A stretch of 64,000 nucleotides of DNA, taken from positions 17,068,957-17,132,956 of the forward strand of contig JAZAYU010000004.1 in NCBI GenBank assembly GCA_038501625.1, read 5' to 3'. This document shows, piece after piece, positions 1 through 64,000 of this stretch. The DNA comes from Corbicula japonica (Eukaryota; Mollusca; Bivalvia; Venerida; Cyrenidae). The position numbers were made by a program, and so were the translations under genes. Position 1 is the stretch's first letter. Each line of letters starts with the position of its first letter. Under the pieces are notes generated by a model. It was not told where the DNA came from and did no database searches. It worked only from the letters and a program-made list of their open reading frames with translations.

Positions 1-3000
1 TATCAATCAGTGTTAAAGTTATCTCCCCCTTGTTAAGAACAATGGCTTTTATCTAGAAACTGCTCGGAGGAAACAAACAATCAACTACATTTCATTATAT
101 TTGCCAGTTCCTTATTCGCGCGAATAAGGAAACGGGAACTGGTTCCTTATTCCTTATTCAGATTCGAATAAGTAAACGGGAACTGGTTCCTTATTCCTTA
201 TTCAGATCCGAAAAAGGAACTGAAGTTTTTTGTTCAGATCTCATACAAACATTATAAATCAGTGTTATAGTTATCTCCCCCTTGTTAAGAACAATGGCTT
301 TTATCTAGAAACTGCTCGGAGAAAACAAACAATCAACCATATTTCATTATATTTGCCAGTTCCTTATTCGCGCGAATAAGGAAACGGGAACTGGTTCCTT
401 ATTCCTTATTCAGATCCGAAAAAGGAACTGAAGTTTTTTGTTCAGATCTCATACAAACATTATAAATCAGTGTTAAAGTTATCTCCCCCTTGTTAAAAAC
501 AATGGCTTTTATCTAGAAACTGCTCGGAGAAAACAAACAATCAACCATATTTCATTATATTTGCCAGTTCCTTATTCGCGCGAATAAGGAAACGGGAACT
601 GGTTCCTTATTCCTTATTCAGATTCGAATAAGGAAACGGGAACTGGTTCCTTATTCCTTATTCAGATTTGAAAAAGGAACTGAAGTTTTGTACAGATTTC
701 ATACACACATTATTAATCATTGTTGAAGTTATCTCCCCCTTGTTCATAACAGCAGCTCTTATCTAGAAACTGCTCACGGAAAGCAAACAATCAACTTCAT
801 TTCATTATATTTGCCAGTTCCTTATTCGCTCGAATAAGGAAACGGGAACTGGTTCCTTATTCCTTATTCAGATTCGAATAAGGAAACGGGAACTGGTTCC
901 TTATTCCTTATTCAGATTCGGAAAAGGAACTGAAGTTTTTTGTTTAGAACTCATACACACATTATCAATCAGTGTTAAAGTTATCTCCCCCTTGTTAAGA
1001 ACAATGGCTTTTATCTAGAAACTGCTCGGAGGAAACAAACAATCAACTACATTTCATTATATTTGCCAGTTCCTTATTCGCGCGAATAAGGAAACGGGAA
1101 CTGGTTCCTTATTCCTTATTCAGATTCGAATAAGGAAACGGGAACTGGTTCCTTATTCCTTATTCAGATCCGAAAAAGGAACTGAAGTTTTTTGTTCAGA
1201 TCTCATACAAACATTATAAATCAGTGTTATAGTTATCTCCCCCTTGTTAAGAACAATGGCTTTTATCTAGAAACTGCTCGGAGAAAACAAACAATCAACC
1301 ATATTTCATTATATTTGCCAGTTCCTTATTCGCGCGAATAAGGAAACGGGAACTGGTTCCTTATTCCTTATTCAGATTCGAATAAGGAAACGCGAACTGG
1401 TTCCTAATTCCTTATTCAGATTCGAAAAAGGAACTGAAGTTTTTTGTTTAGAACTCATACACACATGTTCAATCAGTGTTAAAGTTATCTCCCCCTTGTT
1501 AAGAACAATGGCTTTTATCTAGAAACTGCTCGGAGGAAACAAACAATCAACTACATTTCATTATATTTGCCAGTTCCTTATTCGCGCGAATAAGGAAACG
1601 GGAACTGGTTTCTTATTCCTTACTCAGATTCGAATAAGGAAACGGGAACTGGTTCCTTATTCCTTATTCAGATCCGAAAAAGGAACTGAAGTTTTTTGTT
1701 CAGATCTCATACAAACATTATAAATCAGTGTTAAAGTTATCTCCCCCTTGTTAAAAACAATGGCTTTTATCTAGAAACTGCTCGGAGAAAACAAACAATC
1801 AACCATATTTCATTATATTTGCCAGTTCCTTATTCGCGCGAATAAGGAAACGGGAACTGGTTCCTTATTCCTTATTCAGATTCGAATAAGGAAACGGGAA
1901 CTGGTTCCTTATTCCTTATTCAGATTTGAAAAAGGAACTGAAGTTTTGTACAGATTTCATACACACATTATTAATCATTGTTGAAGTTATCTCCCCCTTG
2001 TTCATAACAGCAGCTCTTATCTAGAAACTGCTCACGGAAAGCAAACAATCAACTTCATTTCATTATATTTGCCAGTTCCTTATTCGCTCGAATAAGGAAA
2101 CGGGAACTGGTTCCTTATTCCTTATTCAGATTCGAATAAGGAAACGGGAACTGGTTCCTTATTCCTTATTCAGATTCGGAAAAGGAACTGAAGTTTTTTG
2201 TTTAGAACTCATACACACATTATCAATCAGTGTTAAAGTTATCTCCCCCTTGTTAAGAACAATGGCTTTTATCTAGAAACTGCTCGGAGGAAACAAACAA
2301 TCAACTACATTTCATTATATTTGCCAGTTCCTTATTCGCGCGAATAAGGAAACGGGAACTGGTTCCTTATTCCTTATTCAGATTCGAATAAGGAAACGGG
2401 AACTGGTTCCTTATTCCTTATTCAGATCCGAAAAAGGAACTGAAGTTTTTTGTTCAGATCTCATACAAACATTATAAATCAGTGTTATAGTTATCTCCCC
2501 CTTGTTAAGAAAAATGGCTTTTATCTAGAAACTGCTCGGAGAAAACAAACAATCAACCATATTTCATTATATTTGCCAGTTCCTTATTCGCGCGAATAAG
2601 GAAACGGGAACTGGTTCCTTATTCCTTATTCAGATTCGAATAAGGAAACGGGAACTGGTTCCTTATTCCTTATTCAGATTTGAAAAAGGAACTGAAGTTT
2701 TGTACAGATTTCATACACACATTATTAATCATTGTTGAAGTTATCTCCCCCTTGTTCATAACAGCAGCTCTTATCTAGAAACTGCTCAAGGAAAGCAAAC
2801 AATCAACTTCATTTCATTATATTTGCCAGTTCCTTATTCGCTCGAATAAGGAAACGGGAACTGGTTCCTTATTCAGATTCGAATAAGGAAACGGGAACTG
2901 GTTCCTTATTCCTTATTCAGATTCGAAAAAGGAACTGAAGTTTTTTGTTTAGAACTCATACACACATTATCAATCAGTGTTAAAGTTATCTCCCCCTTGT

Positions 3001-3430
3001 TAAGAACAATGGCTTTTATCTAGAAACTGCTCGGAGGAAACAAACAATCAACTACATTTCATTATATTTGCCAGTTCCTTATTCGCACGAATAGGGAAAC
3101 GGGAACTGGTTCCTTATTCCTTATTCAGATTCGAATAAGGAAACGGGAACTGGTTCCTTATTCCTTATTCAGATTCGAATAAGGAAACGGGAACTGGTTC
3201 CTTTTTCCTTATTCAGATTCGTAAAGGAACTGAAGTTTTTTGTTCAGATCTCATACACACATTATCAATCAGTGTTAAAGTTATCTCCCCCTTGTTAAGA
3301 ATAATGGCTTTTATCTAGAAACTGCTCGCAGAAAACAAACAATCAACTACATTTCATTATATTTGCCAGTTCCTTTTTCGCGCGAATAAAGAAACGGGAA
3401 CTGGTTCCTTATTCCTTATTCAGATTCGAA
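1..3430. repeat. Satellite array, ~210-290 bp units, higher-order organisation
   Basis: About 14 head-to-tail units, each starting near 'GTTAAAGTTATCTCCCCCTT' and ending near 'GTTCAGATCTCATAC'. Unit length varies because a submodule of roughly 47 bp ('AATAAGGAAACGGGAACTGG' plus flank) occurs one to three times per unit. At least four unit types are distinguishable (for example 'CTCGGAGGAAAC', 'CTCGGAGAAAAC', 'CTCACGGAAAGC'). They recur in blocks: 460-1000 and 1720-2260 are almost identical, which shows duplication of multi-unit blocks. Every unit contains a perfect palindrome built on CCTTATTCGCGCGAATAAGG (a few units have one or two changes). The array runs off the left edge and decays near 3430. 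No coding signal. Confidence 0.95.
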
Positions 3431-4013
3431 AATGGAACTGGAGATTATAGTAACGATTTTCTTAACGCAGATCAAATCATCTTCCCTTTCTCTTTCACAC
3501 AGAAAATTCTTGGAAAAAGTTTATGTTTACTTTTCATAAATTTCGCGCTAGGAAAAATGCACGAATTCAAAACTCGGCGGAATAGCACCATGTAATCTGA
3601 TGTCTGATGTCTGGATAGAACGAATGTATGCCCGTTCGCAATTATCATTTGTGAATTTTGAGCAAAAATTCGTCCCCGCGAAATGCAATTATTTCATGTT
3701 TTATTCAAAATTCTTATCATGAGCTTAACTGTACAAACAGGTTATATCTGCATATCAGAAAAAGGACAGCCTAAACACAGTAAGAGCGGCAATTTGAAGC
3801 CCTTGAAAAAGATATCAAAATTATGGAATTACAAAAAAAAGTTTTGTAAAAGCCAATAAGGTCGTCTATTTCTAACAATTTATAGTGTAAAACTGCCACG
3901 CTAGCCGAAAACGAAGCCATCAATCACTGAACCAATGTTCGCTTTCATCAAATTAACCAAGTAGTATGTAGCCTGTCTATACAGAACATTATGAGGACAG
4001 ATAAGTAAGCAGA
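3431..4013. other. Unannotated spacer
   Basis: About 580 bp of AT-rich sequence between the satellite and a microsatellite. I see no coding frame, RNA gene or repeat in it. Confidence 0.6.
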
Positions 4014-4057
4014 AACAACAACAACAACAACAACAACAACAGTAGCAGCAGCAGCAA
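4014..4057. repeat. (AAC)n/(AGC)n microsatellite
   Basis: A run of AAC/ACA triplets followed by AGC triplets, directly before the 105-bp tandem repeat. Confidence 0.9.
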
Positions 4058-4063
4058 AACAAC

Positions 4064-4378
4064 TGTATGTATCAGTTCCTATTCCTTTTTCGAAAAAGGA
4101 AAAAGGAAACGGGAAACAGGAACTAACTTAACGCTGAAAAAGGAATAAGGAACCGGGAACCGGGAACTGTATGTATCAGTTCCCTATTCCTTTTTCGAAA
4201 AAGGAAAAAGGAAACGGGAAACAGGAACTAACTTAACGCTGAAAAAGGAATAAGGAACCGGGAAACGGGAACTGTATGTCTCAGTTCCCTATTCCTTTTT
4301 CGAAAAAGGAAAAAGGAAACGGGAAACAGGAACCAACTTAACGCTGAAAAAGGAATAAGGAACCGGGAAACGGGAACT
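4064..4378. repeat. ~105-bp tandem repeat, three copies
   Basis: Three consecutive units begin at 4064, 4169 and 4273 with 'TGTATGTMTCAGTTCC'. Each carries the palindrome CCTTTTTCGAAAAAGG and then G/A-rich text ('GGAAACGGGAAACAGGAAC'). The purine-rich motifs and the centred palindrome resemble the 1-3430 satellite without being the same sequence. Open frames across it, on either strand, are by-products of the repeat. Confidence 0.93.
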
Positions 4379-5399
4379 AACTTTATATTCATAATTTTTA
4401 TACAGGTCCACAATTTCTGCATAACAAACAATCATAATATTTCATTACCACTCACAATGTTTCAAAATATTGAAGAAACCCTTCGTAGTATGAAACACCG
4501 CTGTCATTTTAACATTTTACAGGAAGCGAAAGACCGATTTACCCAAAAATTGGTATGCCGTATTAATATGCCGGAAATTATCGATGGTAGAAGATCATGT
4601 AAATATTTGTTTTATCAATGGGGATGTGTTATAACAATATTTGTGCTTATAATTTGACAAAATATGAAGAAATATATATTAAACCATGGCAATTATTGTC
4701 GTGTATGTGGTACATATTTACTTGTGCGTACGAATTGTAAGAAGAAGTAAACAGTCGGAACAGTTTTTATGATGGTTCCCCGATTCGCACGCATACTGTG
4801 CATATAGCATTATTCAAGTGCGGTAAACATGATTTTCAATGGCGGTGAAAATCATCTATTGAAAGAATCGGTAAGAATTAACGTCAATCAATACATGCAG
4901 ATATGTTATTCCACCTTTAACACATTGTAGGCACTATGGTTTCTTAGATTTTTCTTTGATTGTTTGATGACAGGCAAAATACATAACGGTGATCGTTAAT
5001 TGACATTGTTTACAAAACAAAGTAAAATTATTTAATCAAATTTATTATTGTATATTTATTACATGAGTGTTCCCAATATGTCTTTTCGATGTTATTATAA
5101 AAACGTATACATGGTGTATTAAAAATATTGGCTATTCATTGTAAAAAATTCATGTTGTCCTTGGTCATATGACCCTTGTGAGTTTGTGAATGAATTTGTA
5201 TGGAAAACATGCGATATGGTGTACTGAAATAGTCAAAATTTGTAATATAAACATCTATAAGTGTATTTGTTCATTGCCCATACATAGATACTATATATAT
5301 AGTGATTGTGAATATTGAAGATTGTGGAATAGTGAACATATTGGTAAAGTATTTAAAATTTACCACTCAAGACATATTTCTGCCAGGCAGTAAATTGAA
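4379..5399. other. Unannotated AT-rich spacer
   Basis: No recognisable gene. A 66-codon open frame at 4457-4657 (+) shows no known domain and looks like chance. The 5' end of the transposon whose decayed gene follows may lie here, but no terminal repeat was recognised. Confidence 0.4.
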
Positions 5400-7475
5400 T
5401 AATGGCAAATAAAAAAAAATCAAAAAGGAAGACGTCGGCATAAATTTAACGAAGCAGGGGATTTTCATCATTTTAATGTGAAAAGGAAGGTTTTATTGAA
5501 AACATATAAAGAAGAAAAAATATTTTAAAATCTGAACCGTAAATGGCTGGCATCTTTCTCAATAAAGAAAAGAAAGTAAGGAGTGATAGTTACATTCAGT
5601 AAAATTGTATTACAAAAAGAAAACGTTATAAATGATTGAAAGATAACATATCAAATAAAATATTTATTAAATCAGCAAATGAAAATATAGAAGCCAATAG
5701 AATTATAAACATCAACAAACTTTGTGAACATATTCTTCACATAACGCAACATTCAGCTGTGGATGAAGCATTAAATAATGAAAATGTAGTTTTGGGAACA
5801 GAAAAAACGGAATGGCTTTTATACGTTGTTGACGTGTAAATGTGTAGGATGTGGTATAAAATTTGATTTAGAAAACAGTGATAATTTTGGAAAAACACAA
5901 TTGAAAGACATTAATGTGTCTGGGGAAGTATGGTCACAGGAGGGGGGTGTTCATCTTTGAATGAAAGTATGAGAACAGCAGGTGTCCCAGGACTTACTGA
6001 AAAGAGTTATACATACATAGAAAAAGAGATAGGAAACTAATGGAAATATTGTTGGATGAGGAAATGTTGAAAGTCACAGAAGAAGAAAGACAGTTAGCCA
6101 TAATGGACGATGTCATGTTTCAAGGTGTTCCAGCAGTCACAGTGATATGTGATGGTGGCTGGAGTAAGCGATCAGATAAGCATACATTTAATGCCATGGC
6201 TGGTGTTGGGGTTATATTTGGTGCCAGAACCAAAAAACTACTGCATATAGGTATACGAAATAAATTATGCTATATATGTACCAGAGCAGAAACTCAAAAT
6301 ATGGATGCAGTTGTATATGATTGTTATTAAAACTGGAATTCTTCATCTCAATCCATGGAATGTGGCATAATTTTAGAAGGGTTTTTAATGTGTGAAAATA
6401 AATATGGCATAAGATACATGCGTTTAATTGGTGATGGAGACAGTTATGTCTATTCCAATATAGTCAAATCCGTTCCAGTATGGTGCCCTCGTTGAAAAAA
6501 TCGAATGTTCAAATAATGCAACAAAGTGCTTAAGAGCCAATTTAGAACGTTTGGTAGCATTACACATTACAAAGGAAAAGGTAAATTAACCAAAATAACA
6601 TTAGAAAAATATGTAGTGGAGTCCGATGTGCAATATTAATGAGAAGTAAAGAAGATGATAGAGGAAATGCTGTAAAGAAATTAAAGCAGGGCATCGGAAA
6701 CACGGCCAGACATGTTTTCGGAATGCATAATTATTGTTCAACCGATTTTTGTAAGCACATATCCGCACCATCTTCTGCTATGGAAGATGATAACACATGT
6801 GAGATATATAACTACTAAAAAGTTACAAAAAATCCCACAAGTATTCAGCGTAGAAAAAAGCGAAAATTAGCAGTTTCTAAAGACAGTTCCAATAAAAAAA
6901 GCCAAATTGGAATATGGTGAAAATGTTCTTGAAGACACAGCAGACACAACAGCAGAAGAACTTGCAATAGAGTGTACTCGTACTACAATTAACTAGTTTC
7001 CTCATGTGTTATCAACTTAATAGAAAAAAAAACTCGCGGACAATCTAGTAATTCGCTTTGGTTTGAGGAGAGAAAAAAAAGATTAACAACTTCATATTTC
7101 GGTGAAATAATGTCAAGATCTCAAAATAACAATAGTGAATGAGGAAGAAAATGCCAGAATTGAATACATACTCCAATCTGAGAAAACAAAATCATCCTGT
7201 GGTGAAAAATATAGAAATTCCTGGATTAATAGTTGATAACTCAAATCCATTTTTAGCAACATCAACTGATGGAATTGTTAATGAAGTGGATGGATCAAAA
7301 GGACTAATGGAAATTAAGACGTTGCTGCAAAACAAAGATATTGATAAAGGAAGCTGCTAAAATGAAAAATCCTTCTGTTTGAAAGTTAATGTCAAAGGCA
7401 CTATAACTTTGAAGAAAAATCATTTATAAGTTTTATTTCCATATACCAGGGCAATTGAACATGATGTCAACTAGT
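5400..7475 (+). pseudogene. Decayed transposon gene: Mutator-like transposase domain plus YqaJ-type nuclease domain
   Basis: I do not see one open frame, but homologous pieces follow each other in order across frameshifts and stops. From 5400: a basic start (MANKKKSKRK). 5636-5836: an N-terminal piece, then a Cys cluster (TCKCVGCG) after a frameshift. 5930-6020: 'GGGCSSLNESM...GVPGLTEKS'. 6040-6330: the most conserved block, with VICDGGWSKRS, GVGVIFG, KLLHIGIRNKLCYIC. 6331-6490: NWNSSSQSMECGI and RLIGDGDS. 6600-6780: VRCAILMRSKEDDRG and HNYCSTDFC. 7040-7475: a YqaJ-like part (GQSSNSLWFEERKKRLTTS, FLATSTDGIV, LMEIKTL, IPGQLN). This order, transposase domain then PD-(D/E)XK-type nuclease, fits the Mutator/YqaJ proteins common in invertebrate genomes; that match is from memory. 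At least five frame breaks make it inactive. The start is approximate. Confidence 0.8.
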
Positions 7476-7478
7476 TTT

Positions 7479-7650
7479 CTCTACTGTTCTAATTTTTCTT
7501 AACGTATGCAAAATAATCATACATTTATAGCATTTATTTGTGCAAAGTTTGATGGAAGTGCATTGTGCCATTTGAGATATTTTTTTATATTTTTCTTTTT
7601 TGTTTATGGCAAAGCAGTGGCGAAAGGCGCAATACCTTAATTTTATAACA
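7479..7650. repeat. Short dispersed repeat shared with 37356-37520
   Basis: 'TACTGTTCTAATTTTTCTTA' at the left and 'GCGAAAGGCGCAATACCTTA' at the right have close counterparts in the same order and spacing at 37356-37520. It directly follows the YqaJ-like pseudogene and may be its 3' flank or a separate element. Confidence 0.5.
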
Positions 7651-9112
7651 CATCTACCTTTTCCAATTTATTAAAATTTTATACACATCATATATTCCAA
7701 AAGATAAGTGTTGCGCTTTCATTGGTAGACAGTATAGCTATGTATTCCTCTCTAAATCCTGGTGAGATTCATGCGAAATGAAAAGGAAAGATGCATTTAA
7801 AACATAAATCAAACAAAGGAATATGTTGTAAGTAGATTTCATGAACTCGAAAGGACAACAATAAGTAATGTCGAAGAAAAATACCTAGATAGATACTATG
7901 GTAAATCAAATACCAAAGGATAATTAAAACCGCTCAAGACTTCAGTTACAGTTTTAAACTCAATCTCATTCATTTAAAACCGAATAAGCACTCAAAGATA
8001 AACATGGCCAAATGTATAAAAAGAATAAAAAGGTTTTTGCAGTAAAAAATGCGAAAGTGAGTTTGAAACAGTTAAAAGAAAACTCAAAAACAAAGTACAC
8101 GTATGAAGAGGCGAGAGAAGCAAAATATGTGTTGTCTGTACCCGATTACTTAGTATTCAAAGCTTTCAGAGATATGGGGAAAACTATGATGTACCGAGCT
8201 AGCATACTTCTCTATTGACATTGTTGAAAAAGATAATATTGCTGGCGTCTGTGTATTTTCGGAGAGTATACTGTAGCACACGCTCCTTGTATATATATTC
8301 GCTTAACACACGCTCCTTGTGTCCGACATTTTCGTTATTTTTCAAGTTTGTTTCGGTAAACATGAAAACATTAGGCACAGTTAATTACTGAATAAGACAT
8401 CGTAAATTTCTAAGATAGTTCGTAAATATATTTAAATCGGTTGCAAACCTTGACGTTTATATCCAAGATAATCCTATTTGATCGAAAGAGTACACGTAAT
8501 TTTGATAATTGTTGTTAACATTTTTAATCACGTTTAGTCAAAAAGTCCGCCAAAGATTCAGCTGCTGACTGTCGCGTATTACGTCATCAATAATTGTGAA
8601 TTTTGTCATAGGTAATGCGTGGGCGTTCTTTGTTTATAAACAAACGCACATTGTAAACTTTTGACAGCTAGCAGTTTAAAGCATTTTTAATCGTCATTAA
8701 AAGAACAAAAAGATGTCATATCAGAGGTAATTGTTGTAAATATGTTTAATTATTTGATTCCTAGTCAAATATACCGTCAATCCATTCATTATTAATAAAT
8801 TCTGCCAGGTTTTCTGCCGGACCGGCGGAAATCCGCTTGTAAACTTCTGCAGTTTTCTGCCGACGTGAATGACGTCATAAGTAATTTACGCCGAATTCTG
8901 CTGTTTTCCGCCGTTGTTAGCAGAATTCGTTCCCACTATAAATACCCCAGTTTTCTAAGTCAAGGGAGATCAGAAATAGCAATATTAGAGGCCATAAGGG
9001 ATTTTTGGCTCCCGGAATTAATATTGTATTGATATTGGATATCAACATAGATCTAGATAAAGGTGCATTAATGATTTAGAATCTAAATGCAGTTACTGAC
9101 TGTAATTATTAT
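7651..9112. other. Unannotated stretch with a promoter-like or LTR-like patch
   Basis: A 68-codon frame at 8012-8218 (+) is not recognised and is probably chance or transposon remnant. At 8810-8990 local GC rises ('GCCGGACCGGCGGAAATCCG'), 'TGACGTCATAA' occurs at about 8867, and 'CCACTATAAATACCCC' near 8934 resembles a TATA box. The patch leads into the 56-bp minisatellite. It could be a fragment of a long terminal repeat or of a promoter; no partner LTR was seen. Confidence 0.25.
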
Positions 9113-9390
9113 CTAGAGTTGAATGCTTATAGATCTGATTGTACTGACAACTGAATTCTATAATTGCTGATGTAGAATTGAATTCTTGTACATCTAATTG
9201 TATTGACAACTGAATACTATTGCTGATGTAGAATTGAATTCTTGTACATCTAATTGTATTGACAACTGAATACTATTGCTGATATAGAGTTGGACTCTTA
9301 TATATCTAATTGTATTGACAACTGAATACTATTGCTGATTTGGTACTGAAATGTTATATATCTAATTGAACTGATAACTGAATACCGTAT
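9113..9390. repeat. 56-bp minisatellite, ~5 copies
   Basis: Units of 56 bp ('GCTGATGTAGAATTGAATTC' ... 'TTGTATTGACAACTGAATAC'). The middle copies are almost identical and the outer copies are diverged. Confidence 0.9.
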
Positions 9391-10049
9391 TAAACTGAAT
9401 TTCGTTTGAAACTTGAAAGTGCATCAGTTTTTACTTATCCCTAAAGTGAGCTCAATTAGATGCTCTAAAATTATGTCGCGGCCTGCCATCTGAAGATATA
9501 AACGCTACCACATTGGAGACATATAAATCAAGGTCGCAACAATACTTTCAGCTACTAATAGGGATTCACAAGGGGTCTACACTATTGGTGTATCAGAAGA
9601 TCAGTAGCATATCTGTTTCCTTGATTTCTACCCCGAGTGACATCACTTGAGTACAACTTGACAATAAAGTGGTGGTTGCGCTTTCAAGTGCAGCTCATAT
9701 TCAGTATTTAACTGTGGAGGAGTCAGGATACGTATCAGTTGGAAAGATTATTAATATGAGATGAGTTTGTTGAGGTATTGCTTGTAGTGATGACTTTGTT
9801 ATTGCGGCCTGTGGCTTTGGTGATGGACACGATTTTCCTCCCAAATCTATACAGGGACAGAAACAAATCAAGCGTGACAATGTATTTAAAGAGCATTGTT
9901 ACATTGTTTTAAACCCATTCAATTATTATTGTTTATGTTTCTGACTGGTATAAGAGGAAAGTGATAAGTTTGACGTAATATGGAGGTGTATGATTACTTT
10001 TAATTAAGGGTTAGAAAACAAAATTTGGATTGTTGTGCTACAGTGTCGT
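9391..10049. other. Unannotated spacer
   Basis: No coding frame or repeat recognised. It contains 'CAATAAAGTGGTGGTTGCGC' near 9662, which could be a polyadenylation-type signal of an old retroelement, but nothing else supports that. Confidence 0.3.
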
Positions 10050-10330
10050 GACTTATTATAAATAATTTGATAATGGCGAGGAAAGCGGAGATCGTTGGAG
10101 AGTGTCGACAGCAAAACATAAACTATTTCTCAATATGTCTAATGTTAGCACAAGTAGCAATGGGAGGGTGAAATTTCGGTGTAAATAAATCCCATATTCT
10201 CCAGGGAAATCATGGAAGCTGTAGCACAATCGGTAACTACAATGGCATATTTGAGTGGCCTCTAGACGTGGAAAATTCTGAAGACTGAGTTTCTCAAATT
10301 GAATATTCATTTTTACTTATGTAACACCGA
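10050..10330 (+). repeat. Dispersed repeat, 5' module of the composite element (partial copy)
   Basis: About 280 bp align with 17560-17830. Shared landmarks are 'ATTTGATAATGGYGAG', 'AGCGGAGATCGTTGGAG', 'GTGTCTAATGTTAGC' or close to it, 'TCCAGGGAAATCATG' and 'TTTRCTTAYGTAAC'. In the 17.5-kb copy this module is followed by the other modules of the composite element; here only this part is recognisable. Confidence 0.75.
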
Positions 10331-10440
10331 ACAATGAAATAACTTTAAAAATGACACTACAACTCACAATTTATTAGATTGATTGTAACAGGAAAAATAT
10401 CTTTCTTCGGGCTGAAGATCATGGTCTGAACTGAAGGCCT

Positions 10441-10588
10441 GTGCCCAAGATCATAAAACTAAATCTGGAGATCAGTCTCAAATCTCAAGGATCTGATTGG
10501 CTGAAATGGCGACTGGTCGCCATTTCAGCCAATCAGATGCTTGAGATTTGAGACTGGTTTCCATGCTCAGTTTTATAATCTTGGGCAC
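10441..10588. mobile_element. Foldback MITE, copy 1
   Basis: A near-complete inverted repeat of 148 bp. The left end GTGCCCAAGATCATAAAACT mirrors the right end AGTTTTATAATCTTGGGCAC. The centre, around GGCGACTGGTCGCC, is palindromic. The whole could fold as one hairpin. Seven other copies or part-copies occur in this window. No target-site duplication is clear. No coding capacity. Confidence 0.9.
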
Positions 10589-10679
10589 TAGTTATAGCAA
10601 CCGTATAAATAAACTATATTTTTCGTAGCGGACATGGATTAACTAAGCTTCCTCGGGATCCTAACAGGGTTCCAATTGA

Positions 10680-12250
10680 CCCTGGAAATAACTATTTGAC
10701 TCTTAGAACTTTTGTAATCTTAACGCCCTTCTGATAACATAGCTCTTGTAATCCAAGATTGTAGCGCCCAGTGGGATAACTTAGCTTATGTGATTGTGTA
10801 ATCGTAGAGACCCCAAAGACCTATAGCTGGTAAGGCTCTTGATGTCGCAGAGCCCACTGTGTTCGTAGCGCTCTTAGAATAGCTAAGCTTAAGTGATTTT
10901 ATAACCTTAGATACCACTGAGGTATTGTTATCATAGCCAATGGAGGTCCCAGAGATCGTGTGATGTTAGCGTAGTTGGGATAACTCAGCTGTTATGATTA
11001 CATAAGCTTTGGGACCAAAGTGCTGTTGTGATCGTAAGGCCCTTGATGTCCTAGAGCTCCTCTGAGGTAAGTACCCTATAAACTAATCTCTCGTGATTAT
11101 GCAACCCTCGGGTTTACACAGATCTTTTGATTGTACGTCTCTTGTTGTCCTATAGCTCATGTGATCTTCACACCCTTGGAATAACTAAGCTCTTGTAAAT
11201 GTATAACCCTCAGAATCCCAAAGTTCTTGTGTTTTAAGAATCTTCGGACTCAAACAACTGTTGCGATTGTAGTACTTTTCAGAAAGTAAAATCACTTTGA
11301 AAGCCTTTATTGCATCTTTGCGATCCTAGAGTGCTGGTAATGCAAATGGGATCATAGCTCTAGGGTCTCTTTTATCTGAACGCTCTTACGATCTTAGATC
11401 ACTTTTGATCATAAAGCTCTTGTGATCAAAGAGCTTTATTTTCTCAAATCCCTTTTATGTTCATAGAACCCCTGTGATTATAGTGCTCATGATCATATAT
11501 AGATCCTTTGTGATCAAAGAGTCCTTGAAATCATAAGGGCGTTGTAAGCATAGAGTTCTTGTAAAATTATGGTCCTTGTGATTATCGGGATTTTGTGATC
11601 ATATGGCCCTTATGATCATAGAGCTCTTATTAGGATAGAGTCTCATAGAGTCCTTCTAATCATTGAGGCCTTGTGATCAAACAAAACCCCATAATAAGCG
11701 TATTGCTTTTATATGCATAAAGCCCTTTGGATCAGAGTTCTCTAGTACGCATATTGTATAACTTTTAGCGTCGGAATTTGAAAAAACGCATAGTACTCCT
11801 TGGAACACAAAACTTCTGGCATCGAAGAACTCTTAAATTACAGTACATTCAGTGCTCAGTACTCTTTTGATCAAACAGCGTTAATCAAAAGACAGCACTT
11901 GGAATCATACTGACCATCAAAGTACTAGTTGGATCACAAATGGTTAGACATAACAACCTCTCAGAATCGCGTGCGTTTCAGTTTCCTGTTCTCCAACATT
12001 CACATACCTTTGAGAATAAGATTATAAGTATCTTTCCCCGGTAAAGCACTCGGAAATACTTATCAAAATGCAAGAAAACTCTTAGAATCAGAGAGACCTA
12101 CTCAGCATTATACATTTTAGAGGGGGTTTTAATCGAAGTGCTTTTGGAATCACAGGACCTTATCTCGTAGCAGCCTTTAGAACCAGACAAAGTTTGGTAT
12201 CGCATAGCATTTGCAAGCACACAGTTCTTGAACTCAAGAGCTTTCAATGA
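10680..12250. repeat. Long degenerate tandem-repeat region
   Basis: About 1.5 kb of recurring but strongly diverged words: variants of 'TTGTGATCATAGAGC', 'CTCTTGTAATC', 'AGCTCTTGTGATC' and 'GGAATCATA' return every few tens of bases. This looks like an old minisatellite whose units have drifted. Unit length is not fixed by eye (roughly 20-40 bp). No gene recognised. Confidence 0.65.
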
Positions 12251-12690
12251 AATAAATGTTTGGAAAGATCTTGCAAGTTCAGACACCTATAGGCATCCTC
12301 CTTGCCAACTTATGAATTTTCGACACATCACACAACAGTCCCTCATCATTAATTTATATTTATTATTAGCTTACCGGTCGCTCTTTTGCCAAGAAACACA
12401 TTTTATAGCTTATAATAATTACAGAGCTGTTTTCTGTAGGTTCATATGAGAACTAAAATTTATTGGTTTGTCAGGACTTGGTCATATCACTCTCATTCTT
12501 TATTGATATTTTGATATTAATGATTTTTTGTACATTTATTTATTTCAAATGAAAGTCATGTTTATGGGTACTCATTGCACATTGTAATCCCTTGTTGCTG
12601 TACATGTTGTATAGTGTTGCGAATGTGAAATTATGCTATAACTTCCATTCGAACATCAAGATGACATTGTAAATGCCTTTTAAATAGGTG
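12251..12690. other. Unannotated spacer
   Basis: AT-rich and without a recognisable gene. The 62-73-codon open frames here show no domain. Confidence 0.4.
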
Positions 12691-12828
12691 AAAAAAGGAA
12701 CTTTTAAAGCCATCGAACACGACAGATATAAAAATATTGCAGGCTCAGTTAGAACGAGTCGCTTCATTAGCAGTAATAGAACGCATATACTATCCACGCC
12801 GCCTAGACCCGGGTTTGAGTTTAACTTT
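12691..12828 (-). repeat. Composite element, middle module, reverse copy
   Basis: The reverse complement matches the 18560-18740 module: 'CCCGGGTCTAGGCGGCGTGG', 'GAGCCTGCAATATTT' and 'GTCGTGTTCGATGGCTTT' occur in the same order. Partial copy. Confidence 0.7.
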
Positions 12829-12832
12829 AAAT

Positions 12833-12906
12833 GAGAAGATCGGTGCTTTAAGTCAGACATTGACACCGCGCTTCCTGAAATGGCCGACTTAAAGCACCGA
12901 TCTTCA
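12833..12906. repeat. Short inverted repeat
   Basis: Arms 'GAAGATCGGTGCTTTAAGTC' and its exact complement 'GACTTAAAGCACCGATCTTC' are separated by about 33 bp. It adjoins the reverse copy of the composite module and may be a separate small foldback element. Confidence 0.8.
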
Positions 12907-13732
12907 TACTTTAGTTTAAACCCCTTGCTTAAAAAAACAAACATCTCAGAAAAGAAGACTAGTTTCTTGGCCGTACTCTTTGAGAGTAAAATGATTAGTA
13001 ACAAATACATTTCAACGGAAGAGATGGTTTTGATTTTTATAATGTAAAAATTACATTCCTACGGCGTATAGCTTGTGCGTTTTTCGGAAGCTTGTAAAAA
13101 TGTTATGGATTACAATGACGCAATATTTGTACCATAAAGTTACTTTTTTGCCTTAATTTGAATACCAAACATTAAGAACAATGATTTGCGAGTGGTATCG
13201 CCGATACACGGATTACGTAAAAATGTTGACATTGTGTTTTAACAATTTGATTAAGAGGTCGCAAACATTGCAAATGGCGTTAAGACAGAAACAACACAGT
13301 GTCACGTTTTCGTTCATTGTTTGTGATAACATGTATCGTCTTCTACAAAAAAATCTTATTTAATATAAACATGCCCTCCAGCCCTTTCCCTCTTCGTGAT
13401 CGGTGTTTGCGGTGGCCATTTTCTATGTTTTGCTTTTCCTGATATGCTTTCCTGACAATTTTCCAAGTTAAACAGCTTGATTCGAGTTGACCTTTAGTTC
13501 TTGTTTCTGTATTTTTGAGAAAGAGAAAAGACCTGCATATTTCAAATAAAACCCAATAATATTATATATTAAACTGTTCCGCCGTCTTGGCATAAGTATA
13601 CAAATAATCATTGTTTCTACATTTATCAATCTGTGCAGTCATATGTTTTCAACCCTTTAATTATTTGACAATTCTGCATAAACGAAACAGCAATACGACA
13701 ATGTTATTCGTGACAAGCATCTTGAAACAAAT
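12907..13732. other. Unannotated spacer
   Basis: AT-rich, no recognised gene or repeat. Confidence 0.4.
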
Positions 13733-13983
13733 GAGGCACGCCACGGGAAAAGGTACCTTCGGTCATTTTTTGTGTCATTTTTGTTGTTACTATATTTAAA
13801 AAGAACTTTCGAATTTCTATTATTTTCTCATAACAAAACAGTGATTTTGTTACACATTTTGACAATAAAATTGTATTTTTACCGCGAATTGCATAATAAT
13901 TAATGTCGTCTGCTCAACTTTATGACGTCGTTTCAAGGATTGACGTCAACTGCCCGAAGGTACCTTTTCCCATGGCGTGCCTC
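13733..13983. mobile_element. MITE with 30-bp terminal inverted repeats
   Basis: The ends are inverted copies beginning GAGGCACGCCAYGGGAAAAG and continuing to 'GTACCTTCGG', with one mismatch over about 30 bp. Both sides are flanked by AAAT (13729-13732 and 13984-13987), a possible target-site duplication. The 251-bp element has no coding capacity. Family not assigned. Confidence 0.85.
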
Positions 13984-14948
13984 AAATAATGCCATTAATC
14001 TTCATTTTAATAACTTGAAATCTCATTTTCTAATTTTAAACGTACTGATGGTCTTCATGGTGTTTCTTACCTATCTAGAAATGCCAAAATAGTGTGCTAA
14101 ATTACATGCAGTAATACGATATACATTTAACTTGTCATTGGCAAATCAAATTCTACATTACATAGTTTTGTGAGCTGTGATGGAACCTGTGCTAGTTAAT
14201 TTTATCTTATTTCTGTTATTTGTAAATATGATAAAGCACTAATAAAATTTACTATTAAACTTTATTTAAAAGTCATTCTGCTGTCATTGTTTTCCACGTT
14301 TAATTTCAAGTTTAAGTTTTAAATGTAGGCGTAATAATGTCTGTCGAGATGCAAAGGGTCCTTTGGCAATTTTTGAGAAAACATTTTAATATTACACTTG
14401 GGTTATGTATCGATGCATGAATCAAAACAAGAAATTGCTTTGTATAAAAATGACCAATGCGATTAAATTAAGTTCCCAGGCGGAAGCCTCTCAAGACGTC
14501 ATTTTCCTTTCTTTATTGCACGTCGGAAAAAGCATATCTGAATGATAGATAACGCAACTTCGGCCATGAACTTGAATATAAATACTACTTTTTTGTATTG
14601 TAAAATGATAATGAACGATATGAATTTGTGCATTTGTATTAATTTTATAGAAATTACATAAAATTGTTGTTTTTGTTAGATTTTAACATGAAACGTAGTA
14701 AAATAAAAATATTTTGTCATCTTTCTTGGCCAGACTGCATGTAGTTTATCATTCGAACGCTTAGCGTGATGTCCTTTGATAAAGCAGGTTTATTTGTTTG
14801 TAATGTTTTAGCCGTTTTAATGCTCCTTGCCATTTGATTAAAAGATCTTACAAAATATAATGTAGTGCTTGAACAAATAACCTTTTTTTGCACTCGGGTA
14901 GATAATTTGAAACATTCATCAGGGCATGCGTAATATACATGTATTTAC
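13984..14948. other. Unannotated spacer
   Basis: AT-rich, no recognised gene or repeat. Confidence 0.4.
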
Positions 14949-15239
14949 ATGAAACTTTTGCAAAAAATATCATCTCCATGGTCGATGGTTCGATTACTCC
15001 TCCGATGCATCGACGAAAAACTCTTACAGCCAGTTTTTTATGGAGATTTAATTTATAAACTAAAGAAGATAAAGGGCAATGTTAATTTCTCCCGGTTATT
15101 CGTAAAAACCATCTGTAAATTTAAAAAGAAAGGTTACCAACATGATATTTTACAGCGCTCTGCATGCCTGGTGATTAACCCTTCTACAGTTGATCATTAT
15201 GCTTACCTCTTTGGTTGCACGACGGTGGCAGGGGTTTAA
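14949..15239 (+). CDS. Unrecognised 96-codon ORF, probably a transposon-borne fragment
   Basis: A single open frame preceded in frame by a stop near 14931 and ending at 15239. The middle ('YGDLIYKLKKIKGNVNFSRL') and the end ('LQRSACLVINPSTVDHYAYL') look like real coding sequence, being rich in paired basic and hydrophobic residues without low complexity. I cannot name a family. Its last 50 bp are part of the dispersed composite element: the 18.94-kb copy carries the same end with changes. The frame is therefore more likely a remnant of a mobile-element protein than a host gene. There is no splice context or promoter to support an independent gene. Confidence 0.35.
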   Translation: MKLLQKISSPWSMVRLLLRCIDEKLLQPVFYGDLIYKLKKIKGNVNFSRLFVKTICKFKKKGYQHDILQRSACLVINPSTVDHYAYLFGCTTVAGV

Positions 15240-16184
15240 GAGTTTATGAAGGTTTATGGGGAAATCTTTTCTTAAAAGAACCTAGAAGCTCGATTTGTTT
15301 CTTTTATCCCTGTCATCGTGTTCTTACTGATTTTACTCCAGGAGCTCTGGTCTCCGTAAGATCATCGAGTACCCGCCCTTCGACTTTGCAATGCTATTAA
15401 AGGAGTATATGACAGTAAGTTCTAACTGACAGAATTTTTTAAAACTTTGCAAAATTAAAGAGAATTCCTTCACAAACAAAATGATATAAAGAAAAATATA
15501 GCCTTCCAGGCTAATTTTTGAGTAATCGCTCATTATTAGACCCCTCTATACGGCCATTTTGAAGGGATTTTGAGTAAACGCACATATATCTTTTAAATGA
15601 TTGTTACATCTGGAATTCCTAATCAACGCCTTATATCTATGCATTTTTTTGTTTGGAATTATGTGTATGTATGGTTTTGGATGGAATTATGTGAGATTTT
15701 TTTGTATATTTGAAGAAAAAACTTTGAAAATGACCAAAATATCCAACAAAAAAGGGAGACAATTCAGTCCCTGACTGGAAAAAAATCTATATATCTTTTT
15801 TGTAACGGACAGATTTTTTTACAACTCCATAAAATGACACAGTATATATTTCTAAACAAAACAAAAACAAAAAAAACAGGGGCATCCAGGCTTAATTTTT
15901 TACTATATTCCTTCAAAGTTGGTCATATAAGTAAAAAATATCTCTAATTTTAATTCAATTCTACAAATATCCATCATAACATGTATAAATAGTTTTATAA
16001 CATTCTCATCAAAACTAATTTCATATTTTGAAAGAAATAACTATTTCTTTATCAAGAATTACATAACAGTTACCACATTTCTTTCATAAAATTCCCACAA
16101 ATGCAGCCCTGAGTGTTGCCAAAGTTTCCATACATATCGAAAAACACCTAACACTGATAATGAATGAAAATCATATAACAATCC

Positions 16185-16376
16185 CTAAATCTTATGATCC
16201 ATTAAGTAATTATACAATTTCTGAACAACAGATTTAAGAGATGTTACTCTAGGTTTGCCTGTGTCAAGTTTCTCACCAAACAGCTGAGACAATCCATCTA
16301 ACCCACCACGAGAGACAGCAAGTTTTATATGACTCAAATTCAAACCGGATGCTGCAATTTTCTTTGCCTTTGACAT
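16185..16376 (-). pseudogene. Transposon ORF remnant, second piece
   Basis: A 63-codon frame inside the TTAA transposon: 'GLNLSHIKLAVSRGGLDGL', then 'GKPRVTSLKSVVQKLYNYL'. The pattern (a helix, RGG.DGL, a KPRVT turn, a second helix) looks like a genuine N-terminal segment of a transposase-associated protein, but I cannot name the family with confidence. It follows the 16435-16596 piece after a frame break, and no catalytic domain remains downstream. Confidence 0.45.
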
Positions 16377-16434
16377 GAAAGTATTTTCTGTTTGGTTAAA
16401 AATTCAAGAGTATCAAAATTAAAATCAGTCATTT

Positions 16435-16596
16435 TCACATGAAAGTAACATTATCTACTTCTGACGTCAAATTATCCGAAACACTTGAATCATTGTCAGC
16501 GCAAATTATCGAACCAAATAATTTACGTTTCTTCACAGCTTGGTGATTTCCATCACTAACGAACCTGCCCTTCTTGTTTTTCTCGCGTGAGGCCAT
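16435..16596 (-). pseudogene. Transposon ORF remnant, N-terminal piece
   Basis: Reads from an ATG at 16594-16596 with a basic, lysine-rich start (MASREKNKKGRF ... VKKRKLFG), then an acidic and serine-rich stretch, and ends at a TGA at 16435-16437. A frame carrying 'DFNFDTLEFLTKQKIL' continues just downstream in another phase. It is probably the broken 5' end of the element's own protein gene. Confidence 0.45.
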
Positions 16597-17150
16597 TCTC
16601 ACGGACGACTACTTTGTGAGAAACAATTTGAAATATTTAATCGATTGATTTTACGCAACAGTCGAAGTACTAACGTTACTCAACTAACACCGGTCACTGA
16701 GAAAAATACATTTCGTGAAACTAGCGCTTGCGCAGAAATATGCGCGTAAACTATTGTAATATACTCCTTTAAATTCTTATGTTTTATATGTTTGTGTGCT
16801 TTTGCATGCAACATTGTTGAGCCAATAAGTGGGTTGGAGTTGTTTCACCAAGACAACTTGTATTTGTTTTGTGATATGAGAACCTGTTGGGGCAAGTGTG
16901 AGGTTGGTGCACCCTAGAACCTGGTTAAACCCCCAGTGGCAATTTGATTTGCCACTGACCGTTCCAAGGCGGTAACCCCTCGGGTTCTCATTTTTGTTAA
17001 TTGTTAGTGGTGTCTCTTTTGAAACTGATCATTTTATTAACCATGCTCTCTCCCTCTCTTCTTCTTGACTGTGTGGGGAGGCTGTTTTTTCTGAATGTGG
17101 CGATTCCTGATATGCATATTTCACCTTTTTTTGAACTTTTGCTAACACAT

Positions 17151-17559
17151 TTGCTACTGGCCTCTTAAGTATTTATTTTGGGGAGATTTTAATTCTTTGC
17201 GGTGTTGAATTATTAGACTCTGAACATTAAGTAAGTCCACCTATGCTTAGGTTATGCCTCAAGAAAAAATCAAAGATTGGTTTCTCGCAAAAACAACTCT
17301 GCTTTATAAAGCTGGAGTTCATTAGGGTAATTTTATTGACAACAGTTGGATAATGGAAAAGTTGAAAGCAACCTATACGAGTATTTAGCTAATTGGGAAT
17401 ATAGCGCGATGTTGAAAGGAAAGCGGTAACATAGTCTATATTGTAGCAGTTTATCATACATATACAACCTTTAATATACATTTAGAAAAAAATCGGATTC
17501 ACGTACAACATTGTCCTGACTTTTCTGGAGAATCTAGGTTATCTATATATAGACGTGAG
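17151..17559. other. Unannotated spacer
   Basis: No gene or repeat recognised between two composite-element copies. Confidence 0.4.
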
Positions 17560-19790
17560 AATATATAATTTGATAATGGTGAGACAAGCGGAGATCGTTG
17601 GAGTTGGAGAGCGTCAATAGCAGAACATAAACAGTCTTAAATGTGTCTAATGTTAGCTCAAGGTGCTCTGGGAGGGTGAAATTCCATTGGTAATAAATAC
17701 CACATCCTCCAGGGAAATCATGTAGCACACTTGCTTACTGCAATGGCATAATTGAGCAGTCTCTAGGCAAAGAATGTTCAAAGAGTGGGCTTTACAAATT
17801 AAATATTAGTTTGCTTACGTAACAATTAATTAACAAACTAACAGTATCTGTACAAATTTTGATGGACAGTAACACACAATTTTGATTTGGTTGAATATAT
17901 CTATTTCATTTGTTCGAGCTTAAAATGTTTATGGAAAGAATGGGTTTCTTGTCTAGTCAAAACATCCACAAAGCATATGAGAACAAGAAACATGCAGACA
18001 ACGCACTGCTCAAGATGGAACAACTAGATAAACTAAATGAATGTTGGTTATTCCACGTTAAGTTTATTCATGTAAAACACAAGGTCATTGATGTGAATCA
18101 GCCTTTTTGGTCTTAGAACCATACAGATTAATAAGCACGTATGATTATAGATCTATCGGAAACATAGGGCCGGTGGGATCGAAGTGCCTTATGTACTATG
18201 TTAATAGTACTTCTAAAGTTGCCTTTGTTTAAATATTTCGGCAAGTTTATAGATGGGTGGTTTCAATATCCCAACCTAGACAGATTCGGATATTGTTCAA
18301 TTACCCCAAGGATATACTTCCTGCTTTTTAAATTAAGCCTTTGGCATTGTCTGTGATATGCAGGATTTATGTTCTTAGATCCCCTGTCAAAATTCTATTC
18401 TGTTTAGTTCCGCCCAATGTTTTCTCGTTTAGGGCAAACCCTTTCTTTTATCTGGGGACCATACGCTGCTGAACATGGAATGGTATTAATCTGAAAATAC
18501 CGCATTGATTCGGTTCCATGTTCACCGTCATATGCATACCATCGTTTGGAATGGATCAAAATTGTACTGTTTATTGGTGTAAATATTGAGTCGCGCTCAA
18601 CCCGGGGCAAGGCGGCGTGGGTAGTAATATGCATTTCCATTACTACCCCCATGAACAGGCTCAATCAAACCGAGCCTGCAATATTTTCTTATTTGTCGTG
18701 GTCGTCGGCTTTCAAAGTTCCCTTTTCAGCTATTGCAATTTACAACTCACTACAGCGACTAGGTAATTTCCGCCCCTTTTCATGGTGATTTTAACATGCA
18801 GGTTAATTAAATGCTATATATCATTTCTTCATATTATTGTTAAAATCTATATGGTAACATAAATGAAATGTCTACTAACAAGATATTCTGCAGTATTTAG
18901 CACGATTGACGACAACGCGCCTATGATTGATTGCGTTTCTTACCTATATGGTTGAACGACGTTGGTCGAGTTTTGAGAGAGTATGAAGGTTGTATGTTTA
19001 TAGTACATCCGAAATTACTTTTGTTGTTCCTGCGTTTGTTTCTTTTAATCCTGTCATCGTGATCTTGCTGATTTGACTCTTGGGGCACTTGCCTCGGTAA
19101 GATCATTGAATACTCACCGTTTTGCTTGACAATTTTTTAACTACTTATGTGTGTGTCTGTTTTTGCTTACAACATTGTCGAGTTCACGGGTGGGTTTGAG
19201 TAAATTTATCGGAAAATTTTAGAGCAAGTGAGATGTTGGTGTACACTATGACCTACACTTAACCAATGTTCTAACTAAACCGATCATAAAAGTTTAATTT
19301 CGCCGCTTGGACTTGAGGGATAAACTGAGAATCTGAAACAAAATGAAATGCAAAATGTTTACTTCTTTTTGAAATCGCCATTAAATCCCCTCTTGTGTTC
19401 AGAAAACAAGTATTAACAGTGTAGTGAGAACATTGGTAAAGTGTAGTTTAAACCTCCTATGATAAGTTGTTTTGGCACTGAAAATTTCAATGCGGTAACC
19501 CCTCAGTGCCCAAGGTTATAAAACTGAGCATGGAAACCAGTCTCAAATCTCAAGCATCTGATTGGCTGAAATGGCGACCAGTCGCCATTTCAGCCAATCA
19601 GATGCTTGAGATTTGAGACTGGTTTCCAATCTCAGCTTTATAACCTTCAGTCTTGGTTCTTATTTTCGTATTTGAAATTGATAATTTTATATCGTTTTTC
19701 CTCTCTACGTTTCGGCTTATTGGGGAGGTTTTGTCTTCTGGATGAAATAATTTCTTTATAATTATGCATATTTCATTTTTAACAACATAT
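17560..19790 (+). mobile_element. Composite dispersed element, longest copy in the window
   Basis: The modules found separately elsewhere occur here in one order. First module: 17560-17830 (as at 10050-10330). Second: 18300-18745 (as at 31960-32400, 20225-20400 and reversed at 12691-12828). Third: 18938-19250 (as at 15190-15396 plus 16773 on, and 20400-20590). The tail runs to about 19790. The second module has inverted internal ends ('AAATATTGAG' and 'CTGCAATATTT') around an inner inverted pair ('GTAGTAAT'/'ATTACTAC'). A foldback MITE interrupts the tail at 19506-19652, exactly after 'GCGGTAACCCCTCA'. No protein is recognised; small frames such as 17910-18116 look like chance. Confidence 0.7.
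19506..19652. mobile_element. Foldback MITE, copy 2, nested in the composite element
   Basis: About 147 bp of inverted repeat (GTGCCCAAGGTTATAAAACT at the left, 'CTTTATAACCTTCAG' at the right). The flanks rejoin as 'GCGGTAACCCCTCA' plus 'GGTTCTTATTTT', matching the continuous copy at 16970-16995. Confidence 0.9.
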
Positions 19791-20219
19791 CGATGAGTTT
19801 TGACAATATGTTTAATATAGATAATTACAATTTATGGTCAGCAAAAACTATTTTAATTAATTCCAGCTTAGTAAAGCAAACGATTAAAAAATGCAAGCAA
19901 ACCTTTTTGATCCAAATCTGTATTTTGAAAATGGTTTCGTTTCGTTACTAAAATATATATGATTAAAGAGATGATTTCTACTTAAACAATGTAAATTTTC
20001 CATTTTAGATTCGGCAACATGTAATGAGGGTTAATCGTTCACAGCCTGTTCGCTTTTCTAGAGCTTGCCATGATGTTAAAAAATTCATTGAACGTAATAT
20101 TTGCATATTAAAAGAAAACACTTTATATAAAGAAACTGATCACTTTGCTTAACTTTTATTTCCAAAATGGATGGAGTGTTTTATGAGATTATGGAGGTTT
20201 CTACGCCGTTGAGAACGAT

Positions 20220-20690
20220 ACATATATGTGTAAATATTGAGGAGTGCTCGACCCGGGGCTAGGCGGCGTATATGGTATTATGCAATTTCATAACTGCCTA
20301 CTGACAGGCTCAATCATAACGAGCCTCCAATTTATTAATATTTTTCTTGTTTGGTGCTTTCCAAAATTCCCATTTCATCTATTGTAAAAGAACATATAAA
20401 TTCTACTATTTTTATTCGTGCAATTGTGTTCTTGCTGACTTGACTCTAGATGTTCTGGTCTCAGAAAGGTCATTGTCGGTATGTGCCCACCATATTTGGT
20501 TGACAACGCCTTTGGCTTCCTGTGTTAATTCGTTTGTGAGCTTTGCATGCAAAATTGTGGAGTGGATGTATGGATTGGAACTCAATTACCAAGCAATAAA
20601 ACCATGCTCTCTTTTTTCCCCCTGATTTTGGCTGTGGGAGAGGCTGTTTTTTCTGATTGTGGGTATTCCTGATACATATGTGCTTTTTTC
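20220..20690 (+). mobile_element. Composite dispersed element, partial copy
   Basis: Second, third and tail modules follow each other without interruption: 'ACCCGGGGCTAGGCGGCGTA', then 'TTCTTGCTGACTTGACTCTA', then 'GGCTGTTTTTTCTGATTGTG' and 'TATTCCTGATACATATGTG'. This copy shows the empty site for the 15.4-kb TTAA transposon. Confidence 0.75.
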
Positions 20691-21265
20691 CAAGAACCTC
20701 AAAGTTGACTTTGGGTATGCCGACAACATACTATGTATTGAATTTCTCGCTCGTATTGAATGGTGCTCCCAGGTTAGTGATATAATAGGCGTTTCCAAAC
20801 TGTCAAGTAATGGTCCAGTTAACAAATACCGACCTCTACTTCCCTTGTTAACACTAAAATTCCACTGTATTAAGTTGTTTGCCGTATCTTTTCGTGCCAA
20901 TTATATATCAAAATTGACGACAAAAGTACAAACATTCTTACACAACATTTGATTTATTTAGTCAACTTAACAAACGACATTTACAATAAAGTATTTGTGG
21001 ACTATAAAAGAAGGTCCTAGCTATGAATACAAAACAAAATTACCGACGTTTGAAGCCAGATCAGAAGAGCGTTAATTAATTGGACCAACGAAATCAACGA
21101 ACGAAAATTTTCTCCGTTTTGATATTGTAAACTTCGATTACATACATTAATATGGCATCAACTTTGTAAATAAATATCAAAACATACACATACTTGGCAC
21201 AAGTACCAGTTATTAACATATCACGTAATTCAATTATAGAAAATATAACAAAAATCAAACAGAAC
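20691..21265. other. Unannotated spacer
   Basis: A 97-codon frame (20659-20952 +) overlaps the end of the composite tail and is not recognised. Nothing else seen. Confidence 0.4.
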
Positions 21266-21394
21266 AGGGCCCAAGATCATTAACTGAGAAAAGAGAGCAG
21301 TCTGAAATCTCAAGCATCTGATCGCCAATTTAGCCAGTCAGCTGCTTGAGATTCCAGACTGGCCTCCTGATTAAGTTTTATTATCTTGAGCACA
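21266..21394. mobile_element. Foldback MITE, copy 3, diverged
   Basis: The same inverted-repeat design (left 'GGGCCCAAGATCATTAACTG', right 'TTTTATTATCTTGAGCAC') with many substitutions and a shortened centre. Confidence 0.8.
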
Positions 21395-22639
21395 GTATAG
21401 AACTGTAATTAGAGAAACAAGGTACACCATTTGCGCCGGTTTGCTAAATACATTACCTGATTTAGCCGCATTGTGTTTGGCACCTCCGGACAACAACAAA
21501 TTGTAACAAAAATTTTTTTAAGTTCTCAACTCGAAAAGTGTCATCGATTCAAAAGTATCCAGTTTATAAGATTTTCACGTTCCAGATCAACGATGTTTTC
21601 ATCTTAAACTATCTTACTACGTGTGCATGCAAAAAAAATTAATTGTATATTAAAATGTTGTTAAATCAACACAGCGGAATATTTGCATAATAATCAACAC
21701 TCTGCTTGATCATGTAGATGATAATAAAACATTAACTTGATTTTAGGTTAAAAAATCTGCAATTAAGGGAAGGTAAAATGGCGCATATTATGAACACGTA
21801 TTTTTTCCAATTCAGTTCCATTGTTCCACCATGAAATAAACGTCCCTGACGTAATCAATGTGTTTAATCGTCTATTTTTAACAAAACAGTCTGAAAATGT
21901 GCATAGTTGGAATTATTGAACCACATACATAATAATATTAAATGCATGAGCAATAAAATGCAGATAATTAATACTGAAATAACAATTCTGAACACACTAA
22001 AGCAATTTGTGAGAAGCATATTGCAACAAACGATGTCGTCAGGCTTCATTTGAATAATTTAACAAATTCGTTTTTTGTGGATCGGATATAAAGCTGCTAG
22101 TTATCTGGTTTCCTGTCTTGAAATGCCTAACTTGATTAAATTAAATAATACGATATATATAAACATGCATTTTAAAAGATAATATGGCATAAATTGTGCC
22201 CTTTTTTTATCAAACTTTGCATTGTGAACTATCCCCGTGTAAACTCTTATTTAACCTTTTTTGTTTACTAAAATAATTGAATTTTTCAGTCAATTGATAA
22301 TTTGTATTTCATGAAATTTTTACTAAAGTCTTCAAATACTTTTTTCAATTTTAGTTTTCATGGTTATCATCTTAATTTAAATGTAACTGGGTTGTGATGA
22401 ACGCACAAGTAACAGTCACTCTACTGTCGTTGTTTCCCATTGTTATTTAAAGTTTAATTTGAGAAATTTTGAGTAGTGAAGTATTATTTTGGTAAAGAAA
22501 TCACAGTGTGACCCGACATACTCGTATTACTAAACAACTGTTAAGCACATTGGACTACATCTATCACAATGTAACTATGTGTAACGTCTACCTACTATGT
22601 GTCATATGTAAAAAAAACAACAATTTTTGCAGTCACGGT
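21395..22639. other. Region downstream of the nAChR gene
   Basis: AT-rich, with no further exon. Read on the minus strand this is the 3' side of the nAChR gene. An ATTAAA-type signal (complement of 22453-22458) lies about 185 bp after the stop codon and could serve polyadenylation; this is weak evidence. Confidence 0.4.
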
Positions 22640-23089
22640 TCATGAGTCCTGTTGTCCTCCAAAGAAAATGATGATGATTCCCACAACATTTATAAGAAGA
22701 TATGAGATGAAGAACAGCCGATCTGTTACACAGCAAATCACTTTCCATTCCCGCAAACACTTCTCTTTGATTTCAGCCTTTGCTTTTTTATCTCTGAACT
22801 TCTCGAGGATTTCACGGATGACACGTAGGTCATCAACAAAGGATTTATCCGGATACATGCTTCCTTGCAGATTTCCGTGCGACACGTTGTTTTGCTCCAG
22901 TCCGCTGGTACAGTTAAAGTTTATGTTGTTACTGACGGTGGCGCCGTTATCAATGAGGCGAACCTTAGCAAGCCGGGCCTCGGCGTCCTCATACTCGTTA
23001 CGTTTGTAATTCTGCATGTCCTTCTTGTAGTCTGGTTCCAGGAGCTGGCCACGAAGGCAGAGCACCGTGGCTATAATGTCAATCATTAA
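22640..23089 (-). CDS. nAChR subunit, terminal exon: cytoplasmic loop and TM4
   Basis: An acceptor (TTTTCTAG, ending at 23090) precedes a 149-codon open frame ending in TGA. It starts with the post-TM3 amphipathic stretch ('LMIDIIATVLCLRG'), then a charged loop of about 90 residues, then the pre-TM4 helix ('REILEKFRDKKAKAEIKEKC') and 'EWKVICCVTDRLFFISYLL' leading into TM4 (INVVGIIIIFF) and a six-residue tail. The order and the 'EWK..C.VTDRLFF' motif are characteristic of nAChR C-termini. The intracellular loop is short for the family. The frame follows the TM3 exon in phase 0, continuing '...APAWLRT'. The opposite-strand frames here are shadows. Confidence 0.93.
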   Translation of the reverse strand, partial: LMIDIIATVLCLRGQLLEPDYKKDMQNYKRNEYEDAEARLAKVRLIDNGATVSNNINFNCTSGLEQNNVSHGNLQGSMYPDKSFVDDLRVIREILEKFRDKKAKAEIKEKCLREWKVICCVTDRLFFISYLLINVVGIIIIFFGGQQDS

Positions 23090-25804
23090 CTAGAAAATAA
23101 AATAATTTTAACAAAATAAGTATTAAGTCTAAAGACGAGAAAAAATCGTTAATTGTTTTATCATATTAGAAATGGACAAGTATCGGTGAGGATTGATCTA
23201 TAGACTAACTCTATTCCTATTCTCCGGGCGGAAATGGTCGCAGTTCAAAGCAATACAGTTTAATGTTTGTTTTATATATACAGAAGCACTCCTTCTTTAA
23301 TGACGAGTATTATATTAAAACGTAAAAAAGGGTATTTGAGGAAATAAAATATCAAAACAGAAAGGTATTTATAGAAACAAAACAAATTTAAAAAATACAT
23401 TTTGCCGTATCTTTTGTTAATGTAGTAAACGATAACAGTCTATACTAGAAGTTGTTGCCGAGCGTCTCATTGTTCATTTGCTAATTAATTTTTTGTCATT
23501 CTGGAAATTCTTCACATTTATCTATTTGTTAGTGTTTTATTTGCTATATTTCACAGAAATAAACCGTTGTCTTAGCTCCTGCTTGCCAATATTTGTAATG
23601 GGATTCCGAAATACCATTGATTAATATGCTTATCTTAGAACATCAGATACAAAAGGCTCTATTTCCGTTGATATTTTGATCAATTTCGCAAGAACAATTA
23701 CATAAATAAGGCATTGCTGTCCGAGACTAGTCTCTTTTTGAGAATAAATCGTCGTTCTTTATTTCTTAAGATTTGGTTCTTTAAAGAAAACATATTGTTG
23801 CGCAATAAATAACCCTTGTTTCTGATAAAGCTGTCCAAATGCATCCGTTTACTTATCTTTAGGATTTAAGTAATTTTAGGAATGGGAAGTACAATCCGCA
23901 TATAAAATGAGCGCAGACTTAAGTTATTTGAAGTCAGCAATTGAACAATTTTGTATTTTAGATCTTCAATATGTGAGTGATCCACGATTGTGTTTATTTT
24001 CAATTACTTGCAACCAGTATACTGATAAGAATTTCATATAAATGAATAGAAATGTGTATTTAAATGAAGAAGTCCGGAATATAGAAGCTAGTTTTCATTG
24101 CACATTTTGAATCTGATCACAGAAATTTTAAGACTTTTCGACTTGACCACTGGTTTCTGAGATATTATTAGTTAAATATTGATCCCAATATATGATGGAG
24201 GTCATTTTAAGATGACCAGTGACATCATCAAATAATGAGTGCAAATCAATAAGTTATTAATACTTTATGTTACGTAAATATGTTGTTTTTTTTAAATAAA
24301 AGAAAATACTTAAATCGTTTTTATTATGAACTTCCAATATTATAATATGAAAAACTAAATATTATGTTGAGGTTCCCCTAATTTAGTATTTATATTTGTG
24401 CACAAGGATTGATGTTGTCACTGGTCAGCATTTAAGAAGGCTGCCTTCAATAACAGATAAACTGACAAATGAAAACTAACTTTTGTAAATTTTGTACTAA
24501 ATTTACTAAATATGTTATTCTGAATATAAAGAAAATCGTTTTATGATCAAATGATACAATTTACACGAGAATTGGTTGAATTAATTCAGTAGAATTCGGA
24601 TGCATATTTCACGGTACGCAAAATCTAAGGGGAACAACTTGTGTTTACCGATGACGTCATTGGATCGCAGTTCGCTATTATGGGTATTTGTCGCGTATAG
24701 TATAAAATAGTAAATGTGACAATAACGTTATCCTGTGTCAGTAACTTTGCTAGTATATGATTTTTTTTTTGCATTTCCACATAATATTGGCAAACACTTA
24801 TATCTGTAAATCACAGCTACGGAAACCATATAACCCAAGTAGCCATTTTGGCGGATAATAGTGCAAACATTTTTAATTGGACATGCAATAAAATGCAGTT
24901 CCGTCGTTATATCCTTGAGGGGATGGTTCTTAGTTAACGCGTTCGCTAAAACGGTTGTTTTGGGGTTGAGTAATAAAAATAATATACTTTCATTTTGTTA
25001 AGTAAATACATCGTGTCCGTCTTGGCTTATTATACAGCGAACTGCATAGAATATTTAGAATACATTAAAAAACACGAGGATATGCCTATTAAATATAGGG
25101 TAACCACGTCACTTCGCCTTTTGTATCCGCCTATGGCTATATTGACTAGAATATTAATAATTCTGCGCAAATCAAATAGGCGATTTATACACAAATATAA
25201 AAATGTGTTGCAATCCTAAATCTGGTTTTAAATGAAAACTACACAGAACTCGAACAGTCTGTTTTTGTAGTAAAATAGGCGTATTAAGAATATGCATTTT
25301 AGAATTTAAAGCCTTCGCACACAGCCACAAAGTAGAGATGTAAAGAAAGCATATTGTTTAAATTTGCTCTAATCAAGACAAATAATGTTGATTATCCAAA
25401 AAACGCAAGGTACTTGTCCCTGTTCTGTTTTACTGGTTTGGTGACACGCGTGTGATCTATGCCACTAGTTATCTGGGACCTCTGCCGGCCACACTCTAGT
25501 ACATGATCTACTGGCCCCAGTCTCTAAATCACTGATTTAATTAGTGCATCCGGCGATCAAACGACTTGTGATATATGCAGCGCACTATACAGCCTCGGGA
25601 AGCAGGAAGTTGTCAGACATGTGTCATGTATACCACGTCCAGCCGATAATCCCGCGATATCGGGTCAATTAATTTTATGAAAGTATGTGAAGTTTTGTAT
25701 TCCAATATTATATAGCGAGACTTTATTTGTAATTATATTGAATTAAATTAAACGAATTACATAGCCGTCTTCCGGCGAATTTTTAACGAAATGATTGGTA
25801 CTGA

Positions 25805-26065
25805 CGTTGCCGATATTAATGGTGTTTGCAGATATGCGAACCTTTACCGGGACGATAGGTCATTGCGTAGAGCCCTTTCCTTTTTTGTCTAAGGTAAATA
25901 TCGTCGGGACCGCGTCGGATATCAAACACTTACGAAAAGTTATTGGCATTTGTTGTTGAATCACTGGATTTAAAACAAAACTTTGCCGATAAAACTGATG
26001 TTCGCAGATACGCGATTCTTTACCGGCACAATAGGTCTATGCGTACAGCCGTTTCCTTTTTCATA
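25805..26065 (+). repeat. Duplicated ~80-bp segment with coding-like similarity
   Basis: 25805-25895 and 25980-26065 align ('TTGCCGATA...GCAGATAYGCGA...CTTTACCGG.ACRATAGG...TTTCCTTTTT'). In the plus-strand frame both read alike ('CRYANLYRDDRSLRRALSFF' and 'RRYAILYRHNRSMRTAVSFF'), with differences that mostly preserve residue class. The second lies in an 89-codon open frame (25943-26212). No family recognised. Confidence 0.5.
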
Positions 26066-26721
26066 TTTCAATCGAATTTTTCTGTATTCTCTAACAAGTA
26101 TCTAAAGAAGCTAATATCATTTTGGTTTGATTGTTTTTTACAATCGATCACAGCAAAAATATCCATCGTCATTAAAATTTGTCATCAAATCAATGTAAAA
26201 ATAATCAAATAAGTGTACTATCATAAGCGCGAAAGATCCAATGACGTCATCGATATTAAGCTCTGCCCATTCCGAAATTCTAGTGATTTTTGGAGAGCTG
26301 AATTTGTGGATGTCAATGCTTATTTATGGCGTTTTTGTGCATGAAATCGATTTATTTATATGAGATATTGGTAATTACTTAAATTGGAAAGTATTTTGTT
26401 GGAAACTAAGCATGTGTCAGTTTATCTTTAAAATAAGCAACTTCAGATAGCCTTAGTTTAGCTATTTATGTTTCGATTTTCAAAATTATTTCGCTGATGT
26501 GAAGAAAATTTGTAGGCCTGTGCAATCGTGTATATTTCAAATTTTCCGGAATTCTACTTGAATCTTTCCAATAGTTCTTTAATACATTACATCAGCTAAC
26601 AATAGCATATCTCTTAAATATTCTAAAATTGATTACATTTTTTTGAAAAACGACTGAGTTCATTTAGGCAGTAATGGAATTGATGTGTTGTTTTTTTTTC
26701 AAATAGGCGGTTTGTTAATAC

Positions 26722-26894
26722 AGTTAAACCTGTCATAAGCAGCCACCCGAGGGAGTGACAAAAGTGGCTGCTGTACTCAGGTGGCTGTTATGACAGGTGA
26801 AGAATAGTACATAATGTCATTTTAGGACATATTCAAACTGGCTGTTCAAGACAGGTGGTTGCTATTCTCAGGTGGCTGCTAAGTAAGGTTTAAC
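26722..26894. repeat. Foldback repeat next to the TM3 exon
   Basis: Imperfect terminal inversion: 'AGTTAAACCTGTCATAAGCAG' (start truncated for length) is mirrored by 'GGTGGCTGCTAAGTAAGGTT'. Internal 'AGGTGGCTGYTATGACAGGT'-type words recur. It resembles a repeat widespread in invertebrate genomes (from memory). It ends only about 15 bp from the donor of the TM3 exon. Confidence 0.7.
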
Positions 26895-26910
26895 TAAATT
26901 TTATATTTAC

Positions 26911-27029
26911 CGTTCTAAGCCAGGCCGGTGCGCGGTTGATACGGACTCCCCTGAAGAACATGTTGGCCACCACAGTTGACAACACAGTAGACATTGTAAT
27001 CATCACCATCGACAGGCAAAAGTACTTCC
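26911..27029 (-). CDS. nAChR subunit, TM3 exon
   Basis: A 119-bp exon with acceptor 'TTTAAG' and donor G|GTAAATAT. It completes a split Gly codon and then reads 'KYFCLSMVMITMSTVLSTVV' and 'ANMFFRGVRINRAPAWLRT'. This is TM3 followed by the conserved basic 'RG.R.NRAP.WLR' turn of nAChRs. The entry phase (1) matches the TM2 exon and the exit phase (0) matches the terminal exon. Only one copy is present in the window. Confidence 0.92.
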
Positions 27030-27459
27030 CTTAAATACGAACACAGATAATTGAGCATACCGTTAAATACACAGATTGTCATGGAACGTTTTTGTTGTAT
27101 TTTGAAATTTTAGTTTATATGATATAAAACACGCTACATCGTAATCTTGGTTTGAACTATGCGCGTTAGGTTTAAGTTGTCTAAACAACAGAATTTTAAA
27201 ATATTTTGCTAGCGGTATTCGGCTCAGATGTCCTATTTTAAAAGACTACTGACAAAAATATTACTTGTGACTAGTTAGATTTAGCAATGTGTTTAAAATC
27301 TAAGTGATAAATATTTTGCTATTTTTGCAGTCTGTACTGAACTTGGTTTTAAAAGTTCAGTGAGTTAATATTTTAAGGTCGGTACTGGAAGTGGATTTTT
27401 TAATTCCCATGACATACATATTTTGATATCAACCAGCTGGTTCCGAATCTCGATTTTAC

Positions 27460-27655
27460 AAAAGAACATTGCCGCCGTTCCAAGGCGGTAACCCCTCATG
27501 TTCTCAGTTTTGTTAATTGTTTGTGATGTCTTTTTTGAAACTGATCATTTTATTAATCATGCTCTCTCCCTATCTCTTCTTTTTGACTGTGTGGGGAGGC
27601 TGTTTTTTCTGAATGTGGCAATTCCTGATATGCATATTTCACCTGTTACCAGTCG
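27460..27655 (+). repeat. Composite-element tail module (SINE-like), copy
   Basis: 'CCAAGGCGGTAACCCCTCAT', 'GAAACTGATCATTTTATTAA' and 'GTGTGGGGAGGCTGTTTTTT' up to 'TTCCTGATATGCATATTTCA' match 16960-17145 almost base for base. The high similarity suggests recent dispersal. Opposite orientation to the host gene. Confidence 0.85.
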
Positions 27656-28851
27656 GTTCTGGAACTGGGTTTTAGAAACTCAGTGACATTAATAGTTCGC
27701 CATTGTGTTTATACCATCAGTACCAAACATTTTGTCTTTAAACAAGACGGCATTGGCACTGAACTTAAACTGGTCCTTACAGTTCCGTAAAACACTTCCG
27801 ACAGACAAAACTTCGCGTATATCAGCATATTTGATCTTCATTGTACTATTTTTCAGAACAATTGACGTCATGGAAGGCACTTGGTTGTTTTGAAGTTAAC
27901 ACCAGACGTGTTTTGAGTTTCTGTACGCGAGACGTGTTTCCTGTCAAATTGAATTATTATTGCGTGAGAGGAATGAGATTAAATGAAAATAACGGATCAT
28001 ACACCAGTAATTTATTTTAGTTCGAGACTAATTTGATTGTTGCATGTAGCTTAAATTTAAGGAGACTGTTATTAAATATTTATAACTAGTCATAGCGGTT
28101 AAGCCATGTTTTTGTAACAAAAGTAATAACTACTTTTTGCGATACAATTTTTCATTTCCTATTATACCATATTATTTACTGTCACACTCATAAAAATTGC
28201 ATGTGATTTGTAGAAATGGATTGATACCATTATTCAATGCTACCATATGCCTAAGCCAGGCTTTTGACTTTCAGCATAAATGTCGAGGGAAACTTTAATA
28301 TATTCTCTGGTTTTCAATAATCCACCCACACAGACGCACGCGTTAATTAATTAAATATTTGAGTCTACATGTAATAGTGAAATCAACCTGATTAAAATCA
28401 TCTCTACCGAAAATCATGGCGCTATCAGGATCTGACGACGAGTCAATAAAACGCGCTTTTATCAACAACCTTACGAACCAATCAGATTTTCGCCTATAAA
28501 ATCGACGTTAATGTCTAAGTGTTCCGAACGTTGTATTGTGTAGCGTATCCATGTGTACACAGTGCTTAAAGCCATGGAAGGTGTAACCAACCCGCATTAG
28601 ACATATTTTACTGAAGATAGTTGTATTTAATAAAAGTAATGAATTCATTTCCACTGAAATGACATCTTCGGATCATTTTGACACTTGACGATAGCATTAC
28701 GTATCATGCTTCCGGTGTTGACAGTTTCTAAAATAGTTATCGGGAAAAACCACTATAGCTAAAATACGTTATTTGCAGGCCGTCATCAGATCTAACATTT
28801 TGTTAGCCCTCACTATATAAAGTGAGATTGTAGTGAAATGTACTTCGTAAC

Positions 28852-28854
<3 letters not shown>

Positions 28855-28918
<64 letters not shown>
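28855..28918. repeat. (GA)n microsatellite, (TC)n on the nAChR transcript
   Basis: About 30 uninterrupted GA dinucleotides. In the gene's sense it is a CU-rich run beginning about 37 nt after the TM2 exon donor. Confidence 0.97.
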
Positions 28919-28921
<3 letters not shown>

Positions 28922-28955
28922 GTTAAACACAATATAAAGAGGTCTAAAAACTGAC

Positions 28956-29042
28956 CTATCAGTGGGATTGACTCTGCTGCTTTAGGTGTAGACTCGGACA
29001 ATAAAAGTAACAAGACAAAGAAAGCCACGAACACGTTCATTC
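28956..29042 (-). CDS. nAChR subunit, TM2 (pore) exon
   Basis: An 87-bp exon with acceptor 'TGTTTTCAG' and donor G|GTCAGT. After the split Gly it reads 'MNVFVAFFVLLLLLSESTPK' and 'AAESIPLIG'. With the cassette end 'P-A-K-L-x-L-G' this makes a complete TM2 and TM2-TM3 link. The sequence resembles the TM2 of molluscan anionic nAChRs, where Pro-Ala replaces the Glu of cation channels at -2'/-1'. Position 9' aligns with Val rather than the usual Leu. Phase is 1 at both ends. It is a single copy, so all three cassettes must join here. Confidence 0.93.
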
Positions 29043-29087
29043 CTGAAAACATTCAACAATTCAAGAGCATTTTCATGAAGTTGACCT

Positions 29088-29236
29088 GTGCCCAAGGTTA
29101 TAAAACTGAGCATGGAAACCAGTCTCAAATCTGAAGCATCTGATTGGCTGAAATGGCGACTGGTCGCCATTTCAGCCAATCAGATGCTTGAGATTTGAGA
29201 CTGGTTTCCAATCTCAGCTTTATAACCTTCAGCCCT
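29088..29236. mobile_element. Foldback MITE, copy 4, next to the TM2 exon
   Basis: About 149 bp, well preserved, with left end GTGCCCAAGGTTATAAAACT and right end 'CTTTATAACCTTCAGCCCTG'. It begins only about 45 nt upstream (transcript sense) of the TM2 exon acceptor, so its hairpin would sit where a branch point is expected. Confidence 0.92.
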
Positions 29237-30019
29237 GTTATCAAAAGTTTAGTTAAACAGTACTAACATAATGTTTTGATAAACTCTGTAAATGAATAGG
29301 TTAAAAATTATTGAAAACTTTTAATAATATTTCTATTTTAAAGACAGTTTTAAATATTTCAATTTTCAATATTTTAGCATATAGCATTTATATGACATTA
29401 CGGTTGTGTATTAAAAAGCTCTACATAATTTACCTAAGCGAAGGCTAAAACAAACCTATATATGAGTTTGAAATGAATATAAACATGCAACATCAAAGTG
29501 AAATCGTTCTAGTAGAGTTTTTTCCTCATATCCATACTAGCAATACATGCTGTAAATGTATGCAAAATAATAAGGTCAGAATATCGCATAACACACTACA
29601 CAGAGCACTTGCGCGTGTATTCACTAAGTTAGAAAACATACAGAATCTTCCGTGAGAGTAGCTTAATATCAAAACCAAAAACTAAAACGGATATCTTAAA
29701 TGGAACACTATTGTTGCATTCCCATGTGTTTTTACAACTGTACTAAGCCACATCACAGAACTTTAAATTTTAGCATTGTGAAAATCCAATGGAATGATTC
29801 AAGTATTTATTTTATTCTTTTATATTTATCTTTATTCAACCAAGAAAGCAATTAATATAAAGAACGCAAAATGTTGTTAACATGAACTATTATATAGTTG
29901 CGCTAAAACTTTATAAGCATTCAACAGATTTTTTGTTTTTGAGAATTTTAAAAAAATCTCAGAAACTTAAAGCAGAAAAAGAGTATGTTAAGGTGCAAGG
30001 AAATCTGTATATGGCGTCT
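29237..30019 (-). other. nAChR intron sequence, unannotated
   Basis: AT-rich. A 60-codon frame at 29473-29655 (+) is not recognised. Confidence 0.4.
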
Positions 30020-30779
30020 TCACGGGCAGATGAAAAATAAAACTAAGGTTAAACGATGGGAGAGACTTGGAAGGCCATACTTAACATATACCAGTAAAGG
30101 ACTACTTATAGAATTTGTACTTTTGTTTACTGTTTGCAGATAAGGCAGCAAATTTATTCCAAGTGTTTGTAAATTTGTCTTAAGATGCTGATATTTGGGC
30201 ATTTAACTTCGGAACATTATATTATGTAGACATCTGTTTTTAAATCCCTCAATACTTGGTCTTATTTTACCCACTTTACATTTATAAACATATTGTTCAG
30301 CATTAATGAATATATTGTTCATCGCAATTGAATGAAGAGCATTTCCCAAAATTATGTTTGTTTTTGTAAACTCAAAAAGTACACACGGAAACTTTGTAGT
30401 TAATCATACTTGTACGCTACTGAAAAAGTCTTTGACAATTTTAAAGTCCCAGAACAGGTGAACAAGAGTCTCTGTGTGCAGGCTACAGAAAGAACATAAG
30501 TTATTGTTTCTTATTCCCAGTTTGTCTAACAGATTATTGGTACAGAGTAATCTATAATTAATACTATACTGAAACCATTGTAAGGTTGAATCCTTAGTGA
30601 TTCTTAATGGAAGTTCATATATTGCTTTCCAGTTAATGTTGAGTTCAAATCAACTTCCCATTTATTTGAAGAGTTTGGTAGAGTTTTACCTATATACATT
30701 GTTTCATATATTGTCCTTCAACCTTTTTCATTTGCAAGAATAATTTTTGAAATCATGCGGAACATCGGATTTTGTTCTT
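30020..30779 (-). mobile_element. Non-LTR retrotransposon fragment (C-terminal region of an L1/Tx1-like ORF2)
   Basis: Read on the minus strand from 30779: 'KWEVDLNS', then 'LQWFQYSINYRLLCTNNLL', 'LGIRNNNLCSFCSLHTETL' and 'VHLFWDF', followed by a diverging tail to about 30020. The sequence 'LqWFQy..nyr.L.tN..L...gi....CsFC....Et..HLFw.c' is the zf-RVT-type C-terminal region found in L1-like LINE proteins (from memory). Stops and frameshifts interrupt it, so it is a dead 5'-truncated copy within the nAChR intron, in the same orientation as the gene. Confidence 0.75.
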
Positions 30780-30780
30780 T

Positions 30781-30985
30781 TACCCCCAGTGGCAATTTGT
30801 TTTGCCACTGACCGTTCCAATGCGGTATCCCCAAAGGTTCTCTTTTTCGTTAATTGTTTGTGGCGTCCTATTTGAATTGACATACTTATAACAAACATGC
30901 TCTCCCTTCCTTTCTTTTTTTTGCTGCGTGGGGAGGCTGTGTTTTGTGAGTACGGCGATTCCTGATATACATATAATATATTATT
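30781..30985 (+). repeat. Composite-element tail module (SINE-like), diverged copy
   Basis: 'CCCCCAGTGGCAATTTGTTT' is shared with 16929 onward, then 'ACCGTTCCAATGCGGTA', 'GTGGGGAGGCTGTGTTTTG' and 'GATTCCTGATATACATA'. It abuts the LINE fragment. Confidence 0.8.
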
Positions 30986-31929
30986 TTTTTACAAGAATCA
31001 AGTATTTGATACGCAATCCACAAGTGTTTAAATCACTGCATTAAATCACTTAAGTGTCTTCACTTGTGTTCGTTTCGCTAATATTTCTTGTGTCGTTTTC
31101 AATCTGGAGATTTTAAACTAAGTTAATTTACAGTATTCAAATATGCTATTGGCAAAACCAGGATTTCATATAGAGAAAACTCCTACGCCTCGCAACATAG
31201 ATCACCCGTCATCATCAGAAAGCTTACTATACACATTACATGTACTAAATCTACGTTTTAGCATACTTTAGATAACAAAATATTTTACTTAACCTATATG
31301 TGTATTCAATATGTTCAAATAACCAATAATTTATACAATATGTTTAATAAACCAATCAATATAAAACAATGGTTCTTTCAATACATGACATCATTATATA
31401 TAAGTACAAACTTAAACAATCAACATTGTCGCCAATCGATTTTTCCCACCCCGTTTTCCCTACCTTTGGAAATTTTAAAGAGCATGCTTTTTTCCGAAAG
31501 CTTAAAAAATTCTATTACCTATTCCATTTTGGAATTTTTAAATTAGTTTATACTTATATCTCGTTACGTTTGTGAAAAAATGATTAAGTATTATATATTT
31601 GACATAAGATTTTATAATTAAACCTATGAGTGAGGTAAATGTTATATGAAATACCAATGACACAAATCAGCTGCGGCCTACAATGTGTGTCTAAGACGGT
31701 CAGTTGCACAGTTAGCCTATGTTCTAACTACACCCTTCATAAACTTATAGTTACTCAGTATTGAATAGTAGAACACTGTTCAAATTTAAAACATACCTGT
31801 GAAATACCTCTTTTTTAACTTCTTTTCAATAAATTGCTAATAAAATCCTTCCTAAGTAAACCAAGGATATTTAAACGCCACAAAATTGACCATTGCTTTG
31901 TAAAGGGATATACCGAAATCGGCCAAAAA
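30986..31929 (-). other. nAChR intron sequence, unannotated
   Basis: Very AT-rich. Overlapping plus-strand frames of 68-82 codons at 31298-31575 show no domain. Confidence 0.4.
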
Positions 31930-32400
31930 TACTGAAATACCTTCGCTGTAACAGCTTAGCACCCAAAGGATATACTTCTGCTTTTAAAATTGTGTTTGCC
32001 TTTGACGTTATTTGTGATATGCAGGATTTATATTCTCAGACCCCCTGTCAAAGTTCTAGTCTGTTTAGTTCCACCTTCGGACAAACCCATTCTTTAATCT
32101 GGGGACTTAAGCCGCCTAACATTGAATGGTATTAATCTGAAAATACCGCATTGAAGGAACCGTGTTCACCACCAAATGCATACCATCGTTTGGGATGGAC
32201 CATAATTGTAAGTTTGTTTTTTTTTTGGTGTAAATATTGAGTTGCGCTCAGCCCTGTGCAAGACGGCGTGGGCAGTAATATGCATTTCTATTACTGCCCT
32301 TGAACAGGCTCAATCAACCCGACTCTGCAATATTTTCATATTTGTCATGTTCGGTGGTTTTCAATGTTCCATAATCTATTTCATCTATTTATACAGAAGT
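31930..32400 (+). repeat. Composite-element second module, copy
   Basis: Aligns with 18290-18745: 'AAGGATATACTTCTGCTTTT', 'TGATATGCAGGATTTAT', 'GAATGGTATTAATCTGAAAA', 'GCATACCATCGTTTGG', 'GTAAATATTGAG' and 'CTGCAATATTTTCATATTTG' occur in the same order. The first and third modules are missing here. Confidence 0.8.
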
Positions 32401-33380
32401 ATCTTGATAAACATTTGATTATAATAATTAACAGTATCGAATTTAAAATTGTTTTTTCTCCGCTTTGAATTTTATTTACTTTACACAATCGGGCCTGATG
32501 AATATACGCGATCTGTAAAATGCTTTTTTTATCACATGCAACCATGCAAATATTTTTTTAAATAATTTAAATTAAAAAAAATGGTTGAATAAAAAGTCCA
32601 AGCTTATAAATGTAAAACATAAAATGGTTTAGGCCTACGAGCATGCTCTAAAATAAAATAGTTCATGTTAAAGGTAAACTTAATAGTAACATGAGGTACA
32701 AGGGAAGTTGTATTGACCTATCCACTCATAGGGAACAATAACGACGGCGGGAAATGCAACGACTTCAGTACCAACGCGACTGCATTATTGTGTATTGATG
32801 AATAAGAAGCGCTTATGAACACAAACTGGTTAATTTTACTGAATTCTTGCGGTTTATTTTCATGTGCGTTTCACAAGAAGTGTTTACTAAGCTGGTGTTG
32901 AATAAGCGAGCGAAAACTAAATTAAAACAAGATTTATCTCGTTCGAATATTTTCAACGTGTACGATAGACACACGCAGGATACAGGTGCACACTACATAG
33001 ATTATTAAATATTTATATTGTTGATGTAAATTTTCTTCTTAAACAGACTTAATATTAACATAATAATATTGCTCAAAAAGAAAAAGAGATAGTTAATTGA
33101 TACTTTACAACCTAATGGCGTTAAATTATTAACTGAAATAATAAAAATTTAAGTTTAAATTAATTTTGACACAAAACTATTCTTACAGTACTAATTGCAT
33201 GCACCGCCATCTTTATTGTTTACCAGGATACGGGTGTAGCACTGCACAGTCGCTACAACAGTAGCGAAGCAGAAAAATATATGTATAATATAATGTAAAA
33301 ATGTCAAGAAAAAAATTAAAATAATTTAGTCGAACTTATGGCGATTACAACAGACTTTTCTGCCCTATGTTTCTACTTAC
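32401..33380 (-). other. nAChR intron sequence, unannotated
   Basis: AT-rich stretch between the composite copy and the third cassette. No exon-like sequence or repeat recognised. Confidence 0.5.
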
Positions 33381-33838
33381 CAAGGCTGAGTTTTGCCGGG
33401 GCTTCGGGCGGCACCCAGAATATCACATGGGTCAAGCACGTTAGAAGTGCACAAGGCAAAATTAAGATAAAAGTATAGAAGGCCACTTTCCGTTTTAAAC
33501 TTATATGAAATTTCAAATCTAAGTAAGGCACATTCTTGCAGCATTCGTATAACTTGACATTTCTTTCCCCGGTGTTGCTCATAACATCCCATTCGTTGCT
33601 AGGAATAAAGTCATCAACCATGAATCGTGTAATATTTTGGAAGAACTGAAGATCGAGGTAGTTCCCATCGTGAGTCCACGATCCAAACTGAAGGTAGCAC
33701 GATTGGGTATCAAAGGGGAAGAACCGAGTTTCCAGCTGACACGAGCTTCGAAGTATCGCTTGTGGCATCCAGATTATGTCCCCTAAGTAGTTGACAACGA
33801 CCAAGGCTCGGCGTTGCTCCTGGAGTCGGTCGTCTGCG
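33381..33838 (-). CDS. nAChR subunit, alternative cassette exon C (loops E-B-F-C, Cys-loop, TM1; 2' Ser)
   Basis: A 458-bp exon with acceptor 'TGCTCTTTAG' and donor G|GTAAGTAG, frame fully open. Reads from 'ADDRLQEQRRALVVVNYLGD' through loop E, the Cys-loop (C, 13 residues with FPFD, C), loop B 'GSWTHDGNYLDLQF', loop F 'VDDFIPSNEWD', and loop C 'LYECCKNVPYLDLKF' with the vicinal Cys pair and the following Tyr of alpha-type subunits. TM1 follows, then 'WVPPEAPAKLSLG'. One N-glycosylation sequon (NIT) is absent from the other cassettes. It is the most diverged of the three and the nearest to the TM2 exon. TM1 has a His (LTHVIF) where the others have Leu. Confidence 0.93.
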
Positions 33839-34163
33839 CTAAAGAGCATGCATAACAAACATTTAGCGATCTGGCTTGCATGAATTTAATACACAGCGAA
33901 CGGCAACGTTCAAGACGAAACACAACACATTTTGTGTATTCGTTTTCGTCAGGTTAGTCGAATTTAATTAGTTACATCATCAAAAGTCTTATTATGAAAT
34001 ATCTATGACACATTTGTCTTGAAAGTTGCTAATGAAATAATTGGATACAAATCAGCTATACACTAAGTGACAGCAACAAACAGAAGAACACACGTGTTTA
34101 CAGAGAAATACATGGAACACAGGCATTACAGATTGAGCGCAATGTAACTACCACAAACTGAAC

Positions 34164-34267
34164 AAGCTAAATATACCCGTATGTATTCAAGCTAAATATA
34201 TCCCGTATGTATTCAAGCTAAATATATCCCGTATGTATTCAAGCTAAATATATCCCGTATGTATTCA
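34164..34267. repeat. 26-bp minisatellite, four copies
   Basis: Four near-identical units of AAGCTAAATATATCCCGTAT plus GTATTC; the first lacks one T. Confidence 0.95.
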
Positions 34268-34929
34268 ACTTCTCATATTTGTAGCATGTTACATATTTTC
34301 TCACAGTTTACACTGTCGGGGGCCCCACATGTCAACACGGCTCACACATCCACCGGCGTTCACCATTGTATCTCTATCTAGTGCCTTGAACAATGTCGTT
34401 TCCTGGCGGTAACATTCTCCACTCTTTCATTGATATAAAGTATCTCCTCATATGCATCAATTTCAATTGAGTATTTCAAAGCATCCATCAAATATTTTCC
34501 GAACTAAGTGTCGATATGTATGCAGGCCAGTTATTATGACTGTGACTGTGTCGGTGAAAAAAAAAGGTTTCGGATTGAATTATCACATTAAGCTCATATT
34601 GTGAGTATTATAAGTGTTTCTAGTGTTAATTTATAGTTAAAAAGTGTGTATCTTAAATAAAAATAATATTATACTTAATACTAAAATAATATAGATTAAA
34701 GACCCGTGCGGTAGTTTCCGATTTACGAGTTTTACATTCTGCCGTCTACGATGGCAAACAAAACCAGCCGCTGAGTTGAGTCCCACACAGTTGATTCATA
34801 AGTAATATTTTACCAAGAATACCTCTTTATTTGCCAATTTATTACAAAATTCCGATTTAAATCAGACACATAAGCCTAAACAATACGGAAATTATGCTAA
34901 TGCTGCGCACCAAAAATTCTCAAAGTCCT

Positions 34930-35070
34930 GTGCCAAAGGTTATAAAATTGAGCATGGAAACCAGTCTTAAATCTCAAGCATCTGATTGGCTGAAATGGCG
35001 ACAAGTCACCATTTCAGCCAATCAGAGATTTGAGACTGCTTTCCAAACTCAGATTTATAACCTTGGGAGC
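34930..35070. mobile_element. Foldback MITE, copy 5
   Basis: The same family: GTGCCAAAGGTTATAAAATT at the left and 'GATTTATAACCTTGGG' at the right, with a small deletion in the right arm. It lies in the intron between cassettes B and C. Confidence 0.9.
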
Positions 35071-35377
35071 TGAAATTGGAAGCTACCGCAATCTTCTTTA
35101 AAAGTTAAATACTGTATCCCTTAAGACGCGACATTAAAACTGTTGCTAAACCATGCACTACACTTCAAGAAAAAGATTTTGAAGATTCCAAGCAAGAACC
35201 ATAAAGTTTCCAACTACAAGTACAAACAGACCAAAAACATCTTCTAAAACACTAACTACAAAATAAAAAGAAGTACAGAAAATACTTTAAGTAAAGTATC
35301 TGAACAGCAAGTATATTCTTACAAGAATACGCTACGACTTACATTCGTTAATCTTGATTTACGTTCGCACAACTTAC

Positions 35378-35835
35378 CCAGTTGTAATTTTGCTGGTGAC
35401 TCTGGTGGAACCCAAAATATCACCAGAGTTAAGCAGGCCAAGAGGGCACATGGAAGCAGCAAAATAAAACCATAAAATGCAGTTTTTCTCCTCAATCGTA
35501 TCCAGAATTTCAAGTCTAGATAAGGCACGCCCGCGCAACATTCATAAAACTTTATATTCCTTTGTCCCCAGTTTCGTTCTAGCTCCCATTCGTTACTCTT
35601 TATGAAGTCTTCTACCATGAACTGTTCTACCCCATTGAAGAACTTAAGATCCATTTGGTTACCATCATGAGTCCAAGAACCGAATTTGAGATTGCATTCT
35701 GTCTCATCAAACGGGAAATATCTAGTATTTATGGCACAAGTGCTTCTCAATATGGCTTGTGGCATCCATAAAATTAATCCATCGCTAAAAACGTTAACCA
35801 ATGCCGGTCTTTGTTCAGTCAAACGTGAATCAGCA
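35378..35835 (-). CDS. nAChR subunit, alternative cassette exon B (2' Gln)
   Basis: A 458-bp exon with acceptor 'TTGCGTTTTAG' and donor G|GTAAGTT, no stops. Starts 'ADSRLTEQRPALVNVFSDGL'. It has the Cys-loop (FPFDETEC), loop B 'GSWTHDGNQMDLKF', loop F 'VEDFIKSNEWE', loop C 'FYECCAGVPYLDLKF' and TM1 ('FILLLPCALLACLTLVIF'), and ends 'WVPPESPAKLQLG'. It aligns with cassettes A and C over all 152 codons without a gap. Differences concentrate in loop E, the loop F surroundings and the residue after the vicinal Cys pair (Ala here, Lys in A and C), all positions that could affect ligand response. Splice phases are the same as A and C. I find no sign of decay. Confidence 0.94.
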
Positions 35836-36354
35836 CTAAAACGCAAAAAAGAAAAAGACAGCTTTTAAGCGTGACGTGATTGCAATTGTGGGAACACTGG
35901 TGAGCATCTAGGAAATATTTCACCAAGAGAAAATGTCCCGTTCTTGTCTATACGCTCCAGTTGACAATTTTGCAGAATGTTTCGTTGAACTTGTTGAGCA
36001 GTATTCATATAACAACGTGTTGACCGCAGAAGAGTTTAACACACACAGTGTTCAATAATAATATAAAATATTAGAATATATGTGTTTAAATATTATTAAT
36101 TTTAGCTGAAAATAAATTGACTGTATATACATCACTGCAATTTGAGGTTTTTCTCTCCCTTTGGTGTTCAAGAAATTCATCTACAGCGTGAATAACAACA
36201 TCATGCAAATGGCAACATCTCAATGATAGAATAATCCCTACATAAAGTTACATGTAAAACAAAACATGCCTAGAATGCAACAGATAGAAAGAAGATATGG
36301 TTTCTATCAAAAATGAAAAGAAATAGATTTCAGAGAAATGTGCACGAGTCTCAC
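35836..36354 (-). other. Intron between cassettes A and B
   Basis: 519 bp without coding sequence. It is too long for steric exclusion of splicing between A and B, so exclusivity would need another mechanism. Confidence 0.85.
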
Positions 36355-36812
36355 CAAGCATGAGTTTAGCAGGGGCCTCCGGCGGTACCCAGAAGATCAC
36401 CAGGGTTAGACAAGATAGCAGAGTGCATGGAAGAAGCAAAATAAAGCTGTAAAATGCTGTCTTCCGTTTCAGTAAAATATAGAACTTAAGATCCAAATAG
36501 GGCGTGTTCTTGCAACACTCGTAAAATTTTACATTCCTTTCACCACGATTACCAACAAGGTCCCATTCATTACCAGGGATAAAGTCTTCGATAAGAAATT
36601 TCTCTTTGCCATCAAAGAATCTTAAATCCAGCTGATTCCCATCATGAGTCCATGACCCAAATTTGAGGTGACACTCATTTTCGTCAAACGGAAAAAATGT
36701 TGTCTTGAATTCGCATGTGCTGCGGAGGATTGCTTGTGGAACCCACAGAATGCTGCCGTCATAAAATACGTTGACGAGAGCACGACGCTGTTCATGCAGT
36801 CTCGAATCGGCG
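36355..36812 (-). CDS. nAChR subunit, alternative cassette exon A (2' Met)
   Basis: A 458-bp exon with acceptor 'ACCTCTTTAG' and donor G|GTGAGA, no stops. Starts 'ADSRLHEQRRALVNVFYDGS'. It carries the Cys-loop ('FFPFDENEC'), loop B 'GSWTHDGNQLDLRF', loop F 'IEDFIPGNEWD', loop C 'FYECCKNTPYLDLKF' and TM1, and ends 'WVPPEAPAKLMLG'. The acceptor base completes 'YNF' from the upstream exon, giving 'LYNFADSRL', the expected loop A to loop E link. It is the cassette nearest the loop D/A exon. It is closer to B than to C by eye. A frame running past the donor exists but is intronic. Confidence 0.94.
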
Positions 36813-37355
36813 CTAAAGAGGTTAATGCGTTAATAAAACGTTACCAATGTAACGGTTAGTACAACATACAGAACTTAGAGTAACAATGAGCACAACATAA
36901 CATAAAACGACAGACACAGACATATTATATAGCGATTTGTATTAAACAATCTGCCAGAAAATCTCTATTGATTTGTAAAATAATCTTTATGAATGTTTTA
37001 AAGATTTGCATGAATTGTAGAATTCTTTTATGAAGCAGTGATACAGAATCTTTTAAGGTGTTACTCTTTTCGTCATTCCACTGTCATCTAGAAAAATCTA
37101 AACGATAAAAGCAATTCAAAACACCAATTTAAATGCTCAAAGGAAAAATATTTTTCTTACAATAATGTGAGAGAAACTTTTGTCTAGCAAATGCATTCAA
37201 TGTGAGATATTTCTCTTTTCATAATTAAATTAAAGGATCTCATTTATTGCTGTCAGTATTAGATAATTCCTGTCGACATTTAAATTGTTGTTTTGTGTTG
37301 TTTATTTTTTGTGATTGCATGTAAATACAACAATAGGCAAATATTAGGACTAGCT

Positions 37356-37520
37356 ATTTTTCTTTACTGTTCCAACTTTTCCTAACTTATGTTAAATGTT
37401 TATACAATTCATATTCCGGCAATTTTTATTTGAACTGCATTTGCCGTTAGAGGGATTTTTAATTTTTTTCTTTTTTATCGATGACAGCAAAATTGCGAAA
37501 GGGTAATACCTTACCAAGAA
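37356..37520. repeat. Short dispersed repeat shared with 7479-7650
   Basis: 'TTACTGTTCCAACTTTTCCT' at the left and 'GCGAAAGGGTAATACCTTA' at the right match the 7.5-kb copy in order and spacing. Confidence 0.5.
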
Positions 37521-37821
37521 GTGTTTCCACTGGAAATTCAGCATATTTAAATTTTGGATAATTCTTATTCAACTTTTCAGATCGACTTGAAAAATCCCAT
37601 ACTACATGTACTCGTAATCCAGAAGTCAACCCACCTCGGACGGTACCAGTGATTGTTGCACGAGAAGCTCCGAAACTTCTCGTGAAACCTTTGATCGGAT
37701 TGTGTTTTGTTAATATCCCAGACAATTGCCATGCTTTACGTCTAACGAGCAAACGTTTTGGTTTATTGCATTTACATGAATTACATTTAATGCATGAATT
37801 ATACCAAACATAATTTTCTTA
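37459..37821 (-). CDS. Unrecognised ORF or ORF remnant inside an nAChR intron
   Basis: An open frame of about 120 codons between stops, without a convincing ATG at its start. It begins with a Cys-rich basic patch ('NSCIKCNSCKCNKPKR'), then 'GFTRSFGASRATITGTVRGG' and 'LTSGLRVHVVWDFSSRSEKL', and ends 'LLGKVLPFRNFAVIDKKEKN'. The composition looks like real protein, but I do not recognise it. It lies in the intron after the loop D/A exon in the gene's own orientation, and its phase is not that of an nAChR exon. The 3' end overlaps a repeat found at 7479-7650, beside the transposon pseudogene, where the opposite strand reads similarly ('RYCAFRHCFAINKKE'). A mobile-element remnant is the likeliest explanation. 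Confidence 0.35.
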
Positions 37822-37846
37822 CTGAAATGACATCAAACATACTTAC

Positions 37847-37956
37847 AAGTTGTATAACACAATGTCCGGGATCCAAACTTTTTCGGGTGGTACCATAATT
37901 TTTTGTAGACCGTCATATTTATCTGGGTCCCATTTCAGCAACGCGTCCTTCCATTG
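37847..37956 (-). CDS. nAChR subunit, loop D/loop A exon
   Basis: A 110-bp exon with acceptor 'TATTGCATAG' and donor TT|GTAAGT. Reads '[16 protein letters not shown]', then '[20 protein letters not shown]'. The first Trp completes loop D (the upstream exon ends 'NVWYTY', giving 'NVW-YTYQW'), and 'WIPDIVLYN' contains the loop A Tyr. It ends in phase 2 with TT; the first base of any of the three cassettes makes TTC or TTT (Phe). A single copy in the window, it is the shared donor for all cassettes. Confidence 0.94.
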
Positions 37957-38485
37957 CTATGCAATAATCAGTAGCAGAAAAAAAGTTACAATTTCAGGTC
38001 TGAATTTCGCAATCGTTTAGCATGCAGACAGACTTACGAGTTAGACGTGACATCTCCATAAGTCAATGTATGTTATTGTCGTGACACTTTAACATGAATT
38101 AATGATTCGCTATTGTTCGAAAAAAAAAGTTTGCAGTTTTCGAGAATGAAATGATATTATACCTCTGATGTTTCTTTTTATGTTGTGATGACAGAACATT
38201 TGTTACTCATATCTTTGTTTTCGTATGTTTAAAGATGTACAATACCTTGATCATCTTAATTTGTGCAAGAGAAGTCTAAGTGGATTACTAAATAAACCCA
38301 ATATCTAATGGAACGAGACTTTAATCAAATAGGAAAACTGTGTAGATCCAGATAAGCATGCACACCCGTGTATTATAATCAGGATCTACACTGCTTCTCG
38401 TCCGGAAATAACCAAATGAATATATCAGCAAACAGTCTATATCTAAATCATACTGCATGGATATGCCGGCTGATCTTGTTCTACA

Positions 38486-38627
38486 CAGGGTTGAAGGTTA
38501 TAGAGCTGAGTTTGGAAACCAGTCTCAAATCTCAAGCATCTGATTGGCTGAAATGGCGACTGGTCAGTAATCAGATGCTTGAGATTTGAGACTGGTTTCC
38601 ATGCTCAGCTTTAAAACCTTGGGCACT
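38486..38627. mobile_element. Foldback MITE, copy 6, with central deletion
   Basis: Left 'CAGGGTTGAAGGTTATAGAG' and right 'CTTTAAAACCTTGGGCACTG'. The right arm lacks the 'CGCCATTTCAGCCA' part of the centre. Confidence 0.9.
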
Positions 38628-39479
38628 GGTCGCAAATGAGATAAAAGGCATATCCTAGCAGCAGTAAAGGTATTGTGTAAGACTAATCTAAATTTGAAGG
38701 TTTTTTCTCTTTTCTTCCGATATACTGTGTTATCTCTTCGAGTTGTCTGCAGATTAATTCATAGATTGTTTTAAATGTCATGTTGACTTTGATAAAATAT
38801 TAAATGGAATGTTTTCTATTCACTAAAAGAACTACCGTAGTTCGTCTTCGATATGTTCATTAATAGGAACACAGCACAGGCAGCGTCATGAATATCAGAT
38901 ATATAATAAAAGATGCAGATTATATAAACAATCAATTTCCCAGAGATGCTGGAATCAATTTACATAGTAATACTGTAATCAGCTTGTTTGTAATTTTACT
39001 GTGAGATTTCGTGATTAAATAGTAAATGTGGTTATGTTTTGTTATTTGCGTAACGAAACCACGCAATGTCTTAGCTTCGAAAGAATACACACTTAACTAC
39101 AAACATGTTCAATGTTTTTGAAAAGATGTGAACAATCAAAAAGTGGAAATAAATCGAGTGGAGATTTAAAATCAAATTTTGCCAGTGGTACATTAAAGAG
39201 CAATGGCAAAATATATTCACTAATAGATACTAATGAAAGTATGTTGGCAAATAAGTCTATCTTTAAATCCTTCAATTGTATTTGTGACGTTCATTTTACA
39301 AATTTTACAAATAAAAGATCCCCCTCCTTCAAATCTCGTCATGACTGCCAAAAGAAAACACGACGGTTTACCAGGCATGTTTCATAAAAAATAAAATGTT
39401 GTCCCGACGGAATTTTTAGTGTAATATAAGATCATGTTCAGTTTAACAAGGCCATATGATTACACACTTCTAATTTAAG
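38628..39479. other. Intron sequence, unannotated
   Basis: A 91-codon plus-strand frame at 39112-39387 is not recognised and runs opposite to the host gene. Confidence 0.35.
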
Positions 39480-40640
39480 AAACTTTAACCATTAACTAAA
39501 TCCCAGTGTCGCTAATTACAACCCTAAGCAAGCTCTTAGCACAGGTTTCATTCAAACCAACTTTGGCGGGGAACCTCAAACCAGTCTCAAAATAAAGGTA
39601 AAACACAACGAATCTTTATTTTAAGTAACCGCGACCTTGACCCTCGTGACCTCAAACGACAATCAATGGTAAAATTCCTAATTAACGGCTACCTACAAAA
39701 CATTTTGATGATGATATCTAAAACCAGCGTTGATGTATTGTCAAGAAAAGGAATTTCTTTTTTAGCAACAGTGGCCTGGGCGTCGGAATTCCGAAAATAC
39801 ATGTTTCACATTTTACCTTAACCCTAGTTATCCCAGATACAATATCAACTTAGTGTACCAACGCATTCAGTTAGCTGTAGATACATTTGTAGGTCAATCT
39901 CAATTAATTGTTTGGACAAGGATTTTGTATTTTAGTTACTTGACACTGATCAAAGTGACTTCAAATATAATCATATAATCACCTGAAAGATCCTTACACA
40001 GACTCTCTTCATACCACTTCTGTGAGAATTGCTCAATCTAGTTTCCAATCACTGTCCAACGAAGTTATTATCATATTTTTATTATAAGTCGTATTGACCT
40101 CAGTAATGATAATGAAGTCAGTGCCCAGTTGTTGTCCAGTCAAGAAAATTCGATTTTACGTAACCGTGACCTTTACTATTACAAATACAATTTCGCGAAA
40201 GTTCTATACATATGCTAACTACACATCACGTTTGGTGAGAATTGCTTAAATTTTCTGCTATTACTGTCTTGACAAGAAGTTCCTTTTTAAGTATCGGTAA
40301 CCCTTGTGATGCCAAATACACGATCATGTTTGGTGTGATAGGTCAACTCATTCTCAAGTTATATTACGGTTCAAGGAATGTCTAGTTTAAGAGACAATAA
40401 CCTAGACCTTGACTTCATTGACCCAACATATAATTCTAAGAATAGTCTCCATACAGGCTACCTACATAATAAGTTTGGTGATGATAGCTGATACAAGGAT
40501 TTTCTGTTTTATAACAGTGACATTGAAATTATCCCTGTGACCCAAAATAAAAAACTATAAAAGGTCTCAACACAGGCTACATTCATACAAAGTTTGGTGA
40601 GAATCACTGAAAGCATTCTTAAGTTATCGTTTAGACAAGG
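39480..40640. repeat. Diverged tandem or dispersed repeat of the 'CCTTGACC...AAGTTTGGTGA' type
   Basis: Recurring phrases 'GTGACCTTTACT', 'ACCTTGACC', 'AGGCTACMTWCAT', 'AAGTTTGGTGAKRAT' and 'TTCTTAAGTTATCG' reappear every roughly 140-180 bp with strong divergence. Repeats of this wording are common in bivalve introns (from memory). Confidence 0.6.
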
Positions 40641-40737
40641 CGTGGACCGACTCAGATGGTCTGGGACATAAATAAAAAAAACAAGGAAACCTCGAAATTT
40701 AACCATGTCCGTAAAAACATTGGATTGTTAAAAGCTT

Positions 40738-40811
40738 ACAACCCGTTTTGTAATAAAAACGAGAATTGTAATAATTATAACAATTCTCGTTTTTATTACA
40801 AAACGGGTTGT
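40738..40811. repeat. Left terminal palindrome (74 bp)
   Basis: A 32-bp arm starting ACAACCCGTTTTGTAATAAA and its exact complement flank a 10-bp AT-only centre (AATAATTATA). It would form a hairpin at the tip of the element. Confidence 0.95.
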
Positions 40812-43800
40812 GAGGTATCAACCACTTTTGTAATAACGAGAATTGTAATAAAATGTCAAACTTAGTTATTTTTGCCAAAAAAGTTTCTATCCGTAGAATA
40901 ATTGTTTCTTTAGACAGAAATTAGCACGTCCTTATTGTCCTGAATTGCCCTTGATTATTTAGAAACCGTCAAGTATTGATTAAAACTCAAATTGTTTATG
41001 AATGAACTTAAGAGTTAGATTTTATTACATTTAACACTTTTATTACAAAACGGGTTGCAAGGTATCAACCACTTTTGTAATAACGAGAATTGTAATAAAA
41101 TTTAAAACTACTCTCTTATTGCCGTAAATAGTCTATATTTTTTTAATAACTGTTTTGTTTTTTTCAAAACTGAATTGTCCTTGATCATTTGAAACCGTCA
41201 GTTGTTGATTAAAAATCAGCTTATATATGAACGAACATACTATTACATAATGAAATTTTATTACAAAACGGGTTAAAATGTATCAACCACTTTTGTAATA
41301 ACGAGAATTGTAATAAAATGTAAAACTTAGTTTTTTTTCCACAAACGCTTCTATCCGTAGAATAACTTTTTCTTTCGACAGAAATTAGCACGTCCTTATT
41401 GATCTGAATTGCCCCTGATCATTTAGAGATCGTCGAGTATTCATTAAAACTCAACTTATTTATGAATGAACTTAATTGTTAGATTTTATTACATTTTACA
41501 CTTTTATTACAAAACGGGTTGCCTGGTCTCAACCACTTTTGTAATAACGAGAATTGTAATAAAATGTCAAACTTTGTTATTTTTGCCAAAAAAGTGTCTA
41601 TCCGTAGAATAAGTGTTTCTTTCGACAGAAATTAGCACGTGCTTATTGACCTGAAATCCCATTGATTATTTAGAGACCGTCAAGTATTGATTAAAACTGA
41701 AATTATTTATGAATGAACTTAAGTGTTTGATTTTATTACATTTTACACTTTTATTACAAAACGGGTTGCAAGGTATTAACCACTTTTGTAATAACGAGAA
41801 TTGTAATAAAATGTGGAACTTAGTTATATTTGCCAAACAATTGCCTAACCATTGAATAACTGTTGTTTTTAATTAGATAAATATTAGCACGTGCTTATTG
41901 ACCTGAATTGCCATTGGTCATTTTGAGACCGTTATATGTTGATTACAACTCAACTTGTGAATTTGTTTTTATTGCCATAAAGAGTCTCTATTTTTTAATA
42001 ACTTTTTTTAGAAAGAAATTAGTACATACTTAATTGTCATTGATTATTTAAAACCGTCTAGTGTTGATTAAAAGTCAGCTTATATATGAACGAATATTTT
42101 ATTACATTTTGAAATTTTATTACAAAACGGGTTGAAATGTATCAACCACTTTTGTAATAACGAGAATTGTAATAAAATGTAAAACTTAGTTATTTTTGCC
42201 ACAAACGCTTCTATCCGTAGAATAACTTTTTCTTTCGACAGAAATTAGCACGTCCTTATTGACCTGAATTGCCCCTGATCATTTAGAGACCGTCAAGTAT
42301 TCATTAAAACTCAAATTATTTATGAATGAACTTAATTGTTAGATTTTATTACATTTTACACTTTTATTACAAAACTGGTTGCCAGGTCTCTCAACCACTT
42401 TTGTAATAACGAGAATTGTAATAAAATGTGAAATTTAGTTATTTTTGCCAAAAAGTTTCTATCCATAGAATAACTGTTTTAGATAGAGTAAAGCACGTGC
42501 GTATTTACCTGAATTGCAATTGATCATTTTGAGATCGTTAAATGTTGATTAAAACTCAATTTATATATGAATGAACTTAAGTGTTAGATTTTATAACATC
42601 TTGAAATTTTATTACAAAACGGGTTGAAAGGTATCAACCAACGTTGTAATAACGAGAATTGTAATAAAATGTCAAACTAAGTTATTTTTGCCAAAAAAGT
42701 TTCTATCCGTAGAATAGCTGTTTCTTTAGATAGAAATTAGCACGTCCTTATTGGCCTGAATTGTCCTTGATCATTTAGAGACCGTCAAGTATTCATTAAA
42801 ACTCAAATTATATATAAATGAACTTAAGGTAAGAGCTGTGTAATGAATACCTTTATCCAGAAGAGTATCGAAGGGAGGTAACTATAGTAGTAAATTAGGG
42901 TAGATTTCTGTCATGCAAGAGGACTGGAAGCTAATTTTTTTGTAAGCCTAGAGCTTAAATAATTGGAATGTATCTTTTTTTCCTGTGTAATTCTGTCATT
43001 GAATATAAAATTCTCATGATTTAAACTAAAATAAGCAAAATAATCAAGATTAAAGGGGTATTCGCTATCAGAATAGTGTTTATTCAAGTCATCAATTTGA
43101 AAATTTCTAAAACTGGACGGTAAACTTCTCTGAAATTTTGTTTAAATTTTGTTTAAGGTATATAGTTAAAAATGGTAAAGTTTGGTATATTGCACCAATC
43201 AGGATTTTGCACAATTTTCATTAATTTAGTCTCGCGAAATATAAAAAATGCATTTTTAAAATTTATTTGGTCAAAAAATGTCATTTGAAGATAAATTCTG
43301 TATTTATATATTATATCTTAAATTGGTTTAGTAAAATATACCATATTTTGGATAAACTGTAAAAAATTAGGGTTGAATTTATCAATAACAAAAAATTTTG
43401 TCACAGATTAAAGAATTTGGATACTTACACGTTTTTTTCTCACTTTTTTAAATAAAAAAAGCTAAAAATCTCAAAAACTACACGGTGAAAATCATTAAAA
43501 TTTTGCATACAAGTCAGTGGTATGAAGCAGTTGATGAAAATATAATCAGATGTTGGATTCTTAATAGTGCCTATTACACAGCTCTTACCTTAAGTGTTAT
43601 ATTTTTTTTTTACATTTTGAAGTTTTATTACAAAACGGGTTGTACCGTATCTACATTTTTTGTAATAACGAGAATTGTAATAAAATGTGAAACTGCGTTC
43701 CTATTGCCGTAAAGAGTCTCTATTTTTTAATAACCGACTTTTATTTCAGAGAGATACATGTATTAGCACATACTGAATTGTCCTTGATCATTTGAAACCG

Positions 43801-46070
43801 TCAGGTTTTGATTAAACCTGAGCTTATACATGAACAAACATTTTATTACAATATGAAATTTTATTACAAAACGTGTTGAAAGGTATCAACCACTTTTGTA
43901 ATAACGAGAATTGTAATAAAATGTGAATTTGTTTTTATTGCCATAAAGAGTCTCTATTTTTTAATAACTTTTTTTAGAAAGAAATTAGTACATACTTAAT
44001 TGTCATTGATTATTTAAAACCGTCTAGTGTTGATTAAAAGTCAGCTTATATATGAACGAATATTTTATTACATTTTGAAATTTTATTACAAAACGGGTTG
44101 AAAGGTATCAACCACTTTTGTAATAACGAGAATTGTAATAAAATGTGAAACTTAGTTATTTTTGCCATAAACGTTTCTATCCGTAGAATAACTGTTTTTT
44201 TAGATAGAAATTAGCACGTTCTTACTGGCCTGAATTGTACTTGATCATTTTGAGACCGTCAGATATTGACTAAAACTCAAATAATTATTATATATGAATG
44301 AACTTAAGTGTTAGATTTTATTACATTTTGAAATTTTATTACAAAACGGATTAAAAGGTATCAACTAATTTTGTGATAACGAGAATTGTAATAAAATGTA
44401 TAACTTGTTCTTGTTTTTCTTTTGCCAAAAAGTTTCTGTCCGTAGAATAACTGTTGTTTAGACAGAAATTAGCACGTCCTTATTGACCTGAATTGCCCTT
44501 GATTATTTAGAGAATGTCAAGTATTGGTTAAAACTCAAATTATATATGAATAAACTTAAGTGTTAGATTTTATTACATTTTGAAATTTTATTACAAAACG
44601 GGTTGAAAGGTATTAACGACGTTTGTAATCACGAGAATTGTAATAAAATGTGAAACTTAGTTTTTTTTCAAAAAATGATTCTATTCATAGAATAACTGTT
44701 TTTTTAATAGAAATTATTTTTCCGACCGAAATAAGCACATGCTGAATTGTCCTTAATGATTTTGAAACCGTCAGGTGTTGACTACAATTCAGCTGATATT
44801 TGAACGAACATTTTATAACATTTTGAAATTTTATTACAAAACGGGTTGAAAGGTATCAACCACTTTTGTAATAACGAGAATTGTAATAAAATGTGAAACT
44901 TAGTTATTTTTGCCATAAACGTTTCTATCCGTAGAATAACTGTTTTTTAAGATAGAAATTAGCACGTTCTTACTGGCCTGAATTGTACTTGATCATTTTG
45001 AGACCGTCAGATATTGACTAAAACTCAAATAATTATTATATATGAATGAACTTAAGTGTTAGATTTTATTACATTTTGAAATTTTATTACAAAACGGATT
45101 AAAAGGTATCAACCAATTTTGTGATAACGAGAATTGTAATAAAATGTATAACTTGTTCTTGTTTTTCTTTTGCCAAAAAGTTTCTGTCCGTAGAATAACT
45201 GTTGTTTAGACAGAAATTAGCACGTCCTTATTGACCTGAATTGCCCTTGATTATTTAGAGAATGTCAAGTATTGGTTAAAACTCAAATTATATATGAATA
45301 AACTTAAGTGTTAGATTTTATTACATTTTGAAATTTTATTACAAAACGGGTTGAAAGGTATTAACGACGTTTGTAATCACGAGAATTGTAATAAAATGTG
45401 AAACTTAGTTTTTTTCAAAAAATGATTCTATTCATAGAATAACTGTTTTTTTTAATAGAAATTATTTTTCCGACCGAAATAAGCACATGCTGAATTGTCC
45501 TTAATGATTTTGAAACCGTCAGGTGTTGACTACAATTCAGCGGATATTTGAACAAACATTTTATAACATTTTGAAATTTTATTACAAAACGGGTTGAAAG
45601 GTATCAACCACTTTTGTAATAACGAGAATTGTAATAAAATGTGAAACTTAGTTATTTTTGCAAACAAGTTTCTATCCATAAAAATACTGTTTCTTTAGAC
45701 AGAAATTTGCACGTCCTTGTTGAGCTGAATTGTTCTTGATTATTGTGAGACCGTAAAGTGTTGATTGAAACAAATTATATACGATTGAACTTAAGTGTTG
45801 GATTTTGTTACATTTTGACATTTTATTACAAAACGGGTTGAATTAAAAGATTTTTGCTATAACGAGATTTGTAATAAAAACTTAGTTATTTTTGCCAAAA
45901 AGTTTATATCCATTAAATAACTGTTTTTTTAAACAAAAATTAGCACGTGGTTATTGACCTGAATTGTCTTTGATCCTTAAAAGTCCGTCAAGTGTTGATT
46001 TAAACTTAAATTATTTATGAATGAACTTATTGTTAGATTACTCAATAATCTCAACAATTATATGTCAGAA
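40812..46070 (+). repeat. Left arm: ~19-20 monomers of ~245 bp
   Basis: Each monomer has a foldback core ('TTTTATTACAAAACGGGTTG' ... 'AACGAGAATTGTAATAAAAT') and a linker with 'ATCCGTAGAATAACTGTTT', 'AATTAGCACGTCCTTATTG' and 'TGAATGAACTTAAGTGTTAG'. 44073-44820 and 44821-45568 are two almost identical 748-bp blocks of three monomers. One monomer is interrupted at 42828-43589. The last monomers near 45840-46060 are decayed. Open frames here are by-products. Confidence 0.95.
42828..43589. mobile_element. 762-bp non-autonomous TTAA transposon inside the left arm
   Basis: Inverted ends GGTAAGAGCTGTGTAAT at both sides (17 of 17 matching), flanked by TTAA (42824-42827, 43590-43593). Neighbouring monomers show the empty site 'GAACTTAAGTGTTAG'. 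It contains 'GAAGGGAGGTAACTATAGTA' and AT-rich sequence, with no coding frame. Confidence 0.93.
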
Positions 46071-46260
46071 TTAAATTAAACTTAAATGATTGTCATCAAA
46101 ACTTCTTGAGCACTACACTGTCCATGTGTTCGACCATCTTACCGTCTGTCCGTCTGTCTGCCCATCCTTTACAATCTCGTTTGCGCTTCATCTGTACGAC
46201 CAGTGGTCCAATTAGCAAGAAACCTTAACTGAAGTGATTGTCATCAATCATGCCTGCGCT
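46071..46260. other. Start of the central region
   Basis: Contains two copies of 'GTGATTGTCATCAA'-like text and a first short 'CCGTCTGTCCGTCTGTCTG' run. No gene. Confidence 0.5.
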
Positions 46261-46261
46261 T

Positions 46262-46389
<128 letters not shown>

Positions 46390-46814
46390 AACAGAAATAT
46401 TGCCCTTTTTCATAGTCACAACCACTAGTCAAAATTGAATAAAAGATTTACTGAAGTGATTGTGATCAAGGCCAGGTTATGGAGGTAATCACAAGCATAT
46501 GGTTTCCATTCAACTATTACCAATACATATTTAATAAATGTTAATGCCAATTCGAATTTAAAGCTACGTTTGGGGACATAAGTCACTTTAAAGTGACAGC
46601 TCTTTGTTTTCGTCAAAATATAAGTTTTTAGTATGAAAATATGAAATAAAATAAATATTTCACTGAAACTAGCATGTTCACTTTTGATTCAATTGAAATT
46701 GTTTTAATTTATCTTACTGAACTAACCATAAGTTTCCATCGCGTGTGAATTTGCATGAAGTTGGCTCTGAGATCGTAGATCGAAGTTCGAAATTTCGTCG
46801 CATAGCTATGGGTT

Positions 46815-47235
46815 CTGCATTCAGATCTGTATTGGCAGACGCAACAAATCCAGAGTTCAGCATTCAACATTCAGCTCTGCAATGAATTATTGCACAGCTC
46901 TGCATTCAATTGTTGCACAGCTCTGCAATCGATATTCAGCGCTACATTGAATTCTTGCACAGCTCTGCATTCAACATTCAGCTCTGCATTAAATTCTTTC
47001 ACAGCTCTGCAATCGATATTCAGCTCTACACTCAATTTATTGCACAGATCTGGATTTAACATTCAGCTCTGCGTTTAATTTTCGCACAGCTCTGGATTCA
47101 ACATTCAGCTCTACATTCAATTCTTGCACAGCTCTGCATTCAACATTTAGCGCTGCATTCAAATTATGCACAGCTCTGCATTCAACATTCAACTCTGCAT
47201 TCAATATAATAATTATTATATGCACACTCTGCATT
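46815..47235. repeat. 42-bp minisatellite (two 21-bp halves), ~10 copies
   Basis: Units of 'CACAGCTCTGCATTCAACAT' plus 'TCAGCTCTGCATTCAATTCT' plus TG. As 42 is a multiple of three, frames stay open on both strands and repeat every 14 residues ('ECRAVQELNAELNV'). No evidence of a real gene. Confidence 0.93.
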
Positions 47236-48200
47236 TAAAGATTTACATCTGTTTTGGTCGACTGTTCCGTATTCCAAAGTGTGAAAGTCTTAACATACAT
47301 TCATTGGTCTGAACTTCGCTGATTTTACTGATCAGAATTTCAGACTTGGGAAAACAATTTAACAAAGGAACATACATAGCAAGACATATATTTTAAGAAC
47401 AAAATCAGAAATGCATTTGTAAAGAAAAATGCAACATGCATGAGCGTTGCAACTTTAAATGGCGCCAAGCTTCCCGAGTCACAACACGCTATTCAAATAT
47501 AGCTTATTCGACAAACGAATGTTTCCTTTTTTTCTTATTTAAAAAAGACCATTTTATATAAAAATTATATAATTAATATAGAATCAGTGTATCCATACTT
47601 TAAAAAGTTATAAACGCCTAGGCAATGAATTTGTTGGATACAGCTTTTAAAGTGTATGTTAGAAACAACATCTCATTAAACAGCTTTCTTAATTTCGTTG
47701 CAAGATTATTAATATGCTGCAGTTTTGTTACATGGTACAATACTATTTACTTTAAAATGAATGTGGAACTATGCCAAATGTTTGCCTTTCATACAGCCTT
47801 TGTTCACTTCATTTTATGGAAAAGATCCTTTCTTTGTAAATAAGACATTATCAAGGAACTGAAAAATGCAATATTCTACTAAATTTGGTGTTTTAAAAAA
47901 TCATGGTTAATAACAATTGTTTATTGAAGCTATATTTCGATCGGAAACAGTATTTCCGTATATGGTAAACGCCACGTTTTATAACGGAAGATACGGAAGA
48001 TTCCGGAAATTGAAGAGCAATTTACGTAATTGAAAGGGCGGACCAAAAGGACCGTTTGTGGCCTGGCTAAATATCCATAACTGAATGAAAAGACCTGGGG
48101 TCTACATAAAACAATGAAAAGAGCAAAGCATACTATTCCACTGGTATTTCACTACATCCGGGTACATCTGGACACATATAAAGGACGGCCTCGCGATGCA
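47236..48200. other. Central region, unannotated part
   Basis: A 72-codon plus-strand frame at 47625-47843 is not recognised. No transposase motif. Confidence 0.4.
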
Positions 48201-50010
48201 AGCCCATTTAGATTGATCAAGTTATGTTGCTGGGGTCAAAACTAGCCCCCTACAAGGTTCACTTGATTTTACATAAACTTATTAAAGGAAACCTTTAAAA
48301 ATCTTAGTTTACATATTTGGTATGCAGCATGTCCGGTAGACCTCCAGCAAAATTGTTCAAATCTTGGACCCTGGGTCAAAAATGGCCCTGCCTCGGGGTT
48401 CACGTTTTACACTAAGTTATATATGAAGCAAATATAAAAACTTTTTGGAAGAAATCATATGACTTAAAGCTGCCATATTTGGTGATCAGCATTGTCTAGT
48501 AGACCTGCACTAAGATTGTTCAAGTCAAATAAAGTCATATACAGCTTATAATTTGGACCGTGTGCACAGTTTGAGATGCAGAATTTAACTTTGATATGAA
48601 CTGAGCTAGATTTTGACCGAGTTACCTACTTTCTTGTATTTGAAGCTACATCTTGAAAATTGGACCTTGTTCACAGCTATTGAAGCTAGAGGTTTGAAAT
48701 TTAAACCATATGCACAGTTCAAAATGCAGATTTGAACTAACCTAGAATTAGACCCAGTGATGTACTTTCTTGTTTTTAGAAAATTTGTAGTCTTGAAATT
48801 TAGACCACGTAGAAAGTATTATTGACATTAAATTGACCTTGATTTTGACCAAATGACTTACTTTTTAGCTCACCTGGCACAACGCGCATTGGGTTTTTTT
48901 CCCTACCCACTTTGACTCGGGTGAGCGACTTTGGGTCATATAGCCCTCTTTTTTGATATAGGTACATGTATGCTGATTAATTACAGCGCTGATTAATTAT
49001 ACTGTGTCGTGCGAAACAGTTAGACCCCTAGCGCCAAAGTCAAGATCACCTGTGTATGTTCATTGTCAACATGGTTTATTGGAGGGTTTAGTTTGTGTCT
49101 GATTCTTAACTTTTTTCATCAAGGGATTGTGAAATAACGGTGTTCAAATGTTTACTATTAAAAGACGACGTGTCGTGTCCATGTTTGTGTTCCTCCATTT
49201 TTATCTATCCATAGTCTTTAGTCTGCCTGTGATCTCATCGTAGTCGACCCAAAGTATATCTATGATCTTACTATAGTGTATCCGCGGTAAGATATGCCTC
49301 TTCTAACAGTTCCTATAGGCTGTGGATGTTGGTAACTCTGTTACAAATTATTGTGCATTTGTGGTTTATTTCAGTATCTGTTTCTCTTTTTCTCTTAAGG
49401 CTATCCTATTCTAAAATACGTGCATGTGATACCTATCCATGAAACTTCTCATTTGAAAAAAAACTGATCGTGGTGTCAGCCTGAGCATTACCAAATTTTA
49501 TACAACTCTTGAGATAATCTTGAATTCTGTACGATTTTTTAAGTTTATATCTAATGTAATTCCTGAAGGGAAGGTCGCCAGTCTTCGGAAGTTACTACGT
49601 CAACATTTCTTTTAAACAAACTCTCCCTTAAATCATTTTAACAAAGTTGATTAAACTTTTCATAGGTGTCCATTGAATAAAGCTGCCACGATGTTGAGGC
49701 AGTTGAGCAACTGCAACAAAAACAATCATGAATTATAAGAAATCAACTTTTCGTTAACAACAAGACGAGAACAGCTTAGATAGTTTGCATAATATATCGG
49801 CTAGAGATCCTCAGATCATAGTACTGGGTCAAAATTCCCCACGCTCTAGATGTCATATGTTTTACATAGAAGAAATATAGAAAAAACTTTATAAATCTTC
49901 CCTTAATCCAAAGGCCTCAAAAGTTCTTAAATATTGCATTAAGCATTGTCTTCTGGATCTCTTTCAAGTTTGTTCAAATTATGATCCTTCGGTCAAAATT
50001 TATCCCGTTC
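48201..50010. repeat. Bivalve-type dispersed repeats in the element centre
   Basis: Units with 'TTGTTCAAATCTTGGACCCT' and 'GGGTCAAAAATGGCCCTGCC' at 48220-48520 (period about 160 bp) recur at 49800-50010. 48520-48860 has a 'TTGACCGAGTTACCTACTTT' type. 48868-48935 has 'TTAGCTCACCTGG' mirrored by 'GGGTGAGCGAC'. Such modules are common in bivalve genomes (from memory). They suggest the centre is captured or degenerate host-type DNA. Confidence 0.6.
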
Positions 50011-51767
50011 CCGTTCTTTATATATCTTTACAGACAAATATCAACAAAGAATTCAATCAACAAATAACACATTTTGCAAACATATTTTGACACAAACATT
50101 CATTTGGGGAACCTGTATTGTGTTGTTGTTGTTGTTGTTGTTATATAAGCTGAGTTTTAATCAACACCTGAGAGTTGTAATCAACACCTGACGGTTTCAA
50201 ATGATCAAGGACAAGTTGTTAAAAAATATAGACTCTTTACGGCAATAAGAGAGTAGTTTTAACTTTTATTACAATTCTCGTTATTACAAAAGTGGTTGAT
50301 ACCTTACAATCCGTTTTGTAATAAAATTTCAAGATGTCATAAAATGTAAAGTTCATTCATATATCAGTTGAGTTTTAATCAACACTTAACGGTCTCAAAA
50401 TGATCAATGGCAATTCAGGTCAATAAGCACGTGCTAATTGCTATCTACAACAGTTATAATATGGATAGAAACTTTTTGGCAAAAATAACTAAGTTTCACA
50501 TTTTATTACAATTCTCGTTATTACAAAAGTGGTTGATACCTTGCAACCCGTTTTGTAATAAAAGTTTAAAATGTAATAAAACCTAACAAATAAGTTCATT
50601 CATAAATAATTTGATTTTTAATGAATACTTGACGGTCTGTAAATGATCAGGGGGCAATTCAGGCCAATAAGGATGTGCTAATTTCTGTCGAAAGAAAAAG
50701 TTATTCTACGGATAGACAATAACTAAGTTTTACATTTTATTACAATTCTTGTTATTACAAAAGTGGTTGATACCTTTCAACCCGTTTTGTAATAAAACTT
50801 CATAATCTAATATAATTTTCGTTCATGTATAAGCTCAGTCTCAATCAAAACCAGACGGTTTCAAATGAAAAAGGTCAATTCAGTATGTGCTAATTTCTGT
50901 CTGAAATATAAAAAAAACAGTTGTAAAAAATAGAGACTCTTAACGGCAATAAGAGAGTAGTTTCACATTTTATTACAATTCTCGGTATTACAAAAGTGGT
51001 TGATACCTTACAACCCGTTTTGTAATAAAATTTCAAGATGTTATAAGATCTAACACTGAAGTTTATTCATACATAAGTTGAGTTTTAATCAACATATAAC
51101 GGTCTCAACATGATCAATTGCAATTCAGGACAATAAACACGTGCTAATTTCTATCTAAAACAACAGTTATTCTATGGATAGACACTTTTTGGGAAACAAA
51201 AAACTAAGTTTCACATTTTATTACAATTTTCGTTTTTACAAAAGTGGTTGATACGTTGCAACCCGTTTTGTTATAAAAGTGTAAAATGTAATAAAATCTA
51301 ACACTTCAGTGTATTCATAAATAATTTCAGTTTTAATCAATACTTGACGGTCTCTAAATAATCAAGGTGAATTCAGGTCAATAAGGACGTGCTAATTTCT
51401 GTCGAAAGAAAAAGCTATTCTACGGATAGACACTTTTTTGGCAAAAATAAGTAAAAGTTTCACATTTAATTACAATTCTCGTATTGTAATAAACCTTCAT
51501 AATGTAATATAATGTTCGTTCATGTATAACCTCAGTTTTAATCAAAACCAGACGGATTCAAATGATCAATGACAATTTAGTGTGTGCTAATTTCTGTCTG
51601 AAATAAAAAAAAAACAGTTATTAAAGAATAGAGACCCTTTACGGCAATAAGAACGCAGTTTCACATTTTATTACGATTCTCGTTATTACAAAAGTGGTTG
51701 ATACCTTTCAACCCGTTTTGTAATAAAACTTCATAATATAATACAATGTTCGTTCATGTATAAAAAG

Positions 51768-51881
51768 GTAAAATATGCATACCAGGAATTGCCACACTCA
51801 GAAAACACAGCCTTCCCACACAGCCAAAAAGTAGAGAGGAAAAGCGAGCATAATTTAATCAAATGATCAATTTCAATTAGG
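51768..51881 (-). repeat. Composite-element tail captured in the right arm, copy 1
   Basis: The reverse complement of the SINE-like tail: 'AAATATGCATACCAGGAATT', 'CCCACACAGCCAAAAAGTAG'. It interrupts a monomer at 'TTCATGTATAA/GCTCAGTTTT'. Confidence 0.85.
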
Positions 51882-53778
51882 AAGCTCAGTTTTATTCAGA
51901 ACCTGACGGTTTGAAATGATCAAGGACATTTCACTATGTGCTCATTTCTGTCTGAAATAATAAAAAACAGTTATTAAAAATAGAGACTCTTTACGGCAAT
52001 AAGAACGCAGTTTCACATTTTATTACATTTCTCGTTATTACAAAAGTGGTTGATACCTTATAACCCGTTTTGTAATAAAATTTCAAAATGTAAAAATATC
52101 TAATATTTAAGTTCATTCATATATAATTTGAGTTTTAATGAATACTTGACGGTCTCTAAATGATCAAGGACGATTCAGGCCAATAAGGACGTGCTAATTA
52201 CTGTCTGAAGAAACAGTTATTCAGCGGATAGAAACTTTTTGGGCAAAAAAAAGCAGTTTCACATTTTATTACAATTCTCGTTATTACAAGTGGTTGATAT
52301 CTTACAACCCGTTTTGTAATAAAATTTCAAAATGTAAAAATATCTAATATTTAAGTTCATTCATATATAATTTGATCAATACTTGACGGTCTCTAAATGA
52401 TCAAGGACAAATCAGGCCAATAAGGACGTGCTAATTTCTATCTAAAAAAAAAAAAAACAGTTATTCTGCGGATAGAAACTTTTTGGCAAAAATAACTAAG
52501 TTTGACATTTTATTACAATTCTCGTTATTACAAAAGTTGTTGATACCTTTCAACCCGTTTTGTAATAAAATTTCATTATGTAATAATATGTTTGTTCATA
52601 TATAAGCTGATTTTTAATCAACAACTGACGGTTTCAAATGATCAAGGACAATTCAGTTTCGAAAAAAAACAACAGTTATTAAAAATATAGACTATTTACG
52701 GCAATAAGAGAGTAGTTTTACATTTTATTACAATTCTCGTTATTACAAAAGTGGTTGATACCTTACAACCCGTCTTGTAAAAAAATTTCAAGATGTTATA
52801 AAATCTAACACTTAAGGTCATTCATAAATAAATTCAGTTTTAATCAACACTTAACGGTCTCAAAATGATCAATGGCAATTCAGGCCAGTAAGGACGTGCT
52901 AATTTCTGTTGATAGAAAAAGTTATTCTACGAATAGACAATTTTTTTGGCAAAAATAAGTAAGTTTCACATTTTATTACAATTCTCGTTATTACAAAAGT
53001 GGTTGATACCTTGCAACCCGTTTTGTAATAAAAATGTAAAATGTAATAAAATCTAACACAAGTTCATTCATAAATAATTTAAGTTTTAATCAGTACTTGG
53101 CGCTCTCTAAATAATCAAGGGCAATTCAGACCAGTAAGGACGTGCTAATTTCTGTCGAAAGAAAAGGTTATTCTACGGATAGACACTTTTTTGGCAAAAG
53201 ATAACTAAGTTTTACATTTCATTACAATTCTCGTTTTTACAAAAGTGGTTGATGATATTCAACCTGTTTTGTAATAAACTTTCAAAATGTGATAACATGT
53301 TCGTTCATATATAAGCTGAGTTTTAATCAACATCTGACGTTTCAAATGATCAAGGACAATTCAGAATGTGCTCATTTCTCTCTAAAAAACAGTTATTAAA
53401 AATAGAGATTTTTTATATGGCAATAAAAAGATAATTTCACATTTTATTACAATTCTCGTTATTACAAATGTGGTTGATACGTTTCAACCCGTTTTGTAAT
53501 AAAATTTCATAATGTAATATAATGTTCGTTCATGTATAAGCTCAGTTTTAATCAAAACCAAACGGTTTCAAATGATCAATGACAATTTAGTGTGTGCTAA
53601 TTTCTGTCTGAAATAAAAAAAAAACAGTTATTAAAAAATAGAGACTCTTTACGGCAATAAGAACGCAGTTTCACATTTTATTACAATTCTCGTTATTACA
53701 AAAGTGGTTGATAACTTTCAACCCGTTTTGTAATAAAACTTCATAATATAATACAATGTTCGTTCATGTATAAAAAAA

Positions 53779-53892
53779 GTAAAATATGCATACCAGGAAT
53801 AGCCCCACTCAGAAAACTCAGCCTCCCCACACAGCCAAAAAGTAGAGAGGAAAAGAGAGCATAATTTAATCAAATGATCATTTTCAATTAGG
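53779..53892 (-). repeat. Composite-element tail captured in the right arm, copy 2
   Basis: The same insertion at the same monomer position, 2011 bp downstream of copy 1, so it was copied with its host monomers. Confidence 0.85.
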
Positions 53893-56800
53893 AAGCTCAG
53901 TTTTAATCAAAATCTAACGGTTCCAAATGATCAAGGACAATTCAGTTTGTGCTAATTTCTGTCTGAAATAAAACAAATAACAGTTATTAAAAAATAGAGA
54001 CTCTTTACGACAATAAGAACGCAGTTTCACATTTTATTACAACTCTCGTTATTACAAAAGTTGTTGATATCTTACAACCCGTTTTGTAATAAAATTTCAA
54101 AATGTAAAAATATCTAATATTTAAGTTCATTCATATATAATTTGAGTTTTAATCAATACTTGACGGTCTCTTAATGATCAAGGACAATTCAGGCTAATAA
54201 GGACGTGCTAATTTCTATCTAAAAAAAACAGTTATTCTGCGGATAGAAACTTTTTGGCAAAAATAATTAAGTTTGACATTTTATTACAATTCTCGTTATT
54301 ACAAAAGTTGTTGATACCTTTCAACCCGTTTTGTAATAAAATTTCATTATGTAATAATATGTTCGTTCATATATATAAGCTGATTTTTAATCAACAACTG
54401 ACGATTTCAAATGATCAAGGACAATTTAGTTTTGCAAAAAAAAAAACAGTTATTAAAAAGTATAGACTATTTACGGCAATAAAAGAGTAGTTTTACATTT
54501 TATTACAATTCTCGTTATTACAAAAGTGGTTGATACTTTACGACCCGTTTTGTAATAAAATTTCAAGATGTTATAAAATCTAACAATGAAGTTCATTCAT
54601 ATATAAGTTGAGTTGTAATCAACATATAACGGTCTCAAAATGACCAATGGCAATTCAGGTCAATAAGCACGTGCTAATATTTATCTAAAACAACTGTTAT
54701 TCAATAGTTAGACAATTGTTTTGCAAAAATAACTAAGTTCAACATTTTATTACAATTCTCGTTATTACAAAAGTGGTTGATACCTTGCAACCCATTTTGT
54801 AATAACAGTGTAAAATGTAATAAAATCAAACACTTAAGTTCATTCATAAATAATTTCAGTTTTAATCAATGCTTGATGGTCTCTAAATAATCAAGGGCAA
54901 TTCAGGTCAATAAGAACGTGCTAATTTCTGTCGAAAGAAAAAGTTATTCTACGGATAGACACTTTTTTGGCAAAAATAACTAAGTTTGACATTTTATTAA
55001 AATTCTCGTTATTACAAAAGTGGTTGATACCTTACAACCCATTTTGTAATAAAATTTCAAGATGTTATAAAATCTAACACTGAAGTTCATTCATATATAA
55101 GTTGAGTTGTAAACAATATATGACGGTCTCAAAATGACCAATGGCAATTCAGGTCAATAAGCACGTGCTAATATTTATCTAAAACAACAGTTATTCAATG
55201 GTTAAAAAATTTTTTGGCAAAAATAATTAAGTTCCACATTTGATTGCAATTCTCGTTATTACAAAAGTGGTTGATACCTTGCAACCCGTTTTGTAATAAA
55301 AGTGTCAAATGCAATAAAATCAAACACTTAAGTTCATTCATAAATAATTTGAGTTTTAATCAATACTTGACGGTCTCTAAATAATCAAGGGCAATTCAGG
55401 TCAATAAGGACGTGCTAATTTCTGTCGATAGAAAAAGTTATTCTACGGATAGACCCTTTTTTAGGCAAAAATAAATAAGTTTGACATTTTATTACAATTC
55501 TCGTTATTACAAAAGTGGTTGATACCTTACAGCCCGTTTTGTAATAAAATTTCAAGATGTTATAAAATCTAACACTGAAATTCATTCATATATAAATTGA
55601 GTTGTCATCAACATATAACGGTCTCAAAATGACCAATGGCATATTTATCTAAAACAACAGTTATTCAATGGTTAGACAATTTTTTGGCAAAATAACTAAG
55701 TTCCACATTTTATTACAATTCTCGTTATTACAAAAGTGGTTGATACCTTGCAACCCGTTTTGTAATAAAAGTGTAAAATGTAATAAAATCAAACACAAGT
55801 TCATTCATAAATAATTTCAGTTTTAATCAATACTTGACGGTCTCTAAATAATCAAGGGCAATTCAGGTCAATAAGGACGTGCTAATTTCTGTCGAAAGAA
55901 AAAGTTATTCTACGAATAGGCCCCTTTTTTGGCAAAAATAACTAAGTTTGACATTTTATTACAATTCTCGTTATTACAAAAGTGGTTGATACTTTACAAC
56001 CCGTTTTGTAATAAAATTTCAAGATGTTACGAAATCTAACACTGAAGTTCATTCATATATAAGTTGAGTTGTAATCAACATATAACGGTCTCAAAATGAC
56101 CAATGGCAATTCAGGTCAATAAGCACGTGCTAATATTTATCTAAAACAACAATTATTCAATGGATAGACAATTTTTGGCAAAAATAACTAAGTTCCACAT
56201 TTTATTACAATTCTCGTTATTACAAAAGTGGTTGATACCTTGCAACCCGTTTTGTAAGAAAATTATAAAATGTAATACAATCAAACACTTAAGTGCATTC
56301 ATAAATAATTTCAGATTTAATCAATACTTGATGGTCTCTAAATAATTTAAGGGCAATTCAGGTCAATAAGGACGTGCTAATTTCTGTCGAAAGAAAAAGT
56401 TATTCTACGGATAGACACTTTTTTGGCAAAAATAACTAAATAACTAAGTTTGACATTTTATTACAATTCTCGTTATTACAAAAGTGGTTGATACCTTACA
56501 ACCCGTTTTGTAATAAAATTTCAAGATGTAATAAAATCTAACACTGAAGTTCATTCATATATAAGTTGAGTTGTAATCAACATATAACGGTCTCAAAATG
56601 ACCAATGGCATATTTATCTAAAACAATAGTTATTCAATGGTTAGACAATTTTTTTGGCAAAAATAACTAAGTTCCACACTTTATTATAATTCTCGTTATT
56701 ACAAAAGTGGTTGATACCTTGCAACCCGTTTTGTAATAAAAGTGTAAAATGTAATAAAATCAAAAACAAGTTCATTCATAAATAATTTGAATTTTAATCA

Positions 56801-59800
56801 ATACTTGACGGTCTCTAAATAATCAAGGGCAATTCAGGTCAATAAGGACGTGCTAATTTCTGTCGAAAGAAAAAGTTATTCTACGGATAGACACTTTTTT
56901 TGGCAAAAATAACTAAGTTTGACATTTTATTACAATTCTCGTTATTACGAAAGTGGTTGATACCTTGCAACCCGTTTTGTAATAAAAGTGTAAAATGTAA
57001 TAAAATCAAACACTGAAGTTCATTAAAAAATAAATTCAGTTTTAATTAATACTTGACGGTCTCTAAGTAATCAAGGGCAATTCAGGTCAATAAGGACGTG
57101 CTAATTTCTGTCGAAAGAAAAAGTTATTCTACGAATAGACACTTTTTTTTGGCGAAAATAACTAAGTTTGACATTTTATTAAAATTCTCGTTATTACAAA
57201 AGTGGTTGATACCTTACAACCCGTTTTGTAATAAAATTTCAAGATGTAATAAAATCTAACACTGAAGTTCATTCATATATAAGTTGAGTTGTAATCAACA
57301 TATAACGGTCTCAAAATGACCAATGGCATATTTATCTAAAACAATAGTTATTCAATGGTTAGACAATTTTTTGGCAAAAATAACTAAGTTCCACATTTTA
57401 TTATAATTCTCGTTATTACAAAAGTGGTTGATACCTTGCAACCCGTTTTGTAATAACAGTGTAAAATGTAATAAAATCAAACACAAGTTCATTCATAAAT
57501 AATTTGAGTTTTAATCAATACTTGACGGTCTCTAAATAATCAAGGGCAATTCAGGTCAATAAGGACGTGCTAAATTCTGTCGAAAGAAAAAGTTATTCTA
57601 CGGATAGACACCTTTTGGGCAAAAATAACTAAGTTTGACATTTTATTACAATTCTCGTTATGACAAAAGTGGTTGATACCTTACAACCCGTTTTGTAATA
57701 AAATTTCAAGATGTTATAAAATCTAACACTGAAGTTCATTCATATATAAGTTGAGTTGTAATCAACATATAACGGTCTCAAAATGACCAATGGCATATTT
57801 ATCTAAAACAACAGTTATTCAATGGTTAGACAATTTTTTGGCAAAAATAACTAAGTTCCAGATTTTATTACAATTCTCGTTATTACAACAGTGGTTGATA
57901 CCTTGCAACCCGTTTTGTAATAAAAGTGTAAAATGTAATAAAATCAAACACAAGTTCATTCATAAATAAATTCAGTTTTAATCAATACTTGACGGTCTCT
58001 AAGTAATCAAGGGCAATCCAGGTCAATAAGGACGTGCTAATTTCTGTCGAAAGAAAAAGTTATTCTACGGATAGACACTTTTTTGGCAAAAATAACTAAG
58101 TTTGACATTTTATTACAATTCTCGTTATTACAAAAGTGGTTGATACCTTACAACCCGTTTTGTAATAAAATTTCAAGATGTTATGAAATCTAACACTGAA
58201 GTTCATTCATATATAAATTGAGTTGTTATCAACATATAACGGTCTCAAAATGACCATTGGCATATTTATCTAAAACAACAGTTATTCAATGGTTAGACAA
58301 TTTGTTGGCAAAAATAACTAAGTTCCACATTTTATTACAATTCTCGTTATTACAAAAGTGGTTGATACCTTGCAACCCGTTTTGTAATAAAAGTGTAAAA
58401 TGTAATAAAATCAATCACAAGTTCATTCATAAATAATTTCAGTTTTAATCAATACTTGACGGTCTCTAAATAATCAAGGGCAATTCAGGTCAATAAGGAC
58501 GTGCTAATTTCTGTCGAAAGAAAAAGTTATTCTACGGATAGATACTTTTTGGGCAAAAATAACTAAGTTTGACATTTTATTACAATTCTCGTTATTACAA
58601 AAGTGGTTGATACTTTACAACCCGTTTTGTAATAAAATTTCAAGATGTTATGAAATCTAACACTGAAGTTCATTCATATATAAGTTGAGTTGTAATCAAC
58701 ATATAACGGTCTCAAAATGACCAATGGCAATTCAGGTCAATAAGCACGTGCTAATATTTATCTAAAACAACAGTGATTCAATGGTTAGACAATTTTTTGG
58801 CAAAAATAACTAAGTTCCAGATTTTATTACAATTCTCGTTATTACAAAAGTGGTTGATACCTTGCAACTCGTTTTGTAAGAAAAGTGTAAAATGTAATAC
58901 AATTAAACACTTAAGTGCATTCATAAATAATTTTAGTTTTAATCAATACTTGACGGTCTCTAAATAATTTAAGGGCAATTCAGGTCAATAAGGACGTGCT
59001 AATTTCTGTCGAAAGAAAAAGTTATTCTACGGATAGACACTTTTTTTGGCAAAAATAACTAAGGTTGACATTTTATTACAATTCTCGTTATTACAAATGT
59101 GGTTGATACCTTACAACCCGTTTTGTAATAAAATTTCAAGATGTTATAAAATCTAACACTGAAGTTCATTCATATATAAATTGAGTTGTAATCAACATAT
59201 AACGGTCTCAAGATGACCAGTGGCATATTTATCTAAAACAACAGTTATTCAATGGTTAGACAATTTTTTGGCAAAAATAACTAAGTTCCACATTTTATTA
59301 CAATTCTCGTTATTACAAAAGTGGTTGATACCTCGCAACCCGTTTTGTAATAAAAGTGTAAAATGTAATAAAATCAAACACAAGTTCATTCATAAATAAT
59401 TTCAGTTTTAATCAATACTTGACGGTCTCTAAATAATCAAGGGCAATTCAGGTCAATAAGGACGTTCTAATTTCTGTCGAAAGAAAAAGTTATTCTACGG
59501 ATAGACACTTTTTGGGCAAAAATAACTAAGTTTGACTTTTTATTACAATTCTCGTTATTACAAAAGTGGTTGATACCTTACAACCCGTTTTGTAATAATA
59601 TTTCAAGATGTTATAAAATCTAACACTGAAGTTCATTCATATATAAGTTGAGTTGTAATCAACATATAACGGTCTCAAAATGACTAATGGCAATTCAGGT
59701 CAATAAGCACGTGCTAATATTTATCAAAAACAACAGTTATTCAATGGTTAGACAATTTTTAGCAAAAATAACTAAGTTTCACATTTTATTACAATTATCG

Positions 59801-60071
59801 TTATTACAAAAGTGGTTGATACCTTGCAACCCGTTTTGTAATAAAAGTGTAAAATGTAATAAAATCTAACACTTAAGTTTATTCATAAATACTTTGAGTT
59901 TTAATCAATACTTGAAGGTTTCTAAATAATCAAGGGCAATTCAGGACAATAAGGACGTGCTAATTTCTGTCTAAAGAAACAATTATTCTACGGATAGAAA
60001 CTTTTTTGGCAAAATAACTAAGTTTGATATTTTATTACAATTCTCGTTATTACAAAAGTGGTTGATACCTC

Positions 60072-60145
60072 ACAACCCGTTTTGTAATAAAAACGAGAAT
60101 TGTTATAATTATTACAATTCTCGTTTTTATTACAAAACGGGTTGT
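60072..60145. repeat. Right terminal palindrome (74 bp)
   Basis: The mirror copy of the left terminal palindrome, with the same 32-bp arms and the centre as complement (TATAATTATT). Confidence 0.95.
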
Positions 60146-60147
60146 AA

Positions 60148-61371
60148 CAAAGCTCTTTGTATGATTTCATTTGGAATATGTAAATTTGTATCTTAATTGC
60201 TGACTTTGCAACTAAGGATCGCAGGATTGTTCACAATAATTTCATTTTGATTGAAAATTCGCAGAGAGCGGGATTTTTGCTTGATTGTTAAGGAAGCGAA
60301 ATCCATTACAGAGTATCATTACATCTGAATAATTGGGGAGAAATGTCAGCCTTAGATAGTTCTAATGGCTGTCATGTAACATCTTGTTAAAACTCGACAG
60401 AATAAAATGCGAATAGGGAAACACTTATTATTTTAACTATACTAAACAAAATCCGTTATAGCATCAAGAATCTTCAGTATATGATGGTATAACACTGTCT
60501 TGCTAAGACATATTTGATACTGACTTAAGCTCATGTTTTTAATTTTTTGTTGCGTTTGAAGCTATGTGTACTCTATAGAGGGAATATTAAAAAATGCTGA
60601 CTTTGGAAAGGCAAATTCTTATTTACAAATAACTGCAGAACGGTAATTTAATTTCTATGCTTGCTTGTTTCGGAAATTACAATTCTTAATGGAACATTGG
60701 ACTAGAGAAAGATCGTCGAACTAGAGATTGTCAATAATGGTTTTATGACGCCTAGATAAACAAAATCATAACCGACTCATCGAGCATTGAGATTTGCGGA
60801 AACTTGATCAGTATTAATTACATATAAGTTATTAATATTTGACAAATTACAGTAAATTGTAGTATGCATCAACGCTTCCTGTCTATTCAGTCGGTTTATC
60901 AAGCATAAAACACTACCAAATGTGTTTTCGACCTAGCTGGCTCAGCCGCCGTTTGACTTGGGGGTTTCAACCTTTAATTGTATGTTAATAAGACTCGTGT
61001 TAGGGAAATGTTTAAACAATTGGTGGCTAGTTTTACCAGAGAAGTATCTAAGCTATGAATATGATTACCAAAACAAAATATTTTATTCACAACTTGAAAC
61101 GACATAGTTTTTTGTTGTTTGGGGAGCAACCTATCCTGTACATTCCTGTATTCCAAAAGCCTTTTAAAATGAATATGATGAGCTAACATGAAAAACACTT
61201 GTGAACTTGCTAAAAGTTTTCTGTTTTTTTAAACCCATTTTAACATTCCTTTACAGTCACGGAAAACTAGTGAAGTTATAGTTTTTGTTCTTATGACGTT
61301 TTAGTACTGATAGTCATATTCAAGTGAAAAAGTAACTGGTATTGTGGAGTAGTGATTCTCCCTTGACACGT
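60148..61371. other. Intron sequence, unannotated
   Basis: 1.2 kb without recognised gene or repeat. Confidence 0.45.
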
Positions 61372-61445
61372 GACGCCATTTCAGCCAATCAGATGCCTGA
61401 GATTTGAGACTGGTTTCCAAGCTCAGTTTTATAACGTTCAGCCCT
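61372..61445. mobile_element. Foldback MITE, copy 7, right half only
   Basis: 'GACGCCATTTCAGCCAATCA' to 'TTTTATAACGTTCAGCCCTA'. The left arm is missing. Confidence 0.85.
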
Positions 61446-62245
61446 AGTTACTGAACAAATTGCAAAGTAATTGTGCTAGAATCGTGATATTTTGAAATAA
61501 TGGGGAAAAAAGTTATTTATGGCATCATTTCTGAGTGTTGGCTTTCCTTTTGAGAAGTTACTTATGTCATTCCAACGAAAAAGTTACCAGTCTTATAATA
61601 AAATTATAAAATACTGAAGGTGAAAATCTTCTTTCCTTGCAGACTTGCTTTGGACGTTTAATTTCATGATATGTTATGAAGTATGCATTATTCGATTATG
61701 TCAGAATGTTTACTTGAAATGATCATTGTTTTGTGTTGTATTCGCATTTCTTTGCATTTTTGCCAAGCTTCCTTTCATGACAAATTGACATCTTCTGCGG
61801 TTTGTGATATTTTAATTTAGCACATCGGGGCAAATTTCAGATAAATTTCTATTAATCTGCCAAGCACTTGAGAGAAATCTTTAGACAATTTATTGCCACT
61901 ATGAAGAAAGTTTAACATTGTGTGGTATAATATTTTATCTCACCAAATTTAATCAATCTACAATGAATGTTATTATCATTTAAAAACAAATTAATTTTAG
62001 TGATGTAGTTTGTACTCTTAAAGAGGTATGATATAACATCAAAGGCATAAAAATGCAGCGACAGCACTTACCCAATCATGCAAGAGCCAAACTCGGTTCA
62101 TAAGAAATATAGTAGTTCAAGTATGTCTATTTAATGCCACCCACAATGATTGACATTTCGCATGGATTGAAATTAGCATATTACAGTCAAGGGAGGTAAT
62201 TGAAACTGATAGCTACACTGAAGTTGTCAAGGTTTCCATACTTAC
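61446..62245. other. Intron sequence, unannotated
   Basis: AT-rich. A 'GGGAGGTAATTGAAACTG' word occurs near 62190; otherwise nothing seen. Confidence 0.45.
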
Positions 62246-62472
62246 GTATGTGTACCAGACGTTTGTTTCGAGAACCTGATTTTTCTCATCTACGTCCATG
62301 ATTTGTATAAGACTCAGTCCAAACTCAACCGTAATCATGTCGGACGTGTTAGTCACTGGGCGGCCAACTGTGGTATAGTTACTATAACGTTGTAACAGAC
62401 ATTTTATGAGAGCTTTTTCCTTTGAGACCGATTCGTACATTGACCAATCGATAGGACAGTCCTCGTCGAGAC
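62246..62472 (-). CDS. nAChR subunit, N-terminal ligand-binding-domain exon
   Basis: A 227-bp exon with acceptor 'TTTACTTGTAG' and donor TAC|GTAAGTATG. After two bases of a split codon it reads '[20 protein letters not shown]', '[19 protein letters not shown]', then '[20 protein letters not shown]' and '[13 protein letters not shown]'. The RPV...V.FGLSL.QI.DVDEKNQ.L.TNVW pattern is the canonical first half of the nAChR extracellular domain. It has two sequons (NYT, NTS) and two extra Cys outside the Cys-loop (DEDC, IKCLL) that might pair. The exit phase of 0 joins 'QWKD' in the next exon. Entry in phase 1 shows at least one earlier exon, with the signal peptide, beyond the window or unrecognised. 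Confidence 0.94.
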
Positions 62473-63487
62473 CTACAAGTAAACAAAATACAAATGTTAC
62501 ACAGACTTAAGTGTCTATTTGAGTGAAGCTCTTTACTCTGCAAACAAATTAAAACATTGTTTTATTTCTTGTTTTCCAGTGAAGAATATAGTTTTTTCAG
62601 TGAAATAAAATTTATAATCCATGTTAAGAAACTTTGATATACAATTTTTCACCGTTTCTGCCGAACAACGTTTAAAGGTAATAAGTTACCGTTTCAATTG
62701 TTCATATAAATCTGTCAAGAAAGCATAAAATAAAAAAGTGTTTTTTAGAGTGACATGTCAATTTTACTTAACTCATGAACACCAAAATTGATCATTTCAA
62801 TCAATCGAGCGAAGCCACTCGTAAAAATATAAATTTCTGGTGTTCAGTAGTTAAATAAAAATTGTTCTTTCGATTTGAGTTATTTAATCACACAACAAGC
62901 GTTTAACTTAGCTGTACTTTGATTGACAGTAGACTCCGAATTCATTATGCTTTTCCATCGTAAAAGATACGTTGTGTTTTCATATAATTTCTTTTGGTCA
63001 ATGTAAAGAAAAATATGTCTTTACAAAGCTTACTGTAAAATAATACCAACGTTTGATCTGCGAGATCATTTCTGTATTTCTTAATTCTTGCAGTGTACTT
63101 CTTGCTAAAATATAGCAATCAAAATATTGGTGAAATAAAACGCCAAAGACAGTAAATGAAGCCAGTTAGGTTAAATCGGGAGCATATATCGAAGGAGGCT
63201 TTATTTTCTGACAATAACTGATGATTGATGGCAAGTCGAAATTGCTTTCTTCAACAAATAATATCATATACTTGTTTCATTACTGTAGTAGATGAACCAG
63301 ACATATGAAAGACTAGTCATAAATGTTTGATTACCTCAGCCGTGCACAATGATATTTTCTCCAAATCGTATATACTTTCATTCTATGTTTGATATAGGTT
63401 TACAAAAATACAACGATTTGTCAGCGCTGTTCAAAAATTGAAAACTAGCCAAACTTGTACTCATTTGCCAATAGTCTATGATTGTCT
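62473..63487. other. Upstream intron sequence, unannotated
   Basis: No signal-peptide exon was found. Nothing else recognised. Confidence 0.45.
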
Positions 63488-63614
63488 GCGCCCAAGGTTA
63501 TAAACCTGAGCATGGAAACCAGTCTCAAATCTCAAACAAGTCGCCGTTTCAGCCAATCAGATGCTTGAGATTTGAGAGTGGTTTCCAATCTCAGTTTTAT
63601 AACCTCAAGCCCTG
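63488..63614. mobile_element. Foldback MITE, copy 8, left arm deleted internally
   Basis: 'GCGCCCAAGGTTATAAACCT' at the left, 'TTTTATAACCTCAAGCCCTG' at the right. The left arm lacks the 'GCATCTGATTGGCTG' part. Confidence 0.88.
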
Positions 63615-64000
63615 TTTAACCCAATGTTTTTACTTGGTGCAAATAATAGCACAAATAATTGCCATACTCGATCACCATAAAAAGATCAAACAAAAGCCAG
63701 GGAAATAAACACAATATTTAGGTGTGTTAGCCTGAAAATGGCAGAAGACATTGGCGATAAGTCACAATAGCCTTTTTACGCTAAAGAACAATTACATTTT
63801 TTGTTTCGTAATGAGTTTTTTATGCCTTTTTTGATTACACAATGCTCATCGGGAAAATCAAACTCACTACTTTTGGATACATCATAATCATTGGCTGGAA
63901 ACCTGCTTGAGGAATATTGCTGATTGCTTGTTCTGTCTTTATTGCTTGCAGTTTCACTGTAGCGAGTGGTTCATAATGTTATGGATTTTTAAACTGCAAG
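63615..64000. other. Unannotated right edge
   Basis: AT-rich, no gene or repeat recognised. Confidence 0.45.

Follow-up and report, generated by a model that had tools for sequence, protein, structure and literature searches.

Among nicotinic acetylcholine receptor (nAChR) genes, alternative exons are best known from insect alpha6 (Dalpha6), whose mutually exclusive exons 3a/3b and 8a/8b/8c are tandem duplicates, one of which enters each mRNA; these duplications have been dated to before the insect orders radiated (PMC1919356, PMC6393475). Exon 3 of the insect gene, encoding loop D, is 45 bp long and keeps the frame when skipped (PMC5111602). The Corbicula japonica gene described here resembles alpha6 in being one nAChR gene with tandemly duplicated exons, generally with three versions at one position, but alpha6 swaps the loop D exon or part of TM2 (exon 8), whereas the unit exchanged in the Corbicula gene would be a single 458-bp exon for loops E, B, F and C, the Cys-loop and TM1. 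The Corbicula gene has constant loops A and D and TM2–TM4, and insect-type alternative exons at loop D and TM2 are absent, both segments being single copy. This difference of the swapped segments suggests an origin independent of the insect system.

Alternative use of a tandemly duplicated exon is likewise found in a bivalve in exon 10 of the oyster alternative oxidase, but that gene has two copies of its last exon, is stress-linked and encodes a non-receptor protein, unlike the Corbicula nAChR cassettes. Receptor genes in bivalves already number around a hundred or more. A study of the massive nAChR expansion in bivalves names retroposition and tandem duplication of genes as the sources of the diversity (PMC6896357); the superfamily is the same, but the Corbicula case is an exon duplication inside one intron-rich gene. 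The sequence-only reading knew of no such arrangement in molluscs; no paper on a triplet nAChR cassette in a mollusc was found in the open-licence PMC literature, among the matches listed, but NCBI already holds both clam isoforms discussed below as gene models.

Layout of the receptor gene

The window, i.e., the whole analysed stretch of 64,000 nucleotides, contains on its minus strand a single nAChR subunit gene, in which each exon found is present in a single copy, save one in triplicate:

62246..62472, minus strand: N-terminal coding exon (227 bp, single copy), from the start of the ligand-binding domain through the loop D region, last residues ...NVWYTY
37847..37956, minus strand: exon e4 (110 bp, single copy, ends in phase 2), loop A region, QWKDALL...WIPDIVLYN; upstream partner common to all three cassettes
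36355..36812, minus strand: cassette C1 (458 bp), loops E-B-F-C, Cys-loop and TM1; donor GTGAGA
35378..35835, minus strand: cassette C2 (458 bp), loops E-B-F-C, Cys-loop and TM1; donor GTAAGT; longest pyrimidine tract (18/20)
33381..33838, minus strand: cassette C3 (458 bp), loops E-B-F-C, Cys-loop and TM1; donor GTAAGT
28956..29042, minus strand: TM2 exon, pore helix (87 bp, single copy); downstream partner common to the cassettes
26911..27029, minus strand: TM3 exon (119 bp, single copy)
22640..23089, minus strand: exon of the TM3–TM4 intracellular loop and TM4 (450 bp including the stop codon, single copy)

A receptor-profile HMM built from 50 homologues (471–559 aa) was used to scan both strands of the 64-kb window, in which 3019 open segments reach 15 aa or more. 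Eight matches exceeded the inclusion threshold (C1, C2, C3 and one each for the N-terminal exon, e4, TM2, TM3 and MA-TM4), and the ninth-ranked match had an E-value of only 1.8. Since the scan gave just those eight matches, the stretches between the cassettes show no detectable additional TM2, TM3 or TM4 sequence, and the earlier claim of a single upstream partner and single TM2, TM3 and TM4 exons, with no TM2 or TM3 sequence between the cassettes, is borne out. An array of tandem complete genes was ruled out, a second TM2, TM3 or TM4 exon being undetected in the window. All three cassettes carry the marks of an alpha-type nAChR, namely the Cys-loop (C-x13-C), the loop B Trp, the vicinal Cys pair in loop C and a match to Pfam PF02931 over the cut-off (E-values 3.4e-28 to 5.5e-27); with TM1 in the cassettes and the TM2, TM3 and TM4 exons, the four TM segments are covered. 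The N-terminal exon (62472-62246), an addition to the exons listed in the sequence-only reading, shows 88% identity by tblastn to the Ruditapes proteins P0001/P0003, and its edges were set by AG/GT and phase. An exon with the signal peptide and initiator Met was not located in the window or in 18 kb upstream, none of six candidates having the expected motif.

PMC3228551 characterises a cluster of mutually exclusive exons by neighbours of similar length (within 20 aa), compatible splice sites and the same reading frame, homology, and inclusion of exactly one exon per mRNA. C1, C2 and C3 have lengths of 458, 458 and 458 bp, are open, flanked by AG...GT, entered in phase 2 and left in phase 1, and share 68–75% amino-acid identity, the three agreeing in 96 of 152 columns; the gene models of a related clam are consistent with one exon per mRNA. 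The coordinates given earlier for the three tandem exons hold to the base.

Any single cassette gives a 407-aa open frame from e4 to the stop codon, whereas zero cassettes, C1+C2, C2+C3, C1+C3 or all three lead to early stops, just as had been claimed for skipping all cassettes or joining two. As the flanking introns differ in phase (2 and 1), only a cassette of length 3n+2 can fit between them; the frame block therefore follows from the slot itself and is no separate evidence of selection for exclusivity. Very probably, the gene encodes a bivalve nAChR alpha-type subunit with three tandem cassettes, exactly one copy of which is predicted to be spliced into each mRNA.

Cassette classes and conserved residues

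Two NCBI models of Ruditapes philippinarum, "alpha-10-like isoform X3" (P0001) and "alpha-2-like isoform X1" (P0003), resemble the Corbicula gene as an orthologous gene with differences confined to the cassette: they differ at 51 of 503 positions, all inside it, and lie on contigs of equal size. The X3 cassette is closest to C2 (81%) and the X1 cassette to C3 (82%). These are automatic gene models and, unlike in the three-cassette Corbicula locus, a C1-type version is absent among the retrieved proteins. A C1-type cassette was found in none of the full-length annotated proteins among the 214 retrieved proteins, which were clustered at 90%, so that a C1-type clam isoform could be hidden behind P0001 (7 members); the full-length PAKLMLG proteins in this set (P0071, P0072, P0086) are from gastropods and just 37–50% identical to the query. 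The Elysia protein P0056 was considered as a protein with two joined cassettes, but its repeat spans just loop F to loop C; it reads as a model error and was left unused.

A cassette tree was constructed with 44 rows, comprising the three window cassettes and 41 retrieved proteins (12 of 120 in one list and 29 of 83 in another; P0066, present in both, was counted once, within the 29). P0147 (a near-copy of P0148), P0195 (short, like P0155), P0162-P0165 and most lower matches of the 83-protein list were left out. The window cassettes fall into three cross-species classes. The C1-type class includes 11 rows, Dreissena among them (support 93/77, the clade not being starred in this tree), the C2-type class includes 11 rows with Ruditapes X3, Mactra and Mya (96/80), and the C3-type class includes 8 rows with Ruditapes X1 (100/96). 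AU tests, run post hoc once the tree had been seen, reject the grouping of the window's three cassettes in one clade (p 0.0001), of the two Ruditapes cassettes in one clade (p 0.0002) and of the window C1+C2 with P0066 (p 0.0016); a recent local duplication of the cassettes is ruled out by the first of these post hoc tests. In other samples, the C2-type P0144 and the C3-type P0196 are both on contigs of 5,414 bp, and the C1-type P0152 and the C3-type P0160 are both on contigs of 5,738,529 bp; the equal sizes are consistent with tandem cassettes elsewhere. The Dreissena C1-type cassette is annotated as a separate 163-aa protein. The sequence, the R. philippinarum models and the class orthologues in bivalve samples support the original proposal of one gene with three alternative cassettes and common 5′ and 3′ halves.

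Each cassette version has relatives in other bivalves and, therefore, the switch is probably ancient. It appears somewhat more probable than the contrary that a large group of bivalves has retained a three-way splice switch older than the split between the Ruditapes, Mactra, Mya and Dreissena lineages, that the switch exchanges the interface-forming half of the sensor together with TM1 as one block, leaving the pore untouched, that each block retains its own splice donor, and that a single gene thus provides three receptors, each suited to different cells, stages or conditions.

The cassettes differ pairwise at 34–38% of bases, and the differences are concentrated at third codon positions (94–106 versus 19–27 at second positions); dS between cassettes is uninformative because synonymous sites are saturated. 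Class residues were analysed in 27 rows, leaving out P0066 (97% like C1), P0193 and P0196. Every row that covers them has the loop B Trp, the loop C Tyr, the vicinal Cys pair and the Cys-loop cysteines, with either Tyr or Phe as the second aromatic of loop C. Thirteen positions are class-specific in these rows; they are scattered, most in TM1 and some in loops E and F. Candidate contact positions among them are few, namely position 14 in loop E and positions 73 and 80 in loop F. The proposal of different ligand-binding faces is a weaker part of the original reading: the checked ligand-contact residues inside the cassette are conserved, but a few candidate contact positions are class-specific, and an effect of the cassette on ligand preference is possible. 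No focus of differences on the Cys-loop is claimed; two species gave 15 common cassette-specific residues (1 in a swap control), 5 of them in the Cys-loop, but in the wider set the Cys-loop shows no enrichment (1 of 14 positions, p 0.73).

In the same genome, the C48 gene has one cassette and intron positions and phases identical to those of the window gene, and the C9 locus has two tandem cassettes, each with its own TM2, TM3 and TM4 exons; because the C48 and C9 loci are so built, one cassette per TM2–TM4 set is taken as the usual form. For the C9 copy at 5,872 kb, e4 and the N-terminal exon were not found with six queries (E-values up to 10), while the other C9 copy has both. The description of the C9 copies as two complete genes was dropped on this ground, and C48 is a clean control, whereas C9 is not. 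The flaw leaves the odds of the main reading unaffected, since the exon census of the window is independent of C9. The genome has a very large receptor set, with at least 151 exon-level PF02931 matches, and the closest other genome match to C1 is 51% identical (among the 150 scored of 195 candidates).

Splice signals, alternative explanations and significance

The residue read through into the intron tracks the cassette class: it is Glu, which implies a GTGAR donor, in 11/11 C1-type rows, and Lys, which implies a GTAAR donor, in 8/8 C2-type and 7/7 C3-type read-through rows (15/15). On the tree, the donor residue changes twice over 31 rows; the rule is confined to the tree classes, the 214 proteins also including, e.g., 5 QLGE, 3 VLGE and 3 MLGK rows. 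The C1 donor (score 3.1) is below the C2 and C3 donors and similar to the constitutive donors of the gene (2.7–3.4), and the C1 and C3 acceptors resemble constitutive acceptors, so that splice-site strength alone says little.

Several mechanisms of exclusivity were considered. Steric hindrance, with introns too short to join alternatives, does not agree with the 519 and 1539 bp of the introns between cassettes, and a dual U2/U12 spliceosome mechanism does not agree with the four donors beside the cassettes (GTAAGT, GTGAGA, GTAAGT, GTAAGT), all U2-like when set against the U12 consensus. A search for competing (docking-selector) pairing in six intron pairs of one genome, with the 4338-bp intron following C3 represented by its first 1000 bp, gave scores reached by 22–66 of 100 shuffles, and none of the whole-intron duplexes listed beat the shuffles. 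Long palindromic repeats lie beside the cassettes (29083-29245, 34927-35080 and 38485-38636). They were set aside as a looping device and taken as ordinary insertions, since the element is repeated genome-wide, with at least 40 scored copies at 96–100% identity and 2518 first-look candidates.

This lack of an exclusivity signal in the intron pairing search, together with the low-level exon skipping described as common in insect nAChRs (PMC5111602), would agree with an alternative but not strictly exclusive use of the cassettes, where frequent skipping or joining gives truncated regulatory products, somewhat like the skipping of insect alpha6 exon 3. We consider this unlikely: whereas the 45-bp insect exon can be left out in frame, any combination other than one cassette breaks the frame here, and for that reason the RNAs concerned would be decay targets and not near-full-length receptors. 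Still less probable is a decayed tandem gene array, with C1–C3 as the remains of three receptor genes and the surviving gene using one cassette, the others being relics. Tandem nAChR genes are numerous in bivalves (PMC6896357), and the C9 locus contains two tandem copies of cassette plus TM2–TM4, one without detectable e4 or N-terminal exon, but in the window C1, C2 and C3 all have an open 458-bp frame, AG/GT sites and common phases, their changes are concentrated at third codon positions, other exon remnants between them were not detected in the HMM scan and each class persists in other species. An assembly artefact, with one exon duplicated by mis-joined haplotypes, has a negligible probability and found no evidence in its favour; both the divergence of the cassettes (34–38% of bases) and the independent presence of the C2-type and C3-type versions as R. 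philippinarum isoforms argue against it.

Under the preferred reading of one gene with mutually exclusive cassettes, every mRNA would have e4 joined to one of C1, C2 and C3 and then to the common TM2 exon, while mRNAs with zero or several cassettes, having early stops well upstream of the last junction, would be removed by nonsense-mediated decay. The choice may be set by cassette-specific splice signals (the GTGAR donor on C1, the GTAAR donors on C2 and C3 and the long pyrimidine tract on C2), perhaps recognised by splicing factors specific to a tissue or stage. Three subunits would be the likely output, alike in pore and acetylcholine contacts but differing in subunit interfaces, coupling of binding to gating and TM1, which may result in different sensitivity, kinetics or partner choice.

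If this is true, each isoform would be a natural chimera at the boundary between sensor and pore, and a ready experiment on binding-gating coupling. Automatic annotation can miss such a cassette switch, as exemplified by the Dreissena C1-type cassette, and receptor gene counts in bivalves would then undercount receptor types. The locus suggests that bivalves, known for receptor diversity via gene copying, would also diversify their receptors inside one gene.

Exon census of the receptor gene and its relatives

The window, at G000:C4:17068957-17132956 in a genome of 1.07 Gb, carries a single nAChR subunit gene on the minus strand, which spans from at least 62472 to 22640; the top five matches of the protein search were all bivalve (two from Ruditapes, the others from Mactra, Mya and Sinanodonta). 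No signal-peptide exon was found in the window.

Coding exons of the nAChR gene, in transcription order
62472-62246, minus strand, N-terminal coding exon (N), 227 bp
37956-37847, minus strand, shared exon e4 (loop A region), 110 bp
36812-36355, minus strand, cassette C1, 458 bp
35835-35378, minus strand, cassette C2, 458 bp
33838-33381, minus strand, cassette C3, 458 bp
29042-28956, minus strand, TM2 exon, 87 bp
27029-26911, minus strand, TM3 exon, 119 bp
23089-22640, minus strand, loop-TM4 exon, 450 bp including the stop

The sequence-only reading of three 458-bp cassettes with one copy each of the other exons was confirmed. The two strands of the window contain 3019 open segments of 15 aa or more; scanned with a receptor profile from 50 homologues, these yielded eight matches, namely C1, C2 and C3 and a single N, e4, TM2, TM3 and loop-TM4 exon (the ninth match had an E of 1.8), which bears out the claim of single TM2, TM3 and TM4 exons. 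The frame from e4 to the stop is open with any single cassette (407 aa in all three joins). Leaving out every cassette, or including two or all three, brings an early stop, 5' of later exon junctions, as predicted for skipping or joining; the flanking phases force a cassette size of 3n+2, so this frame block is automatic. The cassettes contain no stops and have intact splice sites; pairs of them differ at 34-38% of bases versus 25-32% of residues, with 42/19/94, 44/20/106 and 51/27/95 differences at codon positions 1/2/3, and synonymous change between them is saturated. One gene with cassettes predicted to be mutually exclusive is a well-supported reading.

Elsewhere in the genome, the gene on contig C48 carries a single cassette, with boundary phases at e4, cassette and TM2 identical to those of the window gene. 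Contig C9 (G000:C9:5866001-5906000, loci L009-L012) contains two tandem cassettes separated by 19 kb, and both have TM2, TM3 and TM4 exons of their own downstream. An e4 and an N exon were detected only for the copy that comes first in the direction of transcription, at 5,891 kb, so the second may be a partial gene; alternatively, the whole back half could be joined by alternative splicing to one front half. A genome search gave 117 matches (150 of 195 candidates scored); among the matches listed, the nearest other same-strand pair matching the same query part, judged by eye, was C8:7326646 and C8:7329824. The two are separated by 2.8 kb, and their open frames measure 461 and 273 aa, in contrast to the short cassette frames of the window. 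At seven of the eight loci L001-L008 (contigs C112, C64, C4 and C2) there is an intronless nAChR-like open frame of 429-462 aa, and four of the seven lie on C112; the exception is L006 (253 aa with a stop). Such frames are also described for other bivalves.

Cassette classes in other bivalves

Ruditapes philippinarum gene models P0001 (isoform X3) and P0003 (isoform X1), whose isoform X naming follows RefSeq style, have 51 differences over 503 positions, every one of them within the cassette; the closest window cassette is C2 for X3 (81%) and C3 for X1 (82%). A C1-only protein search returned 83 proteins; many consist of one exon whose reading continues into introns, and these therefore come from genomic DNA. 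The tree of 44 cassettes contained a C3-type group (8 rows, support 100/96), a C2-type group with Ruditapes X3, Mactra and Mya (11 rows, 96/80) and a C1-type group with Dreissena (11 rows, 93/77, not starred). Four more rows form a group of their own (100/99), attached on the C1+C2 side; P0155 adjoins the C3-type (94/85). The rows from oyster, scallop, mussel, pearl oyster, Solemya, snail and octopus lie outside these groups. Constraining the window's three cassettes as one group was rejected (p 0.0001); so were a grouping of the two Ruditapes cassettes (p 0.0002) and one that joins window C1, P0066 and window C2 (p 0.0016). Sinanodonta branches next to C1+C2 (90/79), a hint that the first cassette duplication predates the split from freshwater mussels.

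Two pairs of different-class exons sit on equal-sized contigs (5,414; 5,738,529); this points to tandem cassettes in two further samples but is no proof of them. P0142 (Dreissena polymorpha DPMN_093317, 163 aa), annotated as a small protein in its own right, is a C1-type cassette and most likely a gene-model fragment from the same kind of locus. Cassette exons of other samples in the tree (P0146, P0150, P0153, P0159 and P0155) come in a C1/C2-side version (QLGE) and a C3-side version (VLGE), and possibly represent a lineage with two cassettes, both with GTGAR donors.

Splice signals around the cassettes

Steric hindrance was ruled out as the basis of exclusivity, since the inter-cassette introns (519 and 1539 bp) are too long. 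The donors adjoining the cassettes are of ordinary type, and no pairing above chance was found for the six intron pairs compared, a weak test on a single genome. A class-specific donor is conserved. The window sequence shows it outright; in the other rows it is inferred from the residue encoded where the reading frame runs on past the exon: Glu (GTGAR) in 11/11 C1-type rows and Lys (GTAAR) in 8/8 C2-type and 7/7 C3-type rows. Two changes on the tree suffice over the 31 scored rows, five outlying Glu rows included; across all 214 proteins the rule fails (e.g., 5 QLGE, 3 VLGE and 3 MLGK rows).

With textbook donor weights, C1 scored 3.1, C2 and C3 scored 5.3 and 5.5, and the constitutive donors of the gene 2.7-3.4; the 20 bases before the acceptor include 18 pyrimidines in C2, 13 in C1 and 14 in C3, with 12-14 in constitutive exons. 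By these signals C2 ranks highest of the three cassettes and C1 lowest, though C1 is not unusually weak. The choice of cassette would be made by splicing factors, and decay would clear the remaining RNAs.

The introns around the cassettes also hold three copies of a palindromic foldback element (29083-29245, 34927-35080 and 38485-38636), with arms of up to 67 nt that are 94% complementary, one copy lying about 40 bp from the TM2 acceptor. At least 40 scored copies genome-wide share 96-100% identity, suggesting recent activity. A small near-perfect hairpin in the e4-C1 intron (37655-37688) scores above 100 of 100 shuffles, and the C2-C3 intron contains a 26-bp tandem repeat (34176-34268).

Known alternative exons and the predicted receptors

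For insect alpha6, PMC1919356 and PMC6393475 describe mutually exclusive versions of exon 3 (loop D) and exon 8 (part of TM2), whereas the window gene swaps an exon with loops E-B-F-C, the Cys-loop and TM1. PMC6896357 reports 99 to 217 nAChR genes in five bivalves, attributes this diversity to retroposition and tandem gene duplication, and uses "exon" three times and "splic" once. One oyster alternative oxidase is described with a duplicated exon used alternatively (PMC5589949), and exclusive exons are among the least frequent splicing classes in Manila clam (PMC9803972, where the words acetylcholine and nicotinic are absent). On the remark that the arrangement was not known in molluscs, none of the papers listed from the open-licence PMC literature (in part the best 12-20 of 52-186) described it.

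Across the 27 rows assigned to a class, the loop B Trp, the Tyr and Cys-Cys of loop C and the Cys-loop cysteines are kept wherever covered; at the second aromatic of loop C the residue is Tyr or Phe. Counting as class-specific a position where one residue makes up at least 80% of each class and the classes differ, there are thirteen: five fall in TM1, two in loop E, two in loop F, and one each in the Cys-loop, the loop B segment, the beta-5 loop and pre-TM1. Cassette position 14, Val in 4/5 C3-type rows and Asn in Ruditapes X1, aligns to human alpha7 Leu108, a complementary-face position. The proposal of different ligand-binding faces is the weaker part of the reading: the contact residues above are kept, and few candidate contact positions (14 in loop E, 73 and 80 in loop F) are specific to a class, so an effect on ligand preference is possible. 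All three products are predicted to bind acetylcholine, and what would set them apart is the interface, the coupling or the membrane helix.
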